Assembly (NCBI GenBank): GCA_029864335.1
Contig: JAOTTS010000008.1
Span: 1-64,000, forward strand
Direction: 5' to 3'
DNA length: 64,000 nucleotides
Source: Candidatus Nitrosopumilus sp.
GTDB lineage: Archaea; Thermoproteota; Nitrososphaeria; Nitrososphaerales; Nitrosopumilaceae
Below the pieces are notes generated by a model. That model ran no database searches, was not told the origin of the DNA, and saw only the letters and a list, made by a program, of their open reading frames with translations. The translations under genes and the position numbers were made by a program. Below are positions 1 through 64,000 of the stretch, in pieces; position 1 is the stretch's first letter; each line of letters starts with the position of its first letter.

Positions 1-1
1 T

Positions 2-709
2 ACAATTCTTTCTGCATGGTCTGCAAACAGTAAATTCCCATTCATTGGAGGTATCAGAGCTTTATTCCAAATGGTTTCATTTGAAATTCCATTAATTCTA
101 TCTTTACTAGGAGTTGTTATTCTAACTGGAACTCTAAACTTATCTGAAATTGCAGCAAGTCAATCTAGTTTCCCTTGGATTATATTTTTGCCAGTTGGTG
201 CTATTGTCTTTTTCATTACAATGCTAGCAGAATTAGAAAGAATTCCATTTGACTTACCAGAGGCAGAAAGTGAGATTGTAGCTGGTTGGCTTACTGAATT
301 ATCTGGAATGATGTATGGGCTTGTTCAATTAGGAACCTATCTGAAACTTTATGCATTTGCAGCATTGTTTGTAGTATTATTTCTTGGTGGGTGGAGTGGT
401 CCGATGGTTGTGCCACCATTCCCAGCAGAAATTATTACTGATGGAATTGAACTTGGTCCTATCACTGCCAATATTACAGGACTACCTGTATTTACACAAG
501 AAATGCTTAATGGAACACTTTGGTTTGTTCTAAAAACTGTAGGAGTCATCTTCTTCATACTATTACCAAGAGGTGTATTCCCAAGAATTAGAATTGATAT
601 GCTATTGAGTCTTGGCTGGACCAAACTCATTGGACTTGCATTCGTTAACATCTTTATTGCTCTAGGATTGCTTTACGCTGGAGTATTAGGGCCAGGAGGA
701 TTACAATAA
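2..709 (+). CDS. nuoH: NADH-quinone oxidoreductase subunit H (partial, 5' end outside window)
   Basis: Membrane subunit that links the peripheral arm of complex I to the proton-pumping arm and forms part of the quinone site. The open frame runs in from the window edge; the first codons already read as NuoH (an SAWSANSKF-like segment, then GGIRALFQMVSFE). It carries the acidic quinone-pocket loop (AELERIPFDLPEAESE) and several hydrophobic helices. The N-terminal part lies outside the window. Its stop overlaps the nuoI start as TAATG, so the two are translationally coupled. It heads the run H-I-J-K-M-L-N, the usual order in ammonia-oxidising archaea. The electron-input partner in archaea is thought not to be the NuoEFG dehydrogenase; that cannot be judged from this window. 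Confidence 0.95.
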   Translation, partial: TILSAWSANSKFPFIGGIRALFQMVSFEIPLILSLLGVVILTGTLNLSEIAASQSSFPWIIFLPVGAIVFFITMLAELERIPFDLPEAESEIVAGWLTELSGMMYGLVQLGTYLKLYAFAALFVVLFLGGWSGPMVVPPFPAEIITDGIELGPITANITGLPVFTQEMLNGTLWFVLKTVGVIFFILLPRGVFPRIRIDMLLSLGWTKLIGLAFVNIFIALGLLYAGVLGPGGLQ

Positions 710-1206
710 TGGGAACTGCAACAGGCATTATTCGTGCATTAAACTCTGGAATTAAACATATTGCAACTAAACGATTTACACTTCGTTATCCTGAAGAGAA
801 ACTAAAATTTGTAGGTGATGGATATCAATTTGATCCTTCTACAGGTGTTGGAATTGCTGGACTAAAGGGACGTCATATGTTATTCCATGATCATTGTACT
901 GGTTGTCAATTATGTTCTATTGCATGTGAAGGAGTTGCAGAGGCAATTGCAATGGTAAAAGTTCCAGAAGAACAAAAACAAAATAAAAAATCTATCATGC
1001 CACAAATTGATTATGGCAAATGTGTTTTTTGTGGACTCTGTGTTGACGCATGTCCATTTTATGCTCTTTACATGACTAACGATTATGAACTTTCTTCATT
1101 TTCAAAAGAAGGATTAATCTATACTCCTGCTCAGCTTGCTGTAAAACCATATGTAGCACAAGATAGTGAAATCCAAATTACTGATAGAGGTGCATCACAT
1201 GGCTGA
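709..1206 (+). CDS. nuoI: NADH-quinone oxidoreductase subunit I (2x[4Fe-4S])
   Basis: Peripheral-arm iron-sulfur subunit of complex I, passing electrons toward the quinone. Two ferredoxin-type cysteine clusters are visible: C63-x2-C66-x2-C69-x3-C73 and C105-x2-C108-x2-C111-x3-C115, enough for clusters N6a and N6b. At 165 aa it is normal length. The start codon overlaps the nuoH stop by one base, and the gene overlaps the next start, so it is the second gene of a tightly coupled operon. Confidence 0.96.
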   Translation: MGTATGIIRALNSGIKHIATKRFTLRYPEEKLKFVGDGYQFDPSTGVGIAGLKGRHMLFHDHCTGCQLCSIACEGVAEAIAMVKVPEEQKQNKKSIMPQIDYGKCVFCGLCVDACPFYALYMTNDYELSSFSKEGLIYTPAQLAVKPYVAQDSEIQITDRGASHG

Positions 1207-1711
1207 TGCAGCATTTCTTGCATTAACTGTAATAACAATTGGTTCTGCAATTGCTGCCCTTGAATTAAGATCATTGATTTATGGCTCAATTGCTTTGATG
1301 GGAACGCTTGGTGGTATAGCAGGATTCTTCTTCTTGTTGGATTCTCCGTTTGTTGCATTGTTCCAATTGGCAGTTTATGTAGGTTCTATCGCTGTCTTGA
1401 TTTTGTTTACTGTAATGTTAGTAAAAAGAGAATTAATTTTCAAAAAAATTGAAGATAAGAGAAGAAAATTTGCAGGGATTGGATTAATGTTAGTAGTTAT
1501 GGTAGCACTAGGGGCCATATTCTTAGATTCGGGAATAAAAACAATAACTACTGGTGAACCTCCAGTTGATTTTAGAGATATCGGCACAGATTTTGTAACA
1601 TATTATTGGCCTGCATTGATTTTGATGGGATTGATTTTAGCCGGTTCTGTAACTGGTGCATTAGTTTTAGCCAAACGAGAGGATGTGGAGAATGACCAGC
1701 GAACTAGTTGA
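1199..1711 (+). CDS. nuoJ: NADH-quinone oxidoreductase subunit J
   Basis: Small membrane subunit of complex I, about 170 aa with five predicted hydrophobic helices and the conserved pi-bulge helix region (AVYVGSIAVLILFTVMLV). I chose the ATG at 1199, which overlaps the nuoI end by 8 bp and gives MADAAFLALT; the longer frame from 1166 would add 11 polar residues lying wholly inside nuoI. It is followed by nuoK with a 20-bp overlap. Confidence 0.93.
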   Translation: MADAAFLALTVITIGSAIAALELRSLIYGSIALMGTLGGIAGFFFLLDSPFVALFQLAVYVGSIAVLILFTVMLVKRELIFKKIEDKRRKFAGIGLMLVVMVALGAIFLDSGIKTITTGEPPVDFRDIGTDFVTYYWPALILMGLILAGSVTGALVLAKREDVENDQRTS

Positions 1712-1997
1712 TTTTACACTCGTATCTGTGGCTCTGTTGGGCATAGGAATTTACGGTCTTGCAGTAAAACGTAATTTTATTCGAATGTTATTTGCAGTTG
1801 AAATTATTATCAATGCTGCAAATCTTAATCTTGTTGCATTTGGTAGATTTTTGCCTCATAGTGGGGGCCAGACTTTGGCTTTGTTCTCAATTGCAATTGC
1901 TGCAGCAGAAGTAGCAGTTGGATTGTCGTTGATTATTGTAGCTTACCGAATGTATCAAAATGTCGATATTGCAGACTATAGGAGTTTGAAGGGCTAA
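1692..1997 (+). CDS. nuoK: NADH-quinone oxidoreductase subunit K
   Basis: Three-helix membrane subunit of complex I (about 101 aa). The family pattern is clear: GIGIYGLAVKRNFIRMLFAVEI with the buried Glu, then a second Glu in AIAAAEVAVGLSLI; both take part in proton translocation. The ATG at 1692 is preceded by a purine-rich GGATGTGGAG that can act as ribosome binding site, so I prefer it over the ATG three codons upstream. The stop overlaps the nuoM start (TAATGG). Confidence 0.94.
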   Translation: MTSELVDFTLVSVALLGIGIYGLAVKRNFIRMLFAVEIIINAANLNLVAFGRFLPHSGGQTLALFSIAIAAAEVAVGLSLIIVAYRMYQNVDIADYRSLKG

Positions 1998-3550
1998 TGG
2001 AATATGCATTATTACAGGCAGTTTTCTTGCCGCTACTCTTATCTCCAATAGCATACATTATTGGAAAAAAAGTTGGCTCAACACCTGCAATGTGGTTTAC
2101 GTTTGCAATTTTACTGTACACTACAATACTTGTAATTAACGCAGCACTTTCTGGTACTGTTGAAGAGCATTATCCATGGACTGAACAGTTTGGAGAATTC
2201 GGTTTCATGTTAGATGGTTTAGCATCACCATTTGCAATATTGATTTACGTGCTCTCTACAATATTGACACTATATTCAAAACCATACATGATTCACAAAT
2301 TCCACGAACAATTTGAAGAAGAACATAAAATCAATTCATCTTCAAGTGGCCAGACTTCTGTAGTTGAATCATCTTCACTTTCAAATTATGTTAATGCTAA
2401 ATCTGGTCTTTACTTTGCATTGTATCTTGTCTTTGCAATGGGAATGCTTGGAACTGTTCTCTCAACAAACCTGATTGAATTCTATATTTTCTTTGAGGTA
2501 ATGTTGATTCCAGGTTTCTTCTTAGTTGCACTTTGGGGAGATGGTCCTAGAAGAAAAATTGGTTTAATGTTCCTATTCTGGACTCATGCTGGTGCAGTTG
2601 TTTTACTATTAGGCTTTTTGATGATTGGTCTTTCATTAGGAAGTTTTGATTTTGTAGATATTCGTGAATCTGAAATCCCTGCTGACATTGTCATGCTTTC
2701 TGCAGTTGCGATTTCAATTGGACTTGGTGTAAAACTAGCAGTCTTCATGTTCCACATTTGGCTTCCGTATGTCCACGGTTCTGCACCAACACCAATCAGT
2801 GCGTTATTGTCACCTGCTATGATCGGAATTGGTGCTTATGGTATTTTCAGATTAATTGTTGAATTTTTACCTTCAACGTTTGCAGATCTTGCAATATGGT
2901 TTCATATTTGGGGTCTTGTTACAATGATTTACGGTGGTGCAATGGCACTGATGCAAGATGATTTGAAACGTATGCTTGCATATTCTAGTATTAGTCAGAT
3001 GGGTTACATCCTATTTGGTATTGGTTCGATTTCTGTACTTGGTCTTGCAGGTGCTGAGATGATGTATGTGACACACGCTATTGGTAAAGGCATTCTCTTT
3101 ATGATGGCCGGAATTATCATCGTCAAAGTCGGAACTAGAAGTATCTCTAAACTTGGAGGATTAGCAGGAAAAATGCCAATAACTGCAGTATGTGCAGTTA
3201 TTGGCGCATTAACAATAATGGGTGTTCCACCAACAAGTGGTTTCATGGGAGAATGGATTCTCTTTTTCGGTGCATTAGAAACTGCAATTGAAGAAGGCTC
3301 AACACTTAGAGCAGTAACATTTGGTCTAGGTCTTGTAGCTACTGCACTTACAATGTCATACATGCTATGGATGCTAAAACGTGTCTTCTTTGGAAAAACT
3401 CCTGAACATCTTGAACATGTGAAGGAAGGAAGTTGGTACATGACTGCACCAATGATGATGCTTGCAGGATTTTCAATTGTAGTTGGTATTTATCCAGATA
3501 TTTTCTTGAAAACAATAATTCCATACATGAACGGAGTGTTAGGAGTTTAG
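1997..3550 (+). CDS. nuoM: NADH-quinone oxidoreductase subunit M (antiporter-like)
   Basis: One of three antiporter-like proton-pumping subunits of complex I (517 aa, about 14 transmembrane helices). Visible marks are the TM5 glutamate (FYIFFEVMLIPGFFLV), the TM7 lysine region (GVKLAVFMFHIWLPYVHGSAPTP) and the discontinuous helix followed by DDLKRMLAYSSISQMGYI. A polar serine-rich insert (about residues 110-130, SSSSGQTS) lies between the first helices and is not typical of bacterial NuoM. It starts one base inside the nuoK stop and ends 3 bp before nuoL. Confidence 0.96.
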   Translation: MEYALLQAVFLPLLLSPIAYIIGKKVGSTPAMWFTFAILLYTTILVINAALSGTVEEHYPWTEQFGEFGFMLDGLASPFAILIYVLSTILTLYSKPYMIHKFHEQFEEEHKINSSSSGQTSVVESSSLSNYVNAKSGLYFALYLVFAMGMLGTVLSTNLIEFYIFFEVMLIPGFFLVALWGDGPRRKIGLMFLFWTHAGAVVLLLGFLMIGLSLGSFDFVDIRESEIPADIVMLSAVAISIGLGVKLAVFMFHIWLPYVHGSAPTPISALLSPAMIGIGAYGIFRLIVEFLPSTFADLAIWFHIWGLVTMIYGGAMALMQDDLKRMLAYSSISQMGYILFGIGSISVLGLAGAEMMYVTHAIGKGILFMMAGIIIVKVGTRSISKLGGLAGKMPITAVCAVIGALTIMGVPPTSGFMGEWILFFGALETAIEEGSTLRAVTFGLGLVATALTMSYMLWMLKRVFFGKTPEHLEHVKEGSWYMTAPMMMLAGFSIVVGIYPDIFLKTIIPYMNGVLGV

Positions 3551-3553
3551 ACT

Positions 3554-5632
3554 ATGGCTACTGAAGCTTTTGGATTACCATTTGAAGTTGGAACTCTTAG
3601 TGCTTGGTTAGTTTGGATTCTACCATTTGCAGCAGCAATGATTATTCCAGGTGTTGGAAAATTATCAAAACACGCAACTGGTTATGTCGCAGTTGCATTT
3701 GCTTTGATGAGTGCTTTATCTGCAGCAACGATGATTCCTGTTGCCTTAGAAGCACACGAAATGCATCATCAAATTATGTGGATAGAGGCACTAGGTCTCA
3801 AAGGAGGTGTCTTAGCAGATCCACTTTCAATAATAATGGCTAACGTGGTTGGTTGGATTTCATTCCTCATTATGATTTACAGTACAGGATACATGAAAGG
3901 AGATAAAGACATTACAAGATTCTGGTTCTGGATGATGTTCTTTATCGGTTCAATGCAGTTGATTGTTTTATCTGATAATTTACTTCAAGTATTCTTTGGA
4001 TGGGAAGGTGTAGGACTTGCGTCATATGCATTGATTAGCTTTTGGTATCGTGACAAAAAGAAAGATCATGTTGGTGTTGAAGGTAGAACTGTTCTTGGCA
4101 TGTTAGATTACTATGCACCAACACACGCAGGTATGAAGGCATTCATCATGACCAAAGTTGGTGATGTAATGATGATTGCAGGTATGCTTTTGATATTTTT
4201 GTTTGCAGGTACTTTTGGATTTAAGGAATTAATGGGAGATACTCAATGGGCAACTAACATGGCTGCTCAGGGACTTTTAGTTCCTGCGTTTGTTTTACTA
4301 TTTGGAGGAGCTGTTGGAAAATCAGCTCAATTCCCATTAAACGAATGGCTCTTAGAAGCAATGACTGGTCCTACTGCAGTATCTGCATTAATTCACGCAG
4401 CAACAATGGTCAAAGCAGGTGTATTCTTGGTAGCAAGAATTGGTCCACTTGTATTTGCATTAGGTGCTGCAGGCATTATGGCCGACCAATTCTTTGAGAT
4501 TGTCGCTTGGGTTGGTGCAATTACTGCATTGCTACTTGCAACACAAGGTATGGTAAATCCTGAAATTAAGAAAGTTCTTGCTTATTCTACTGGTTCTCAA
4601 ATTGGTTACATGATGATGGCATTAGGTGTTGCAGGATTGTCTCATCAATATGTTGATGGTTACACTGCAGGGTTTTTCCATTTAATTTCTCACGCAATGT
4701 TCAAAGCTTCATTATTCATGGCAGCAGGTTCTTTGTTACACATTGTTGGTTCACGATTTATGACCGATATGGGTGGTTTACGAAAACAGATGAAGAAAAC
4801 ATATGCATTCATGTGGGCTGCAGGTCTTGGCTTGATGGGTGCACCATTTATCACAACAGGATTCTGGAGTAAGGATGCAATATTTGCTGCAGTATATGAA
4901 TCTGGAAATGAATGGGCAATGCCACTATATGCAATTGCTGTCTTAACTGCAGTAATTACTGCATTCTATACAACAAGAATGATTGGAATGGTTTTCTTTG
5001 GAAAGAAGAGTAAACACATCGAAAAGATGGAAGAAGAAGGACATCACATTCATGAAGCATCATTATCAATGTGGGTTCCATATGGAATTCTTGCAGTACT
5101 TACAATCGGAATTGGTCTTATTGGATTATATGCAGAAGAAGGATTACATGAATTGTTTGTTGATTATCTTGAAGAATCATTTGGTATTCACACCGAACAT
5201 ATTGCTGCTGAGGCATCAATTTTGCCCGAATTCTTGCAAGGACTTAATCCAGTTGCACTAGGTTCATCATTAGTAGCATTTGCTACGGGAATTGGACTCG
5301 GTTACATCTTCTACATTGGCAGATGGGTTGATCCTGTAAGATTTGTAAATTCTAACATCTTCTTTTATGCAATCCACAAAATTATCTTAAACAGATGGTA
5401 TCTTAATGCAATTATCTACTGGTGCTTTGTTGTGGCACCATTATGGCTGGCAAGAGGTGTATTCAGATACTTTGAAAAGACAGCTATCGATTATGGTATG
5501 AATGATGGAGTCCAGAAAGCAGTTGGATGGAGTGCAAAAGTTGTACAAGGAACTCAAACTGGTGTCTCACAATCATATCTATTCGTATTTGGAGCAGGAC
5601 TACTATTCGTGGTTCTGATATTGTTGATATAG
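3554..5632 (+). CDS. nuoL: NADH-quinone oxidoreductase subunit L (antiporter-like)
   Basis: Distal proton-pumping subunit of complex I (692 aa). The core has the key Glu (FFGWEGVGLASYALISFWY) and the KSAQFPLNEWLLEAMTGPTAVSALIHAATMV-type segment, in which the lysine and histidines belong to the proton path. The C-terminal part (about residues 500-690) holds the extra helices and the lateral amphipathic helix characteristic of NuoL. Spacing of 3 bp to nuoM and 12 bp to nuoN fits one transcript. Confidence 0.96.
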   Translation: MATEAFGLPFEVGTLSAWLVWILPFAAAMIIPGVGKLSKHATGYVAVAFALMSALSAATMIPVALEAHEMHHQIMWIEALGLKGGVLADPLSIIMANVVGWISFLIMIYSTGYMKGDKDITRFWFWMMFFIGSMQLIVLSDNLLQVFFGWEGVGLASYALISFWYRDKKKDHVGVEGRTVLGMLDYYAPTHAGMKAFIMTKVGDVMMIAGMLLIFLFAGTFGFKELMGDTQWATNMAAQGLLVPAFVLLFGGAVGKSAQFPLNEWLLEAMTGPTAVSALIHAATMVKAGVFLVARIGPLVFALGAAGIMADQFFEIVAWVGAITALLLATQGMVNPEIKKVLAYSTGSQIGYMMMALGVAGLSHQYVDGYTAGFFHLISHAMFKASLFMAAGSLLHIVGSRFMTDMGGLRKQMKKTYAFMWAAGLGLMGAPFITTGFWSKDAIFAAVYESGNEWAMPLYAIAVLTAVITAFYTTRMIGMVFFGKKSKHIEKMEEEGHHIHEASLSMWVPYGILAVLTIGIGLIGLYAEEGLHELFVDYLEESFGIHTEHIAAEASILPEFLQGLNPVALGSSLVAFATGIGLGYIFYIGRWVDPVRFVNSNIFFYAIHKIILNRWYLNAIIYWCFVVAPLWLARGVFRYFEKTAIDYGMNDGVQKAVGWSAKVVQGTQTGVSQSYLFVFGAGLLFVVLILLI

Positions 5633-5644
5633 GAGATTGATGAC

Positions 5645-7129
5645 TTGTTAGAAATTACTTCAACCCCATTGGTATTAATTGCAATATTGGGTACTGTTGG
5701 CGTTATTCTTCCGATTATCAGTATTGCGAGAAAAGAAAAAGGGTCTAATTCATTTTATGCAGTAATTGCATTTGCAGCATTAATTGTATCCATGGGATAT
5801 GTTGGATATCAATTCATTAACGAAAATGTTTCTGCATCTGCTCTTTTCTCAGATGATGTTATAGTCGATGATGCATTTGGTGGATTCTTTGCAATAGCAA
5901 TGTTAATTGTTGCTTTGTTCACAACAGTTGGTTCTTTCAATTACATGAGAAAACATAATTCTCCTGCTGTATACTATTCTCTAATTTTACTTGCAACTAT
6001 TGGTATGGTGTTAGTAGCATACTCTACAGATTTGGTTATGTTGTTTGTTGCGTGGGAGCTAATGAGTATTCCAACATATGTTTTAGTTGGATTTATGAAA
6101 AAGAACCCAAGCTCAAATGAAGCTGCTCTAAAATATTTCTTGTTTGGAGCATTATCGTCTGCAATCATAGTTTACGGAATTTCTATTTCCTATGGATTAA
6201 CTGGTTCTACAAATATTGGAGAGGTGATTCAAGGTTACTCAACACTTGATCCGTCTCTGTTGCCTCTTGCATTACTTTCTGTTGGAATGTTTATTGCAGG
6301 ATTTGGATTCAAAATGGGACTTGTACCTTTCCATCAATGGCTTCCTGATACCTATGAGGGTGCACCTTCACCAATAACTGCACTCCTTGCAGCAGCAACA
6401 AAGAAGGCTGGATTTGCCGCTACAATCAGAATTGTAGTTCTGGGAATGGTAGTTCTAAATCTTGATTGGACATTAGCCCTTGGTATTATTGCTGTGATGA
6501 CAATGACTATAGGAAATGTTGCTGCAATAATGCAAAAGAATCTCTCAAGAATGTTAGCATATTCCAGTATTGCACATGCAGGATACATTTTGATTGGCCT
6601 TGCAGTTGCACCATATAGCTCACTTGGATTACAAGGTTCTTTGTATCAAATCATGAATCACGCCGTAATGAAAGGAGCAGCTTTCATTGCAATTGCAGGA
6701 ATTGTAACAACTCTTGCTGTAACTAATATTGATAAACTCAAAGGACTTGGAAGAAGAATGCCAATCACTGCTCTAGGTTTGGTAATTGCATTGTTTGCAT
6801 TGGCTGGAATTCCTCCACTTTCAGGATTTTGGAGTAAACTGATGTTATTTGGAAGTGCATTAGATGCAAGTTCTGCATTATGGTGGGCACCATGGCTTGC
6901 AATTGCAGGAGTTCTTAACAGTGCATTATCTCTTGCTTACTATGGTTGGATTACACGAAAAATGTACTTTGAGGGTGAAACAGAAAAAAGAGTTGCAGAA
7001 CCAAAATCTATTATCGCAGTTATGATCTTCTCAACAATCTTCTTAGTAGGATTCGGTGTATATCCAGATCCATTAATTAAATTTGTAGAATTTGCAACAC
7101 CGGTAATTAGTTTAGGCCTTATGCCTTAA
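5645..7129 (+). CDS. nuoN: NADH-quinone oxidoreductase subunit N (antiporter-like)
   Basis: Third antiporter-like subunit of complex I (494 aa). It shows the family Glu in LFVAWELMSIPTYVLVGFMK, the lysine-containing GFKMGLVPFHQWLPDTYEGAPSP and the MLAYSSIAHAGYILIGL segment. The start is TTG at 5645: a strong ribosome binding site (AGGAGAT, 5631-5637) lies just upstream, while the nearby ATG at 5640 is in a frame that stops after three codons. It is the last gene of the nuo run; its end overlaps the convergent polyprenyl synthetase by 11 bp. Confidence 0.95.
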   Translation: MLEITSTPLVLIAILGTVGVILPIISIARKEKGSNSFYAVIAFAALIVSMGYVGYQFINENVSASALFSDDVIVDDAFGGFFAIAMLIVALFTTVGSFNYMRKHNSPAVYYSLILLATIGMVLVAYSTDLVMLFVAWELMSIPTYVLVGFMKKNPSSNEAALKYFLFGALSSAIIVYGISISYGLTGSTNIGEVIQGYSTLDPSLLPLALLSVGMFIAGFGFKMGLVPFHQWLPDTYEGAPSPITALLAAATKKAGFAATIRIVVLGMVVLNLDWTLALGIIAVMTMTIGNVAAIMQKNLSRMLAYSSIAHAGYILIGLAVAPYSSLGLQGSLYQIMNHAVMKGAAFIAIAGIVTTLAVTNIDKLKGLGRRMPITALGLVIALFALAGIPPLSGFWSKLMLFGSALDASSALWWAPWLAIAGVLNSALSLAYYGWITRKMYFEGETEKRVAEPKSIIAVMIFSTIFLVGFGVYPDPLIKFVEFATPVISLGLMP

Positions 7130-7970
7130 ATGAAGTAAATTTAATTAAATTATCTAGGTTTATTTTTGCGTCATTATCAGGAATTTTTCTTAAACCGACT
7201 CTGGCTTTTTCAGAATATTTTTTTAACAACTCTTCCATTTTATTAAAAACATCTCTTGGGTCAGAACTTTTCTTGATTAATAGATTAAACAACTTGTCTT
7301 CGTTTTTCCAATCTAACAAATCATCTCTAATTTGATATGCAATTCCAATGTTTTTTCCATATTCAGTTAATGCTTCAATCTGCTCTTCGGTTCCATTTGC
7401 AATGATTGCTCCTATTCTCGCTGCTACCTCAAATGCAGTTGCAGTTTTGTATTCGATTACTTTGAGATAATCATCAAATGTAACATCCTCACTGGTTTCT
7501 AATCTGTTTTCAATCATTTCTCCTTCACTCATCAACATGGCAGTTGTGGCTAAATCTTTTGTAATTCTTGCATTATCTAATCTTGAAGAAATTGCAAGAA
7601 TTAATCCTAAAACAAAGTCCCCTGTAAGTACACTAGTATTGTAACCATATTTGATATGAAATGGATCTTTTTGCCTTCTCATAGTTTCATTATCAATAAT
7701 ATCATCATGAATAATTGATTCCATATGTAAAAATTCAACAGCACAAGAAGCTGACCATGTATTTTCATCAACTTTTCCTACACTTTCAGCTGCAAGAGTC
7801 AAAATAATCGGCCTAATTCGTTTTCCGCCATCTAATGAATATTTTAATGGTTCAATGAATTCAGATTCAGAATAAAGAGAAAGTTCATTATCTAATGCTT
7901 CATCAATTTTTTGAATATATTTTCCATAGGTTTCAAGTAGTGGATTAATTTCGATATTTTTCCTGTCCAA
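7119..7970 (-). CDS. Divergent short polyprenyl synthetase family protein
   Basis: Isoprenyl-diphosphate synthase fold, 283 aa. The substrate-binding GGKRIRPI segment, the first Asp-rich motif (HDDIIDNE, near residue 90) and a second motif (RDDLLDW, near residue 215) are present. Downstream of the second motif the usual glycine-lysine stretch with an EGK-x-(S/T)-LP sequence is missing and the protein is shorter than the GGPP synthase at 43995. It may be a second prenyltransferase with another chain length or a regulatory subunit. Convergent with nuoN (11-bp overlap). The fold is certain, the product is not. Confidence 0.85.
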   Translation of the reverse strand: MDRKNIEINPLLETYGKYIQKIDEALDNELSLYSESEFIEPLKYSLDGGKRIRPIILTLAAESVGKVDENTWSASCAVEFLHMESIIHDDIIDNETMRRQKDPFHIKYGYNTSVLTGDFVLGLILAISSRLDNARITKDLATTAMLMSEGEMIENRLETSEDVTFDDYLKVIEYKTATAFEVAARIGAIIANGTEEQIEALTEYGKNIGIAYQIRDDLLDWKNEDKLFNLLIKKSSDPRDVFNKMEELLKKYSEKARVGLRKIPDNDAKINLDNLIKFTSFKA

Positions 7971-8014
7971 AATTGCCTAATCAAAAAACTTTGTCATTAG
8001 TAAATAAATCTTGG

Positions 8015-8105
8015 TGCTCCAGCCGGGATTTTCATCGTTTGATTTTGAACCCGGGATCACTGCCTTGAAAGGGCAGTATGCTTGACCGGTCTACACCACT
8101 GGAAC
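8015..8105 (-). tRNA. tRNA-Glu(TTC) with a 15-nt intron in the T-loop
   Basis: On the minus strand the cloverleaf reads: 7-bp acceptor (GTTCCAG with CTGGAGC, one T-G wobble), anticodon stem CTGCC/GGCAG around loop CTTTCAA (anticodon TTC, Glu), T-stem CCGGG/CCCGG. The T-loop is 22 nt instead of 7; removing 15 nt restores TTCAAAT. The discriminator is A, and CCA follows in the genome (8012-8014). Without the intron the tRNA is a normal length. Confidence 0.9.
8029..8043 (-). other. Predicted tRNA intron between T-loop positions 59 and 60
   Basis: Minus-strand bases ATCAAACGATGAAAA interrupt the tRNA-Glu T-loop. TTCA and TGAA can form a 4-bp central helix with a 3-nt bulge on each side (AAA and AAT), a bulge-helix-bulge target for the archaeal splicing endonuclease. 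Cutting after the second bulge base on both sides gives exactly TTCAAAT. Confidence 0.75.
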
Positions 8106-8185
8106 CCAAGAAAATTCTGTGTTTTGACCATAAAATCTTTTGTAAACAACAAAGATTTTTTTATTGGCAATTTAGGAGGTGAAAC

Positions 8186-8818
8186 ATGAGTATAATTAAA
8201 AAAATTGATGAGATGATTGAAGAAAGAAGTTTACTAAAACACCCATTCTATCAAATGTGGTCTGATGGAAAGTTAACCCAAGAATCTTTGGCAGGTTATT
8301 CCAAAGAATATTTTCAACTTGTAAAAGCTGTTCCAAATTTTATGACTCCTATTATTGAGAAAGCACCAGAAGAAGTTGTTAGCGAATTAATTGAAAATCA
8401 ACAAGAAGAAACTGATCATATAAAATCATGGCTTGCCTTTGCAGGAGAACTTGGTATTTCTGAAAATGAATTAATTCCATATATTGGAACATCAAAAACT
8501 CAGAAAGCAGTATCTGATCTGAATGAATTAATGGATACTTTTGAAGATGGTGTATGTGCGATGTATGCTTTTGAAAAAGAAATTCCAAAAATTAGTCAAA
8601 CTAAACTTGATGGATTGACTGAATTTTATGGTCTGACAAGTCATGAAGCTACAGAATACTTTAAACTCCATACAGAAGCTGATATTCGGCATGCTGCATC
8701 ATGGAGAAGTATTTTGGAAAAATCCTTGACTGATTCAAACAACTTGATTGAAATTGCAGACAAATCTATTTCTGCACAAAACTTGTTGCTTGATAGTTGT
8801 TATGAAGAATATTGTTAA
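8186..8818 (+). CDS. CADD/TenA/PqqC-like heme-oxygenase-fold protein
   Basis: All-helical protein of 210 aa in the TenA/PqqC superfamily. The N-terminus (KHPFYQMWSDGKLTQESLAGYSKEYFQ) and the metal-ligand pairs QEETDH and HTEADIRHAASW match the CADD subgroup, which in chlamydiae and in Nitrosomonas has been linked to making p-aminobenzoate for folates, using its own residues as substrate. That role here is inferred from family membership. Thiaminase activity is less likely because the TenA cysteine region is not evident. A very strong ribosome binding site (GGAGGTGA, 8176-8183) precedes the ATG. It stands alone between two tRNA genes. Confidence 0.8.
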   Translation: MSIIKKIDEMIEERSLLKHPFYQMWSDGKLTQESLAGYSKEYFQLVKAVPNFMTPIIEKAPEEVVSELIENQQEETDHIKSWLAFAGELGISENELIPYIGTSKTQKAVSDLNELMDTFEDGVCAMYAFEKEIPKISQTKLDGLTEFYGLTSHEATEYFKLHTEADIRHAASWRSILEKSLTDSNNLIEIADKSISAQNLLLDSCYEEYC

Positions 8819-8859
8819 TCTCATAACATTTTAAACCCAAGAATAAATTTATCTGCTTA

Positions 8860-8933
8860 GGGCCCGTAACTCAGCTTGGTAGAGTAACCGGCTCATAACC
8901 GGTGAGCCAAGGGATCGAAGCCCTTCGGGCCCA
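8860..8933 (+). tRNA. tRNA with CAT anticodon (tRNA-Ile2 or elongator Met)
   Basis: Cloverleaf: acceptor GGGCCCG/CGGGCCC, anticodon stem ACCGG/CCGGT around CTCATAA, T-stem AAGGG/CCCTT, discriminator A. It lacks the GGG/CCC anticodon stem of initiators, so it is an elongator: either Met or the Ile2 species whose C34 becomes agmatidine. The acceptor resembles archaeal tRNA-Ile2 as I remember it, so I lean to Ile2. The T-loop reads ATCGAAG, with A instead of T at position 54. The 3' end is repeated at 21511-21529 and is the likely integration site of the island. Confidence 0.9.
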
Positions 8934-8935
8934 TA
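8917..8935 (+). other. attL: tRNA 3' end used as integration site
   Basis: GAAGCCCTTCGGGCCCATA, the T-loop/acceptor end of the CAT tRNA plus two flanking bases, recurs as a direct repeat at 21511-21529 with a single C-to-T change. The tRNA remains intact at this end. An integrase fragment begins 43 bp downstream. Confidence 0.75.
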
Positions 8936-8978
8936 CCCTAACTAATGCTTTATCTGGTCCCATACTCTATATTCCATT

Positions 8979-9257
8979 ATGAGCCATCATGATTATTCCT
9001 TGGAGGAACTCCGAGATATCACACCATATGAGAATTACATAAATGCAATTAAAGATAAGGTGACAAAGAAAAAGTATGCAGGACAGCTAGAGATGTTTCT
9101 TAACCCTGATTATGATTGGGATAAATCACAACAAAAAAGAAAGTTACTACCTGACAATGAATTTGCAATACTAGTGAATGACTTTGTTGATATGATAAAA
9201 AAAGATCCTGCATTCAAAAACCCCAAAGCCAATAGGTCCTACTTTAGGAAAAGATGA
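8979..9257 (+). pseudogene. Tyrosine integrase N-terminal fragment fused to a carbamate kinase scrap
   Basis: The first 75 residues (TPYENYINAIKDKVTKKKY, then FLNPDYDWDK) look like the N-terminal core-binding domain of thaumarchaeal site-specific recombinases. The catalytic R-H-R-Y domain is absent. From about residue 76 the frame reads DPAFKNP, a carbamate kinase signature, and it stops after a frameshift; the kinase continues in another frame from about 9226. A deletion therefore joined an integrase to a carbamate kinase gene. The position, just downstream of the tRNA attachment site, is where an integrase of an integrated element is expected. Confidence 0.65.
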
Positions 9258-9780
9258 GATTTACAAGATCAAAAAAGCAGAGCCTTTTGCCTCTTTTATG
9301 GAAGTCACATCTGGAAAATATAGGAGAGTTGTTCCTTCACCAGAACCAATCTCGATTCTAGAACTTGATGCCATAAAGAAGCTTATTGAAGATGATTACA
9401 TTGTAATATCTTGTGGTGGGGGTGGAATTCCTGTGACAAATGAAAATAAAATTAATTTTACTGAAGCAGTTATTGACAAGGATCTTGTAAGTGAGATACT
9501 TGCAACCAACATTGGAGCATCTATTTTTGTCAATCTAACAGATGTGGAAGGATCTTATGTAAATTTCAAAAGTAAAAACAAAAAGTTGTTAAGAAAAATC
9601 AAAGTAGATAAGATGAAAGAACTTTTGCAAGACGGAAATTTTGAAGAAGGCAGTATGGAACCAAAGATCAGAACAGCAGTTAGATTCGTTGAAAACACTG
9701 ATAATAAGGCAGTAATAGCATCTATCAAAAAAATAAGAAATGCCATAAATCTCAAAACAGGAACTATCATTTACAAATGA
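9204..9780 (+). pseudogene. arcC: Carbamate kinase, 5'-truncated and frameshifted remnant
   Basis: Carbamate kinase makes ATP from carbamoyl phosphate and ADP. The C-terminal half is well preserved: KPIGPTLGKDEIYK, KYRRVVPSPEP, VISCGGGGIP, EAVIDKDL, TDVEGSYVNF, EGSMEPK. The first 130 or so of the usual 310 residues are gone, and a frameshift near 9221-9226 separates DPAFKNP from KPIGP. The part from ATG 9298 could still yield a 160-aa protein but would lack the N-terminal carbamate/phosphate site. The next gene, a COG2403 GTPase, is a frequent partner of carbamate kinase in archaea, so this is probably the wreck of a two-gene operon. Confidence 0.85.
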
Positions 9781-9807
9781 TAAATACAAAATGATTCTGT
9801 AAATTGT

Positions 9808-11127
9808 ATGACACGAAAGGCAATCATAATTGGCGCAGCAGGTAGGGATTTTCACAACTTTAACACATATTTCAGAGACAATCAAAACTACCAAGTAGTT
9901 GCATTCACAGCAGCCCAGATTCCATTCATAGCAAATAGAACATATCCTCATGAACTTGCAGGAACTATGTACCCTGATGGAATACCAATTTTTCTTGAAG
10001 AAAAACTCGCCGAACTCATTTCACAGTATGATGTTGACGAAGTTTTTTTCTCCTATAGTGATGTTTTATACGAAGACATGATGCACTTGGCCTCAAAGGC
10101 CATAGCTGCTGGTGCATCGTTTTCACTTCTAGGGCTAAAAGATACACAACTCAAGTCAAACAAACCAGTAATTTCGGTTCTTGCGACCAGAACTGGTGCA
10201 GGCAAGAGTACCATCTCAAGAATGGTGGTGGACACAATAAGAAAGGTTGGCCTCAAACCAGTAATGGTGAGGCACCCAATGCCCTATGGAGATCTTAGAG
10301 TAGCGGTGCAACATTTTAGGAGTTATGATGATTTTAAAAAATACACCATTACTGTCGAAGAAGAGGAAGAATACACAGACCATATTGAGAATGGTGTAGA
10401 TGTATTTGCAGGGGTTGATTACAAACTAATTCTTGATCAGGCAGAAAAAATATGTGACGTAATAATATGGGATGGTGGTAACAATGATTTTTCGTTTTAC
10501 AAATCTGATCATACTATAGTAGTAGCAGATCCATTAAGGGTGGGACATGAGACCTTGTATCACCCAAGTGAGGTAAATGTACGAATTGCAGATACAGTAG
10601 TGATCAACAAGGTCAATGTGGCCTCTACAGACATGGTAAAAAAGGTAGAAGAATCTTGTAAGAAACTAAACCCAAATACCAAGATATTCAAGGTAAACTC
10701 TGAGGTTGTAGTAGATCTACCAGATGTGATTAGAGAAAAAAGAGTACTAGTAGTTGAAGATGGACCTTCAATAACTCATGGTGAATTGCGAGAGGGGGCA
10801 GGAGTTTCAGCGACAAAGGAGTTTAACTGCTTACTGGTAGATCCAAGAGCAAACGCAGTAGGCTCGATAAAAAGAGCTTTTGAAAAGTATCCGTGGATGG
10901 GTCCAGTCATGCCTGCTTTAGGATACAGTTTAGACCAATTACAAGAACTGCAAGATAGTATCAATAATGTTGATTGCGATGCAGTACTCCTTGGAACCCC
11001 TGCAGACCTGAGAAAGAGAATCAAGATAAACAAACCTGCAGCAAAGGTAGTGTTTGAAGGACATGATGCTGGAGAGCCAAAACTCACCTCTTATCTTCAG
11101 GCAATCATAGCAGACCTAAAGAAATAG
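9808..11127 (+). CDS. COG2403 P-loop GTPase / cyclic 2,3-diphosphoglycerate synthetase-like
   Basis: Predicted cytosolic NTPase of 439 aa. It starts with a Rossmann-like segment (KAIIIGAAGRDFHNFN), then a P-loop (ATRTGAGKSTISR, about residues 125-137), a Walker B-like VIIWDGGNNDFSF, and an HETLYHPSEVNVRIADTVVINK segment typical of the family. COG2403 includes proteins related to the cyclic 2,3-diphosphoglycerate synthetase of methanogens; here the true substrate is unknown, and association with carbamate kinase hints at carbamoyl-phosphate or nitrogen metabolism. It is the best preserved gene at the left end of the island. Confidence 0.85.
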   Translation: MTRKAIIIGAAGRDFHNFNTYFRDNQNYQVVAFTAAQIPFIANRTYPHELAGTMYPDGIPIFLEEKLAELISQYDVDEVFFSYSDVLYEDMMHLASKAIAAGASFSLLGLKDTQLKSNKPVISVLATRTGAGKSTISRMVVDTIRKVGLKPVMVRHPMPYGDLRVAVQHFRSYDDFKKYTITVEEEEEYTDHIENGVDVFAGVDYKLILDQAEKICDVIIWDGGNNDFSFYKSDHTIVVADPLRVGHETLYHPSEVNVRIADTVVINKVNVASTDMVKKVEESCKKLNPNTKIFKVNSEVVVDLPDVIREKRVLVVEDGPSITHGELREGAGVSATKEFNCLLVDPRANAVGSIKRAFEKYPWMGPVMPALGYSLDQLQELQDSINNVDCDAVLLGTPADLRKRIKINKPAAKVVFEGHDAGEPKLTSYLQAIIADLKK

Positions 11128-11144
11128 TATGACGATATTTCAAA

Positions 11145-11303
11145 CTAATAACAAAATGCTTTAACCAAATTTATGCAAAAGAGCTGTTTACGGTATATTG
11201 AGTTTAATATTTTGGTTGAAACTAATTTTGCATTCTTTTCAGGATCTAAAGTAGTGTCAATTGTAATGTGTCTTCCTTTTGCAGGTTCATAAATTTTTTT
11301 CAT
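11145..11303 (-). CDS. Small hypothetical protein (52 aa)
   Basis: Minus-strand ATG frame beginning MKKIYEPAKGRHITIDTTLD, with no convincing similarity. Codon use looks ordinary, but the end (NLVKAFCY) may have drifted. It lies between the COG2403 gene and a ribbon-helix-helix mini-gene. It could be chance or a decayed small regulator. Confidence 0.3.
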   Translation of the reverse strand: MKKIYEPAKGRHITIDTTLDPEKNAKLVSTKILNSIYRKQLFCINLVKAFCY

Positions 11304-11367
11304 TTTTTACTGACGGTATAAAAGAACAAAATGAGAATTTCACTATATAACTAAAAGAATAACAATA

Positions 11368-11493
11368 ATGCTAGACGATGATCTTGTAAAGAAATTCCAT
11401 GAAATACAAGCTAGACTAATTAAAAAATCTTCAAAGTCAGTTAGTTTTTCAAGGGTTTTGAATGAAACATTATGTAAAACTCTAAAGCGATAA
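11368..11493 (+). CDS. Ribbon-helix-helix-like mini-protein, likely lost start
   Basis: 41 aa from the ATG at 11368 (MLDDDLVKKFHEIQARLIKK). The helices match the 47-aa protein at 51349-51492 (LVKKFHEIQ against MIKKLREQR-like; SVSFSRVLNETL against SVSFSSVVNEAL). The similarity extends upstream in frame: ATA-ACT-AAA-AGA-ATA-ACA at 11347 reads ITKRIT, where the paralog has MSKRVT, so the original ATG appears mutated to ATA at 11347-11349. Starting at 11368 would lose the DNA-contacting beta strand. A remnant or a protein with altered function. Confidence 0.5.
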   Translation: MLDDDLVKKFHEIQARLIKKSSKSVSFSRVLNETLCKTLKR

Positions 11494-11638
11494 TTGAAAA
11501 ATAGTACCAAGCCTTTAGATTATAATGTTGCAACAAAAAAAATGTTCATGTAAATGTGGATGCACTAAAACAATATCAAATATATATTATGATCTTTGTA
11601 TTTTTTGTACACTTGGGACCCATAAACCTCAATAAAAT

Positions 11639-11801
11639 ATGAAAAGGCAAAACCATACATTTGGGTCGTAGAGTCAGAACCACAAAAGCAAAGGATTTGT
11701 CGGAACTTTCCAAGAGACCTTCAACTGAAGGAATGACCAGAGTGACAAACAGAGGAACAGGCAGCAGAGCAAGTAAAAACAAAGGAACTAAAAACCAGTA
11801 A
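11639..11801 (+). pseudogene. Frameshifted small basic GRGTG-repeat protein
   Basis: From 11649 the frame reads KTIHLGRRVRTTK, then RPSTEGMTRVTNRGTGSR and SKNKG, matching the C-terminal half of the 90-aa protein at 33644-33916 (RPSTEGRTRVTGRGTGSR). The frame has no start; an ATG at 11639 is out of frame by one base. Dropping one A from AAAAGG would restore MKGKTIHLG. Either a real frameshift or a sequencing error; translation from TTG 11661 is also possible. Confidence 0.55.
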
Positions 11802-11885
11802 CCTTGTTCTTTAATTTCTTTTATTTTTTGGAAATTTAATTTTCTTGTTCTTCTTTTTGTGAATCTTGTAATAATGGGTTCAACG

Positions 11886-11957
11886 TCATTCTTCATCTTC
11901 AAACTTCATATGACATTTAGGACATTTACCATTCTTGTCTTTCTTGAAGAATCTCAT
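11886..11957 (-). CDS. Mini zinc-ribbon-like peptide (23 aa)
   Basis: MRFFKKDKNGKCPKCHMKFE and a short acidic end. One CPKC pair followed by His suggests half of a zinc site. Probably the truncated start of a longer C2H2/ribbon protein; the adjacent frame stays open downstream, so a frameshift is possible. Confidence 0.35.
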   Translation of the reverse strand: MRFFKKDKNGKCPKCHMKFEDEE

Positions 11958-12046
11958 TACGCTAGTATACAGCTAAAATCGTGTAAGGACATGGTGGTTT
12001 TCTTATTGTAACTTCAAATTTGATTGATAATTTTTTGAATAAAAAA

Positions 12047-12142
12047 TTAGGGTGTTACGGGTTTTAAAAAGAATATCGTAACATTCCCATCTTGAATCCT
12101 TATTCTTGCTTTTCCAAAAATTGGTGGTTTTGAATATCTCAT
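12047..12142 (-). CDS. Small hypothetical protein (31 aa)
   Basis: Minus-strand ATG at 12142, preceded by GGAGGT about seven bases upstream, a strong ribosome binding site that overlaps the end of the upstream mini-gene. It reads MRYSKPPIFGKARIRIQDG and is beta-strand-like. No family recognised. The ribosome binding site is the main reason to believe it. Confidence 0.4.
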   Translation of the reverse strand: MRYSKPPIFGKARIRIQDGNVTIFFLKPVTP

Positions 12143-12143
12143 T

Positions 12144-12272
12144 TCATACCTCCACAGAATAAACTCTATTTTTCTCCAGAACATTCTCACGACATATTTC
12201 TATTTTGAAACAGATCATGCATGTTCTGAATCTGTCATCATATTCCCATTGATGATGGTGTCTTGATTCCAT
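12144..12272 (-). CDS. Small Cys/His-containing protein (42 aa)
   Basis: Minus-strand frame MESRHHHQWEYDDRFRTCMI followed by CFKIEIC: three cysteines and a His triplet suggest metal binding. Its stop is one base from the start of the next mini-gene, so the two look like a coupled pair of the kind seen in archaeal mobile elements. No family recognised. Confidence 0.4.
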   Translation of the reverse strand: MESRHHHQWEYDDRFRTCMICFKIEICRENVLEKNRVYSVEV

Positions 12273-12758
12273 TAGTGAAAATCTGTAAAATAAATATTTA
12301 TGAATCCTGATCAAAATGCGGGATCCCTGCGATCAAAAGCATTTCGCAAGGTATTCTACAATCTATTATATTTTTAGGCACAAAACACGATTCTTTAATT
12401 TATGATAATATCAACCAAAGACGAGATCATAAGAGACTTAAGATGTGATTAACCAGATTAGTAAGAAACCCTCAGATAAGATAGAATACAACCTGCAAAA
12501 AATAGTTCATAAAATCCGGCTTTATATTCATAAGGTAATCTAAATATCTTGTTTCCTATTCTGTAGCTTCTATCTTAAGATAATCAATATTCTATATCGA
12601 TGAAATCAATCAAGATCCGACACAGGATGTGCCTTGGAGTGGGCAAGAAAACAATTAGGCAAGTAGAAAATTTGAAGCACATGACAAAAATTTGTAAAAA
12701 ACATTTCGATCAAGTTACTACCAAGCCTTTTATCCATTTAACAATTAGTTTTCTCAAA
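12273..12758. other. Intergenic, no supported gene
   Basis: About 490 bp, AT-rich, with no frame I can support. A frame open from 12600 continues into the cupredoxin gene, but its first 53 residues are basic and precede an obvious signal peptide. Confidence 0.5.
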
Positions 12759-13550
12759 ATGAAACCAAGTTACAGAATGTATTTTTCACTGTTTACAATT
12801 TTTGCATTTGCTATCTTTTTTGGTTTTGTTCAAGTTGTTGAGGCAGCCGATGATAGAACCAAACTTGAAGCTGAGCTAATAAATCCATCAATAGGAAAAG
12901 ATGACGGAAAGGCAAAATTTGAGCAAAGAGTGGACAGAATAACTCTTTCAGTAGAAATCGAAGATCAAAAGTCAGATTCTGCCTTTGAGATAAAGGTAGA
13001 CGGTATAAGTTTAGGCACATTTACAACTGATGATTCAGGTTTTGCAGATTTTAATTTGGACAGCAGAGATGGAAATACCATACCAACTGTAACCTCAGGA
13101 AGTATGATAGAGGTGATTGATTCAAATGGAAATGTAACACTCTCTGGAAAAATGATTGGAACAGAAACCACTCAAGATGGTGTCCCTCTAACTCCATCAA
13201 CAGAATTTGAGCCAGTTTCAACTACCAATGTAATCGTTCCCTTTGGAGCAAAGGACAAAGATATATCTAAATTTTATGTCTCAAGTACGATCTCAGTTAG
13301 CTTGTTTGAAACAATTACTTGGACAAACGAAGATGATACAGAACACACAGTCACAAGCAGAACTAGTGGAATTTTTAATAGTGGATTATTTGGAACAAGT
13401 CAATCATTTTCACATCAATTCACAATAGATGGAACATACAAATACTTTTGTCAGCTCCATCCTTGGATGACGGGTTCTATTGCAGTTCAGAATAAAGAAA
13501 AAACCAATGCAAGTGATACATCTGAAACCATACTTTCTCCATTAAAATAA
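12759..13550 (+). CDS. Secreted cupredoxin (blue copper) protein
   Basis: 263 aa from the ATG at 12759, which places a clean signal peptide (YFSLFTIFAFAIFFGF, then VEA-AD) at the N-terminus; the longer frame from 12600 adds 53 residues that do not fit a secreted protein. After a beta-rich domain (about residues 35-140) comes a plastocyanin-like domain with type 1 copper ligands: His in EHTVTS, then Cys, His and Met in FCQLHPWM. Such small copper proteins are thought to carry electrons outside the membrane in ammonia-oxidising archaea. A fragment of a similar gene lies at 18327-18470. Confidence 0.85.
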   Translation: MKPSYRMYFSLFTIFAFAIFFGFVQVVEAADDRTKLEAELINPSIGKDDGKAKFEQRVDRITLSVEIEDQKSDSAFEIKVDGISLGTFTTDDSGFADFNLDSRDGNTIPTVTSGSMIEVIDSNGNVTLSGKMIGTETTQDGVPLTPSTEFEPVSTTNVIVPFGAKDKDISKFYVSSTISVSLFETITWTNEDDTEHTVTSRTSGIFNSGLFGTSQSFSHQFTIDGTYKYFCQLHPWMTGSIAVQNKEKTNASDTSETILSPLK

Positions 13551-13565
13551 ATAAAAAAAGGAATT

Positions 13566-13688
13566 ATGGCAAAAGATGTTCAATGTAAAACAGGATATGA
13601 CTTGATTTTAAAAACCACAAAAAAATTGGGAGCTTGTGTAAAACCTACTAGTTTGTTTATATTGGTTCAACGAGGTTGGGGTGAATAA
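13566..13688 (+). CDS. Mini-protein with the thaumarchaeal C-x-x-G-[FY] domain (40 aa)
   Basis: Reads DVQCKTGYDLILKTTKKLGA, a Cys, then VKPTSLFILVQRGWG. This is the same short motif seen at 38486-38660 and, from memory, at the ends of thaumarchaeal secreted proteins: CxxG[FY]xL, a second Cys, then a [KR]L[IT]xRG[WF] end. It starts 16 bp after the cupredoxin stop and could be a coupled mini-gene or the detached tail of a secreted protein. Confidence 0.5.
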   Translation: MAKDVQCKTGYDLILKTTKKLGACVKPTSLFILVQRGWGE

Positions 13689-14069
13689 TCAATTTGAAAA
13701 ATTTTGTAATTATTTTCTATAACTCCGATCAAATGAATTCATGCTTGAATATCTTCAAGAAACTTAGATGAATGCCCAATTATTGCCTAATTCCTATTCA
13801 TAAACATGATCATTCAATATTTCATACAATTCACAGATATTTTGTATGAACAAATTATTCTTGAATCTTTTATACAAACTTTGTAAAGTACAATCATGAA
13901 TCAATCTAATTCACAACTAAACTGGGAAGAAGTTCAAGGGCTGTCCTGGATATTCGTCGATGATAGCGAATAATTTTTTTCTTCCAATCCCTTATTTTTA
14001 ATTTATAAAATTTACGATGAAATTGTGATTTCATCAAACCTTATCTTTTGATTGCTCTGTAACAATGCA
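13689..14069. other. Intergenic, no supported gene
   Basis: About 380 bp. Only a 25-codon ATG frame near 13896 (MNQSNSQLNWEEVQGLSW) was seen, without supporting context. Confidence 0.45.
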
Positions 14070-14864
14070 ATGAAATCAAACACAAAATCAACGACATTTG
14101 CGATATGCGTGGTACTGGCAGCAGTCATGATGGTATCTGCAGGCTTAATGTATCTTGAGGACAACCAAGTGATAGCTCAAGAGGCACCACCGACCACAGA
14201 CGAAAGAATAATCTCAGTCACTGGCACGGCAAACACTTCAGTTGAGCCTGATTTGCTGGTCATAACCTTTGGAGTAGAGACGCAAGAGATTACAGCCAAA
14301 CAAGCACTTGATGCAAACTCTCAAACCATGAATAGCATCATTGATGCTATCAAAATAACTGGAATCACTGAAGATGAAATCAACACGTCTAGATTCAATA
14401 TCTATCCTGTGTATGAAGGATATGAAGATGAAATAACAAAGCGATGGAAACAAGAATTAACCGGATACCGGGTAACAAACACCATTACTGTTGAGACCAT
14501 ACAATTGGATCTGGCAGCTGACATCATAGATGGTGCAGTAACTGCAGGGGCCAACAGAGTAGACAACGTATCATTTACACTGTCACCTGAGAAACATCTG
14601 CAGCTCAAAGACGAACTAATTGAACAAGCTATAATGAACGCAAAGACAAAAGCGGAAAATGCATTGTCTCCACTTGATTATTCCATTACGGGAGTAAAAG
14701 CAGTGTCTTTGTCAGAATTTGGAATGTTTCCACCACCAATGCCAATGTTTGACATGGCCTTTGATGAAAGCTTTGCAATGAGATCATCTGGTACTCCAGT
14801 ATTCTCATCTGATCAAGATGTCAGTACCACGGCAAACGTGATATTTACAATTGGACAGAACTAG
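14070..14864 (+). CDS. SIMPL (DUF541) domain secreted protein
   Basis: 264 aa from the ATG at 14070; a TTG six codons upstream is possible but unnecessary. The N-terminal signal segment (FAICVVLAAVMMVSAGLMYL) is followed by the SIMPL/DUF541 fold: ISVTGTANTSVEPDLLVITFGVE, YRVTNTITV, GANRVDNVSFTL, AIMNAKTKAENAL. Family members sit in the periplasm or outside; BP26 of Brucella is the best known, but no enzymatic role is established. Pro/Met-rich FPPPMPMFDM near the C-terminus could bind copper, which is speculative. Confidence 0.85.
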   Translation: MKSNTKSTTFAICVVLAAVMMVSAGLMYLEDNQVIAQEAPPTTDERIISVTGTANTSVEPDLLVITFGVETQEITAKQALDANSQTMNSIIDAIKITGITEDEINTSRFNIYPVYEGYEDEITKRWKQELTGYRVTNTITVETIQLDLAADIIDGAVTAGANRVDNVSFTLSPEKHLQLKDELIEQAIMNAKTKAENALSPLDYSITGVKAVSLSEFGMFPPPMPMFDMAFDESFAMRSSGTPVFSSDQDVSTTANVIFTIGQN

Positions 14865-14963
14865 ATAATTCCACTCTTTTCTTTTTTTCCTTTTAAAGTA
14901 ATCAAAACTATATCTCTGAAAAATATCAAGGCCTGTCTTGTCTTATTTGTAATTGTTGTAGCT

Positions 14964-15134
14964 ATGGTTGGATTGACATTAGATGTAATGATTCCAAATG
15001 CTTATGCTTTGACTCTGCCATCGTATAATGAACAAATCGCCATCCAAAAAGACAATCTGTGGAATCTTGGAAAGAATCTGTCTAGATTAATCTTAATTAA
15101 AAATCAGAATGAAAAATGTCAAAATTATCTGTGA
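14964..15134 (+). CDS. Short exported peptide, possible decayed gene
   Basis: 56 aa from the ATG at 14964. The same frame reads hydrophobic codons back to the SIMPL stop (IKACLVLFVIVVAMVGLTL), giving a full signal peptide ending NAYA if translation began near 14895, but no standard start codon is there. The body (TLPSYNEQIAIQKDNLWNLG) is short. Probably the 5' part of a lost secreted protein. Confidence 0.35.
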   Translation: MVGLTLDVMIPNAYALTLPSYNEQIAIQKDNLWNLGKNLSRLILIKNQNEKCQNYL

Positions 15135-15354
15135 TCTCTCTAACCAACAAGTTCAAATCCCAATGGATACATAATCACTGTCTTTGTGGGTCTCAAATAA
15201 ACACCAAACTACGTACCTAGATGGTTTAAAACAAAAATTCTTAATCTTAGATGCCACTCGAGGAACTTACAAACTAATTGAACTGTACATAGAACCGTAA
15301 CATATTAGAGTAATTCGTTAAATCAATAAATTCATAACACACCTTACAAATAAT

Positions 15355-16332
15355 ATGAAGATTTCTTGTCCGTATTTTTGGTTCGGATTCTTGGGATTGA
15401 TATTGTTTCCTGGATTAATTGGTGGTGTCTATGGACTATCAGAAAATGAAAAAGATCAAATGTACTTTGATGCAGAATCTTATTTTAGAAATGGAAATTT
15501 TACACAGGCTATGCAACTTTATGATGACATTCTAGCAGTTGATCCTGATTATTCTGATGCAATAGGAGGGAAGGGCGCTGTATTTCATAGAATGGGAGAT
15601 TTCTATACAGCCCTTGAGTACTATGATAAGGCTATTGCACTAAACTCTACTAATCCGTATTTTTTAAGTGACAAAGGAATTGCATTACTGGCAATTGGAC
15701 TTGATAGCCAGGCTGAAAAATATCTAAATGAAGCATTAGATATTTTCCCAACACATGTTGACGCGTTAAACGGGATTGCTAACATTCATTCCCTTCAAAG
15801 AAACTATGAGAAAGAACTTGTTTATCGTGTATCTGCTCTTATAGTTGAACCTCATAATCAAGAAGCTCTTGTTGGGATGGGAAATGCCCATCTAGGATTA
15901 AAAGACTATGACAGTGCAATGCTGTTTTACGATAAAGCAATGAGTATTAATCCTCAAAATGTCAATGTGCTAATTGGAAAAGGAAATGTATTTTTAAAAA
16001 TAAAAGACTATGACAATGCCTTGTTGCAATATGATCGTGCTCTTTTTGTTGATCCTAGCAATGTTAACGCTTTACAAGGTAAAAGTCAAGCTTATGTAAG
16101 TTTGGGGAAAAATGAAATGGCAGCAGAAATATTTCAGCAAATTGAAATAATTAAAAATGCTGATCCACAAATTGATAAAATAAGAAACGACATGTCAACG
16201 ATTGAAACAAAAAAAATACCAGATTGGATTAAAGATGTATTTGAGTGGTTTTCAGATGGTTTGATTTCAGAAGATGAGGTAATTCAAGGACTAAAGTTTC
16301 TCATTCAAAGAGATATAATAAAAATAGATTAG
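15355..16332 (+). CDS. Secreted TPR protein with C-terminal W-x-D-G domain
   Basis: 325 aa. Signal peptide (FWFGFLGLILFPGLIGGVYG), then about six tetratricopeptide repeats (AMQLYDDILAVDPDYSDA, ALEYYDKAIALNSTNP, AMLFYDKAMSINPQNVN, ALLQYDRALFVDPSNVN), a linker, and a C-terminal 40-residue domain IPDWIKDVFEWFSDGLISED that recurs twice in the large protein at 60157. TPRs mediate protein contacts; this one probably works outside the membrane. It resembles its neighbour at 16544 in repeat architecture. Confidence 0.85.
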   Translation: MKISCPYFWFGFLGLILFPGLIGGVYGLSENEKDQMYFDAESYFRNGNFTQAMQLYDDILAVDPDYSDAIGGKGAVFHRMGDFYTALEYYDKAIALNSTNPYFLSDKGIALLAIGLDSQAEKYLNEALDIFPTHVDALNGIANIHSLQRNYEKELVYRVSALIVEPHNQEALVGMGNAHLGLKDYDSAMLFYDKAMSINPQNVNVLIGKGNVFLKIKDYDNALLQYDRALFVDPSNVNALQGKSQAYVSLGKNEMAAEIFQQIEIIKNADPQIDKIRNDMSTIETKKIPDWIKDVFEWFSDGLISEDEVIQGLKFLIQRDIIKID

Positions 16333-16543
16333 AGAATTTACTAGAAAATCCATTTCAGTAAAAGTCATTACTGGTCATTCAGAAGACAAAATTACAATAG
16401 TTTATGAAACTAAAGCCAGAAGAGTTGTGCCTTAATACAGATAAGAGATGAGGAATCAGGCCAATGCCACAATTTCCCATATGTTGGCGCAGTAAAGTTG
16501 TCAGTAATACTTTAACCCCACAGATTGAAAAAAAAATACCACG

Positions 16544-17650
16544 TTGTCACTTAAAATTCCAATCATATCTATAATGATTATATTGACAACAATTGCAATT
16601 CTCAGTTTTAGTGAAGTATTAGACACAGATCCGACTCCCGATTCCAGTGAAGTATTAGACACAGATCCGACTCCCGATTCCAGTGAAGTATTAGACACAG
16701 ATCCGACTCCCGATTCCAGTGAAATATTAAATGTAGATCTTGCTAATTTAGGAGAACCGGCCATAGACTATCAAAAGCTAAGCGTTGATGAATTGATTTT
16801 ATTTGGAGATAAAGCTGTGAACGAATATAGATTTGATTCTGCAGAGATATTTTATAAGATTGCACTAGAAAAAGAACCAGATAACGTAAAGGCCTTAAAT
16901 GGCGTTGGTTACGTGACTACTGAACAAAACAGATTCGATGAGGCACACGAATACTATGACAAAGTATTACAGATAGAATCTGATAACACCAATGCAAACA
17001 TTGGAATTGGCTATATTTTCATACAAACCGAAGCATTTGACAAAGCCATTTCGTTCTTTCAAACTGTGTTAGACGTAAACTTGGAAAACGTTAATGCACT
17101 AAATGGACTGGGTTTAGCTTATACAGGTTTAAGAAGTTACGACAATGCAATAGACAACTTTAACCTATCATTGAATATCAATCCAGACAAAGTTGAAACA
17201 ATTAATGGTATTGGATTTGCATACTACAGAAATAATGAATATGAAAAATCTGAATCTTACTATAGAGAAGCTTTGGTTAAAGATGAAGACAATCCATATA
17301 CCTTAAACGGATTAATTCTTGTTTTAACACTTCAAGATAAATTAGAAGAAATGGAATCATTACTTACCAAAGTAGATCAGAGAGGTCAATTCATAGTAGT
17401 TCAAATGATAAAAGAAGGAAAATATCTGAACAGCATAGGCGAATTTAACACGTCTTCATTGATTTTCGAAAATGCTCTTTTAATTGAACCCAACAATATT
17501 GATGCCCTTTATGGAAATGCTGTGGCTCTAAAAGAACTCAAAAAATACGATGATTTAGAATATTTTGTAGATAGAATCCTAGAGCTAGATGAACAATATA
17601 TTGATGCAATTGCTTTGAAGGAATTTATGGATACCCAAATAGCAAACTAA
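16544..17650 (+). CDS. TPR protein with tandem SEVLDTDPTPDS repeats
   Basis: 368 aa if the TTG at 16544 is used; no ATG fits before the hydrophobic segment (IPIISIMIILTTIAILSF). Directly after that come three perfect 12-residue units, SEVLDTDPTPDS, and a degenerate fourth, then about seven TPR units (AEIFYKIALEKEPDNVKA, AHEYYDKVLQIESDN, AIDNFNLSLNINPDKVE). The acidic repeat looks like a flexible linker between a membrane anchor and the TPR array. Probably an extracytoplasmic scaffold, paired with the preceding TPR gene. Confidence 0.8.
   Translation: MSLKIPIISIMIILTTIAILSFSEVLDTDPTPDSSEVLDTDPTPDSSEVLDTDPTPDSSEILNVDLANLGEPAIDYQKLSVDELILFGDKAVNEYRFDSAEIFYKIALEKEPDNVKALNGVGYVTTEQNRFDEAHEYYDKVLQIESDNTNANIGIGYIFIQTEAFDKAISFFQTVLDVNLENVNALNGLGLAYTGLRSYDNAIDNFNLSLNINPDKVETINGIGFAYYRNNEYEKSESYYREALVKDEDNPYTLNGLILVLTLQDKLEEMESLLTKVDQRGQFIVVQMIKEGKYLNSIGEFNTSSLIFENALLIEPNNIDALYGNAVALKELKKYDDLEYFVDRILELDEQYIDAIALKEFMDTQIAN
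16610..16717 (+). repeat. Three perfect 36-bp tandem repeats inside the TPR gene
   Basis: Units at 16610-16645, 16646-16681 and 16682-16717 are identical at the DNA level, in frame, and encode SEVLDTDPTPDS; a partial fourth (SEILNVD) follows. Identity down to third codon positions points to recent slippage. Confidence 0.95.
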
Positions 17651-17719
17651 ATTCTAATATTTTGAAATTCTCTATACGAGAAATGAAGTCTTGTCTTTGT
17701 AAGAAACTACAATTAGTTG

Positions 17720-18304
17720 TTATTTCATTGTCATTGATATTTTTTTTGAATTAATACTGCATTCTGATTTAGTAACCTGAGACAATGGTATGTTTATGCT
17801 TCCAGCAATGTGCCATTCAGAATATTCCTCAGGTTCCCTTACGTCAACTAGAATTGGATTTTGTCTTCCCTCATCTAACTTTGATTTTAGTTCCTTGGCA
17901 GTAATGTCCTCATCATGGGCAGTCTCAAGTGCCCATGTCCAAGCAGATATGCCCCTTTCAAATAAGTGGCATCCAGTCCTGCGTTTTTCATAAATGATGT
18001 CATCTTTGATGAGTATTGGTCATCGTCACTGACAAGTACAATCTTCGAGTCTTTGGGGAGTCTTCATGATTTGTTGCTGTGTTTGAGAATTGCATTCTGC
18101 AAAGACGGACTTTAGAATGTGCCCTGATTCGTATCTGTCTTTTTGACGGATATCAAAAATTATGGTGTTTTCATTATTATCCAGTCTGTTTTTTAGTTCC
18201 TGAACGTTAATACTCTCACATTGTGTTTCTTGTTTGTTCATGAAACAAAATGGCACAAAACTGCATTTAGCCAGGGCGTTTAGATTGCAATCATTTGCAA
18301 TCAA
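17720..18304 (-). pseudogene. Tandem rhodanese sulfurtransferase, broken by two frameshifts
   Basis: Reading minus strand, the first frame (18304-18026) has a rhodanese start (NVQELKNRLDNNENTIIFDIRQKDRYESGH). The next stretch, in another frame, reads KIVLVSDDDQYSSKMTSFM, then GLDATYLKGA, the end of a rhodanese domain. A third frame gives SAWTWALETAHDEDITAKEL, then ILVDVREPEEYSEWHIAGSI, the start of a second domain, and stops at 17720. Together they describe one two-domain sulfurtransferase that has lost its frame twice and its C-terminus. Confidence 0.75.
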
Positions 18305-18326
18305 GGTTATGTCCTATTTGACATTC

Positions 18327-18470
18327 TTACTCTAAAACAATAACGTTACCGGTCATCCAAGGATGTGCAATGCAGTAATAGTCAAATATTCCTTCTTCAT
18401 CAAATTGATTCGTGAAGGTTTTTCCTGGAGAAATTAACCCGCTATCGAAGATTCCAGTGTTGGTTATAAA
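18327..18470 (-). pseudogene. Cupredoxin C-terminal fragment
   Basis: Minus strand reads TNTGIFDSGLISPGKTF, then FDYYCIAHPWMTGNVIVLE and a stop: the last strands of a blue copper domain including Cys, His and Met ligands. No upstream part with the first His ligand or a signal peptide is present. It resembles the C-terminus of the intact gene at 12759. Confidence 0.75.
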
Positions 18471-18589
18471 ATGAAAGAAGGAATTGATGAAAATGTTATT
18501 TCTCTTTTATCATATAAATTGCAGATTTAGCATGTTTCAAAAAATGTCTCATCAACATATTTCTGATAGGATTAAAAGAATATGATGAG

Positions 18590-20029
18590 GTGAAGAAGAT
18601 AATTTTCTACAACTTATCTGTGATGCTGTTTCTAGTGGCATTTTTTGCAATATATGATAATGATCTTGTGTATGGGCAAACATCATCAGAAAACTATACG
18701 ATTAAAGGGCATGATACTGTCTACTCTCAATACATCCCACTTTATGGCACATTTTCAGTACAGATGGAATATGCTATTCCTGTAAAAATATACAATCCGG
18801 AATCGATTCGTGCTGGGAATTCTTTTGATGTGTTAATTATGGCAAACAAGCCTGGAAATCTTGTTACAACGTTTCTTCAAGACAAAAACATACTGGGCAA
18901 GTTTGAAGATAAACTAAAAATAGGAGAGGAAAAAATAATTGAAATTCCTGAGAGTTTGGTGGGTCAAGTTTTTGCAATGCCTCATATTCTAATACAACCT
19001 GCAATCAAAGGACCAGCTACGATAACACCAGAACACGCGTTGTTTGATTCAGAAACAATAAAGCAGTTCCAAGTCTTTGTGGATGAGGATATTGAAATAT
19101 CTGATTCACTAAAAATTGAGTTGAATTTCATGATAAAAATGAAAAACGGAGGCAACCTCAACCTGGCAATAGCAAAATTGCCTTTGGGAGAACATACTTC
19201 GGATATTCAAGCCAAACCCATTACGAAACAAATTCACCTAAAAAAAATCATTCTAACTAATCTGCATCTTCAAGTAAAACAAGGTGACATCCCAGAGCAC
19301 ATCAAAGTCAAAACACTTCTGACTAATGATTTGCAAGTACCAATTGCAATGCTAATGCACTCTGTAGAAATCTACATTGATGGCGTACCGCAGACAAAAG
19401 TTGTACCTAATGAATGGTCTGATAATATTTTTGTAGGTGCTGGAATACATAACTTTCAAGCCAGATTCTCAGAAACAAGAGATTCGAACAATATCGCGAT
19501 AGAATACACTAGTGCGGACAGTGCAATTAAAACGATTACTGTCATCTCAAACAATACATCTGCCGCAACAAAAATTCAATGTGGGTCCGAGATGATGATC
19601 AAAGATGGTCAGTGTATTCAAAAAGAAGAAGAGAAACCGACTAGTTTTGGTGGAGGTGGTTGTTTGATTGCAACTGCAACCTATGGTACTGAATTAGATC
19701 CACAGATACAATTTTTGCGTGAGATTAGAGACAATACGGTAATGAGCACTGCATCCGGCACTGCATTTATGACAGAATTTAACCAAATCTATTACTCGTT
19801 TTCGCCAGTAATTGCAGACATGGAAAGAGAAAATTTTATTCTAAAGGAGGCGATAAAGATTGCACTTTCTCCTATGTTGGTGACCTTGCATTTAATGGAA
19901 TATGCAGAGGAAGGCTCGGAATTTGACGTACTGATTTTTGGAGCAAGTACAATTCTGACAAATCTTGGAATCTATCTATTTGCTCCACTTGCGGCCATCT
20001 ATCAGTTAAAAAAACTAGTTAATCGATAG
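18590..20029 (+). CDS. Secreted protein with CFI-box C-terminus
   Basis: 479 aa. Signal peptide (YNLSVMLFLVAFFAIY), a beta-rich ectodomain, then a Cys pair (CGSEMMIKDGQC), an acidic/Gly linker (GGGG) and the CFI-box-type segment CLIATATYGTELDPQIQFLR followed by a helical tail with a hydrophobic stretch (IFGASTILTNLGIYLFAPLAAI). This C-terminal module is common in archaeal secreted proteins and may direct anchoring or processing. The partial gene at the window end has the same Cys pair and GGGCL start. The ligand of the ectodomain is unknown. Confidence 0.75.
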   Translation: MKKIIFYNLSVMLFLVAFFAIYDNDLVYGQTSSENYTIKGHDTVYSQYIPLYGTFSVQMEYAIPVKIYNPESIRAGNSFDVLIMANKPGNLVTTFLQDKNILGKFEDKLKIGEEKIIEIPESLVGQVFAMPHILIQPAIKGPATITPEHALFDSETIKQFQVFVDEDIEISDSLKIELNFMIKMKNGGNLNLAIAKLPLGEHTSDIQAKPITKQIHLKKIILTNLHLQVKQGDIPEHIKVKTLLTNDLQVPIAMLMHSVEIYIDGVPQTKVVPNEWSDNIFVGAGIHNFQARFSETRDSNNIAIEYTSADSAIKTITVISNNTSAATKIQCGSEMMIKDGQCIQKEEEKPTSFGGGGCLIATATYGTELDPQIQFLREIRDNTVMSTASGTAFMTEFNQIYYSFSPVIADMERENFILKEAIKIALSPMLVTLHLMEYAEEGSEFDVLIFGASTILTNLGIYLFAPLAAIYQLKKLVNR

Positions 20030-20080
20030 TTTTTTCAATAATTTCTATTCCACGTGGGTCTAGTATTTACACCACTAACT

Positions 20081-20110
20081 ATAACCCCACACACATTGTG
20101 CTGGGGGTAT
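20081..20110 (+). terminator. Hairpin after the CFI-box gene
   Basis: ATAACCCCACACA and TGTGCTGGGGGTAT can pair over about 12 positions with a 3-nt loop and one or two bulges. It lies 52 bp after the stop; it could end transcription or be part of a small RNA. No long T-tract follows. Confidence 0.4.
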
Positions 20111-20220
20111 AATGCTAAGGGTGAAATTTTCGGACCAACGTTAGAATTTTTTTATAAACGATATTGAGGATAATTTTTACTTCAAGTGCTAGGTTTCTGA
20201 ATTATTAATTCTATCCATAA

Positions 20221-20276
20221 GGTTCAACTCCACGGGGATTCAGCCACCATTTTGGGGATAAAATAGGACGCAGATA
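20221..20276 (+). repeat. Dispersed repeat, copy 1
   Basis: Shares with the copies at 20996-21048 and 38664-38716 the blocks TCCACGGGG, ACCA-N2-TTGGGG and GGAC-N-CAGATA at the same spacing. It lies about 45 bp before the start of the GYDxxG gene, so it may be in that gene's leader. Confidence 0.7.
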
Positions 20277-20319
20277 GGCGTGAAAATGCTTATCTGAATT
20301 GAATTCATGAAATTCTGTT

Positions 20320-20868
20320 ATGGGATTGTTGGATAGATTTAGTCGTACGTTTGACAAGCATGGATATGACCTAGATGGGTATAACAAAAATGGTTATGAC
20401 AAAAAAGGATACGACAAAGACAGGTATGATAATCGGGGTTTTTCTATAGATGGAATTCACATCGATACAAAAATTGCTTTTGATAAAGATGGGTTTAACA
20501 AAAAAGGATACGACAAAAAAGGATACGACAAAAAAGGATACGACAAAAAAGGATACGACAAAAATGGGTTTAACAAAAACGGGTTTAACAAAGACGGGTA
20601 TGACCTAGACGGGTATGACAAAAAAGGATACGACAAAGACGGGTATGACAAAGACAGGTATGATGAAAATGGGTATGATAGTAACGGGTATGATGAAAAT
20701 GGATACGATGAAAATGGGTATGATTTAGACGGGTATGATGAAAATGGGTATGATAGTAACGGGTATGATGGACTAGGATATGATCACCTAGGTTACGACA
20801 AAGAAGGATACAACCAAGAAGGATACAACAAATTCAATAAAAAGAAAAACGAAGTACACAGTGATTAA
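20320..20868 (+). CDS. Acidic GYDxxG pentapeptide-repeat protein
   Basis: 182 aa, almost wholly built of about 31 five-residue units of the form GYDKK, GYDKD, GYDEN, GFNKN or GYDLD. A short head (MGLLDRFSRTFDKH) and a Lys-rich tail (NKKKNEVH) flank the array; a break near residues 42-55 (FSIDGIHIDTKIAF) splits it. No signal peptide. The regular Asp/Asn spacing could bind calcium or other cations, and Tyr every fifth residue suggests a stacked solenoid; both are inference. Similar GYDxxG repeats occur sporadically in bacteria and protists. Many units are near-identical DNA, so the array can expand or shrink. It is flanked by two copies of a dispersed repeat. Confidence 0.75.
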   Translation: MGLLDRFSRTFDKHGYDLDGYNKNGYDKKGYDKDRYDNRGFSIDGIHIDTKIAFDKDGFNKKGYDKKGYDKKGYDKKGYDKNGFNKNGFNKDGYDLDGYDKKGYDKDGYDKDRYDENGYDSNGYDENGYDENGYDLDGYDENGYDSNGYDGLGYDHLGYDKEGYNQEGYNKFNKKKNEVHSD

Positions 20869-20995
20869 AACAAATTTTTTGTCTGAATACATTCAACAAA
20901 AATGTGCATCCTCACTGCTAGTCTATTTGCTGAATCTGAAGAAGATAACAGTATGCATAAAAAATAATTTCAAATTCTTCATATTTTCATAAATT

Positions 20996-21048
20996 AATGG
21001 GTCCACGGGGCTCACACACCAAATTGGGGTTAAAAATGGACACAGATA
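20996..21048 (+). repeat. Dispersed repeat, copy 2
   Basis: GGTCCACGGGG, then CACCAAATTGGGG and TGGACACAGATA. The outer GTCCA and TGGAC are complementary and the middle CCAAATTGG is nearly self-complementary, so it could fold. It abuts the end of the HNH remnant. Confidence 0.7.
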
Positions 21049-21049
21049 G

Positions 21050-21334
21050 TTATCGTCTACTATATCGTCTATTGAGCAGTCTCTTATTGTTTGGATCTAT
21101 TTTGTAATGACATTTCCCACATACTTCAATTGTGTAAGCTAGTGGGTCTGTATCATCATAAAATAGATGGTGAAGATAGGTTCTTGGTTTCCATTGTGCT
21201 TTCCCTAATTTTTTACAGCAATAGCACTCCCCTATTCTGATGTCCTGATCATATACTATTTTCTCGCCTCGAAAATGTAGAATTTTGGACTTCCAGTATT
21301 CATGATTACTGATTAGTATGTGACACGGTCGGAT
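21050..21334 (-). pseudogene. HNH endonuclease-like gene without a start codon
   Basis: The minus-strand frame reads NHEYWKSKILHFRGEKIVYD, then GECYCCKKLGK, TYLHHLFYDD and IEVCGKCHYKID. CxC-C and CGKC with the HH pair are the zinc and HNH elements of small thaumarchaeal HNH nucleases. The frame opens after a stop at 21335 and has no ATG, GTG or TTG before the conserved part, so it is 5'-truncated or mutated. It sits 177 bp inside the right attachment repeat, as a mobile-element gene would. Confidence 0.6.
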
Positions 21335-21510
21335 TCAAACCTTAGAATCCTAGATTAAATCATCAATCTCTATGTGGGCATTACCTGATTGATTAAAATC
21401 TAATTCTAAATGTGTGAAAAATTTAATTTCTAGTGATTATATCAATTGTGTCCTTAAAGGACAAAATTATGAAATCTCAACTGAATCTGAATTTAAAAGT
21501 AAAATATTCT

Positions 21511-21529
21511 GAAGCCCTTCGGGTCCATA
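21511..21529 (+). other. attR: repeat of the tRNA 3' end
   Basis: GAAGCCCTTCGGGTCCATA matches 18 of 19 bases of the CAT-tRNA 3' end at 8917-8935, in the same orientation. It is not part of any tRNA here. Core gene order (pyrE and onward) resumes just after it. Confidence 0.75.
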
Positions 21530-21639
21530 TCTTTTCCATTAGTTTTAAAATAAGCCAATCCAAAATTCATTGGCCGCAATGAAGAATCAGAGTTATATCT
21601 GAATGGTGATTGGAAGGCATTTGTCTGAGCTGCCGATAT

Positions 21640-22245
21640 TCATTTGTTAATTTGCGTTTTCACTTTTTCTAAAACATTCTCATCTACTAAATTTTGTTCA
21701 TACAATGCTTCTGTGATCTGCAAAATATCTAGAATTGAATGCATATTGACTCCTAATTCAGATAAGGCTTGATCAGCACCTTCTATTCTATTAACAATTA
21801 CATATGCGTCTTTAACTGAAATATTGACTTCTTTTAGTGATTTTATTGCATTCACGACTGAACCTCCAGTAGTTGCAACATCCTCAATCATAACTGCTTT
21901 CATTCCATCATGAATTTTTCCTTCAACTGATTTTGAAGTACCATAATCTTTTGGTTTACTTCTCACATAAATTAGAGGTTTTACAGTTTCTATTGCTAAT
22001 GCAGATGCAATTACCAATCCTCCTGTTGGGACAGAAACAATAGAATCAAAATTATCTAATCCTATATTTTGAGCAATCTCATTTTCAAGATATTTGACCA
22101 TTTTTCTAAATTCATGAGGATAACTTGGAACTAGTCTTAAATCCACATAGTAAGAACTCTTTTTTCCACTTGCAAGTGTAAATTCTCCAAATTTTATTAT
22201 GCCTTTTTGATGTAAAAAGGTTGCAAACTCTTTTACAAATTCCAT
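21640..22245 (-). CDS. pyrE: Orotate phosphoribosyltransferase
   Basis: Transfers phosphoribosyl from PRPP to orotate, giving OMP in pyrimidine synthesis. The type I PRTase signature is intact (MIEDVATTGGSVVNAI), as are the catalytic-loop KPKDYGTSKSVEGK and the VPTGGLVIASALA strand-turn. 201 aa is normal. First core gene after the island, divergent from the LarA-like gene. Confidence 0.95.
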   Translation of the reverse strand: MEFVKEFATFLHQKGIIKFGEFTLASGKKSSYYVDLRLVPSYPHEFRKMVKYLENEIAQNIGLDNFDSIVSVPTGGLVIASALAIETVKPLIYVRSKPKDYGTSKSVEGKIHDGMKAVMIEDVATTGGSVVNAIKSLKEVNISVKDAYVIVNRIEGADQALSELGVNMHSILDILQITEALYEQNLVDENVLEKVKTQINK

Positions 22246-22295
22246 ACCAAAATTAACTACACTGGATTTATTTTGGTTTGTATTATCAATGAATT

Positions 22296-23378
22296 ATGCC
22301 TGAAATCTGGTTAAATTATGGTGTCACTGACGTTGTTTTGGATATAAGAGCAGAAAATTTAGAGCAAAAAATCGATTCTGATGGAAAAATTTTGGAGGAT
22401 TCTGCAATAAATGAAAAACTCAACTCTTTTGATTTGTCAAAACCTATGGAACTAGTAGTTTTACATAATTCAAAATCCATTCAAAAAATTATCTCTTCTT
22501 TGTTTACTTTATGTGAGCAAAAATCAAAACCTTTCCCGAAAATTTTTACTGAGAAAAAAATCTTGAATTTAGTCAAAGCAGGGCTTCCTGAAGGAAGCTC
22601 AATTAACGAATTTGATGGCGTTGATATTTCTAATTCAAATCTTGTTTTTATGGGTGAGATGGAATTTGATGGATTATTTGGTTATGAAACGATTTCAACT
22701 CGACTTCTCAAAAAATTTGGTTTAGATTCTATGCTTTCAGCATATGCTAAAAGACAAGGAAATTTACCTATACCAGGACAGCATCCTGAAAGTTTAGTTG
22801 AAGCAAAAAAATTCACTGACAATTTTGAAATTCATGGTATCGAAATAGTTGCAAATTCTAAAGGCATCATTGATTTTTCAATAGGTCATCCATCTGAAAC
22901 ACTTTCTACAACAAAAATTTTGGAATCAAATTCAATCAAAGATGTAGGAGAGCATAAAACTATGGTAATCAGTACTGGCAAGAATGCAAGTAATTTTGAT
23001 TTAGGAAAATCACTCTCATCACTTTGGAATTGTTCTAGCGCAATAAAACAAGACGGTCTTGCAATTTTAGTAGCTGAATGTAAAGGTGGATTAGGATCTG
23101 ATGCAATTCAACAATACATTGAAGATAGATTAACTTTAGAGCAACTAAGAAATCCCACAAAATACATTAGTGGAATGGAAGATTTGTTATTCCTCTCAGA
23201 AGTACAAAAGAATTTTCAGATTGGTATAGTTTCAATCTTGCCTGAATTTTATGCCAAGAAACTAAACATGATTTCACTACCTGGAATAAAATATTCTATG
23301 GATTATATTCTAAAAACACAAGGAGCAAGACAAAAGGTTGCAGTTGTTACAGATGGTGCTAGACTTTTACTAAGGTAA
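22296..23378 (+). CDS. LarA-like (DUF2088) protein, divergent
   Basis: 360 aa. The N-terminus (MPEIWLNYGVTDVVLDIRAE) and the C-terminal AILVAECKGGLGSDAIQQYI resemble the lactate racemase LarA family. The double-His nickel-pincer motif and other catalytic residues of true LarA are not recognisable, and DFSIGHPSET replaces the usual catalytic region. So it may be a non-racemase member; substrate unknown. It overlaps the convergent S2P gene by 9 bp. Confidence 0.65.
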   Translation: MPEIWLNYGVTDVVLDIRAENLEQKIDSDGKILEDSAINEKLNSFDLSKPMELVVLHNSKSIQKIISSLFTLCEQKSKPFPKIFTEKKILNLVKAGLPEGSSINEFDGVDISNSNLVFMGEMEFDGLFGYETISTRLLKKFGLDSMLSAYAKRQGNLPIPGQHPESLVEAKKFTDNFEIHGIEIVANSKGIIDFSIGHPSETLSTTKILESNSIKDVGEHKTMVISTGKNASNFDLGKSLSSLWNCSSAIKQDGLAILVAECKGGLGSDAIQQYIEDRLTLEQLRNPTKYISGMEDLLFLSEVQKNFQIGIVSILPEFYAKKLNMISLPGIKYSMDYILKTQGARQKVAVVTDGARLLLR

Positions 23379-24500
23379 GAAATTTGGTAGGAAATCTGAT
23401 GGTAATGGTGCACATAAAATTGCTAATCCTATAATTCCAATGTATGCAAGTTTTCTGTTTCTCGAAAGTGGTGAAATATCATCAAGTGGTGTTGCTCCAG
23501 GATTTCTTGAACTCATAATGAGAATTAACATTGCCATTAACCAATAATCCAACAAAATAAGAATGGCTATACTTCCAAAAGTTGCATACCTATGAAGTTT
23601 TGGACCAAGTAATGTTCTTGCCATATGTCCACCATCTAATTGCCATGCAGGAAGTAAATTCAAAAACGTAACTAAAAATCCAATCCATGCTGCAAACATC
23701 AATGGTGTCATGATTACCTCGTGTCCTTCTCCTCCTTTTCCAAACAATGCCAAGCTAGCAGTCATTAGTAGTGGCTCACCCCAATTCCATTCCATTAATT
23801 TGGATTCGGCAAATAACCCTACTGCAATATCTTGTTCCAATATTGGTGCAGTATATGCTCCATAAATTGAAACTATAACTGCAATCACTAATCCTGCAAT
23901 GGGACCTGCAATAGCAACATCAAACAAAATTTCCCGATTAATTGTTAATCCTCTTGATTGAATAAATGCCCCAAATGTAGGAATTCCAATAACTGGTAAT
24001 CCTGGAATAAAGTAAGGCCAAGTTGTTTTTAGTCTGTGTATTTTTGCAGCAATAATATGGCCTAGTTCATGAATTCCTAAAATTCCTAATAATGATAATG
24101 TGTATACTCCTGCCATTTCTAAAGGATCTCCAATTTCTATAATAGAATTGGTTCCTGATGTCCTATAGTGTCCATCAATCATTACAAATGAAATTACAAC
24201 TGCAAACAATATTCTGGGGGTCCATGAAGAACTCATCCATTTTCTCTGTTTTTTTGGTGAAAATTTCTGAATGATTACATATTTTCCATTATTCATCTCT
24301 TCTAATTTCCCTGCATAACTCATATTCTCCAATTTTCTAGCTAAATCCTCAAACTTTGATTTGAAATCATAATCTTCTATTCTAAACTCGAAAGAAAATT
24401 CAGTTTTTATAAAATCACTTACCTCAAATATGGATTTGACTAATGAGATAATCTCTTCCTGTGATGCGTCTTCCATCTGTTTATTGCTGCATCTTTCCAT
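23370..24500 (-). CDS. Site-2 protease-like M50 membrane metalloprotease
   Basis: 376 aa with an N-terminal soluble part (about 110 residues) and six or so membrane segments. Zinc site HELGH in GIHELGHIIAAKIHRL and the partner motif LDGGH in LPAWQLDGGHMARTLLG are both intact, so it should be an active intramembrane protease. Between them, FGAFIQSRGLT is the usual GxxxN/S-like substrate strand. The substrate is unknown. ATG at 24500 or 24476 are both possible. Divergent from the RimI-like gene. Confidence 0.88.
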   Translation of the reverse strand: MERCSNKQMEDASQEEIISLVKSIFEVSDFIKTEFSFEFRIEDYDFKSKFEDLARKLENMSYAGKLEEMNNGKYVIIQKFSPKKQRKWMSSSWTPRILFAVVISFVMIDGHYRTSGTNSIIEIGDPLEMAGVYTLSLLGILGIHELGHIIAAKIHRLKTTWPYFIPGLPVIGIPTFGAFIQSRGLTINREILFDVAIAGPIAGLVIAVIVSIYGAYTAPILEQDIAVGLFAESKLMEWNWGEPLLMTASLALFGKGGEGHEVIMTPLMFAAWIGFLVTFLNLLPAWQLDGGHMARTLLGPKLHRYATFGSIAILILLDYWLMAMLILIMSSRNPGATPLDDISPLSRNRKLAYIGIIGLAILCAPLPSDFLPNFLP

Positions 24501-24550
24501 TAAATGGTCTTTTGGTTTAAAAATAAATATTGAGACTCTTAACCTATAGT

Positions 24551-25048
24551 ATGCAAGTAATTCTAAGACAATTAGGAGATTGCAATATTAGAAGAGCAGA
24601 GCCAAGCGATCTTATTTCTGTGATGGAAATTAATTTGAAAACTCTTCCAGAACACTACTCTGATTATTTCTATGAAAGCCTACTTGCAGAACTTCCAGAG
24701 GCATTCATTGTTGCAGAAATTGGAGGAAAACATGTTGGTTATATTATGTGTAAAACTGAATATGGATTTTCAAATTTCAAAAAATTAGGATTTGTTAAAA
24801 AAGGTCATGTGGTTTCTATTGCAGTTCTTGATGAATATCGAAAAAAAGGTATTGGAAGAGCACTTGTAGAAGAATCCGTTAATGGCGTAAAATTAAGAAA
24901 GTGTGATGAATTCTATTTGGAAGTTAGATGTAGTAATAACGAAGCTGTTAGACTCTATGAAAAACTAGGATTTGTCATTAGACAACAATTAAACGCCTAT
25001 TATCGAGATGGTGAAGATGCATATCTTATGGCAATTGAATTAGATTAG
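24551..25048 (+). CDS. rimI: GNAT acetyltransferase, RimI/Ard1-like
   Basis: About 165 aa. The GNAT acetyl-CoA loop is clear (VLDEYRKKGIGRALVEES, Q/RxxGxG/A type), followed by FYLEVRCSNNEAVRLYEKLGF, typical of protein N-alpha-acetyltransferases. I prefer ATG 24551 over TTG 24530, because an AT-rich TTTAAAAATAAATA element at 24517-24530 is well placed to be the TATA box of a leaderless transcript starting near 24551. Confidence 0.85.
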   Translation: MQVILRQLGDCNIRRAEPSDLISVMEINLKTLPEHYSDYFYESLLAELPEAFIVAEIGGKHVGYIMCKTEYGFSNFKKLGFVKKGHVVSIAVLDEYRKKGIGRALVEESVNGVKLRKCDEFYLEVRCSNNEAVRLYEKLGFVIRQQLNAYYRDGEDAYLMAIELD

Positions 25049-25085
25049 TTAAAACCAATAAATAACTCTCAAAAAATTCTCCGCC

Positions 25086-25304
25086 ATGGATAAGCGTAAA
25101 GGAATGGGAATTACAATTTTTGTGCTTTGCATTGGTGGCTTTTTTCTTTATGCATATTTGTTAATGCTCTCTGAATGGAGCCCAATCGTGTTACAATTAT
25201 CTGTATTAATGATTGCAGGAGGAATTCTTGGAGTCATTGCATGGATTGGATATGTTATGGCAACAACAAAACCTTCCCCAGCATCAATTACCACTGAAGA
25301 TTAG
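25086..25304 (+). CDS. Small two-helix membrane protein
   Basis: 72 aa with two hydrophobic segments (GITIFVLCIGGFFLYAYLLM and VLMIAGGILGVIAWIGYVM) and a polar tail. No known domain. It follows the acetyltransferase by 37 bp and ends exactly next to the convergent trm5 stop. Confidence 0.7.
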   Translation: MDKRKGMGITIFVLCIGGFFLYAYLLMLSEWSPIVLQLSVLMIAGGILGVIAWIGYVMATTKPSPASITTED

Positions 25305-26141
25305 CTATTTGGAAATTTTCACATCAACTACTGTTTGATAATATCTTGGACCTACTGCCCTTACAATTTTTGAATTTAGAATTTCTGATTTGACTGGTGT
25401 GACTTGAAGGAAATGTTCTTCTGATAGTTTCCCAGCTTCTGATTTTTTATCAGCGTAAATATGTGAATAATAATGAATTATTCCCCCATTTTTAGTTGTA
25501 CTGATTGCAGATTCTAAAAATTCATCAGATCTTTCTGGTAATAACATCAATGTTCTATCTGATTTGTCCTCTAATTGTTCTTTGATAATTTTTGATGCAT
25601 CTCCATTAATCGATATTATTTTTCCTGCTAGTTTGTTTAATTCTATATTTTTTTCACACAGTTTTGATGCAATTGGGTTGATATCTAAACTATATACAGT
25701 ACATTTTTTCTTTTTTGCAGACATTATTGAAAACATTCCAACTCCTGCAAACATGTTGGTCACAATTTCTCCCTCTTGAATCAAATTTGCAATTCTTTCT
25801 CTTTCTGTTGAAAGTCTAGGTGAAAAAAATGCCTTTTCAACATCTACTATGAATTTACAGCCAAATTCTTTGTATTCTGTCTCAGTATTGTCTTCTCCTG
25901 CTATAATCTCTAAATTTCTAGTACGAAAATCTCCCTCCACATCTGATGCTTGATAATATACACTTCGGACAATTTTTACTTCCTTTAGCAAAGTTTCCCC
26001 AATGATTTTCTTCTTTGATAACAAGATATCTGGAATTCTTACAATAATTATGTCTCCAATCTGATCAAATGCTGAGATCAAATCTTCACTTTCTTTTTCA
26101 GAAAGCACACTTGCAAGTGCTTTTTTTAGCATTCGAGTCAA
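25305..26141 (-). CDS. trm5: tRNA (guanine37-N1)-methyltransferase Trm5
   Basis: Methylates G37 next to the anticodon, preventing frameshifts. 278 aa. The SAM-binding fold shows VTNMFAGVGMFSIMSAKK and VYSLDINPIA; RLSTERERIA and the LLPE motif, which replaces the usual NLP, fit Trm5. The N-terminal tRNA-contact domain of longer Trm5a types is absent, so this is a Trm5b-like form. The start overlaps the ABCE1 stop by 4 bp (ATGA), so it is the second gene of an ABCE1-trm5 operon. Confidence 0.85.
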   Translation of the reverse strand: MTRMLKKALASVLSEKESEDLISAFDQIGDIIIVRIPDILLSKKKIIGETLLKEVKIVRSVYYQASDVEGDFRTRNLEIIAGEDNTETEYKEFGCKFIVDVEKAFFSPRLSTERERIANLIQEGEIVTNMFAGVGMFSIMSAKKKKCTVYSLDINPIASKLCEKNIELNKLAGKIISINGDASKIIKEQLEDKSDRTLMLLPERSDEFLESAISTTKNGGIIHYYSHIYADKKSEAGKLSEEHFLQVTPVKSEILNSKIVRAVGPRYYQTVVDVKISK

Positions 26142-27925
26142 TGCTTGTAATAGAAATTTCCAGATGTTTTCTGTTCTTTATCTAATCTACTTTCTAGTTT
26201 GTTCACTCGAGGTCTGAGACTCCTTTCATCTCTTCTAAATGACATGTCAAGGGATTTTAGAAACCTGTTCATTGCTTCAGCCTTTCGCATTGGTGTCGTA
26301 GCTCTTCCTGTAACTCCTGATTCTCCCTCAAAAATTACTATCGAATCTGAAATCAAATCCATCAACTGCAAATCATGATCAATAATTATTGCTGATTTTC
26401 CAAAAGAACGAACAAATTTCTGAATGAATTTTGCAACTGCAATTCTGTCTTCAACATCTAAAAATGCTGATGGTTCATCTAATGCATACAAATCTACTTT
26501 TTGCAATAAACAAGATGCAACTGCAACTTTTTGCAATTCTCCTCCAGAAAGATTTTTGATAGATTTGTTGTATAATTTTTTAATTTTTAATGGTTCTAGT
26601 ATTTGTTCTTCTTCCATGCTTCCTTCTACCGGATTGCCATTTGCTTTATCTAATACTGATATGACTTCTACATCAATATCATTTTGAAGATATTGAGGTT
26701 TGTATGCAATCTTGATTTTTTTATTAATACTGCCTGAATTCGGATTTTCAACCCCTGCAATCATTTTCATCATAGTTGTTTTCCCTAGAGCATTTGCTCC
26801 CATTATGCCTAGAACTTCACCTTTTCTTACTTCCCCTGCTTCAATTGTTACTGAAAATGTCGGATATTTTTTTACTAATTTTGGATATGTAACAATTGTA
26901 TTTCCTTCTTCAAAAATATCTGTGGTAGATGATGATACATCAAAAGAAAATTTTTTGTCTCTAAATCTAACATTTTCATTTGGCAAATAACCATCAAGAA
27001 AGACATTGATTCCAATTTTTGTAGATAGTATAGTTGAAACAATTCCGTACGCCCCAGGTTCACCATATAGAACTTCGATATAGTCACTAAGAAAATCAAG
27101 TAATGTCAGATCATGTTCTACAACCATAACGCTTTTTCCAATTTTTGCCAAGTTCTGAATTACGCGAGCAACACCTGTTCTTTGAAAAACATCATTATAC
27201 GATGATGGTTCGTCAAAGAAATAAAATTCTGCATCTTTTGCTGTAGCAGCTGCTACAGCAATTCTTTGTAATTCTCCTCCGCTTAACTCCTTTAAACTCT
27301 GTTCCATAGAATTTTCTAATCCTAATTCTTTGATTAACTCTCTTGAAACTCCTCTTTCATCATACTTGTCAAGAAGTTCTTTTCCTGTTCCATCAAACGC
27401 TTGTGCAATATGATGAATCTGTTGTGGTTTTATTGATGCACGAATTTGCTTTTGTTCAATTTTTTCAAAATGTTGTTTAAGTTCAGTTCCACTATAATGT
27501 TTTAAAATTTCATTCCACTCTGGCGGATTTTCATATCTTCCAAGGTTTGGTTTTAGATTCCCTGATAGAATATTTACAACAGTACTTTTCCCCATACCAT
27601 TTCTTCCTAATAGTCCAACCACTCCGCCTTTTTTTGGAGTAGGTAATTTGAATAATCTAAATGAATTTGCTCCATACTGGTGTATTTTATCCGTAGCCAA
27701 CTCACTTGCTAGATTTACAATAGTTATTGCATCAAAGGGGCATACTTTGACACATATTCCACATCCATTACAGATATCTTCATCTATCTGAGCTTTCTTT
27801 GATTCTTCATTTAGAACAATACATTCTGCTCCTGATTTGTTGACTGGGCAGTATTTTATGCACTCCAAACCACATTTTTTTGGTTGGCATAGATCTTGAT
27901 CTAAAACGGCTACCCTGTGAGTCAT
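26138..27925 (-). CDS. Ribosome recycling ATPase ABCE1/Rli1
   Basis: Splits post-termination ribosomes. From the chosen start the protein opens with MTHRVAVLDQDLCQPKKCG and two ferredoxin clusters (the Cys of CQPKKC-x3-C-x3-CP and CNGCGICVKVCP), then two ABC domains: GRNGMGKST with LSGGELQR, and GANALGKTT with LSGGELQK. The frame is open 35 codons further, to 28030, but that extension runs into the 5S rRNA gene and adds non-family sequence; the start is therefore at 27925. Co-transcribed with trm5. Confidence 0.96.
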   Translation of the reverse strand: MTHRVAVLDQDLCQPKKCGLECIKYCPVNKSGAECIVLNEESKKAQIDEDICNGCGICVKVCPFDAITIVNLASELATDKIHQYGANSFRLFKLPTPKKGGVVGLLGRNGMGKSTVVNILSGNLKPNLGRYENPPEWNEILKHYSGTELKQHFEKIEQKQIRASIKPQQIHHIAQAFDGTGKELLDKYDERGVSRELIKELGLENSMEQSLKELSGGELQRIAVAAATAKDAEFYFFDEPSSYNDVFQRTGVARVIQNLAKIGKSVMVVEHDLTLLDFLSDYIEVLYGEPGAYGIVSTILSTKIGINVFLDGYLPNENVRFRDKKFSFDVSSSTTDIFEEGNTIVTYPKLVKKYPTFSVTIEAGEVRKGEVLGIMGANALGKTTMMKMIAGVENPNSGSINKKIKIAYKPQYLQNDIDVEVISVLDKANGNPVEGSMEEEQILEPLKIKKLYNKSIKNLSGGELQKVAVASCLLQKVDLYALDEPSAFLDVEDRIAVAKFIQKFVRSFGKSAIIIDHDLQLMDLISDSIVIFEGESGVTGRATTPMRKAEAMNRFLKSLDMSFRRDERSLRPRVNKLESRLDKEQKTSGNFYYKH

Positions 27926-28021
27926 GTTGTAATCCCGTACTTTCTTTGCTTTATACCTATTTTGAGCATATTTGAAATCTGGCGTTACGTTAATAGATGA
28001 GAATCCAACATCATTTTTTAA

Positions 28022-28134
28022 GCCGGCCATAGCGTTAGGGTGCGACCCAATCCCATTCCGAACTTGGAAGTCAAACCTGACGTCGCTGTTGTGCTACTAA
28101 AATGCGAGAGCCTTTGGGAAGCAACAGTGCTGGC
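28022..28134 (+). rRNA. 5S ribosomal RNA
   Basis: Stem I ends GCCGGC and GCTGGC pair across 113 nt; the interior carries the conserved CCCATTCCGAACTTGGAAGT loop and GCGAGAGCCTTTGGGAAGC-like helix IV/V. It stands alone, apart from 16S/23S, as usual in this phylum. Its 5' end lies near the divergent ABCE1 gene. Confidence 0.93.
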
Positions 28135-28192
28135 ATTTTCTAATTTGCAATCAATCTATTAATATCCAATTATCCTGAATGGTGTGATTTCT

Positions 28193-28321
28193 ATGACAAA
28201 TTGTACCGTGTGTGGTGAATCCTTTTCAGATGATATTCGATTCTTAAATCATATGATGGAAAAACATGGTTTTAGAAATCCAAATGTAGGTACACCTGAT
28301 AGAAATAGTAGAGGATACTAA
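28193..28321 (+). CDS. C2H2 zinc-finger mini-protein (42 aa)
   Basis: Reads MTNCTVCGESFSDD, FLNHMMEKHGF: C-x2-C ... H-x4-H, one complete C2H2 finger, then a polar tail (RNPNVGTPDRNSRGY). Single-finger mini-proteins are common in these archaea; their function is unknown. It lies between 5S rRNA and the convergent aminopeptidase. Confidence 0.75.
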   Translation: MTNCTVCGESFSDDIRFLNHMMEKHGFRNPNVGTPDRNSRGY

Positions 28322-28323
28322 TT

Positions 28324-29796
28324 TTACAATTTTTGTAAATAATCTAAAATTAATCTTACACCAAAACCTGTTGCTCCTTTTGGGTTGTATGATTTTTCTT
28401 TAGTAGCTGTCTGAGTCCATGCAACTCCTGCAATGTCAAAGTGTATCCACGGTGTATCATTAATTGCATTTCTCAAAAATGCTGCAGCCGTGATAGTCCC
28501 TGCGGCTCTTCCTATGCCTACATTTTTCATATCTGCAACATCCGATTTTATCATGTTCATATAGTCTTGATTGAGTGGAAGTTTCCAAACTTCCTCGCTT
28601 GTATTCTTAGATGCATCATTGATCTTCTTTGTTAGCTTTTCATTGTTTGATACTATTGCTGCAACATTTGTTCCTAATGCTACAATACATGCACCTGTAA
28701 GAGTTGCAAAATCAATTATTACCTTTGGTGAATATTGTTTTTCTCCATATGATAACGCATCAGCTAAAATCAATCTACCCTCTGCATCTGTATTAAGTAT
28801 CTCTGCAGTTTTTCCACCATACAATTTTATGATGTCTCCCGGTCTATATGATTCTCCACCAGGCATATTTTCAACTGAAGGAATAATTCCTACAACATTG
28901 ATTGATAATTTTAATTCTGAAACTGCTTTCATTATGCCTAGAACTGTACATCCACCACATTTGTCAAATTTCATTTCATCCATTTTATCTCCAGGTTTCA
29001 ATGAAATTCCACCTGTGTCAAATGTCACAGCTTTGCCAACTAGAACAACAGGTTTTTCATTTCTTGGTCCATTATTGTGTTCTAAAACAATTAGTTTAGG
29101 TTCATTTTTACTTCCTTGTCCTACTGCTGAAATTCCACCAAAACCTTTCTTTTTTAATTCAAGTTTCGAAATTATATGGCATTTCATTTTATTCTTTTTT
29201 GCAATCATTTTTGCAAAATTTGCTAAAGTAGTTGGAGTACATTCGTTTGGAGGTAAATTTGCAATACTTTTTGTAAAAATTGCCCCATCTGCAATAATTT
29301 CAGAAATTCTGATGGCCTTTGAAATGTTGTTTGATTTAGAAACAATGATTGTAAGATCTGGGGTCTTTTCTGCTTTTTCTGCCTTGAATTTATCAAATTT
29401 GTATAGAGCCATTTTGGATCCTTCCACAATCTGAGAAATCGATGAAATTGATTCACTTACAAAATTTGGAGGGGAAATTATTGAAAATTCTTTCAACTTT
29501 AACTCTCGTGCTTTTTGTGCAATTTTCCCTGAAACATATCGTATGGTATCATTTGTCAAATCTTCTTTTTTTCCTAATCCTGCAAGAAGAATTCTGTGGG
29601 CATATTTGTCTCCTGGAGATGGAATTATGGTCAATTTTCCTAACTTTCCATCCATATCTTTTAGAGATTGATTAATTGATGATGCTGTTTTTTTATCTAT
29701 TTTTGTTAATCCTAAGACTTTGTTTGAATTTTCTAAGACAAATCCGCAAAGAAGTTCTGCTTTCTTTTTTATAGAACTTTCAGTTTTTATTTTCAT
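28324..29796 (-). CDS. pepA: Leucyl aminopeptidase (M17)
   Basis: Two-metal exopeptidase of 490 aa. Metal and catalytic residues are seen in VLVGKAVTFDTGGISLKP, EMKFDKCGGCTV and the signature NTDAEGRLILADAL. The N-terminal 170 residues form the usual macro-like domain. Cytosolic, hexameric in family members. The adjacent DCC-family gene is 36 bp upstream on the same strand. Confidence 0.93.
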   Translation of the reverse strand: MKIKTESSIKKKAELLCGFVLENSNKVLGLTKIDKKTASSINQSLKDMDGKLGKLTIIPSPGDKYAHRILLAGLGKKEDLTNDTIRYVSGKIAQKARELKLKEFSIISPPNFVSESISSISQIVEGSKMALYKFDKFKAEKAEKTPDLTIIVSKSNNISKAIRISEIIADGAIFTKSIANLPPNECTPTTLANFAKMIAKKNKMKCHIISKLELKKKGFGGISAVGQGSKNEPKLIVLEHNNGPRNEKPVVLVGKAVTFDTGGISLKPGDKMDEMKFDKCGGCTVLGIMKAVSELKLSINVVGIIPSVENMPGGESYRPGDIIKLYGGKTAEILNTDAEGRLILADALSYGEKQYSPKVIIDFATLTGACIVALGTNVAAIVSNNEKLTKKINDASKNTSEEVWKLPLNQDYMNMIKSDVADMKNVGIGRAAGTITAAAFLRNAINDTPWIHFDIAGVAWTQTATKEKSYNPKGATGFGVRLILDYLQKL

Positions 29797-29832
29797 TGTA
29801 ATTGATAGTTTTTGAAGTATTATTTAGATTTA

Positions 29833-30210
29833 CTAGAAATCAATTTTTTTGCTATTAGTTAGCAAACTAGATGATCTGGCAAAAACTGCTTTGACCGTTT
29901 TGCAGTCTTGTTCACACTTATCATCAATTTTAATTGAAATCGATTTTTTTGTTCTTTTAGAAAAAAATGATTTGAATAATGGTACTAATGCCGCTCTTCC
30001 TCCATATGCTCTTTTTGTATCAATAAACCAAAACATATCCAATGCAGACTCGTCTAAAATGTCGTCTCTTATCTTTTTTCCAAAGTTTGAATAATGACCC
30101 ACCATTGTAATTTTTCCTCTTGTAAAAAATTCAATAATTTTTGCAAATTTTATACACAAGTAACATTGATTATCAAAAACTATGATTGGTGCGTTTTCTT
30201 TAATTTCCAT
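29833..30210 (-). CDS. DCC-family (DUF393) thiol-disulfide oxidoreductase-like protein
   Basis: 125 aa. VFDNQCYLCIKFAKIIEFF is the family start (D-x2-C-x2-C), followed by AYGGRAALVPLF, also diagnostic. Predicted thioredoxin-like redox protein; its partner is unknown. Two further Cys (CEQDCK) lie toward the C-terminus. Confidence 0.8.
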   Translation of the reverse strand: MEIKENAPIIVFDNQCYLCIKFAKIIEFFTRGKITMVGHYSNFGKKIRDDILDESALDMFWFIDTKRAYGGRAALVPLFKSFFSKRTKKSISIKIDDKCEQDCKTVKAVFARSSSLLTNSKKIDF

Positions 30211-30286
30211 ATAATTACATTATCCCGATCAAATTAAAATATTGCAGACGTAGATTTTTATTCAATTCACAAAGATAATATTCGAG

Positions 30287-31954
30287 ATGAGACTCAATTA
30301 TTATCAAATTAAGAAAAACATTCTAAGAGCCAGAAAATTAGTGGTAAAGGCAACTACTCTTGCTGGTTCTGGCCATCCTGGGGGTTCCTTCTCTATGGCA
30401 GAAATTTTAGGGTGTTTATTTAGCAAACATCTAAAATTTGATCCTCAAAACCCTCAATGGGAAGACAGAGATCGTTTAGTTTTATCTAAAGGACATGCTG
30501 CTCCTGGCTTATTTTCAAACATGGCAGTTGTAGGATATTTTCAAGAATCTGAACTTGATACTCTACGAAAATTTGGTAGTAGATTACAGGGACATCCTGA
30601 TCTAAAATGTCCTGGTGTGGAATTTTGTGGCGGTTCTTTAGGTACGGGATTATCTTATTCTGTTGGGATTGCACTTGCTGCAAAACTTGATTCCAAAGAC
30701 TACCATGTTTATACAATTATTGGTGATGGCGAATCAGATGAGGGTCAAATTTGGGAGGCCGCGATGACTGCTGCAAAATACAAGGTCGACAATCTTACTG
30801 CTTTTCTTGATAGAAACTTCATTCAGCAAGATTCCTATACTGAACAAGTAATGCCGCTGGATGAAAAATTAGAAGGTGATGATATTTCTGAAATGTGGAA
30901 AGATGCATCTCGTTGGAAAACAGGTGATAAATGGAGATCCTTTGGTTGGAATGTCATTGAAATTGCTGGACATAGAGTTGAACAAATTGATGCAGCCATT
31001 ACAAAAGCAAATACAACAAAAGGAGTACCTACTATGATCATATCTAGAACAGTTAAGGGTAAATCCATAGAACATATGGAGGATAATCCAGAATGGCATG
31101 GAAAAGCTCCTGACTCTGATGTGGTCCCAATAATTAATCTTGAATTGGATTCACAATTTATGATTGCCCCATCAATTATTGCAGGAGATATGACACATCT
31201 GGAAAATGAAATTAAAAGATGTATTTCTGGCAGAGCTAATTACATTCATCTTGATGTAATGGATGGTCAATTTGTTCCAAACAAAACTTTTGATCATACT
31301 AAAATCAAAGAACTAAGGCCTCTAACTATAATTCCATTTGATTCACACCTGATGATAAATGAACCTGTAAAACATGTTAGAGATTACATTGATGCAGGTA
31401 GTGATATTATTACAGTTCATGCTGAAGTAACTGATGAATTCAGTTTTGGAGAAATTCATGACTTACTCAAACAAAATCAAGTTAGTGTTGGATTTGCAAT
31501 AAATCCTGATACTGAATTGCCTGAATGGTCTTACAAATTCTTACCTACCATTGATCAACTTATTGTTATGTCTGTAGTACCTGGAAAATCTGGTCAAAAA
31601 TACATTGAAGGAACACACGCAAAGATGGCCAGATTAAATTCTGTCCTAAAAGAGCACCATTTTTCAGGCTATATTGAGGCTGACGGTGGAGTAAATCTAG
31701 AAAATATTGGTTCCATATTTGCTGATGGTGCAAGAGTCTTTGTTGGAGGCGGTGCTATTATTGGACAGCAAGATGTCCGAATAGCTATTAGGGATTTCAG
31801 AGATATGGTTTTAAAATCCAGGAGACGTATTTTACTTGATAAAGCCTACGAGATCGGTGGAATCGATTTGGTGAACAAATGGATTGGTCTACATGTTGTA
31901 GGTGAAAAGCAAGAACAAATTAAAAAAATTGCACAAGAGGCAGGATACATTTGA
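30287..31954 (+). CDS. Transketolase N-terminal domain fused to ribulose-phosphate 3-epimerase
   Basis: 555 aa with three parts. Residues 1-285 are the ThDP-binding half of transketolase: SGHPGGSFSMAEI, KGHAAPGLF, GDGESDEGQIWEAAM and DRNFIQQD. Residues 292-510 are a TIM-barrel ribulose-5-phosphate 3-epimerase: APSIIAGD, IHLDVMDGQFVPN, DSHLMI, VVPGKSGQKYI and EADGGVN keep the catalytic Ser, His, Asp, His and Asp. A 45-residue tail (KAYEIGGIDLVNKWIGLHVV) matches neither domain clearly. The transketolase C-terminal half is the next gene, overlapping by 4 bp. The fusion joins two steps of the non-oxidative pentose phosphate pathway. Confidence 0.93.
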   Translation: MRLNYYQIKKNILRARKLVVKATTLAGSGHPGGSFSMAEILGCLFSKHLKFDPQNPQWEDRDRLVLSKGHAAPGLFSNMAVVGYFQESELDTLRKFGSRLQGHPDLKCPGVEFCGGSLGTGLSYSVGIALAAKLDSKDYHVYTIIGDGESDEGQIWEAAMTAAKYKVDNLTAFLDRNFIQQDSYTEQVMPLDEKLEGDDISEMWKDASRWKTGDKWRSFGWNVIEIAGHRVEQIDAAITKANTTKGVPTMIISRTVKGKSIEHMEDNPEWHGKAPDSDVVPIINLELDSQFMIAPSIIAGDMTHLENEIKRCISGRANYIHLDVMDGQFVPNKTFDHTKIKELRPLTIIPFDSHLMINEPVKHVRDYIDAGSDIITVHAEVTDEFSFGEIHDLLKQNQVSVGFAINPDTELPEWSYKFLPTIDQLIVMSVVPGKSGQKYIEGTHAKMARLNSVLKEHHFSGYIEADGGVNLENIGSIFADGARVFVGGGAIIGQQDVRIAIRDFRDMVLKSRRRILLDKAYEIGGIDLVNKWIGLHVVGEKQEQIKKIAQEAGYI

Positions 31955-32925
31955 ACGAACCAATTATGACTGACATGCGTTCAGAATATTCAAAATCTTT
32001 GATTCAAGTTGGAAAAGAAAATCTGAATGTTGTTGTTTTAGGTGCAGATACAACTAATTCATTAAAAACTTCTGCCTTTGGAAAAGAATTCCCTGATAGA
32101 TTTTTTAATGTAGGTATTGCTGAAGCAAATCTTGTTACAATTTCTGCTGGATTAGCTTTTTCTGGAAAAATTCCATTTGCTAGTACTTATGCAATATTTT
32201 TACCAGGAAGGGCAGTTGATCAAATACGAAATAATATTGCATATCCTTCACCATCTAACAAAAAAGGCCTAAATGTTAAATTAATTTCATCTCATGGAGG
32301 TTTAACTGTTGGACCTGATGGTGGCTCTCATCAACAAATTGAAGATATTGCAATAATGAGAGTAATACCAAATTTTAGAGTTTTCATTCCATCTGACACT
32401 GTTGCAGTTTCTAAACTAACTCAATTAATGGCAAAAGAATATGGCCCATTTTACATGAGAATGGCAAGATCAAAAACTCCTTTAATTCATTCTGAATCCC
32501 AAGATTTTCAAATTGGAAAAGGAATCACTCTGAGAGATGGATCTGATTGTACCATTGTAGCATGTGGTATTACTGTTAGAATGGCTTTAGAGGCGGCTGA
32601 ATCATTGCAACTAGAAGGTATATCTTGTAGAGTTTTAGACATGTTTTCAATAAAACCTATTGACAATGAAATTTTAGAAAAAGCAGCTAGGGAGACAGGT
32701 TGTATTGTAACTGCTGAAGAACACAATATTATTGGCGGAATGGGTTCTGCAGTTGCAGAATCTGTTTCTGAATCTTATCCTGTTCCGATAAAGAGAATTG
32801 GTGCTCAAGACATGTTTGGGGAATCTGCTAGGGATAATGAGGTTCCTTTACTCTTGGAAAAACATGGAATAACATCTTTTAATATAGCAAAACAAGTCAA
32901 AGAAATTAGGAGCAAAAAATTATGA
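31951..32925 (+). CDS. Transketolase C-terminal subunit
   Basis: Pyrimidine-binding and C-terminal domains of transketolase as a separate 324-aa chain: FFNVGIAEANLVTISAGLA holds the catalytic Glu; SSHGGLTVGPDGGSHQ and FYMRMARSKTP follow. It starts with TTG 31951 overlapping the fusion gene stop, or ATG 31966. It must pair with the N-terminal half in the preceding protein. Stop overlaps the transaldolase start by 4 bp. Confidence 0.93.
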   Translation: MNEPIMTDMRSEYSKSLIQVGKENLNVVVLGADTTNSLKTSAFGKEFPDRFFNVGIAEANLVTISAGLAFSGKIPFASTYAIFLPGRAVDQIRNNIAYPSPSNKKGLNVKLISSHGGLTVGPDGGSHQQIEDIAIMRVIPNFRVFIPSDTVAVSKLTQLMAKEYGPFYMRMARSKTPLIHSESQDFQIGKGITLRDGSDCTIVACGITVRMALEAAESLQLEGISCRVLDMFSIKPIDNEILEKAARETGCIVTAEEHNIIGGMGSAVAESVSESYPVPIKRIGAQDMFGESARDNEVPLLLEKHGITSFNIAKQVKEIRSKKL

Positions 32926-33587
32926 AAATTTTTCTCGATACTGCTAATCTGGATTCAATTAAAAAATTCAATGACATGGGATTACTGGATGGAATCACCA
33001 CTAATCCTTCTCTAATGTCAAAGGAAGGTGGAAATCCAAAAGATGCAATGGAGGAAATTACAAAAATTATCAAGGGTGATGTAAGTTTAGAAGTTGTCAG
33101 TACTGAGTATTCTGGAATGATTGAAGAAGGTAAACGACTTCGCGAATACGGAGACAATGTTGTAGTTAAAGTTCCAATGACTCCTGATGGACTAAAAGCA
33201 TCCAAGTCACTTTCATCTGAAGGAATTCCTGTTAATGTTACGTTGATTTTTTCTGCAAATCAGGCTTTACTTGCAGCAAAATCTGGTGCAAAATATGTTA
33301 GTCCATTCATTGGAAGATTGGATGATATTGGTCAGGATGGCATGCATCTAATTAAAGAAATTAAAGAAATCTTTTCTAATTATAATTTTGAAACTCAGAT
33401 ACTTGTTGCAAGTGTTCGTCATCCAGTACATGTAGTAGATGCTGCAAAAATTGGAGCAGATGTAGTAACATTGCCTCCTGCAGTACTAGATAAGATGTTG
33501 CAACATCCATTGACAAAAATTGGTTTGGAAAACTTTCTTTCAGATTGGGAAAAACTTAAATCTGAAAATCCTGACATTAAAATCTAA
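32922..33587 (+). CDS. tal: Transaldolase (short, fructose-6-phosphate aldolase-like)
   Basis: 221 aa. KIFLDTANLDSIKK, DGITTNPSLMSKEG and the Schiff-base lysine region VVVKVPMTPDG identify the small transaldolase family. It completes a three-gene pentose-phosphate operon with the two transketolase parts, likely serving ribose supply since archaea of this group lack the oxidative branch. Confidence 0.92.
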   Translation: MKIFLDTANLDSIKKFNDMGLLDGITTNPSLMSKEGGNPKDAMEEITKIIKGDVSLEVVSTEYSGMIEEGKRLREYGDNVVVKVPMTPDGLKASKSLSSEGIPVNVTLIFSANQALLAAKSGAKYVSPFIGRLDDIGQDGMHLIKEIKEIFSNYNFETQILVASVRHPVHVVDAAKIGADVVTLPPAVLDKMLQHPLTKIGLENFLSDWEKLKSENPDIKI

Positions 33588-33643
33588 TAAAATTAGATTA
33601 CAGCATCTAAGAAAAAATCTAAAAATGAAAAATTGAGGCTTTA

Positions 33644-33916
33644 TTATTCTGAACCTTTATTTTTACTCTTTCTTGAACCAGTTCCTCTACCTGTGACTCT
33701 AGTTCTGCCTTCGGTTGATGGTCTTGCTTTTGGATCAGGCATGTCTCCTAGTCTTCTTGAACCAGTTCCTCTACCTGTATGGACCATTTCGTTTGCTGAT
33801 GCTTTTTTCTTTGCTTCTTGAATTTTTCTAAATTCGTCACCTGACCATTTTGTAAGATCTTCATCAACTTCAATCCATCCTGTACCTCTTCCTGTATGTA
33901 GTCTGATTTTAGCCAT
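33644..33916 (-). CDS. Small basic GRGTG-repeat protein (90 aa)
   Basis: Three copies of a (V/L)(H/T)TGRGTG-type motif at residues 7-13, 46-52 and 75-81, in a protein rich in Lys, Arg and Gly: RLHTGRGTGWIEVDEDLTKW, then MVHTGRGTGSRRL and RVTGRGTGSRKSKNKG. Gly/Arg repeats of this kind often contact nucleic acid; here this is inference. A frameshifted relative is at 11639-11801 in the island. Convergent with tal. Confidence 0.7.
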   Translation of the reverse strand: MAKIRLHTGRGTGWIEVDEDLTKWSGDEFRKIQEAKKKASANEMVHTGRGTGSRRLGDMPDPKARPSTEGRTRVTGRGTGSRKSKNKGSE

Positions 33917-34054
33917 AATTCAATTTAAAATATCTCGTATTTATCTAAGCTTATTAATCCAAATATGAAAATTTTTCATTATAGATTGATATTTTTCTAA
34001 AAAGTTCCATACTTTTTCGAATAGAATATTATGGTACATAGAACATAACTTTTG

Positions 34055-34845
34055 TTGATTACAAAAAGAATTCTATATTTTATAATTCCTGTATTTGCAT
34101 TTGTAGTAATTTTGTCTAATGCTTTTTTTGGACATTTGATTTATGATACTCCTTATGATCAAGACATTAACAAATATTCAATCTATGTCCATTTGTAAGA
34201 AGATTGGAATAGTTATCCTGGAAATATTCTCTTTGATGTTACCAATGTTTGATCCAATTCAAATATTAATCAAAAAAACTATTCCACTGATCCTTCAGAT
34301 GTCTCTTCTCTAACACAATATAATTTCAATGAATTACAAAACCAACATGAAAAATCCTATGTTGAACTAAAACATGAATTTAGTAATTGTGAATCAAATT
34401 GGAAACCTATGCTCTATAGATATGCTATTGATTTTATTCGTAATAAAATTCAATTTGCTCTAGGAAATCAACTAAATGATGATCCATACATCTCAATTTT
34501 ACCTAACGTTTCACTTGAAAATCAAATAGAATCTTCCTCTTACGTTCAATTTATCCTTATTTGTACTAGTAAAGAATCCCATCTTATGAATATTCTATAT
34601 CTACTAATGATCAAAATCTTTGGTTTGATGTTTACTTTGTACCTTCTGAAGAACAACTTACTAATTATCTAAATTCTGAAAATTTTGATTATTATCTTGA
34701 TGAAGGATGTTATGCAAATTTTCATCAAAGTTTTAGTGGCGTTTGTGAAAATGTTGGAAAGGATTCTGGCCTTTTAGTAATCATTCCTGATATTTTGAAT
34801 CAATCTTTAACTAAGGTTAAGGTAAATCTACATGAAAAAATCTAA
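34055..34845 (+). pseudogene. Decayed secreted-protein gene (two stops, one frameshift)
   Basis: From TTG 34055 the frame reads a signal-like KRILYFIIPVFAFVVILSNA, stops at TAA (34196-34198), continues EDWNSYPGNILFDVTNV, stops at TGA, then runs open through SDVSSLTQYNFNELQNQHEK and beyond. Near 34590 the coding sense moves to another frame (EYSISTNDQNLWFDVYFVPS) and ends at 34845. Codon use and hydrophobicity fit one former membrane-anchored extracellular protein of about 260 aa. Family not recognised. Confidence 0.7.
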
Positions 34846-34856
34846 AATGATTTATT

Positions 34857-35894
34857 TTAACTACTTATCCAACCTAACTTTCTAAAATATACAAACATTA
34901 GAAATGCTGGAATTGCTGAAGCAAGTATGACAACTATGAATGTCGTAAAAGGACCTAGAAACATTAGATTATCTCCAATTCCACCTGGCAAGTTCACGTT
35001 CATTCCATAAAATGTGCCAATTACTGTTGCTGGAATCGCTAACGTAAAGATTATTGTTAACATTCCTAATACTTTGTTTGTTTTTTCAGTGCTTAACACA
35101 AAGTCGGTATCTTTATAAATTTCCATAGTTTCTCTTGATTCTTCTAATGTTTCAATTACCTTGTCTATGTGATCAATTACATCATCAAAATACAATGTAA
35201 GTTCCTCAAGCTCCCTGTCTGAGAATCTGTCAATATTCTTTGCAATTTCTAATACAAATTTCTTTAATGGATTAGCTATTCTTCTCAACCTGTTAATTTC
35301 TCTTCTTAATAATGAAATACTTCTTGCTACAGATTTCCTTTCATCAAATACTCTGTCTTCCATCTCATCTAGATTTGCAATAATTTTTCTAGATGTATGT
35401 AAAAGATCATCTACTAATACATCTATTATTTCATGAAGTAAATGTCCTGGAGACTTTCCTAAAAGTCTCTTTTTTCTTTCTTGATCTGTATCACTAATAC
35501 ATAATTCAACTAATTCAACTAGTGGATTTAGATCTCCTTGATGTATAGTGATTAGAAAGTTTTTACCTACAAAAATAGATAATTGACTGTTTTTAGATAT
35601 TCCTACTTTTTGTGAAAGTGGTGGAAAATGTAAAATTACAAAGAAATGTTCATCATAACTGTCTAGTTTTGGAAGTTCAAATTTTGTCAAACAGTCTTCC
35701 ACATTAAGCGTATTTAGATTGTAATCTTTTGCAATTTGTTCCATATGTCCTCTATCGGGATTCTGAAGATCTAACCAAGTAAATTTTCCTCCTTGTATTT
35801 TCTTCATTTTTCTTGTATCGAGTTTCTCTTCTTGGGAACTCTTTCCAGTTCGCAATTTTTTGGTAATGAATTCTTTTTTCAAGTTGAAAAACAC
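34857..35894 (-). CDS. corA: CorA-family Mg2+/divalent cation channel
   Basis: 345 aa. The selectivity motif GMN occurs in FYGMNVNLPGG between two C-terminal helices, with a long acidic/basic helical cytosolic part before it. Homopentameric inner-membrane channel for Mg2+ in characterised relatives; Co2+ or Ni2+ are possible. The C-terminus KLGWISS is normal. Confidence 0.92.
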   Translation of the reverse strand: MFFNLKKEFITKKLRTGKSSQEEKLDTRKMKKIQGGKFTWLDLQNPDRGHMEQIAKDYNLNTLNVEDCLTKFELPKLDSYDEHFFVILHFPPLSQKVGISKNSQLSIFVGKNFLITIHQGDLNPLVELVELCISDTDQERKKRLLGKSPGHLLHEIIDVLVDDLLHTSRKIIANLDEMEDRVFDERKSVARSISLLRREINRLRRIANPLKKFVLEIAKNIDRFSDRELEELTLYFDDVIDHIDKVIETLEESRETMEIYKDTDFVLSTEKTNKVLGMLTIIFTLAIPATVIGTFYGMNVNLPGGIGDNLMFLGPFTTFIVVILASAIPAFLMFVYFRKLGWISS

Positions 35895-35984
35895 CCTAAT
35901 ACAACAAATTTAAAGCGATCGTCTTTATTTTGTTGAAAAACTATCGTTTAACTGCAAAATAAGAAATGTTTTGAAATTGAGCCT

Positions 35985-36065
35985 CTACTTGAATGGAAGT
36001 AAATAGTTCATTCCAACATATGTTAATCCAATTGCTATTGCCATTGCTATCCACCATAATCTCAT
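35985..36065 (-). CDS. Single-helix membrane mini-protein (26 aa)
   Basis: MRLWWIAMAIAIGLTYVGMN and a short LLPFK end: one transmembrane helix. Ends 90 bp upstream of corA on the same strand. Could be a real small membrane subunit, but there is no independent support besides composition. Confidence 0.4.
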   Translation of the reverse strand: MRLWWIAMAIAIGLTYVGMNYLLPFK

Positions 36066-36154
36066 ATTACAAATTCTACCTAGTCAATAATAAATCTACA
36101 GTCTAATTACCAGCTAAAAGATTATTACAGGATAAACAAAATTTCTTCCTTGTG

Positions 36155-36226
36155 GCCTTCGTAGTACAGTGGTTAGTATAGAGGATTGTGGATCCTCGGA
36201 CAGGAGTTCGATTCCCCTCGAGGGCC
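36155..36226 (+). tRNA. tRNA-His(GTG)
   Basis: Acceptor GCCTTCG/CGAGGGC, anticodon stem GAGGA/TCCTC around TTGTGGA (anticodon GTG), T-loop TTCGATT, discriminator C, and an encoded G just before position 1 (36154) as needed for His identity. The T-stem AGGAG/CCCCT has an A-C mismatch. An integrase remnant starts within 100 bp downstream. Confidence 0.92.
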
Positions 36227-36318
36227 CATACAACTTAGTTTAAGACCCTTAATGCCGTAACACAATCCATGAGCCAAAAAATGGGTTCTAAGAACACGAT
36301 TGGAATTTATGACTATGA

Positions 36319-37296
36319 TATCAGTTAAACAACGTATTTGCTTTAATCAAAAAAGACCTCTCTGAAAACAATCTCATATTAATTCAAAAATATGATTTGG
36401 CAATGGTTAATCTTTCATTGTATAAAGCAACAAGACACAAGAATCTCAAAATGATCCTAAGCTTATCTCGATTATTGAATAAAGACTGGAATGATGTAAC
36501 AAAAGATGATATCGATACACTAGTCTGGAAAATTATGAATTAGTACAGTAATGATAATGGTCAGGAGACAAACACCACGTGGGATCACAAAAAAGTTCTA
36601 AAGTTATTTTTCAGATGGGTTAAGCTTGGTTCCAGAGATAAAAATGAAGTTGGGGATCCTCTTGAAACTAAAAATATCAAAATTATAAAAGTCAAAGACA
36701 AAATTGTTAGAGAAGATCTCTTAACTGAAGATGATAAAACTAAACTTCTTCATACTTGTGATGAAAATACTAGAGATAGAGCATTCCTCGATTGCCATTT
36801 TGAATCTGGAACAAGACCTGGTGAGATTCTAAATTTACAACTCAGACATGTGAAATTCAATAAATATGGTGCAGTCTTACATGTAAATGGAAAAACAGGT
36901 GCAAGACCAATTAGACTAATCAAATCTACTCCTAATTTAGCTGCATGGATGTCTGTTCATCCATTCAAAGATAATTCTTCTTCACCCTTATGGCCTAACA
37001 TAAGTAACAAAAATTTCGGTGAACCATTAACTTATGCTGGTGCAAGACAAATGCTTAATCGTAGATGTAGAAAGGCAAACATTTCAAAACATGTGAATTT
37101 GAACTTGTTTAGACATAGTGAAGCAACAGTAACTGCAAATTTTATGACTGAAGCACAGATGCGTAAACGTCATGGATGGGCATCTAATTCTCAAATGCCT
37201 GCACGATATGTTCATCTTGTAAATGCCGATGTGGATTCAGCAATCTTTGAGCACTTGAGAATTGAACTAAAACACAAAGACTCTTTGACGGACTAA
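36319..37296 (+). pseudogene. Tyrosine recombinase interrupted by an in-frame TAG
   Basis: One continuous frame except for TAG at 36541-36543. Before it: QKYDLAMVNLSLYKATRHKN and NKDWNDVTKDDIDTLVWKI, the N-terminal core-binding domain. After it: FFRWVKLGSRDKNEVGDP, then the catalytic domain with Arg in SGTRPGEILNLQ, LFRHSEAT, KRHGWASNSQMPARYVH with the nucleophile Tyr. The part from ATG 36850 holds the late catalytic motifs. No start codon precedes the first conserved residues in frame, and another frame is open around ATG 36309, so a 5' frameshift is likely too. Its position next to tRNA-His marks a second integration site. Confidence 0.8.
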
Positions 37297-37362
37297 ATTA
37301 TTCCCCAAAAATGGTTCAAGCCTCCATGGAATTGAACTCAAGAGTAAAAGATCTGGTTTTAA

Positions 37363-37854
37363 TTAAATTTGTAGTTCTTTTAATGCCATTCTTGCAGCAA
37401 TTCTGGCAGTTTTCGATGCCATCGTAGCTTTTTGTGTTTCCTTTTCAGCAACTTTGGCAGCACGGATGGATGCTGCTATTTGAATATCGTATGTTTTTTG
37501 ATATTTTTTTCCAAGTTGTGGATTTGTCATTTTCTTCGATGTAATCAAAGCTGAATTAGCTGATTTTCTTGATGCAATTGCAGCATATTTTGCATTTCTA
37601 GTATGAGTAATGGTTTTGGATGTTTCTTTTTTGACTGCAGCCAATCTTGATCTTGCTCTAGATTCAGCCATTTTAGCTCCTTTCATCGCCTTGTCTGTGC
37701 TTGAAATCACACTTTGCATGATTTTACTTAATTCTTCAATATGTTCAGGATGGATATTTGATTTTTTTGCTAGGATTTTTTTTGATGTATTTCTAACCAT
37801 TTTTGCATTATGAATTGCTCTTGCTGCATTTTCAATATGAGAATCTATGTTCAT
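37363..37854 (-). CDS. Lys/Ala-rich helical protein
   Basis: 163 aa, almost without Trp, Cys or Phe, rich in Lys, Ala, Ser and Thr (KMAESRARSRLAAVKKETSK; EKETQKATMASKTARIAAR). Predicted long helices and a high positive charge; composition resembles histone-H1-like or DNA-binding tail proteins, but no family is recognised. It is in the decayed zone beside the integrase remnant and may be an element-borne gene. Confidence 0.6.
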   Translation of the reverse strand: MNIDSHIENAARAIHNAKMVRNTSKKILAKKSNIHPEHIEELSKIMQSVISSTDKAMKGAKMAESRARSRLAAVKKETSKTITHTRNAKYAAIASRKSANSALITSKKMTNPQLGKKYQKTYDIQIAASIRAAKVAEKETQKATMASKTARIAARMALKELQI

Positions 37855-37920
37855 GTATTATTCCTTATCCTAACAATAGAATTTATGCATATATGAAATT
37901 GAATCTTGTCTGGATTTGTT

Positions 37921-38268
37921 TTACTCATTGCGTATCAAGACTTTTTCAATTATTTCGATTTCTATGTGATCTAAATGTGTTGAATAAATCCTACTCTCAT
38001 AATTTCGACAAGAATTTGGTGGAATATCTTTATCTGATACTACAAGAATTGTCTCCATGTCTGATTTTACCAATACCTTGGCTTTATCCAAAATAGCATC
38101 ACCTGCACAAATATCGAATTGTACCATGAACGTTTCAGTGCCAAGTTGTTCTGTTGAACGAACTTCAGTGTAGGCATCTATTGGGATTCGTGAAGGAGAT
38201 GCAAGATTTTGTTTATGAATTTCAATGAAAGGATTACAGAAACTCTCATCATCCTCAGTTAATTCGCT
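37921..38268 (-). pseudogene. Fragment of a secreted protein domain, start lost
   Basis: A 68-aa frame begins at ATG 38127 (MVQFDICAGDAILDKAKVLV), but the same frame is open upstream to 38268 with plausible coding sense (SRIPIDAYTEVRSTEQLGTE), without any usable start. NSCRNYES and the strand-rich pattern recall extracellular domains of thaumarchaeal surface proteins. Likely the 3' end of a truncated gene. Confidence 0.45.
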
Positions 38269-38380
38269 TCAGATAAAACGAGAAAAAGCATTCAGTAAAG
38301 CAAAAGATGCACTAAATGATCTTATAACCAACACTAAGATCATGAAAAATACAGAAAAACAATATCAAAAAACATTGTGA
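38225..38380 (+). CDS. Small helical hypothetical protein (51 aa)
   Basis: MKGLQKLSSSSVNSLQIKRE, then AFSKAKDALNDLITNTKIMK: a short coiled-coil-like peptide. It overlaps antisense with the open upstream part of the 37921-38268 fragment, so only one of the two can be fully coding there. Confidence 0.35.
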   Translation: MKGLQKLSSSSVNSLQIKREKAFSKAKDALNDLITNTKIMKNTEKQYQKTL

Positions 38381-38485
38381 TTAAAAGAAATTTCAAGATA
38401 TCTTGTTCCAAAAAATATAGGTTAGAATATAAAGTAAAATATATTTGAAAATTATTTTTTAATAAAATTTGATTTTAGACAAGTT

Positions 38486-38660
38486 ATGATCTATGAGGGA
38501 GTAACACCACCTGCGATCCAAGAAAAACATGGTGTATTATCCGACGATGTAAAGTGTAACGTAGGATTCCAGTTGGCAGAAAAAAAAATCTACGGGTAAA
38601 GCAATATGTGCAAATATAATTACAATTAAGAAATTGACTGAACGAGGATTTTTAGTTTAA
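38486..38660 (+). pseudogene. C-x-x-G-[FY] mini-protein, frameshifted in a poly-A run
   Basis: MIYEGVTPPAIQEKHGVLSD, then DVKCNVGFQLAEKK; after nine A residues (about 38580-38588) the frame stops, but the next frame continues STGKAICANIITIKKLTERG and ends FLV. Together they form the same two-Cys domain as at 13566-13688. Either a one-base slip in the homopolymer, a sequencing error, or frameshifting at a slippery site. Confidence 0.6.
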
Positions 38661-38663
38661 ATC

Positions 38664-38716
38664 TATACTGTCCACTTTCATCCCCCAAATGGTAGATGAG
38701 TCCCCGTGGACTCATG
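38664..38716 (-). repeat. Dispersed repeat, copy 3
   Basis: On the minus strand: GAGTCCACGGGG, ACCATTTGGGGG, GTGGACAGTATAG, aligned over about 50 bp with copies 1 and 2. The GTCCA/TGGAC ends are again complementary. Confidence 0.7.
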
Positions 38717-38775
38717 CCTAAAATTGTAAGGACCTTGAACTAATTTGACAAGTCACCTCGAGGATCCTCATACTT

Positions 38776-39123
38776 TTAGAATATTCCGAATTTACTTGAC
38801 TCCATCTCTTCTTTTATGGCAATTTTGAATCTAGGTGATTTACTCTCCAGATTCTTTATTAACCATGTAAGAAACTTTTTTTCCATTCCCTTTCCTTTTA
38901 ATCTGTCAAAATCTGAACCCATCATCTCTGCCAATTTTTGCACTAATGATTTATTCACACTAAGTACAAAAAAGTGCCAACCAAAGGCAAATTCTGAATC
39001 TGTCATTACAAAATCCTCTTCACCATGAACCATTTCTTCTAAAAGTGATAATTGGTGAGTTAACGCTTTACTAGTTTTATCGAAATCTACTGCAGAAACG
39101 TTGATGTTAATTTTACCTTCCAT
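38776..39123 (-). CDS. Hypothetical protein (115 aa)
   Basis: I prefer the ATG at 39123 (MEGKININVSAVDFDKTSK); a longer frame from 39171 would overlap the next gene and start with a hydrophobic stretch. Mixed alpha/beta with EEMVHGEEDFVMTDSEFAFG in the middle. No family recognised. It follows the methyltransferase-like gene on the same strand. Confidence 0.65.
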   Translation of the reverse strand: MEGKININVSAVDFDKTSKALTHQLSLLEEMVHGEEDFVMTDSEFAFGWHFFVLSVNKSLVQKLAEMMGSDFDRLKGKGMEKKFLTWLIKNLESKSPRFKIAIKEEMESSKFGIF

Positions 39124-39163
39124 GCTTAATTCATGTAAAAACAAAATAAAAAGATTACATGAA

Positions 39164-39925
39164 TTACTCATTTAATAGATGCTCAAAATCGATATCGAAA
39201 TTCATTTTCATTAATTTGATATAAGTTTGAATGGATTCTGGAATTTCTTCACCACACGCAACTCCTAACTTTTTTGCATTTATCCAAATCATCAAAGTTT
39301 GAATAATTGTTAAAAATCGATCATTTCGAATTTCCGGTGTTCCAATAGATTTTGTATATCTTTCTGCAAATTCCCATGCGGTGACAAAATCTATGCACTT
39401 TACACCAAAAATAGATAATAACTGCTCTTGCAGGTTTTCAGCTCTTTTAAATGGTATTTTATTGATAACATATGGAAAATTAACTTTATCTGGAAGGCAA
39501 TTTGGGAGCGGTCCCCAAATTGTAATTATTTTTGTTTCTGGTTTAAGAGTTTCAAATTTTTCCATCATTTTATTAATTATATTTTCATCTGAAAACCAAA
39601 ATAAAATAACAGATGCTTCTAAAATGTCTGAATCTTCGATATTGCTACAAATGAATTGTCCTTGAAGATTTTTCTCTTTAAGATGAACTTTGGCATTTTG
39701 AATTTTTTCATAATTGTTATCTATTCCAACAGCCTTTTTTACATTAAATTCATTAATTGCAATCTCAACTCCTTTTTCATTTCCACAACCTAAATGATAA
39801 AAAATATCATTTTTCCCTAAATCTACAAACTTGAAAATCTCTCTAAAAGATTTTTCTGGAAGCTGAACATCTTCACCACTGAGTATATTCTCAGGAAGTG
39901 TTTCTAGATATTCTTCAATTTTCAA
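39164..39925 (-). CDS. Class I SAM-dependent methyltransferase-like protein
   Basis: 253 aa. Motif I is IFYHLGCGNEKGVEIAI and the acidic strand-2 end is AVGIDNNYEKI, with a motif-IV-like ASVILFWFSDEN. Substrate unknown; the C-terminal half (WEFAERYTKSIG, MKMNFDIDFEHLLNE) is helical and group-specific. Upstream genes on the same strand are UPF0147 and a Rieske ferredoxin. Confidence 0.75.
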   Translation of the reverse strand: MKIEEYLETLPENILSGEDVQLPEKSFREIFKFVDLGKNDIFYHLGCGNEKGVEIAINEFNVKKAVGIDNNYEKIQNAKVHLKEKNLQGQFICSNIEDSDILEASVILFWFSDENIINKMMEKFETLKPETKIITIWGPLPNCLPDKVNFPYVINKIPFKRAENLQEQLLSIFGVKCIDFVTAWEFAERYTKSIGTPEIRNDRFLTIIQTLMIWINAKKLGVACGEEIPESIQTYIKLMKMNFDIDFEHLLNE

Positions 39926-39950
39926 TATTAAGTATGATGTAAACGAGAAT

Positions 39951-40220
39951 TTATTCCCTTATACTTTCTAATTTTGAAACTGCTTGCCATAATTGAGTTC
40001 TTACGTATGATGGCATGTTAGGATCTTGTGTAACGTCATCTAATAGGCTAATTGTATTTGCAGCTCTTACTGATAATGAAAATTCTTCATTATTCAAATC
40101 TGTAATTAAATTTGTTATTGACTTTTTTATTGTCTTTGGAGTTGAATTGCTAGAAACAATTTGATTTAGCGTATCAATTGCTTCTTTCATAGATTCTTTA
40201 TTATGAGCATTATCGGCCAT
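39951..40220 (-). CDS. UPF0147 family protein
   Basis: 89 aa, all helical. SMKEAIDTLNQIVSSNSTPK and FSLSVRAANTISLLDDVTQD match the archaeal UPF0147 family, a conserved protein of unknown function. Normal length. Confidence 0.85.
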   Translation of the reverse strand: MADNAHNKESMKEAIDTLNQIVSSNSTPKTIKKSITNLITDLNNEEFSLSVRAANTISLLDDVTQDPNMPSYVRTQLWQAVSKLESIRE

Positions 40221-40255
40221 TTTATTATAATTTATTAAAAATTAGAGGTATATAG

Positions 40256-40564
40256 TTACATCTCTACAAATACGCTATCTGATTCTACAACAACATTGTA
40301 TGATGTTATATCTCTTATTTTTGCTGGGAATTTTACTAGTTTTCCTGTTTTACAATCAAACTGTGCTGCATGCCAACCACACGTAATTATACATCCCTCT
40401 AATTTTCCTTCAGATAAACTTGAACCTGAATGAGTACAAGAATCATCTGTAGCGAAATATTCTCCGTCAATATTTGCAACTAAAATATCTCTTCCATCAA
40501 TGGAGACTTTAATCATTTTTCCAGGAAGAATATCTGATGTTTTTCCAGCTATAATTTTCCCCAT
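40256..40564 (-). CDS. Rieske-type [2Fe-2S] ferredoxin
   Basis: 102 aa. Cluster ligands C43-x-H45 (SCTHSG) and C62-x2-H65 (CGWH) are intact. Soluble, without a membrane anchor, so it resembles the ferredoxin component of oxygenases or NirD-like subunits rather than the bc1 Rieske protein. No oxygenase gene is adjacent. Divergent from the acetyltransferase gene. Confidence 0.88.
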   Translation of the reverse strand: MGKIIAGKTSDILPGKMIKVSIDGRDILVANIDGEYFATDDSCTHSGSSLSEGKLEGCIITCGWHAAQFDCKTGKLVKFPAKIRDITSYNVVVESDSVFVEM

Positions 40565-40606
40565 TGCAGTTATTATCTAACAATTCTTAATATTTTTTCG
40601 TATACG

Positions 40607-41392
40607 GTGAAAATGATGATTAGGGAGGCTAAAACTAAAGATAAAATTCCAATCTTAAAATTTTGTAAAAATACTTTTTCTTGGGGTGACTATATTGAAC
40701 AAGTTTGGGATTTTTGGCTATCTGAAGGCAATCTTTTCGTATTTGAAAAACAGTTTCCAGTAGGAATCTGTCATGCGTTTTACACCAAAGATCAAGTTTG
40801 GATTGAAGGTATTCGAATTGATCCTAATTTCCGGAGGCAAAAAATTGCCTCAGAACTAGTAATGAATGCTGAATTAGTAGGTAAAGAAAAGAATGTTTCT
40901 CTTTCGTATATGCTCATTGACACTCAAAATTTTTCATCTTTGAAAATGGCAGATTCTTTAAATTATGAAATATTTCAAACTTGGAATTTTTATTCACTAC
41001 TCTCAAAAAAAAACCTTGATCATAAAATACAATTTGAAAAATCATTTAATCCCAAATTTTACCATCATTATGTAAAATCTTGGAGATGGCTTCCAATTGA
41101 TGATTTTACTCTTTCTCAATTTTATAAGGACAAAAAAATTATCACATCTTCTAGTTTTGATAATGATTCAGTTGCAATTCTTACTGATTCAGAACATTTT
41201 GATAAAACTTTGATTGTTACATTATTTTCAGGTTCAGAGAATTCTGTTTTGGAAATAATTTCATTTTTACAAAATCATGCAATTGAAAAAAACTATGAAA
41301 GAATACAAATTTTAACAAAAGAACACTTACCAACATTTGATTCGTTGGAATATAAAATTTCATTTCATTTGATGAAAAAATCTTTGGTTTAA
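40607..41392 (+). CDS. GNAT family acetyltransferase
   Basis: 261 aa. An N-terminal GNAT domain: IREAKTKDKIPILKFC, then the acetyl-CoA region VWIEGIRIDPNFRRQKIASEL, which has RRQKIA instead of the usual RxxGxA, so the pyrophosphate loop is atypical. The C-terminal half (about 110 residues) is a second, degenerate GNAT-like region. Substrate unknown. Ends with a 4-bp convergent overlap with the FAH-family gene. Confidence 0.75.
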   Translation: MKMMIREAKTKDKIPILKFCKNTFSWGDYIEQVWDFWLSEGNLFVFEKQFPVGICHAFYTKDQVWIEGIRIDPNFRRQKIASELVMNAELVGKEKNVSLSYMLIDTQNFSSLKMADSLNYEIFQTWNFYSLLSKKNLDHKIQFEKSFNPKFYHHYVKSWRWLPIDDFTLSQFYKDKKIITSSSFDNDSVAILTDSEHFDKTLIVTLFSGSENSVLEIISFLQNHAIEKNYERIQILTKEHLPTFDSLEYKISFHLMKKSLV

Positions 41393-42258
41393 TCTGATTT
41401 AACAAACTTAATCGTGTTGTTTAAAATTCCAAGACTTTCTATCTCCATCTCTACTTTATCTCCATCCTTCAAAAATACTGCATTTGGTTTGTTTAGCATA
41501 ACTCCAGCTGGAGTCCCTGTGGAAATGATATCTCCTTTTTCTAAAGTCATTACCTTGGAGATTTTTGAAACAATTTCTGGAATCTTAATGAACATGTTGC
41601 TTGTAGAAGAATTTTGTCTTAATTCTCCGTTAATTTTAGTTGTTAACTTTAGATTTTGTACATCTTGGACTTCATCTACTGTTGTAATCCATGGTCCACA
41701 AGGTGCAAATGTATCAAAACTTTTACCTCTGGTGAATTGCTTATCTTTGAATTGAATATCTCTGGCAGATACATCATTGAAAATCATGTATCCAAATATG
41801 GCACTTGATGCATCTTTTACGCTAATATTTTTGCAGTTTTTTCCAATTATCAAGGCTAATTCTACTTCATAATCTAATTGTTTTACAAAATCTGGGCATA
41901 TAATATCTGAATTAGTACTGTTGAGTGCTGTTCTTGGTTTTATTACAATGGCAGGATCTTCTGGTGCTTCCAATCCTTGTTCTTTTGCATGATCTACATA
42001 GTTGAATGCCAAGCAGATAATTTTATTTGGATTTGGTATTGGGGACAATATCTTGTATTTTGAAATATTCTCTGCATATAGTAAATCATTAATTTTATTT
42101 TTAATTTCATCATACCAACCATCAAAAAGAAAATCTTTCACATTTTGTGGAATTGGAACCCCTGTTAGGTAAGTAATCTCGTCTTTTGTAGATACTTTAT
42201 CTCCATTTACAAAACCATATGTTTCATTATTCTCATATAATAATCGGGCTATTTTCAT
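41389..42258 (-). CDS. Fumarylacetoacetate hydrolase family protein
   Basis: 289 aa. The FAH fold is clear: ICLAFNYVDHAKEQG, the metal site in DYEVELALIIGK, IFGYMIFNDVSARDIQ, KSFDTFAPCGPWITT, DIISTGTPAGV. Members hydrolyse or decarboxylate 2-oxo-acid ring-cleavage products or act as acylpyruvases; the substrate cannot be told. Lies just downstream of gltX on the same strand (6 bp). Confidence 0.88.
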   Translation of the reverse strand: MKIARLLYENNETYGFVNGDKVSTKDEITYLTGVPIPQNVKDFLFDGWYDEIKNKINDLLYAENISKYKILSPIPNPNKIICLAFNYVDHAKEQGLEAPEDPAIVIKPRTALNSTNSDIICPDFVKQLDYEVELALIIGKNCKNISVKDASSAIFGYMIFNDVSARDIQFKDKQFTRGKSFDTFAPCGPWITTVDEVQDVQNLKLTTKINGELRQNSSTSNMFIKIPEIVSKISKVMTLEKGDIISTGTPAGVMLNKPNAVFLKDGDKVEMEIESLGILNNTIKFVKSD

Positions 42259-42264
42259 AATTGA

Positions 42265-43974
42265 TCACTTATGTGTGAAAATTGATTGATTCTGTGAATC
42301 TTTTCTACAATATCCAAATCTAACAAATTGGATTTCTTCTCCTTCTTTTAATTGTAGATAATGTGGTTCTGTATAGACATCCAATTCCTCCAAACTTTCT
42401 TCATTAAACTCATCTCCAATAAACAATGCCTTTGGAATGATCATCTTAATTTCATGTGCAGTTTTTTGAGGGACCCATTGTATTTTTGTAATATCTTTTG
42501 CATCTCCATTACTAATCAATTCTCCTTCAAATTCTGTACCGATTTTTTTAATAATTACATTTCCTAATCCTAAAAGTCTTATTTTGGTTCCTTCTTTGAA
42601 ATTTTTTGCATCATCACCAGAAATATAGAAATTTTCATCGATCTCAATTTTTCTTTTACCCATGTCGTTAATTGGATGATTTGGAATTTCTACCGATGAT
42701 ATGGAGAGATTTTTGACTGCTAACTTTTTTGCATCACTTACCATGAACAGCCTTATGCTTTCGGCATCTACAAACTTTCGATTGAATGCTTCAAGTACAT
42801 CAAATGGAGCAAGAGTGTTTGCTTTCGTTAGTCCTAATGACATGATAAATTTTCTAATGGCTTCAGGTTTTATTCCTCTTCTTCTTAATGCTTCAAGAGT
42901 TGGTAATCTTGGATCATCATACCATGAAACCTTCCCTTCCTCAATCAATGGCTTGATAACTCTTTTTGAAATTGGCATTCCTTTGAATTCTAATCTTGAG
43001 AAAAATCCTTGCTGTGGTTTACGCATGTTTAGGGCATCTAAAATCTCATCAATTAATTCTTTTCTAAGTTCGAATTCTTTTGAACGAAAAGCATGTGTAA
43101 CACCATCAATACTATCTTCAATTGCTACTGCCATATCATAGCTAGGCCAAATTCTAAATTTTTCACCTAATGTGTAATGCTTCTCATCAATTATTCTGAA
43201 TAATACTGGATCTCTCATAACTGCATTATCTGCTTTCATATCTCCACGAAATCTGACAATAGCTTCCCCTGCTTTGTATTTTGTATTCATTTTTTCCCAA
43301 TTTTTATTATTTTTATCAATATTACTCATACTGCATTTGCAGGCTTTTCTTTCTCTTCTGTTCTTACTGATATTTTCTCTTTTACAAGTACAAACATACG
43401 CCTTTCCAGAATTTATTAATTCCAAACCTTTCTCGTAAAATATCTCCATATCGTCTGAAGTATTTTTTACTATGTCAAATTCTATGCCTAACCATTCTAG
43501 TCCAACTTTAATGGCTGCATGATATTCCATTCGCTCTGCTTCAGGATTGGTATCATCCATTCTTAGAATAAATTTTCCACCATACATCTTTGCATATTCT
43601 GAATTAATTATAGCAGCTTTTGCATGCCCTATGTGTGGATAACCATTAGGTTCTGGAGGGAATCTTGTAACAACTTTACCTTGAACTGCTCCTTTTAATT
43701 CTGGAAGTCCCTCTCTCTCCTCAATTTTTTCCTTAGGTGCCAAAAATTCTGAAAAATTTTCTTTAATTTCTTTTTCTTGTTCTTCAGATGATAATTGATT
43801 AATTGAATTAACAATTTCAGAAATATCTTTTGTAATTTCTTTTACTTTACTTCGATACTCTGGTTTTGTTCCCAGAATTTTTCCCAAAATTATTTTATTT
43901 TGAGTTTTTCCTCCATGTTCATATGCATTTTGAAGTGATATTTTTCTAATTTCTTTTCTTAATTCTTCATCCAT
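42265..43974 (-). CDS. gltX: Glutamyl-tRNA synthetase (archaeal type)
   Basis: 569 aa, class I. The HIGH motif reads PHIGHAKAA after RFPPEPNGYP, and the KMSKS equivalent is ISKRVIKPL. It has the archaeal/eukaryotic-type beta-barrel anticodon domain, and a four-Cys insertion (YVCTCKRENISK, KACKC). As in other archaea it is expected to charge both tRNA-Glu and tRNA-Gln. Last but one in the long minus-strand run, 20 bp after the GGPP synthase. Confidence 0.95.
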   Translation of the reverse strand: MDEELRKEIRKISLQNAYEHGGKTQNKIILGKILGTKPEYRSKVKEITKDISEIVNSINQLSSEEQEKEIKENFSEFLAPKEKIEEREGLPELKGAVQGKVVTRFPPEPNGYPHIGHAKAAIINSEYAKMYGGKFILRMDDTNPEAERMEYHAAIKVGLEWLGIEFDIVKNTSDDMEIFYEKGLELINSGKAYVCTCKRENISKNRRERKACKCSMSNIDKNNKNWEKMNTKYKAGEAIVRFRGDMKADNAVMRDPVLFRIIDEKHYTLGEKFRIWPSYDMAVAIEDSIDGVTHAFRSKEFELRKELIDEILDALNMRKPQQGFFSRLEFKGMPISKRVIKPLIEEGKVSWYDDPRLPTLEALRRRGIKPEAIRKFIMSLGLTKANTLAPFDVLEAFNRKFVDAESIRLFMVSDAKKLAVKNLSISSVEIPNHPINDMGKRKIEIDENFYISGDDAKNFKEGTKIRLLGLGNVIIKKIGTEFEGELISNGDAKDITKIQWVPQKTAHEIKMIIPKALFIGDEFNEESLEELDVYTEPHYLQLKEGEEIQFVRFGYCRKDSQNQSIFTHK

Positions 43975-43994
43975 GCCAGTTTTCCTTATTACAA

Positions 43995-44975
43995 CTATAC
44001 ACTTCTTTTAACTACAAAATCCAATAATGATATGAGTTCTGTTTTAGCAGAGCCAGAGTATTTTGATAGAGATTTTTCAGCCTTGTCTGCATATTTTAGA
44101 GCCTGTTTTCTTACATTTTCCTCGATATTTAAAGAACGAATTACATCTACCGCTTTGTTAAGATCATTTTTTGAAATTTTTGAATTTCCAAATGCCTTTA
44201 AAATAATTTTTTTATCATCACCTTTTGCTGATTTTATTGCCATTAAAATTGGAAGTGATTTTTTACCCTCTCTAAGATCATTCCCCACAGGTTTCTTTGT
44301 AATCTTAGGATCTCCCATTACTCCGATAAGATCATCTGTAATCTGAAATGCAATCCCTAAATTTCTTCCAAATGATGATAGATTTGATATGTCATTAGTT
44401 TTATTTGTTGCACATATTGCCCCCATTGCGCATGATACATCAAATAATGCAGCTGTTTTTTTGCTAACCATTATAATATAATCTGCTTGTGTTGGAATTT
44501 TTCCTTCCTCTGCCATTTTTATATCAAGTAACTGGCCTTCACATACATCCACACATGCTTTAGCAAGTCTGGAAACTAAATGGGTTATCGCACTTGGTGG
44601 TAATTTAGAATCTGTGATTACTTGAAATGCTTTTGAAAATAAAACATCTCCTGCAAGAATTGCGATAGGCATTCCAAATTTTTTGTGTACTGTAGGAACT
44701 CCATGGCGCATTTCATCATTATCCATAATATCATCGTGAACTAAAGTAAAGTTATGAACCATTTCTACGGCACTTGCAGCTAACATGGCCTTGGAACTTT
44801 TTCCTCCTAAAATTTGGCAACTTCTAATAACCATATATGGTCTAAGTCTTTTTCCTCCATTTACAATTAGGTGCCCTGCTGCATCATAGAGTTTTTTTGG
44901 ATTTCCTTTTAGCTTTGAATTAAGATACTTGTTTACTGTTTTAGCATTCTTTTCAATTTGTTTAGTTTTTTTCAT
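43995..44975 (-). CDS. Geranylgeranyl diphosphate synthase
   Basis: 326 aa all-trans prenyltransferase. First Asp-rich motif VHDDIMDNDEMRHGVPT, second QITDDLIGVMGDP, and the downstream GNDLREGKKSLPIL that the protein at 7119 lacks. Supplies the C20 (or longer) chains for ether lipids; chain length is inferred from the operon, which makes IPP and DMAPP upstream. The start overlaps idi by 14 bp. Confidence 0.92.
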   Translation of the reverse strand: MKKTKQIEKNAKTVNKYLNSKLKGNPKKLYDAAGHLIVNGGKRLRPYMVIRSCQILGGKSSKAMLAASAVEMVHNFTLVHDDIMDNDEMRHGVPTVHKKFGMPIAILAGDVLFSKAFQVITDSKLPPSAITHLVSRLAKACVDVCEGQLLDIKMAEEGKIPTQADYIIMVSKKTAALFDVSCAMGAICATNKTNDISNLSSFGRNLGIAFQITDDLIGVMGDPKITKKPVGNDLREGKKSLPILMAIKSAKGDDKKIILKAFGNSKISKNDLNKAVDVIRSLNIEENVRKQALKYADKAEKSLSKYSGSAKTELISLLDFVVKRSV

Positions 44976-45612
44976 TTACTAATCTCCATTTTTTCTTTGG
45001 TAAATGAATCTTGATTGCTTTCTGCAATCCTTCGTGCGTTTTACTATTCATCCATGTAGATAAGATATTTGCATACTTTTCAAGCATTGATTGTTCAGAT
45101 TTCTCAAGTAATTCTAATGCGATAAGCATCCATGGACAATAATTTTGAGGGTTTGTATTTAATTCTGAGAGTAACTCTTTTGCTGAAATCCACTTAATTT
45201 CATCAATCTCACCCTCTATCTCTTTTAACTCTGTAGATTTATCAATTATCCCAATCAATGTTCCACAAATTTCGTTTTCAGAACCTACATTTTTGTAGGG
45301 AACATGATACTCAAATTTATGGAGATAGTCCAATTTTCCTGTAATTCCTAATTCTTCTGGCATTCTTCTTTCACCTGATGATACATATGTCTCTGATTCT
45401 CTTGGATGACTTGCAAATGTTCCATCCCAATCATTTGGCCAGAGCATTTTTTCCTTTGCACGTCTTGTAAGAACGAGTCTTCCATCTCTGTCAAATAATA
45501 ATGCGGTAAATGCTCTATGAAGTTTTCCATCTGGTAAATGACACTTTACTTTTTCTTCACTACCAATTGGATTATCATTTTCATCAACTAAAATCACAAA
45601 TTCCTCAGACAT
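44962..45612 (-). CDS. idi: Type 1 isopentenyl-diphosphate isomerase with Cys replaced
   Basis: Nudix-fold enzyme interconverting IPP and DMAPP. MSEEFVILVDENDNPIG, HRAFTALLFD, RRAKEKMLWPNDWDGTF and the ENEICGTLI segment holding the catalytic Glu match type 1 Idi. Where bacterial and eukaryotic enzymes have the catalytic Cys just before (G/S)HP, this protein has Ala (TFASHP). I start at ATG 45612, which overlaps ipk by 8 bp; the frame is open to 45642 but that adds a short unrelated MKGHCLGVKE. Operon: mvk-ipk-idi-GGPPS. Confidence 0.88.
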   Translation of the reverse strand: MSEEFVILVDENDNPIGSEEKVKCHLPDGKLHRAFTALLFDRDGRLVLTRRAKEKMLWPNDWDGTFASHPRESETYVSSGERRMPEELGITGKLDYLHKFEYHVPYKNVGSENEICGTLIGIIDKSTELKEIEGEIDEIKWISAKELLSELNTNPQNYCPWMLIALELLEKSEQSMLEKYANILSTWMNSKTHEGLQKAIKIHLPKKKWRLVNEKN

Positions 45613-46357
45613 TTCTTTTACTCCTAAACAATGTCCCTTCAAATTTCCTATTTTTAACCGCTTTTACAATTCTTTCAGGCTTATTTCCATTCACAAAAAA
45701 CACATTCATACCCATTTTTGAAATTTTTGTTGCTTCCTCTACCTTTCTCGTCATTCCTCCTGTCACATCCATTTGATTTTCTAAAATTGAAGGACGTTCA
45801 CCTTGTAATTCATGAATTAATTTTTTTGATTTTAGATCTGAATACAATCCATCTTCATTTAATGCAAAAATACAGAGTCTGGGTTTTAGTATTTCTGCAA
45901 GATACGTCATAATCTTATCTCCTGATAAAATGAATGTTTTATTTTGACCGTACCACAAGGCATCCCCATATGTAACTGGAATTAATCCTGCATTGGCAAT
46001 TTTTTCAATCTCCTTAATTTTTTTTATAATTGGTTTATTTCCTGACATAAAATCTGTTGGTGGCAAACAATATGGATTTAATTTATTTTGTAACAATGAA
46101 TCTAAAATTATTTTATTTAATTCAATCATTGAATTTTTTACAATTGCAACCCCTCTTGGATTATATTTTTTTTCTTTAGTGTGCATGTCATATTTTACAG
46201 ACCAATAATGCCCATAAGAGCCACCACCATGAACAATAATTACTGGCTCACTGATTTTCTTTAAACTCTTTGAAATATTACCAATTGTTTTTTTTCTAGG
46301 TGATAATGGTTTTTCTTTATTTGTGATGATTGACCCTCCTAATTTTATTAGAATCAT
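45605..46357 (-). CDS. Isopentenyl phosphate kinase
   Basis: 250 aa amino-acid-kinase fold. LIKLGGSIITNK, the HGGGSYGH with the diagnostic His of IPK, FILSGDKIMTYLAE and MDVTGGMTRKVEEA are all seen. Phosphorylates isopentenyl phosphate to IPP, the last step of the archaeal alternative mevalonate route. Next to mevalonate kinase and idi. Confidence 0.93.
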   Translation of the reverse strand: MILIKLGGSIITNKEKPLSPRKKTIGNISKSLKKISEPVIIVHGGGSYGHYWSVKYDMHTKEKKYNPRGVAIVKNSMIELNKIILDSLLQNKLNPYCLPPTDFMSGNKPIIKKIKEIEKIANAGLIPVTYGDALWYGQNKTFILSGDKIMTYLAEILKPRLCIFALNEDGLYSDLKSKKLIHELQGERPSILENQMDVTGGMTRKVEEATKISKMGMNVFFVNGNKPERIVKAVKNRKFEGTLFRSKRNV

Positions 46358-46382
46358 AATATGTTCGAAATTATTTAGTCAA

Positions 46383-47324
46383 TTAAAAAGTATCCAGTCC
46401 TTTGAAATCAATTTTCGCTGAAAAGCAATCATAATTATTATCTTTGAATTGTTTTATTGTATTATCTAAATTTGATTTATCTGTTAAAGCAAAAATACAT
46501 CCTCCTCCACCTGCACCTGTAATTTTTGCCCCAAAAGATCTATTATTGCCTATTTTGACCATGTCTCTTAATTTGTTGTTTGAAATCCCTATTTTTTCAA
46601 GATATTGTTGATTCTGAATGACTTTATTCCCTATTTCTTTGATGTTGTTTTCTTTTAATTCCTTCAAAGCAGCCTCAATCAATTTGGATTCATTGTTACA
46701 TAATGTGAAAAACTCTTCTTCATTTTTTTCTTTGAATTCCTTTACTCCTGCAACAATAGTTTCTGTTGAATGTTCAACGTTTGAATTTACAATTACTAAA
46801 TGGAAATTAGGTTGAGATTCTATTGTAGTAAATCCATTTTTTTTATCATACTCCATTATTCCACCATATGTACAAACAGTACAATCTGCCCCTGAGGTAT
46901 TCTGAAAAATTGTTTTTTCAGCTTCAATTGCAAGTTTTAGGATTTCTTCTTTGGTTGTATCTACAAATAATCTAGAAATTGCTGCAGCTCCTGCAACACA
47001 ACAAGCAGATGATGAGCCTAAACCTACACCTAATGGAATATCTGATTCTACTATAATCTCAATTCCTGTATCATGATTTTTTATTATTTTATTTGCTAAA
47101 TAATAAAATGGTTTTAGTGGAGAATTAATTTCCGAAAGTGATATGTTTTTCTCTAATTCCAATTTTCCGATGTTTGATTTGATAGAAATTTTCCTCTCTT
47201 TTGTTTTTTCTGCAGTAACTGTAATTCTTTTATCAATTGCACAAAGAATAGCTTTGACTCCATAAACTACAAAATGTTCTCCAAAGAGAATTACTTTTCC
47301 TGGTGCAGAAGCTTTGGATTTCAA
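46383..47324 (-). CDS. mvk: Mevalonate kinase
   Basis: 313 aa GHMP kinase. SAPGKVILFGEHFVVYG, the ATP loop PLGVGLGSSSACCVAGAAAI and KITGAGGGGCIFALT give motifs 1 to 3. Makes mevalonate 5-phosphate, feeding the pathway finished by ipk. It follows rpsB by 24 bp, coupling lipid precursors to a translation operon. Confidence 0.95.
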   Translation of the reverse strand: MKSKASAPGKVILFGEHFVVYGVKAILCAIDKRITVTAEKTKERKISIKSNIGKLELEKNISLSEINSPLKPFYYLANKIIKNHDTGIEIIVESDIPLGVGLGSSSACCVAGAAAISRLFVDTTKEEILKLAIEAEKTIFQNTSGADCTVCTYGGIMEYDKKNGFTTIESQPNFHLVIVNSNVEHSTETIVAGVKEFKEKNEEEFFTLCNNESKLIEAALKELKENNIKEIGNKVIQNQQYLEKIGISNNKLRDMVKIGNNRSFGAKITGAGGGGCIFALTDKSNLDNTIKQFKDNNYDCFSAKIDFKGLDTF

Positions 47325-47347
47325 GTAAATACTAAATTTTTATTGAA

Positions 47348-47971
47348 TTATTCGATTTCCTCTTCGATAATCTTTGTTTCAAAATCATCAATTTCATATT
47401 TCATTGATTCATCTTCCTTTAGTTCTCCTCTTTCAATGAGAACTTGACGTACAAGTAACCAGTAAACTGTAGCAAGGGCTTTTCTTCCTCTATTATTTGC
47501 AGGAATAATTACATCTAGATTTGATGTAATGTTATCTGTATTTGCAATTCCTATGATTGGAATTCCTGCATTGGTTGCTTCAATAATGGCTTGTTCATCA
47601 ACTTGAGGATCTGAAATTAAGACTAATTTTGGTTCAATATAATATGGTAATAATGGATTTGTCAGTGTTCCAGGCATAAATCTTCCAAGAAGTTTCTTTG
47701 AATTTAACATCTCACAGAATTTCTCAATTGGTGTTTCTGCATATTGTCTACCTGAGCATACTATGAGATTATCTGCTCCTAATCTGTTGATAAATTTGGC
47801 TGCAGTTTTAATTTTCTCCAATGTGATGTCCAAATCAAGCATGTAAAGTCCTTCAGGACTGGCTTTGGTGATAAATGATTTCATGAATTTTGTCTTTACT
47901 TGAGTTCCTACTCTGATTCCAGTAGCTAGGATCTTCTTTTTAATGTCAGTTGCTTCTGCTTGTTGACTCAT
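47348..47971 (-). CDS. rpsB: 30S ribosomal protein uS2
   Basis: 207 aa. GIRVGTQVKTKFMKSFI, ADNLIVCSGRQYAETPIEKF, FMPGTLTNP, PQVDEQAIIEATNAGIP and NRGRKALATVYWLL are the archaeal S2 signature. An acidic C-terminal tail (KIIEEEIE). Position eno-rpsB-mvk is a known archaeal arrangement. Confidence 0.96.
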   Translation of the reverse strand: MSQQAEATDIKKKILATGIRVGTQVKTKFMKSFITKASPEGLYMLDLDITLEKIKTAAKFINRLGADNLIVCSGRQYAETPIEKFCEMLNSKKLLGRFMPGTLTNPLLPYYIEPKLVLISDPQVDEQAIIEATNAGIPIIGIANTDNITSNLDVIIPANNRGRKALATVYWLLVRQVLIERGELKEDESMKYEIDDFETKIIEEEIE

Positions 47972-47978
47972 GACGATT

Positions 47979-49217
47979 TTAAATCTCTACCATGCCGCGT
48001 ATTAAATCATGCTCTGAGAGGCGTAATAACTCATTTAATTTTGCCACTCTTTCTCCCCCTACCACTCCTACTTTGAGCATTTTTGACTTTGTAGCAAGAC
48101 CAATGTGAGAAATCTGTGAATCAGTAGATTCCCCCGATCTATGTGATGTGATTAATTTAATATTATTTTGATTTGCAACGCTGGCAAATTCAAGTGCATC
48201 ATAAAGACTACCTGCTTGGTTTACTTTGAGAATTGCAGCATTACATGATTTTAAGCCAATTGCTTTTGTCAAAATGTCTTTGTTTGTGACTGTTAAATCA
48301 TCTCCTGTAACTAATATGTCTGGGAATTTTGCTGTCAATTCTGCCATATCTGCAAATGCCTCTTCATGAACTGCATCCTCTGCATAAATCAATTTGAATT
48401 TTTCAATAATACCTGCTGCAAAATCTATTTGTTCTCCTAGTGAATTTTCGAATCCTGCTCTGTCATAAACATATTTTCCTTTTTCTTCATTCCATTGAGT
48501 TGACGATGCAAAATCTACTCCTAATGATACTTCTTTTCCTAACGTGAATCCTAAATTCTCACAAGCTTTTGCAGAAACTTCTAATGCTTTTATATTTTCT
48601 AATTTTGGTGCCCATCCTCCTTCATCCCCCCTTCCATTTGTAAAATGAGGATCTTCTTTTTCTAAAACACTACGTAGTTCTTTATGAACTAACAAATTTG
48701 TTTCGATTGCATCTTCAATTGTTTTTGAACCTATAGCACAAATCAGGATCTCTTGAATGTCTGGAGTTCCAGGACCTGCATGTGCTCCGCCACCTAGAAT
48801 ATTTCCTATTGGAAATGGGAATTTGAATGATGATTCTGATGATAATGTCTGAAACAATTTCTGACCTAAAGCTTTTGATGATGATTCCATTGATGCAATT
48901 GTAACTGCAAAAGCTAATGCTCCACCTATGTTTGAATAATTTGAAGAACTATCCAAACTTTTCAGAGTATGATGAATTTCTTTAAGATCTGAGGATTCTA
49001 ACCCAATGAATTTTTGAGAACTTTCTTTTAGAATTTTTAGGCTCTCTTCTGGTTTTCCATTGGGAAAACTAACTGCTTCATATTTTCCTACGCTGGCTCC
49101 TGAAGGTGCACAAACTCTACCTAGAAATTTTCCATCAGATTCTACATCTACCTCAATAGTTTTTGTTCCTCTGCTATTGTATAGGATACGTCCTTCAATT
49201 GAGGAAATTTTGGACAA
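47979..49217 (-). CDS. eno: Enolase
   Basis: 412 aa. EGRILYNSRGTKTIEVDV, GGAHAGPGTPDIQEI, GDEGGWAP, DDLTVTN, LKVNQAGSLYD (catalytic Lys) and SHRSGES are present; interconverts 2-phosphoglycerate and phosphoenolpyruvate. One base after rpoN, 7 bp before rpsB. Confidence 0.96.
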   Translation of the reverse strand: MSKISSIEGRILYNSRGTKTIEVDVESDGKFLGRVCAPSGASVGKYEAVSFPNGKPEESLKILKESSQKFIGLESSDLKEIHHTLKSLDSSSNYSNIGGALAFAVTIASMESSSKALGQKLFQTLSSESSFKFPFPIGNILGGGAHAGPGTPDIQEILICAIGSKTIEDAIETNLLVHKELRSVLEKEDPHFTNGRGDEGGWAPKLENIKALEVSAKACENLGFTLGKEVSLGVDFASSTQWNEEKGKYVYDRAGFENSLGEQIDFAAGIIEKFKLIYAEDAVHEEAFADMAELTAKFPDILVTGDDLTVTNKDILTKAIGLKSCNAAILKVNQAGSLYDALEFASVANQNNIKLITSHRSGESTDSQISHIGLATKSKMLKVGVVGGERVAKLNELLRLSEHDLIRGMVEI

Positions 49218-49218
49218 G

Positions 49219-49455
49219 TTACTCTAACTCCGATTGAACTTCTTGTTTTCTTCTTTGAATTGCTTCATAAAATGGAATTACTTGTTGAATTGTTTCAATA
49301 GTTGTCAAAAGCATTCTTCTGCAACAATATCTTTCAATTCCTAAAGCATCCAGAGTTTTTACTGGATCCTCTCCTGATTTAATTTTATTTTGATATTCCT
49401 CAAATTTGTCTGCAACTAAATTTCCACAAGTGAAACATCTAACAGGTATTAACAT
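49219..49455 (-). CDS. rpoN: DNA-directed RNA polymerase subunit N (Rpb10)
   Basis: 78 aa. The family starts MLIPVRCFTCGN and has RYCCRRMLL, the four zinc ligands C7-x2-C10 and CC. The frame is open upstream to 49491, but those 12 hydrophobic residues are not part of Rpb10, so ATG 49455 is used. Heads rpoN-eno-rpsB. Confidence 0.95.
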   Translation of the reverse strand: MLIPVRCFTCGNLVADKFEEYQNKIKSGEDPVKTLDALGIERYCCRRMLLTTIETIQQVIPFYEAIQRRKQEVQSELE

Positions 49456-49507
49456 ACGAACGAAAAAGTAATCAAGGATTATAAAAACCATACAAGGAAG
49501 TTCCTTT

Positions 49508-49592
49508 GCGGGCGTCGCCCAGCCTGGCCAAAGGCGCTAGCTTGAGGGGCTAGTCTCTTAGGAGTTCGTGGGTTCAAATCCCATCGCCCGCA
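49508..49592 (+). tRNA. tRNA-Leu(GAG)
   Basis: Acceptor GCGGGCG/CGCCCGC, discriminator A; anticodon stem CTAGC/GCTAG around TTGAGGG (anticodon GAG); a long variable arm (TCTCTTAGGAGTTC) as in class II tRNAs; T-loop TTCAAAT with T-stem GTGGG/CCCAT. No intron and no encoded CCA. Confidence 0.95.
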
Positions 49593-49607
49593 CTAGATTT
49601 TTGAAAA

Positions 49608-50222
49608 TTATTTTTCTAGTTTTTGTAAAGTTTTGATTAATTCACTACGTCTTTTCTCTTCTGTAATTGCTGATCTAACATCTTCTACTAGAATTCTATT
49701 GACATCTATTTTTCTTCTAGCCTCTTTGACTACTTTGTCATATAATGAAAAAGTGTACAAATTCAGATACAAATTCTCCATTACATCAAATATTCTTGTA
49801 GCTTCATCTATTTGCCCAATTCGAATTTTGTCAAATACCATTCGTTTTAGTTCTCCAACACAATCAAGTAATCCTAATACGTATGATTCTGGCATTACTG
49901 ATAATTTTTTATCAGAAGGGATTTCTTTTTTTTCAACAATTGCAATAAGACATACTGCTTCTACAAATTCTTGTTCTGGAGTAATTAGATATCTTTCAAG
50001 ACTGCCAGTTGCTTTTTTCTTGTATTTTTTTAAGAGAATGTCTGCTTGTTTTAAATTATTTTTTCCTACCTCAAGTTCTCCTTTGTGAACGGCGATAATT
50101 GATTTGCTACAGAGAATGATGATTTCTCTTGTATTTTTTAATAAGAACTCTCTCGAGTCCTGAACGTCCCCTAAAGATTTTGAAATTTTATTTAATGATA
50201 TTTTAACATTCTTTAAAGTCAT
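49608..50222 (-). CDS. Translin/TRAX family RNA-binding protein
   Basis: 204 aa, all-helical. DSREFLLKNTREIIILCSKS, the middle EQEFVEAVCLIAI and YVLGLLDCVGELKRMVFDKI follow translin. Archaeal members form octameric shells and may have TRAX-like RNase activity; the EE pattern (EQEFVEA) compatible with catalysis is visible, but activity is unproven. Ends 15 bp after tRNA-Leu. Confidence 0.88.
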   Translation of the reverse strand: MTLKNVKISLNKISKSLGDVQDSREFLLKNTREIIILCSKSIIAVHKGELEVGKNNLKQADILLKKYKKKATGSLERYLITPEQEFVEAVCLIAIVEKKEIPSDKKLSVMPESYVLGLLDCVGELKRMVFDKIRIGQIDEATRIFDVMENLYLNLYTFSLYDKVVKEARRKIDVNRILVEDVRSAITEEKRRSELIKTLQKLEK

Positions 50223-50304
50223 GCTAAAAATATCTGAAAACTAGGATAAAGCCGTTTGCTAAACTCTTAGGGTGTACTCAAAATCTATTTCCAAAATAAG
50301 GCTT

Positions 50305-50745
50305 TTAGCCTTGAAATTTTGATTTACAATTACTGCAATAACCTGATAATTCAAAACTACTTTTTAGAATCAGATATTTTGACTTTCTAGCAGCCTTTAC
50401 CTGAATCTCTTTTAGTGAATCTTCATCAATATCGTCTATTTTTCCACAGTTCATGCATACTATATTGATGTGTTCATCTGTATGAGCATCAAATCTTGCT
50501 TCTCCTTCTACATCCATTTCATTTACTAGTTTTTTCTCTTTTAGAAGATCAAGTGTCTTGTATACTGTTGACAGACTTACCATGGGGTATCTTTTTCTTA
50601 TAACTTTATGAATAAGTTCTGCACTAGGATGATCTTCAGTTTTTAGTAGATAATTCACTATTGCAATTCTTTGAGGTGTGATTCTAAATCCTTCATCCCT
50701 TAATGATGCGACGATCTGTTCTATCTGCTGCATGTCATTATTCAC
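50305..50745 (-). CDS. Fur-family metal-dependent repressor
   Basis: 146 aa. Winged helix (GFRITPQRIAIVNYL, KRYPMVSLSTVYKTLDLLKE), then the dimerisation half with metal ligands: ARFDAHTDEHINIVCMNCGK and the C-terminal CSNCK zinc pair. Could sense Fe, Zn or peroxide (Fur, Zur or PerR types cannot be separated here). It is transcribed away from a four-gene mini-operon across a palindrome-rich 88-bp gap, so it is the obvious candidate regulator of both directions. A 6-bp hairpin overlaps its stop (50298-50312). Confidence 0.92.
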   Translation of the reverse strand: MNNDMQQIEQIVASLRDEGFRITPQRIAIVNYLLKTEDHPSAELIHKVIRKRYPMVSLSTVYKTLDLLKEKKLVNEMDVEGEARFDAHTDEHINIVCMNCGKIDDIDEDSLKEIQVKAARKSKYLILKSSFELSGYCSNCKSKFQG

Positions 50746-50784
50746 ATATTCTACTATTTAATATCTATTCCTTATTGATAACTA

Positions 50785-50826
50785 TTCCTAATTAATAATA
50801 ACACTTAATTAGGAACCATTCCTAAT
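50785..50826. promoter_or_regulatory. Palindromic operator between fur and the mini-gene operon
   Basis: Two nested inverted repeats: TTCCTAATTAA (50785-50795) with TTAATTAGGAA (50805-50815), and ATTAGGAA-CCA-TTCCTAAT (50808-50826). Further TATTCC half-sites lie at 50766-50771 and 50783-50788. They cover the expected TATA/start regions of both divergent units. Likely Fur-family sites; the assignment is inferred from position. Confidence 0.75.
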
Positions 50827-50833
50827 AATATAC

Positions 50834-51004
50834 ATGCAAATACAGACAATTCAGGATAAGCAATCAGAATTAAACAAAAAAACTGTAAACAACGCAATTA
50901 GGATTTGTGTTAATTGTGGTAACATAGCTGTCAAAATACAAAATCATGGTATATTTTGTAAAGATTGTGGCTCATTTTTTGATTTGGAGGAAAAAAATGA
51001 GTGA
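50834..51004 (+). CDS. Zinc-ribbon mini-protein (56 aa), first gene of the mini-operon
   Basis: MQIQTIQDKQSELNKKTVNN, then RICVNCGNIAVKI, FCKDCGSFFDLEE: two CxxC pairs form one zinc ribbon. The ATG lies 8 bp after the 19-bp palindrome, so the transcript is likely leaderless or nearly so. It overlaps the next gene by 8 bp. No family recognised beyond the ribbon. Confidence 0.75.
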   Translation: MQIQTIQDKQSELNKKTVNNAIRICVNCGNIAVKIQNHGIFCKDCGSFFDLEEKNE

Positions 51005-51170
51005 TAATTCCTGCAGAAGTATATGTGGATACTATGATATAAAGTCTGAACATAGAAATTTGCAAAATAACATATTCAGAAAGTATTGCTCTGTATGTAA
51101 TCTTGAATTGATTTCAAGATATTCTAGTTGTCCTTGTTGTCACAAATCATTTGGAAGTAGTGGAAAATAA
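50997..51170 (+). CDS. Cysteine-rich mini-protein (57 aa), second gene
   Basis: Reads SCRSICGYYDIKSEHRNL, KYCSVCNLELI, SCPCCHKSF: C-x3-C, C-x2-C and CPCC, seven cysteines. It is a paralog of the third gene with the same three blocks. GGAGG at 50986-50990 provides a ribosome binding site within the first gene. It ends TAATG with the third gene start. Probably a metal-binding (Zn or Fe) protein. Confidence 0.75.
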   Translation: MSDNSCRSICGYYDIKSEHRNLQNNIFRKYCSVCNLELISRYSSCPCCHKSFGSSGK

Positions 51171-51349
51171 TGGGATATGTCTGTAAAGGCGTATGTGATA
51201 GTCTTAAAGGAGAAAAAATCCCAAATGGTTCCAAATATGGATATGGACAAAAGAGATGCACCCTGTGCAGTATTTTTATGACTGTTTCTGGTTTTCGTTG
51301 TCCTTGCTGTAGTGCTCTTTTGAGGACAAAATCAAGGGGTAGAAAATAA
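51170..51349 (+). CDS. Cysteine-rich mini-protein (59 aa), third gene
   Basis: YVCKGVCDSLKGEKIPNG, RCTLCSIFMTV, RCPCCSALLRTK: the same C-x3-C / C-x2-C / CPCC layout as the second gene, with a basic tail (RTKSRGRK). I have seen this layout in thaumarchaeal small proteins of unknown role. Starts one base inside the second stop, ends one base inside the fourth start. Confidence 0.75.
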   Translation: MGYVCKGVCDSLKGEKIPNGSKYGYGQKRCTLCSIFMTVSGFRCPCCSALLRTKSRGRK

Positions 51350-51492
51350 TGTCCAAAAGAGTTACAATAGTTCTTGAAGATGCTATGATAAAGAAACTAC
51401 GTGAAAGACAGGTAAAATTGATCAAGGAATCTGTAGGATCTGTAAGTTTCTCTAGCGTTGTAAATGAAGCATTACGTCAACATTTCAAATAA
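51349..51492 (+). CDS. Ribbon-helix-helix mini-regulator (47 aa), fourth gene
   Basis: MSKRVTIVLEDAMIKKLRER gives the N-terminal beta strand and helix 1, SVSFSSVVNEALRQHFK gives turn and helix 2: a minimal Arc/MetJ-type fold. Overlaps the third gene (TAATG). A relative lies in the island at 11347-11493. Likely binds DNA as a dimer and may autoregulate the operon. Confidence 0.75.
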   Translation: MSKRVTIVLEDAMIKKLRERQVKLIKESVGSVSFSSVVNEALRQHFK

Positions 51493-51587
51493 TTTTAGTC
51501 ATCTGTTTTCACATCTAATTTAGTGATATTTTAGACATATTTCGTACTTTCAAAGCTCTTATTTTGGATATGATTTTCATTTATCGT

Positions 51588-52235
51588 ATGGAAATTACTG
51601 TAGATCAAATGTACCAAATTGAAAATAAAGGTCATGATATGGGATTTTTAAAAAAATTCATGATGGAAAATGCTGGAGCTGCATCCGTTAGAAGATTAGT
51701 TGACAAACTTGGTGATGTAGAATCTAAAAATATTTTGATTTTTGTAGGGTTGGGAAATAACGGTGGTGATGGTTTGGTGATGGCAAGACATTTAGCTGGT
51801 TATGGTGCAAATGTTACGGTCATGCTTCTTGGCACTCCTGAGAAAATCAAAACTGAAGAGAGCAATTGGAATTGGTCCATATTACAGAAAATGTCTTCTG
51901 TAAAATTGATGACTGGTGATTCTTTTAATTTTGATTTTAAACCAGATGTTATAGTAGATGGTATTTTGGGAACTGGTATTTCTGGAGAAATTAGAGAACC
52001 ATATGCATCTGCAATTAGTTTCATTAATGAAACAGACTGTTATAAATTTGCAGTTGATGTCCCATCTGGATTAGATCCTCAAACAGGTGAAACTGCAAAT
52101 ATTTGTACAAAATGTGACATGACAGTCACCTTTCATAAAATGAAACAAGGAATTCCTAAGAGAAAAGATTTGACAGGTGAATTGTTTGCAGAAAAAATTG
52201 GAATTCCTCCAGAAGCTGAAGAGGGTATCTTATGA
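51588..52235 (+). CDS. nnrE: NAD(P)H-hydrate epimerase (YjeF N-terminal domain)
   Basis: Repairs hydrated NAD(P)H by epimerisation. 215 aa from ATG 51588 (MEITVDQMYQIENKG); eight extra codons from 51564 are possible but do not fit the family. Signature LIFVGLGNNGGDGLVMARHL, DVIVDGILGTGISGEI, AVDVPSGLDPQTG. The dehydratase (YjeF C-terminal) domain is not fused here. Overlaps the next gene by 4 bp. Confidence 0.92.
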   Translation: MEITVDQMYQIENKGHDMGFLKKFMMENAGAASVRRLVDKLGDVESKNILIFVGLGNNGGDGLVMARHLAGYGANVTVMLLGTPEKIKTEESNWNWSILQKMSSVKLMTGDSFNFDFKPDVIVDGILGTGISGEIREPYASAISFINETDCYKFAVDVPSGLDPQTGETANICTKCDMTVTFHKMKQGIPKRKDLTGELFAEKIGIPPEAEEGIL

Positions 52236-52840
52236 AAGTTCATCAAATCCAAGTTGGAAATATGCAAAATTTCACTTACATTGTAGAAGATGAAGATACA
52301 AGCGAGGCAATAATTATTGATCCATCTTGGGAGCTAGTGGAATTAGAAATGATCATAAAAAGAAATGATCTGAAAATCAAATACATTGTAAATACTCATC
52401 ATCATTTTGATCATACTCTGGGAAATGAAGCAATATCTGAGTCAACTAAAGCTCCAATCATTCAACATAAATATTCTGAATTGAAGCATGATATTACTGT
52501 AAAAGATGGTGATTTTATAGAATTTGGCAATTCAAAATTAAAAGTACTTCATACTCCGGGCCACTCTAAAGATAGCATATGTCTTATAGGTGATGGCAAA
52601 ATTTTTTCAGGAGATACATTATTTGTTGGAAATTGCGGAAGAATTGATTTACCTGGAGGTAGTGCAAAGGAGCTATACCACAGTCTGTTTGATGTTCTGT
52701 ATTCATTAGATAATAATTTGGTATTGTATTCTGGTCATAATTATGGCTCTTCTGAAGTATCTACTATTGGACAAGAAAAGATTACAAATCACGTTATGCA
52801 AAAACGAACAGAACAACAATTTGTTGAAATGATGGGCTAG
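52232..52840 (+). CDS. Metallo-beta-lactamase-fold hydrolase (glyoxalase II-like)
   Basis: 202 aa. Metal motif THHHFDHTLG (HxHxDH), then HTPGHSKDSIC, FSGDTLF and SGHNYGSS, the glyoxalase II-type set. It could hydrolyse thioesters such as S-acyl-glutathione analogues or act on persulfides; the true substrate in a glutathione-free archaeon is unknown. Translationally coupled to nnrE. Confidence 0.88.
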   Translation: MKVHQIQVGNMQNFTYIVEDEDTSEAIIIDPSWELVELEMIIKRNDLKIKYIVNTHHHFDHTLGNEAISESTKAPIIQHKYSELKHDITVKDGDFIEFGNSKLKVLHTPGHSKDSICLIGDGKIFSGDTLFVGNCGRIDLPGGSAKELYHSLFDVLYSLDNNLVLYSGHNYGSSEVSTIGQEKITNHVMQKRTEQQFVEMMG

Positions 52841-52847
52841 TGATTTC

Positions 52848-53912
52848 TTGGAAAATTTTCAACTACATGGGAATATAGATCACGCCAATAATTTTATTGA
52901 AACTATGAAATCAGGGAGATTTCTTTTTTCATTTATCATATCATATACTGAAACTTGTGAAATTCCTGGAATCACTTTTGCGGGTGCAGATATGAACTCC
53001 ATTCAATTTACGCCACCAGCTGATGCAGAATATCTTCACTACGGATATTGTAAAACTATAGATAAAATCCCAATGACTCCAGATGGAAAACCTACCCCTG
53101 GCTTACTTACCAAAACTGCATTAGAATCTTCTAGTATTCCACATTTGACTATTAATGCTGGCAGTAAAGTTTTACCACAATTGCCATTTATTGAAACTGG
53201 TTTGCCATTTGGGAAAAATATTTCTACTAATGATGCGATGACTGATTCTCAAGTATCTCATGCTGTAGATTATGGTAGAATAGTTGGGAGGAGTTTAGCA
53301 TCGCTTACTGATTGCCTAGTGATTGGTGAGAGCATTCCTGGAGGAACTACAACTGCATTGGCTGTATTAAGAGGATTGGGTTTTGATGCTAAAGTCAGTT
53401 CTAGTATCCCAAATAACCCTGTAGAGTTGAAAAATCAAATTGTTGATTCTGCACTCAAACGAATTGATTCTAATCATCCTTACAGTATTGTAGCAAAAGT
53501 AGGTGACCCCATGATTCCTTTTGTTGCTGGAATGTTAAATTCTGCAGCTGACGTTTCTAAGGTTATGCTTGCAGGCGGAACTCAGATGATGGCAGTATTA
53601 GCATTTGCATCCAAAATTGGATTCAATAAAGAAAATACTGTAATTGGAACCACTTCATACATTACAAATGATGAAAGTGCAAATTTTACGAATCTGGTTG
53701 AAAAAATTGCTGACGTACCTGCAATTTCTATAAATCCTGGTTTAGAAAATTCTAGATATTCTGGTCTAAAGGCATTTTCAGAAGGATTTGCAAAAGAAGG
53801 GGTAGGTGCTGGTGGAAGCATAATTTCCTCCATGATAAAAACTGGAAATGATTCTACAAAATATTTAGACTTGGTGGAAAAAGAATATCGTCGATTATTT
53901 ACTTCACTATAA
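52848..53912 (+). CDS. CobT-like nicotinate-nucleotide phosphoribosyltransferase family protein
   Basis: 354 aa of the archaeal CobT-like family (TIGR00303/UPF0284). FSFIISYTETCEIPGITFAG, PFIETGLPFGKNI, LVIGESIPGGTTTALAVLRG and GGTQMMAVLAFASK are recognisable. The family is assigned to activation of the lower ligand base of cobalamin; ammonia-oxidising archaea make cobalamin, so this fits. Start is TTG 52848, 7 bp after the previous stop. Confidence 0.85.
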   Translation: MENFQLHGNIDHANNFIETMKSGRFLFSFIISYTETCEIPGITFAGADMNSIQFTPPADAEYLHYGYCKTIDKIPMTPDGKPTPGLLTKTALESSSIPHLTINAGSKVLPQLPFIETGLPFGKNISTNDAMTDSQVSHAVDYGRIVGRSLASLTDCLVIGESIPGGTTTALAVLRGLGFDAKVSSSIPNNPVELKNQIVDSALKRIDSNHPYSIVAKVGDPMIPFVAGMLNSAADVSKVMLAGGTQMMAVLAFASKIGFNKENTVIGTTSYITNDESANFTNLVEKIADVPAISINPGLENSRYSGLKAFSEGFAKEGVGAGGSIISSMIKTGNDSTKYLDLVEKEYRRLFTSL

Positions 53913-54041
53913 CTGATATTGCCAAATTTCTAAGATATTCTGTGAATCTATATCTTTTTCAAGTGCCACATAATAGAATGATAATTATATTGGAATTATT
54001 TCTGAAAATTGGGGTTTTTAACTGATAAGCCTATTTTTTGA

Positions 54042-54614
54042 TTATTGCGTTGAAGAGCTTTCATCTTTTGCAGTTTCTTCAGCAGTGACCTCTACTGCAG
54101 GTTCCTTTGGTTTTGTTTTCTCCAACATTTCTGGGATTTTAGATTCTGGTGTAAAATGAATATTATCTTCTTCTGCAACCGTTACGGTATATGATGGGAT
54201 GTCTACTTTTCTTTCACCAATCATAATGTGACCGTGAATAACTGCTTGTCTTGCTTGATATGGTGTCTTAAATCCTAATTTCTTTGTAACAATGGTTTGT
54301 AATCTGCGTGAAAGTAAATCATTAGCATTTAGATTAAGTACATCATCCAATGTTGCATCACTACTTACTAATCCAATCCTTGCAAGAGATTTCATTAGAA
54401 TTGGTTCTTTCTCTTCTCTAATCTCTTGTCTTAATGCAAGTAATGATCTTGCTTGGTGTCTTACACGCGATAATTCTGTATGTGCTTTCCATAATTCTCT
54501 TTTTGTTCTTAATCCAAACGTACCGAGAGTTTTGAGCTCTTCCATTTTTAACTCATAATTGAGTGGTCTCTTGGGTTTTCTCCAAACTCTTCGTGGGTAT
54601 TTTGGATCTCCCAT
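54042..54614 (-). CDS. rpsD: 30S ribosomal protein uS4
   Basis: 190 aa. YPRRVWRKPKRPLNYELKME, RRLQTIVTKKLGF, TPYQARQAVIHGHIMIGERK (S4 RNA-binding domain). A C-terminal acidic tail (EVTAEETAKDESSS) extends beyond the core. Nine bases after uS13; the usual uS11 does not follow. Confidence 0.95.
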   Translation of the reverse strand: MGDPKYPRRVWRKPKRPLNYELKMEELKTLGTFGLRTKRELWKAHTELSRVRHQARSLLALRQEIREEKEPILMKSLARIGLVSSDATLDDVLNLNANDLLSRRLQTIVTKKLGFKTPYQARQAVIHGHIMIGERKVDIPSYTVTVAEEDNIHFTPESKIPEMLEKTKPKEPAVEVTAEETAKDESSSTQ

Positions 54615-54623
54615 TCAAAACAC

Positions 54624-55184
54624 CTATTCCGATTTCTCCGGTGCTGCTTCTGCTGCTGGAGCTGTTGCTTCTGCTGCTGGAGCTGTTGCTTCTGCTGCTG
54701 GAGCTCCTGCGCTTCCCTTCTTTACTGGTGCTACCATTCCTCCTTTTGCTACTCCTACTGCTCCGCCTTTTCTACCCGATGTTCGAGTTCTTTGTCCTCT
54801 AACTTTAAGACCGCTAAGATGACGATAACCTCTCCAACTTGCAGTTATTCTTTCTCTCTCAATATCATTTCTTAATGTAAACGGAATATCTGATGTCAGC
54901 AAATGTAAATCTGCTCCGGTTTCAATATCTTTTCTTCTATTCAGAAACCATGTTGGGAAATTTCCTCCGACGGGATCTGTGATTAATTTTTCGATTGCCT
55001 GGACATTCTCTTCAGTAAGATTTCCGATGTTGGAATTTGTGCTAATTTTTAGTGTGTCTAGAATTGCCGTGGCAAAATTATGTCCTATTCCTTTTATCTG
55101 GGTCAATCCTATAAGCATTTTTCGCTCTCCTGGAATGTCATTACCCACAATCCTTACAATGTGTCTATATTCTTGAGTACTCAA
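54624..55184 (-). CDS. rpsM: 30S ribosomal protein uS13 with Ala/Glu/Pro tail
   Basis: 186 aa. [52 protein letters not shown] are the family marks. After the core, residues 155-186 form a low-complexity tail with repeats of APAAEAT not usual in other archaea. The repeated DNA there is nearly identical, so tail length may vary among strains. First gene of an S13-S4 pair. Confidence 0.95.
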
Positions 55185-55307
55185 GTATTCAAAAATTCAA
55201 AGAAACCCCGATAAAAACCATGCTAGGCACCAAATTGAATGATTTTTCAATATTTTTTAGATATAGATTAGTTTCAAGGCTTTATTTTGATATATTTTTG
55301 ATTCAAA

Positions 55308-55460
55308 TTATCTACAGTCTTCATCCTCTGTCCAATCGTTCCCCTGAATATTCCATAGGTTGCATTTACAGCATTTTTTGATTCCCCGTTGAGCATCAAT
55401 ATCTACACAAAAACAGTGTTCACCTTTACCTGATGGATCCTGACTACAAAGCTTTTGCAT
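55308..55460 (-). CDS. Cysteine-rich mini-protein (50 aa)
   Basis: MQKLCSQDPSGKGEHCFCVD, then IKKCCKCNLWNIQ and EDCR: seven cysteines in pairs, suggesting zinc or iron binding. No ribosome binding site is obvious. Unknown family; it lies between S13 and the next plus-strand gene, divergent from the latter. Confidence 0.65.
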   Translation of the reverse strand: MQKLCSQDPSGKGEHCFCVDIDAQRGIKKCCKCNLWNIQGNDWTEDEDCR

Positions 55461-55543
55461 GATATTATACAAACTCCTTTTTCTTAATTATCTTATTGAA
55501 GGGGTAAATTCAAAAAGTTAATAATTTCTAATTTTTATGTTAT

Positions 55544-55861
55544 ATGCAAATGGAAAATGCTTTTGATAAAGAAAAAGTTGTGGATTGTATGTTTGATCCT
55601 ATCACCTCTTCAATTTTGGCAGAACTTGAAGATGGTGAAAAAGAATGTTCATTTTTGGCGCAACAAGCTTTAATATCTGAAAATGATGTTCTTGATAGGC
55701 TTTCTTATTTAATTGAACATGAATTTGTTTTCAAAAATTCTGATGGAAACAAATACTTACTTTCAGCCAATTCTGAGAAACTCAATAATGTAGTTGAAAA
55801 CAGTGAGAATTTTGATGCTACAATTAGTGGTCTTGAAAAAATGGATAGTTATCTAAACTGA
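55544..55861 (+). CDS. Winged-helix-like hypothetical protein (105 aa)
   Basis: FDPITSSILAELEDGEKECS, LAQQALISENDVLDRLSYLI, EHEFVFKNSDGNKYLL reads like an ArsR/MarR-type helix-turn-helix with a wing. No metal Cys motif. The C-terminal helix could dimerise. Convergent 9-bp overlap with the next gene. Function unknown. Confidence 0.6.
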   Translation: MQMENAFDKEKVVDCMFDPITSSILAELEDGEKECSFLAQQALISENDVLDRLSYLIEHEFVFKNSDGNKYLLSANSEKLNNVVENSENFDATISGLEKMDSYLN

Positions 55862-56356
55862 CCTTTTTCTATTTTTAATGCCAAGGATTCCAACTCCAGC
55901 TAAACCTATCATTCCAGCAACAATCACGTAAACTGGAATAAAACCAAGAATCTCCTTTCCTGAATCCGGCAGTGGTCCAATAGCTCCAAATACTTGAGTT
56001 TCTTCATTACTGTTGCTTTGAATAATTAGTTTGTAAGTTCCTGTTTCTAAAACTCCGAATTCCTCTTCAATAGTTTCTTCATTAATTTCTTGAGATATTA
56101 TTTCGATATCAAACGGATCCAATATTTTTGCAGAAAATGTATTTTCTTGGAATTCTATAATCTGAACGGCAAAAATCCCAGTGGATGTCATTTGTGAATC
56201 AAAATCATTGAAAATAGAAAGTGTTTGTTCAGAACTTACCTTTCCATTATCTTGAATAATCCCTTCTAGAATAGCTTGATTTCCTAAAACTAATAGAAAT
56301 AGTCCTATGATGATTGCAACTCCTGAACCCACTATTGCCATTCCTGATTTTTGCAC
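55853..56356 (-). CDS. Two-helix membrane protein with extracellular domain
   Basis: 167 aa: an N-terminal helix (VGSGVAIIIGLFLLVLGNQA), a beta-rich ectodomain of about 90 residues, a C-terminal helix (IPVYVIVAGMIGLAGVGILG) and a short basic tail (KNRKRSV). Topology with both ends inside is likely. No family known to me. Confidence 0.7.
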   Translation of the reverse strand: MQKSGMAIVGSGVAIIIGLFLLVLGNQAILEGIIQDNGKVSSEQTLSIFNDFDSQMTSTGIFAVQIIEFQENTFSAKILDPFDIEIISQEINEETIEEEFGVLETGTYKLIIQSNSNEETQVFGAIGPLPDSGKEILGFIPVYVIVAGMIGLAGVGILGIKNRKRSV

Positions 56357-56515
56357 AAACTAGCATTGATTTTCTTTAGTTTAAACCTAATTTTTCAACA
56401 AGTGGTAATAATTAGCCATGAAAAATTAGACTTGACTAAAAAAGTTAGCTTAGGTTAAATTTAAATAAAGAATTTGATATATTGTGATATCCTGAAAATA
56501 ACTCGTTCTCAAATT

Positions 56516-57547
56516 ATGATCTTAGCAATTATGTTCTTCGTTGGAATGACCTTAATTATGATTTTTCCAATCGTTTCTGAAGCTCAATCTGATGAAAAAA
56601 CTTTTGTAACACATACTGGGGCTGTTGTAAAAACCTCAGGAGAAATTATTGATCCTCTTTATGTTGCATCCACTATGGAATTTGATCCCATGGAGTATTT
56701 ACGTGATTTCAACTACGGGCGAGTTTCAGAGTTACCTGATGGAACCACTCTGAGAGAATATACAATTATTGCTGAAGATGACAAAATAATGGAAGTATCC
56801 CCTGGTGTTTTTTATAATGTGTGGACTTTTAATGGAACGGTTCCTGGTCCTACAATTAGAGCTACTGAAGGTGATCTTCTTCGAATAAAATTCATCAACA
56901 ATGGTGAAAAAGAACATACAATGCATTTCCATGGAATCCATCCTGCAGGAATGGATGGTGTGTTTGAACCTGTAGGGGGAAATGGTGGACAGTTTGTTTA
57001 TGAATTTACTGCAGGTCCAGTAGGTGTTCATCCATATCACTGCCATGTGATGCCTCTAGAAGAACACATTGTACATGGGCTTTATGGTGTCTTTATTGTT
57101 GATCCTAAAGAAGAACGAGCACCAGCTGATGAGATGGTTATGGTTCTAAATGGATTAGATACTGACTTTGATACTGAGAATAATTTCTATGCTGCAAATA
57201 CTATTCCATTTTATTATCAGCACCATCCTATTCAAATTAACACAAATGAATTAATTCGAATTTACGTAGTCAATATGGTTGAATTTGATCCAATAAACAA
57301 TTTCCATTTACATGGAAATTTGTATAAATATTATCCAACAGGAACTGATCTCATTCCTTCATTTTATACTGACATGATAACTTTGTCCCAAACTGAGCGT
57401 GGAATAATGGAATTTGAATATCGGTTCCCTGGAAAATATCTATTTCATGCTCATAAGGTTGAATTCTCAGAAAAAGGTTGGGTTGGAATCTTTCTAGCCA
57501 AAGATAATCAGGAAAAAAGCACACAGGAAATAAAATATGGAGGTTAA
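56516..57547 (+). CDS. Two-domain multicopper oxidase
   Basis: About 343 aa from ATG 56516, which gives a proper signal segment (MILAIMFFVGMTLIMIF); TTG 56474 would add 14 residues. Domain 1 has HTMHFHGIHP and GVHPYHCHVMPLEEHIVHG, so the type 1 copper Cys lies in domain 1. Domain 2 has FHLHGNLYKY and FHAHKVEFSEKGW, lacking that Cys. This is the arrangement of two-domain laccase-like oxidases, where trimers place trinuclear copper sites between subunits. It could oxidise Fe(II), Cu(I) or nitrogen oxides. It overlaps the ZIP gene by 11 bp. Confidence 0.88.
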   Translation: MILAIMFFVGMTLIMIFPIVSEAQSDEKTFVTHTGAVVKTSGEIIDPLYVASTMEFDPMEYLRDFNYGRVSELPDGTTLREYTIIAEDDKIMEVSPGVFYNVWTFNGTVPGPTIRATEGDLLRIKFINNGEKEHTMHFHGIHPAGMDGVFEPVGGNGGQFVYEFTAGPVGVHPYHCHVMPLEEHIVHGLYGVFIVDPKEERAPADEMVMVLNGLDTDFDTENNFYAANTIPFYYQHHPIQINTNELIRIYVVNMVEFDPINNFHLHGNLYKYYPTGTDLIPSFYTDMITLSQTERGIMEFEYRFPGKYLFHAHKVEFSEKGWVGIFLAKDNQEKSTQEIKYGG

Positions 57548-58712
57548 TAATTTATCAAAATTCAAAGTTATTGCTAGTGGAGTAATTCCCTTTGGTTTTC
57601 TGGTAATCTTAATGCTGTATATTTTTGGACCCGGTGCTGATTTATTGGATTTGGGAATTCCTCTACCTGAAATTACAATTGAACGTGTAACTTTTATTGA
57701 TTCAGAAATACAGGCTACAGTTAGGAATACTGGTCCTATTCCAGTTGAAATAGTGATGGCAGATATTAATGATAGAATTCAGCCTGCTGCGGTAGAACCT
57801 GATAGATTCCTAGAAAGATATGAGACTACCTTAGTCCGAATTCCTTTTGAGTGGAACGAGGCAGAACCATACACAATTGGAATAACTGTAGAGGATGGAA
57901 CAAGATTTGAGAAAGAAATCGAGGCTGCTGCATTTGCGCTCGAACCAACTTTTGATCTTGTTGTGTTTTTTGCAATAATTGGAACATATGTTGGAATAAT
58001 TCCTGTGATGATAGGATTACTTTGGCTTCCATTTATTAAAAAAATTAGCAAGCAAAAATATTATTTCTTTTTGGCATTAACAGTTGGACTATTGTTATTC
58101 TTGGCAATTGATTCCATAGAAGAAGCCATAGAAGTTTCAAATGAAAATTTGGCTAAAAGCTTTAATGGCTCTTTACTTATTGCAACTGTTGTTGTTTTGT
58201 CTTTTCTTGGATTATATTATGCTGGAAATAAGATTGTCAAAAAAGCTGACTCTTCAAAACTTGCTAAGCCCGTTGCAATTGCATTAATGATATCTATTGG
58301 AATTGGTTTGCATAATTTTGGTGAGGGTCTTGCTGTTGGTGCCTCTGTTGGTTTAGGATCTATTGCATTTAGCACATTTTTGATTGTAGGTTTTGCTTTG
58401 CATAATACTACTGAAGGAATAGCAATTGCCGCTCCGATGTCAAAAGGAAAATTAATGATTGGCAAACTTGCTGCTTTGGGAATAATTGCTGGGTCTCCTG
58501 CAATTTTTGGTGCATGGGTTGGAGGTTTTATATATTCACCATTCACATCTGTAATATTTCTGGCAATTGGAGCAGGTGCAATTTTTCAAGTAATCCTTGT
58601 TATTGTGAAATGGATAAGAGAAGAAAATGAAAAAAACATGTCCAGTTTTTCAGTTGTATCTGGTTTTGCAGTAGGAATGCTAGTTATGTATCTGACTAGT
58701 ATCCTGGTTTAG
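57537..58712 (+). CDS. ZIP-family metal transporter with an extracellular beta domain
   Basis: 391 aa. One helix (ASGVIPFGFLVILMLYIFG), an ectodomain of about 100 residues (ITIERVTFIDSEIQ ... GITVEDGTRFE), then the eight-helix ZIP core with metal sites HNFGEGLAVGAS (TM4) and HNTTEGIAIAAP (TM5). Imports Zn, Fe or another divalent metal. The start lies inside the oxidase gene, so oxidase and transporter are translationally coupled and may work on one metal. Convergent with the CDF gene. Confidence 0.88.
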   Translation: MEVNNLSKFKVIASGVIPFGFLVILMLYIFGPGADLLDLGIPLPEITIERVTFIDSEIQATVRNTGPIPVEIVMADINDRIQPAAVEPDRFLERYETTLVRIPFEWNEAEPYTIGITVEDGTRFEKEIEAAAFALEPTFDLVVFFAIIGTYVGIIPVMIGLLWLPFIKKISKQKYYFFLALTVGLLLFLAIDSIEEAIEVSNENLAKSFNGSLLIATVVVLSFLGLYYAGNKIVKKADSSKLAKPVAIALMISIGIGLHNFGEGLAVGASVGLGSIAFSTFLIVGFALHNTTEGIAIAAPMSKGKLMIGKLAALGIIAGSPAIFGAWVGGFIYSPFTSVIFLAIGAGAIFQVILVIVKWIREENEKNMSSFSVVSGFAVGMLVMYLTSILV

Positions 58713-60061
58713 AGGGGTTCTGGATGTATTGTAATTACAGAATTTTTTATTTCTGCTCTGATTACATGCTCTATTTTTGATATCAAATCATGAACTTTTT
58801 CAATTGATAATTCTTTATCAAACGAACAATCGATATCTATTTTTAGAATATTCTCAAAATTCAAAGACACAATTCTTCCAATTTTTTTAATTTCTGAATA
58901 TTTTTCTAATATTGCTTTGATTCTATTTTCAGTGATTTTATCCTCCAAGTTGAAATTTTTAGGTATTTTGACAAAAGGCTCTAAATGAATTGTGGCATGC
59001 TCTATTTCTGGAATATTTTTATGAATTTCTTGTTCAATAATTTCAGAAATTTTATGAGCAGATAAAAGATTCATCTCTCTATCTACCATTACATGTAAAT
59101 TCGAATATGTTTTTCCTTTGGTTTTATGTGTACTTACGTTATGAACTTCTTTGACACCATCCACCCTTTTTGAAATTTCTAGAATTTTTGCATCTAATGG
59201 AACATCTTGCCAATTTGGTTCAAAATGTACAGTAATTGTTGAATTTGAAATTCTATTTTTTATATTTCTCTCAACATTATTGCTAATTTCGTGAGCTTTG
59301 TCAAAACTAGTATCTCCTCTTAGTGATATTGTTATGTCTGCAAAAATTGTATCTCCTGATCTTCTCATCAATACTTGGTTTGCATCAATTACACCTTCTG
59401 TTGCGATTGCAATTTCCTTAACATCCTTTACAAGTTCCGGTGAAATGATGTCTGTCAAATCAAGAGCAGTTTTATAGACTAGTTTAATGCTAAGTACTGC
59501 TAATAATGCTCCAAGGATTAATGCTGCAACAAAATCACCAAAATATAATCCATATGAAACTAGAACTATTCCAATAATTGCAACTAAAGTGGATCCAAGA
59601 TCCATAAATGCATGATAGAAATCTGCTTTGAGAGTATCTCCTCCAATTTTCTTAATTGATTTTCGTAGCAGACCTAATCTAAAAATATCAATTCCAATCG
59701 TGTATAATCCTGCAAGGATTGCAAACAATCCTGGTAAAATGGTTGGAGGTGGACTCTGCAATCTGTGAATGGATTCATAAATAAAAAAACATGCAATCAA
59801 AAAAATTGCAATTCCTCCAATCATTCCCCCTAAAGATTCGATTTTACCATGTCCATAGGTATGCTCAGCATCAGCTGGCTTCATTGCCATTCTTGCAGCC
59901 AAAAGTAAGACCATTGTTACTACACTATCCAATAACGCATGAATACCATCTGTAATGAGGGCTAGACTATTTGAGATTACACCAAAAATTAATTCAACCA
60001 AAAATGCTGAAAATATAGCTAACAGTGAAATCTGTAATACTTTGGTCCTTTGAACAAACAT
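58709..60061 (-). CDS. Cation diffusion facilitator family exporter
   Basis: 450 aa. Six helices with metal motifs DGIHALLDSVVT (TM2) and HAFMDLGST (TM5), then a long cytosolic part with two or three ferredoxin-like metal domains (IATEGVIDANQVLMRRSGDT, VDGVKEVHNVSTHK, EIEHATIHLEP), longer than the usual one. Exports Zn, Fe, Mn or Co. Facing the ZIP importer with a 4-bp overlap, it suggests a local metal-homeostasis set. Confidence 0.9.
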   Translation of the reverse strand: MFVQRTKVLQISLLAIFSAFLVELIFGVISNSLALITDGIHALLDSVVTMVLLLAARMAMKPADAEHTYGHGKIESLGGMIGGIAIFLIACFFIYESIHRLQSPPPTILPGLFAILAGLYTIGIDIFRLGLLRKSIKKIGGDTLKADFYHAFMDLGSTLVAIIGIVLVSYGLYFGDFVAALILGALLAVLSIKLVYKTALDLTDIISPELVKDVKEIAIATEGVIDANQVLMRRSGDTIFADITISLRGDTSFDKAHEISNNVERNIKNRISNSTITVHFEPNWQDVPLDAKILEISKRVDGVKEVHNVSTHKTKGKTYSNLHVMVDREMNLLSAHKISEIIEQEIHKNIPEIEHATIHLEPFVKIPKNFNLEDKITENRIKAILEKYSEIKKIGRIVSLNFENILKIDIDCSFDKELSIEKVHDLISKIEHVIRAEIKNSVITIHPEPL

Positions 60062-60156
60062 TTTCCTCCTTTTTGATAATCTGAATCACGTATTACCGTT
60101 TTCTAAGGAAAAATGGTACGACAAAGTTATTTGTGATAAAATAGGATTTTGGACTG

Positions 60157-63100
60157 TTGGATAGAAAATATGTCTATTTACTAGTAGTTTTCTCAATAAT
60201 ATCTCTAATTCCTATAACAAATGTTGATGCATCAAGCAATCCAAACTTGTTTGTATCTGCTGAAAATTCACAATTTGCTAATCATTTTTCAGGTTCTATG
60301 GTAATTGAAGTAATAATTCGTGATAACAATATCCGAGATACAGGTGAAGGTAAGGGTGAACCTGATGTTACAATAAATGGCAAAATACTCCGAATGGTTC
60401 AAGCAACTGATGGTAATTGGTATGCATATTTTGCAAATATAGATAAAGCAAAGATTGCAGATTCTACAGTCGGTTTAGTTGGGAAAGGATTGGACTTTGG
60501 CTCTATCTGTACTACAACAGAAGGTACTACTACAATAGGTGTTGATCTTAATGACGCTGATGGTATAGCATATCCCTATGATAGTTGTAGTGGTGTGTTT
60601 AATGATAGCAATAATGTTGTTAGAAAAGCAAAATCTCCAAACCCTACAATACCTAATACTGTAGGATTAGGTGGTCAGATAGGTATTGTTGAAGATACAT
60701 GGCCATTCATTCAATTATTTTCATTTGATGATGTAACTATTCAATACAATCCAGCTGGTACACCACAACGAGTTGATTTAGAATATGATGAAATTCCAAA
60801 TATCTCTTTTAGCATTGACAGGGATTTTTATCCAAACAATGCTGAAGTCTTTCTAGCTGTAAATGATTTTCAATTAAATCAGGATCCTACTGATGAAGAT
60901 TCTTGGACATTTAATATTGGTTCTAGTGCATCGACATTTTATCAAGCATTTGATAATTCTGGATCTAGTTCTGCAAATGGAGGACCGGGTTTAGTAGATT
61001 TGGTACCTCGTCTTTCTGCATTAGGATTTGAAAATAATGGAAAACTTTCTTTGGTACTTGGAAATGTTATGGAATTAAAGACAAACAATGATCAGCCTAC
61101 TTCTTCTGTAAATAATGGAGTAGGAAAAATATTTTCAGAAATTGTTACATTAGTTGAACAACAACCAAACTCTGGAATTTTTGAAAGCTTTGATTCTGAT
61201 GATCAATCTGTAATAGGCATACTTACAAATTCACCTCGTGGACAAACTGGTAAAATTAGTTACAATGATGAATCAATTTCAGTTTTGACAGGATTGTCAA
61301 CTGCCTCTATTTCTCTTGATAACAAACCTGCTCTAATTATTAGGAATGGTAATGATCTACGTCCTGGAACCGAATATCCTGTAATTTTGATAGATCCAGA
61401 TCAAAATCTGAACACTGGTGCAAATGATGATTTAGATGTGTTTAGGGAAACAGCAATAATTCCTACAATAACTATTGGAAATCCAATAACAATGGAAAAT
61501 GCTAGAGATGTCAAATTTCATTTAGCTTCTCCCACTCTAACAGGTGGTACTGACACATCCTCTTCAGTACCTGACTCTGATTCTGATAGGTTGATTATTG
61601 ATACTACTACACTGGGAATTGCTTCATATGACATGTTTTCCGTAAACTTGGGAATTTCTGCCTCCTCTTTCGCTTCTACTTTGCTTGATTCTTCTAAATC
61701 TAGTATATCTGGCACAAACTGGATTAATTATGATTTAAGATCCTTTGAAAAAGATTTGGGGGTTTCTGACTTTAGTGATACTTCGTTTTCTCTTTATTTT
61801 GGTTCATTATCTGATCCATCTCCAATAAAAATAATTGATTCAGGAGATATTTCATCATCACAGGGATTTATTCAAATTGATAATTCTGATGTGATTGATA
61901 TTTTAGATAAAAATGGGAATGTGTTTCTTGTAATTGATTTTGATTCTTCTGCAAATGATGTTGGTGTAATTGATATTCCTAGTAAAACCAATAAACAACC
62001 CATCGTTTTTGATTTATTTTCTTTTGGATTAAAAAATGATCGAAGTATTAACAATTCTATTTATCGTTTTGAATTAGAGGAAACAAATAATAACTCTTCA
62101 ACTTTTGAAGGTACTTTGGAATATGCTGTCACAAATCAATTGAATATACTAGATCCTAATTTTATTCAAACTATACAAACTATTGGTAATGATATAAAAA
62201 TTATTGTCACAGATAGATTAATTGATGAATCTGGAATTACAATATCTTATTCTGATCTTGATGTAACTGGTACTACGACCACTACTTCTACAAAATCTGA
62301 TCTTAAAACTCACTCTGGAGATATTACAACTTCTTCACAAACATTTCGATTTGGACAACCAGTGACAATTATTCTCAAAGATCCTGATCTTAACTTGAAA
62401 AAAGATCGCGTTGATATTTACTCTGTAATCAATGATCCAAATTCTGATAATGTTGATACAGTTGGTGAGAATGGAATTGCTTTATTTGAAGTTTTGATTA
62501 AAGACATTCGTTACAAGCGTTGCACGGTAGATGGTATTGAGTATGGTGGTCTTGGTGCCACTGGATTTACTCTAGTTGAAACAGGACCAAGTACTGGTAT
62601 TTTTGAGGGTGTATTCAAAATGCCCTCCAAAATTTGCAACAAGTCAGGTACTGCATTAATTTCTTCTGCAGGTGGAAGTCTTGATGTCAAATATTATGAT
62701 TCACGAGATAGTTTTGGGAATGCAAATACATTTAGTTTATCGAAAATCAAATCTTACACCTCTGTTTCTATCTCGCCACAACTCAGTTCATATGAAATAG
62801 TGAAACCACTTTCAGGAAAAATTGAAGAAATTGTTCTCTCAGGAAGTGTAAACAATCATAGACGTGGAATTCCATTGGAAGTGATTATCATTTCTCCTGA
62901 TGGAAAATCTCAAAATTTTGCCGCAACTCTTTCCAGTAGTGGAAGCTACAGATCTCTAATTTCAATTAATGAAAATTCTTTATCTGGACTTTATGAAATT
63001 CACTTATCTCACAATAATTTTGATTTGGGAACCGTCTCTTTTGAAGTTATTTCCACTAAAATTCCTGATTGGATCAAAAGTAATGCAAAATTATGGGCTT

Positions 63101-63321
63101 CCACTTCCATCTCAAATTCTGAATTTATTGATGGACTTGAATATCTAATTGAAGAAAGCATTGTTACAATTCCTTCTACTGAAAATGGTTCTACTTTCAA
63201 TCCTGCAATTCCTAATTGGTTCAAAAATAATGCTTTATGGTGGGCTGATGGGTTAATCTCTGATGAAGACTTTGTTAAATCACTTCAATTTCTTATCAAA
63301 AACGGTATCCTTAGAGTATAA
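60157..63321 (+). CDS. Large secreted surface protein with two W-x-D-G domains
   Basis: 1,054 aa starting at TTG 60157 (no ATG fits the signal peptide YVYLLVVFSIISLIPITNVD). A long series of beta domains follows with repeated phrases such as ITYTV-like strands, PVILIDPDQNLNTGANDDLD and VTIILKDPDLNLKKDRVDIY. The end has IPDWIKSNAKLWASTSISNS and IPNWFKNNALWWADGLISDE, two copies of the domain at the end of the 15355 protein. Likely cell-surface, perhaps an adhesin or S-layer partner. Repeated DPDxNxN loops could bind calcium. Confidence 0.75.
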   Translation: MDRKYVYLLVVFSIISLIPITNVDASSNPNLFVSAENSQFANHFSGSMVIEVIIRDNNIRDTGEGKGEPDVTINGKILRMVQATDGNWYAYFANIDKAKIADSTVGLVGKGLDFGSICTTTEGTTTIGVDLNDADGIAYPYDSCSGVFNDSNNVVRKAKSPNPTIPNTVGLGGQIGIVEDTWPFIQLFSFDDVTIQYNPAGTPQRVDLEYDEIPNISFSIDRDFYPNNAEVFLAVNDFQLNQDPTDEDSWTFNIGSSASTFYQAFDNSGSSSANGGPGLVDLVPRLSALGFENNGKLSLVLGNVMELKTNNDQPTSSVNNGVGKIFSEIVTLVEQQPNSGIFESFDSDDQSVIGILTNSPRGQTGKISYNDESISVLTGLSTASISLDNKPALIIRNGNDLRPGTEYPVILIDPDQNLNTGANDDLDVFRETAIIPTITIGNPITMENARDVKFHLASPTLTGGTDTSSSVPDSDSDRLIIDTTTLGIASYDMFSVNLGISASSFASTLLDSSKSSISGTNWINYDLRSFEKDLGVSDFSDTSFSLYFGSLSDPSPIKIIDSGDISSSQGFIQIDNSDVIDILDKNGNVFLVIDFDSSANDVGVIDIPSKTNKQPIVFDLFSFGLKNDRSINNSIYRFELEETNNNSSTFEGTLEYAVTNQLNILDPNFIQTIQTIGNDIKIIVTDRLIDESGITISYSDLDVTGTTTTTSTKSDLKTHSGDITTSSQTFRFGQPVTIILKDPDLNLKKDRVDIYSVINDPNSDNVDTVGENGIALFEVLIKDIRYKRCTVDGIEYGGLGATGFTLVETGPSTGIFEGVFKMPSKICNKSGTALISSAGGSLDVKYYDSRDSFGNANTFSLSKIKSYTSVSISPQLSSYEIVKPLSGKIEEIVLSGSVNNHRRGIPLEVIIISPDGKSQNFAATLSSSGSYRSLISINENSLSGLYEIHLSHNNFDLGTVSFEVISTKIPDWIKSNAKLWASTSISNSEFIDGLEYLIEESIVTIPSTENGSTFNPAIPNWFKNNALWWADGLISDEDFVKSLQFLIKNGILRV

Positions 63322-63370
63322 TCTGGTCAATTTTTGTTTCGTTGAAAATATAAATACTCTCAACTCATGA

Positions 63371-64000
<630 letters not shown>

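Follow-up and report, generated by a model that had tools for sequence, protein, structure and literature searches.

What do four overlapping genes encoding proteins of only 47 to 59 aa do in an ammonia-oxidizing archaeon, and to which signal does the Fur-family regulator gene that faces them respond? In the window (the whole 64,000-nucleotide stretch of DNA analysed here), an initial annotation had described four mini-genes divergent from a Fur-family gene, namely a zinc ribbon, two paralogous cysteine-rich proteins, and a ribbon-helix-helix (RHH) protein, and had proposed metal-controlled expression of small metal-binding proteins with a local autoregulator. The layout itself was recovered as described: four ORFs were located at 50834-51492, overlapping by 8 nt between ORF1 and ORF2 (ATGAGTGA) and by 1 nt each (TAATG) between ORF2 and ORF3 and between ORF3 and ORF4, and the divergent gene is a real Fur-family member by its PF01475 match (Table 1). 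The regulator was taken from the ATG at 50733, which is kept as the start in relatives, while a longer version from GTG 50745 (146 aa) is not conserved. Elsewhere in the window, ARAGORN called a tRNA-Met (+) and a tRNA-Arg (-) that overlap on opposite strands at 8860-8952, one of which is probably spurious.

Table 1 Genes and putative regulatory elements of the divergent locus, in window coordinates
Feature	Start	End	Strand	Description
PerR-like Fur-family regulator	50305	50733	-	142 aa from ATG 50733; PF01475, E 1.2e-30
Putative Fur TATA box	50755	50763	-	centre 26 bp upstream of Fur ATG; TATTTAATA / TATTTATAG conserved in aligned relatives
Putative operator box A	50775	50791	.	TTGATAACTATTCCTAA; in this genome the left half is degenerate and the right half intact; each start codon 42-58 bp away
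Putative ORF1-operon TATA-like element	50804	50811	+	centre ~26 bp upstream of ORF1 ATG, placed by archaeal promoter geometry; conserved CTTAATTA/TTTAATTA
Putative operator box B	50809	50825	.	TTAGGAACCATTCCTAA; one mismatch to TTAGGAATnATTCCTAA; between ORF1 TATA and start
ORF1	50834	51004	+	56-aa C4 zinc ribbon (ICVNCG...CKDC); syntenic in ~30 relatives; dN/dS 0.07-0.17
ORF2	50997	51170	+	57-aa seven-cysteine protein, CPCCH subfamily; 36/250 genomes; dN/dS 0.16-0.38
ORF3	51170	51349	+	59-aa seven-cysteine protein, CPCC family; dN/dS 0.03-0.15
ORF4	51349	51492	+	47-aa RHH-like protein, accessory; right after ORF3 in a minority of relatives

The cysteine motifs bear out the zinc ribbon and the cysteine-rich pair, with CxxC...CxxC present in ORF1 and the pattern C-x3-C / C-x2-C / CPCC shared by ORF2 and ORF3. 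We consider ORF1-3 real genes because they are conserved in ~35 genomes and their dN/dS ratios are mostly low (0.03-0.20, with one ORF2 pair at 0.38), indicative of purifying selection. Nor did the genes lack co-occurrence in relatives, a result that would have spoken against a module: among 250 Nitrosopumilaceae genomes, 37 carry the Fur homologue, 36 carry the ORF2 subfamily, and 35 carry both (Fisher p 3.5e-39, uncorrected for phylogeny, so that relatedness inflates the p-value). The three mismatches are a locus at a contig edge (G220), a Fur-dps arrangement without ORF2 (G179), and a locus for which no Fur was found (G114). The order Fur (divergent), ORF1, ORF2, ORF3 recurs in ~30 fetched loci from several genera, and ORF2 occurs as a single full-strength copy per genome, at this locus type only. 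The cassette is patchy in the window's genus (20 Fur-positive genomes) yet recurs as a unit. Synteny and co-occurrence thus uphold an operon that is conserved opposite Fur, has operators of its own, and encodes small proteins that probably bind metal.

ORF2 and ORF3 belong to a larger family, hereafter CPCC, in which seven cysteines (C5, C9, C30, C33, C44, C46, and C47) are invariant across 55 aligned members including the ORF2 group, and the two are therefore paralogues. The family was detected in 246 of 250 Nitrosopumilaceae and in 298 of 400 genomes of the class, with strong scores in four families only (f1, f2, f3, and f5) and marginal matches in the other families of the 400-genome set; these four presumably represent the ammonia-oxidizing clade, with f3 as the Nitrososphaeraceae. 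This genome alone holds 24 copies at E <= 0.001. Searches of Pfam, NCBIfam, PHROGs, and the PDB returned no significant match to the family, and none of the 55 members exceeded a curated Pfam or NCBIfam cutoff, the weak sub-threshold matches being confined to single members. Confidence in the AlphaFold models was moderate (mean pLDDT 75 and 70), and fold searches with them (best E 1.0 for ORF3 and 0.14 for ORF2) yielded just weak zinc-finger and ribosomal-ribbon matches.

Where the paralogues sit offers hints on function. Some of their genes overlap or closely trail those of a TFB (PF00382), a MazE/AbrB-like protein, zinc ribbons, or one another (L107, L108, L112, L109, L110, and L123, on contigs C1, C53, C58, C52, C21, and C3 of this genome, G000), and a gene for a CDC48_N-like small protein is also among the neighbours. 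One universal, unannotated paralogue with a basic, variable tail (G000:C13:29822-29986; L115:1204-1668; L160-L168) has 100% identity over its first 59 residues among Nitrosopumilus species and in a further genus, and retains 92% identity in genomes that appear to be Nitrososphaeraceae. This linkage and this near-invariance favour a role at the core gene-expression machinery over the competing idea of metal or thiol buffering. Whether CPCC proteins are accessory subunits of the transcription (or translation) machinery, with the present pair recruited to a peroxide response, is a suggestion we hold tentatively, as plausible though short of probable: the linked cases are a handful without a background rate, and no fold or complex match emerged.

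That the small cysteine-rich proteins are instead metallothionein-like metal sinks seems improbable to us. In favour of it, they have three invariant cysteines beyond the need of one zinc site, and they share an operon with dps in relatives. However, cysteine makes up just ~12% of ORF2 and ORF3 (7 of 57-59 residues), a ribbon-like knuckle (CxxC...CPxC) is conserved along with a basic LRTK tail in the ORF3 group, and full identity of one paralogue over 59 residues between genera is unlike a simple sink.

Between the divergent genes, the nested palindromes of the initial annotation prove to be a Fur-type box of 17 bp, TTAGGAATnATTCCTAA, that is present twice, with box A midway between the Fur and ORF1 start codons. 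Two matches at <=2 mismatches were found in the window against 0.10 expected from shuffles, and the boxes lie 34 bp apart in every relative in which both are recognisable, with no other spacing from 10 to 60 bp seen among the fetched relatives. Column conservation averaged 0.88 and 0.87 in boxes A and B, respectively, and 0.92 in the stretch separating them, as compared with 0.59 in the Fur leader; operator columns are 85-98% conserved versus 59% in the adjacent leader, with the right half of box A at 98%. Further, the pair is near-exclusive to this regulator: the exact core TAGGAATnATTCCTA occurred at 24 sites in 250 genomes, 17 of them between this Fur gene and its divergent neighbour, while a control pattern gave 0 sites in the same search; of the seven sites elsewhere, six were read, and five of these fell within long frames, the sixth being located where a short one ends. 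The palindromes are present above chance and cover the ORF1 promoter, as initially described, whereas their claimed extension over both promoters does not hold, since the putative Fur TATA box lies outside them.

TATA-like elements 26 bp upstream of both start codons suggest that the Fur and ORF1-operon mRNAs are leaderless, and the location of box B between TATA and the start of the small-gene operon is one expected of a repressor site. A sigma-70 promoter scan was set aside as inapplicable to archaea. A wider regulon in this genome was considered from 60 sites at <=3 mismatches, where the reversed pattern gave 16, and rejected; we claim none beyond the divergon because, this locus aside, the lone site within 1 mismatch falls within an ORF and no common function links those 2-mismatch sites that were read.

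What signal might these operators relay? The top NCBIfam match of the regulator is PerR, the bacterial peroxide sensor type, yet at 136.7 bits against an equivalog cutoff of 180, and its nearest PDB chain is B. subtilis PerR (2fe3). Residues H37, D85, H91, and D104 and both CxxC motifs are invariant in 34-35 of 35 aligned homologues. Asp104, the canonical H2O2-sensitivity residue in Fur-family proteins (PMC8638851), is present in all 35, and the Cys4 site (C96, C99, C136, and C139) is kept in every homologue reaching those positions. Position 93, where PerR has the metal ligand H93, is Asn in all 35, as it also is in S. suis and S. pyogenes PerR (PMC3458967). Position 61, which sets box specificity (PMC8638851), is Lys in 34 of 35, so that the Asn of PerR and the Arg of Fur are both absent; this fits a box that is neither a PerR nor a Fur box, and TTAGGAATnATTCCTAA indeed differs from the canonical PerR box TTATAATnATTATAA. 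The lone exception at position 61 is a second, broken copy in this genome (G000:C4:31086-31466; L093:4581-4970), in which frameshifts appear to have scrambled the region of the DNA-recognition helix and which is likely a decaying duplicate. Because Asn61 and the canonical box are lacking and the NCBIfam score stays below its cutoff, we do not claim formal PerR membership, though we read the locus as one that would work like PerR.

Gene neighbourhoods in relatives point the same way. In four genomes (G032, G034, G179, and G230) dps is the first gene behind the box pair: in G230 the Fur gene faces it across the 34-bp pair, in G179 across a weaker pair, and in G032 and G034 dps is followed by ORF1, CPCC genes, and ORF2. 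Another locus (G114:C6; L098:2191-3711) reads dps, ORF1-like, ORF3-like, ORF2, with a 143-aa membrane-like ORF between the ORF1- and ORF3-like genes. The Fur homologue also faces dps in two genomes that are probably Nitrososphaeraceae, and PF00210 was confirmed in two of the relatives' Dps proteins. A distant homologue, 34% identical and from a non-AOA genome, faces an AhpC/1-Cys peroxiredoxin gene. With dps in the same place in relatives, the locus looks like a peroxide/iron defence unit; in S. suis, for example, PerR represses dpr, which encodes a Dps homologue (PMC3458967). In this genome dps is absent from the operon, and the sole Dps match lies on another contig (G000:C52:5028-5489), with no box within 2 mismatches near it; a CPCC gene at 6385-6549 (L105) stands ~0.9 kb away, likewise without a Fur box, which makes this another case of Dps and CPCC genes in proximity. 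Our reading is that in most Nitrosopumilus the divergon either no longer has a dps gene here or was always without one.

The interpretation that we favour, and consider probable with moderate confidence, is a self-contained PerR-like peroxide/iron divergon of ammonia-oxidizing archaea, in which the repressor acts through paired boxes over a small-protein operon. It draws on Asp104, on dps in the operon of relatives, and on the peroxiredoxin gene beside the distant homologue; Lys61, a box unlike known PerR and Fur boxes, the NCBIfam score of 136.7 (below 180), and the position of dps outside the operon here weigh against it. The main contender on the signal is a metal-limitation module, in which a true Fur or Zur would derepress zinc-sparing or iron-limitation proteins when Fe or Zn is scarce. 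That site is common to Fur-family members, the ORF1-3 products are rich in cysteine and resemble zinc ribbons, and Lys61 is nearer the Arg of Fur than the Asn of PerR, but position 104 is Asp rather than Glu in 35/35, the top family and PDB matches are to PerR, and the partner genes in relatives and beside the distant homologue are dps and a peroxiredoxin gene with no uptake genes, which makes such a module unlikely. The metal-controlled expression initially proposed is thus upheld in part, with general metal limitation a less likely signal than peroxide/iron.

The last gene is a lesser part of this picture. One ORF4 paralogue matched Pfam RHH_3 at 6e-4, a weak match, and ORF4 itself had no significant match to family models, so an RHH identity is at most hinted at. 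Its supposed role as local autoregulator is not supported, because ORF4 is missing from most relatives, is the fastest-evolving of the four genes, and the operator tracks Fur, not ORF4; for a gene so optional across relatives, core membership of the operon was also rejected. A toxin-antitoxin or other selfish cassette with the RHH protein as antitoxin, although suggested by very small overlapping genes, an RHH-like gene, and patchy distribution (20 Fur-positive genomes in the genus), is hardly credible given that most loci lack the RHH gene while ORF1-3 remain, that no toxin family matched, and that ORF1-3 are under purifying selection and linked to dps.

Under the PerR-like reading, the Fur protein charged with Fe(II) or Mn(II) would bind as dimers to the two 7-1-7 boxes 34 bp apart. 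At box B, between TATA and start, it would block transcription of the small-gene operon, while box A would make binding stronger and may also adjust expression of the regulator gene. The repressor would be released by peroxide, via iron-catalysed oxidation at the metal site, or by metal loss, whereupon the operon, headed by dps in some lineages, would be expressed. The products of ORF1-3 would then be made as a translationally coupled set of small thiolate-zinc proteins, most likely acting with the gene-expression machinery or binding metal freed by oxidation, and Dps, encoded elsewhere in this genome, would take up iron. More speculatively, and in our view doubtfully, CPCC may be an essentially AOA-specific seven-cysteine zinc/redox class attached to the basal transcription/translation apparatus, with one universal near-invariant member and many paralogues each wired to a regulator, such that under peroxide stress the PerR-like repressor would bring in a pair dedicated to it, in addition to Dps or in its place.

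Catalase is missing from most marine ammonia-oxidizing archaea, and peroxide tolerance differs among them (PMC6593220). In the literature searched we found no AOA peroxide regulator, AOA PerR/Fur, or CPCC family, an absence that is not proof. For these organisms, the locus offers a putative repressor that can be named, an operator defined to the base, and a small set of targets, and it points to an unannotated, AOA-wide small-protein family whose copy number in a genome can reach about two dozen. Of the two, the family is the more novel and the less well explained, whereas the regulator is a variant of the known PerR type.

Compared with bacterial PerR-Dps systems (B. subtilis PerR/MrgA and Streptococcus PerR/dpr), the locus is alike in Asp104 and the Cys4 zinc site, in a 7-1-7 inverted repeat with an AATnATT core, and in dps/dpr as a target, here in relatives; the H93-to-N change is shared with streptococcal PerR. 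It differs in the half-site (TAGGAAT here, TTATAAT for PerR), in the specificity residue (Lys rather than Asn), in paired boxes 34 bp apart with small zinc-ribbon and CPCC genes as targets, and in what are probably leaderless archaeal divergent promoters. ORF4 resembles RHH/CopG-type regulators in size and in its N-terminal KRVTI strand pattern, though it lacks a significant family match of its own. The small proteins share small size and cysteine richness with metallothioneins, but at ~12% Cys ORF2 and ORF3 lack the very high content of that class and have an ordered, ribbon-like pattern, with a basic tail in ORF3. With the Pfam zinc ribbons A2L_zn_ribbon and Zn_ribbon_3, all of whose matches were below Pfam cutoffs, ORF1 and the C-terminal half of ORF2 and ORF3 share the CxxC...CxxC knuckles, to which ORF2 and ORF3 add a C-x3-C and a third C-terminal Cys, for seven invariant cysteines overall.
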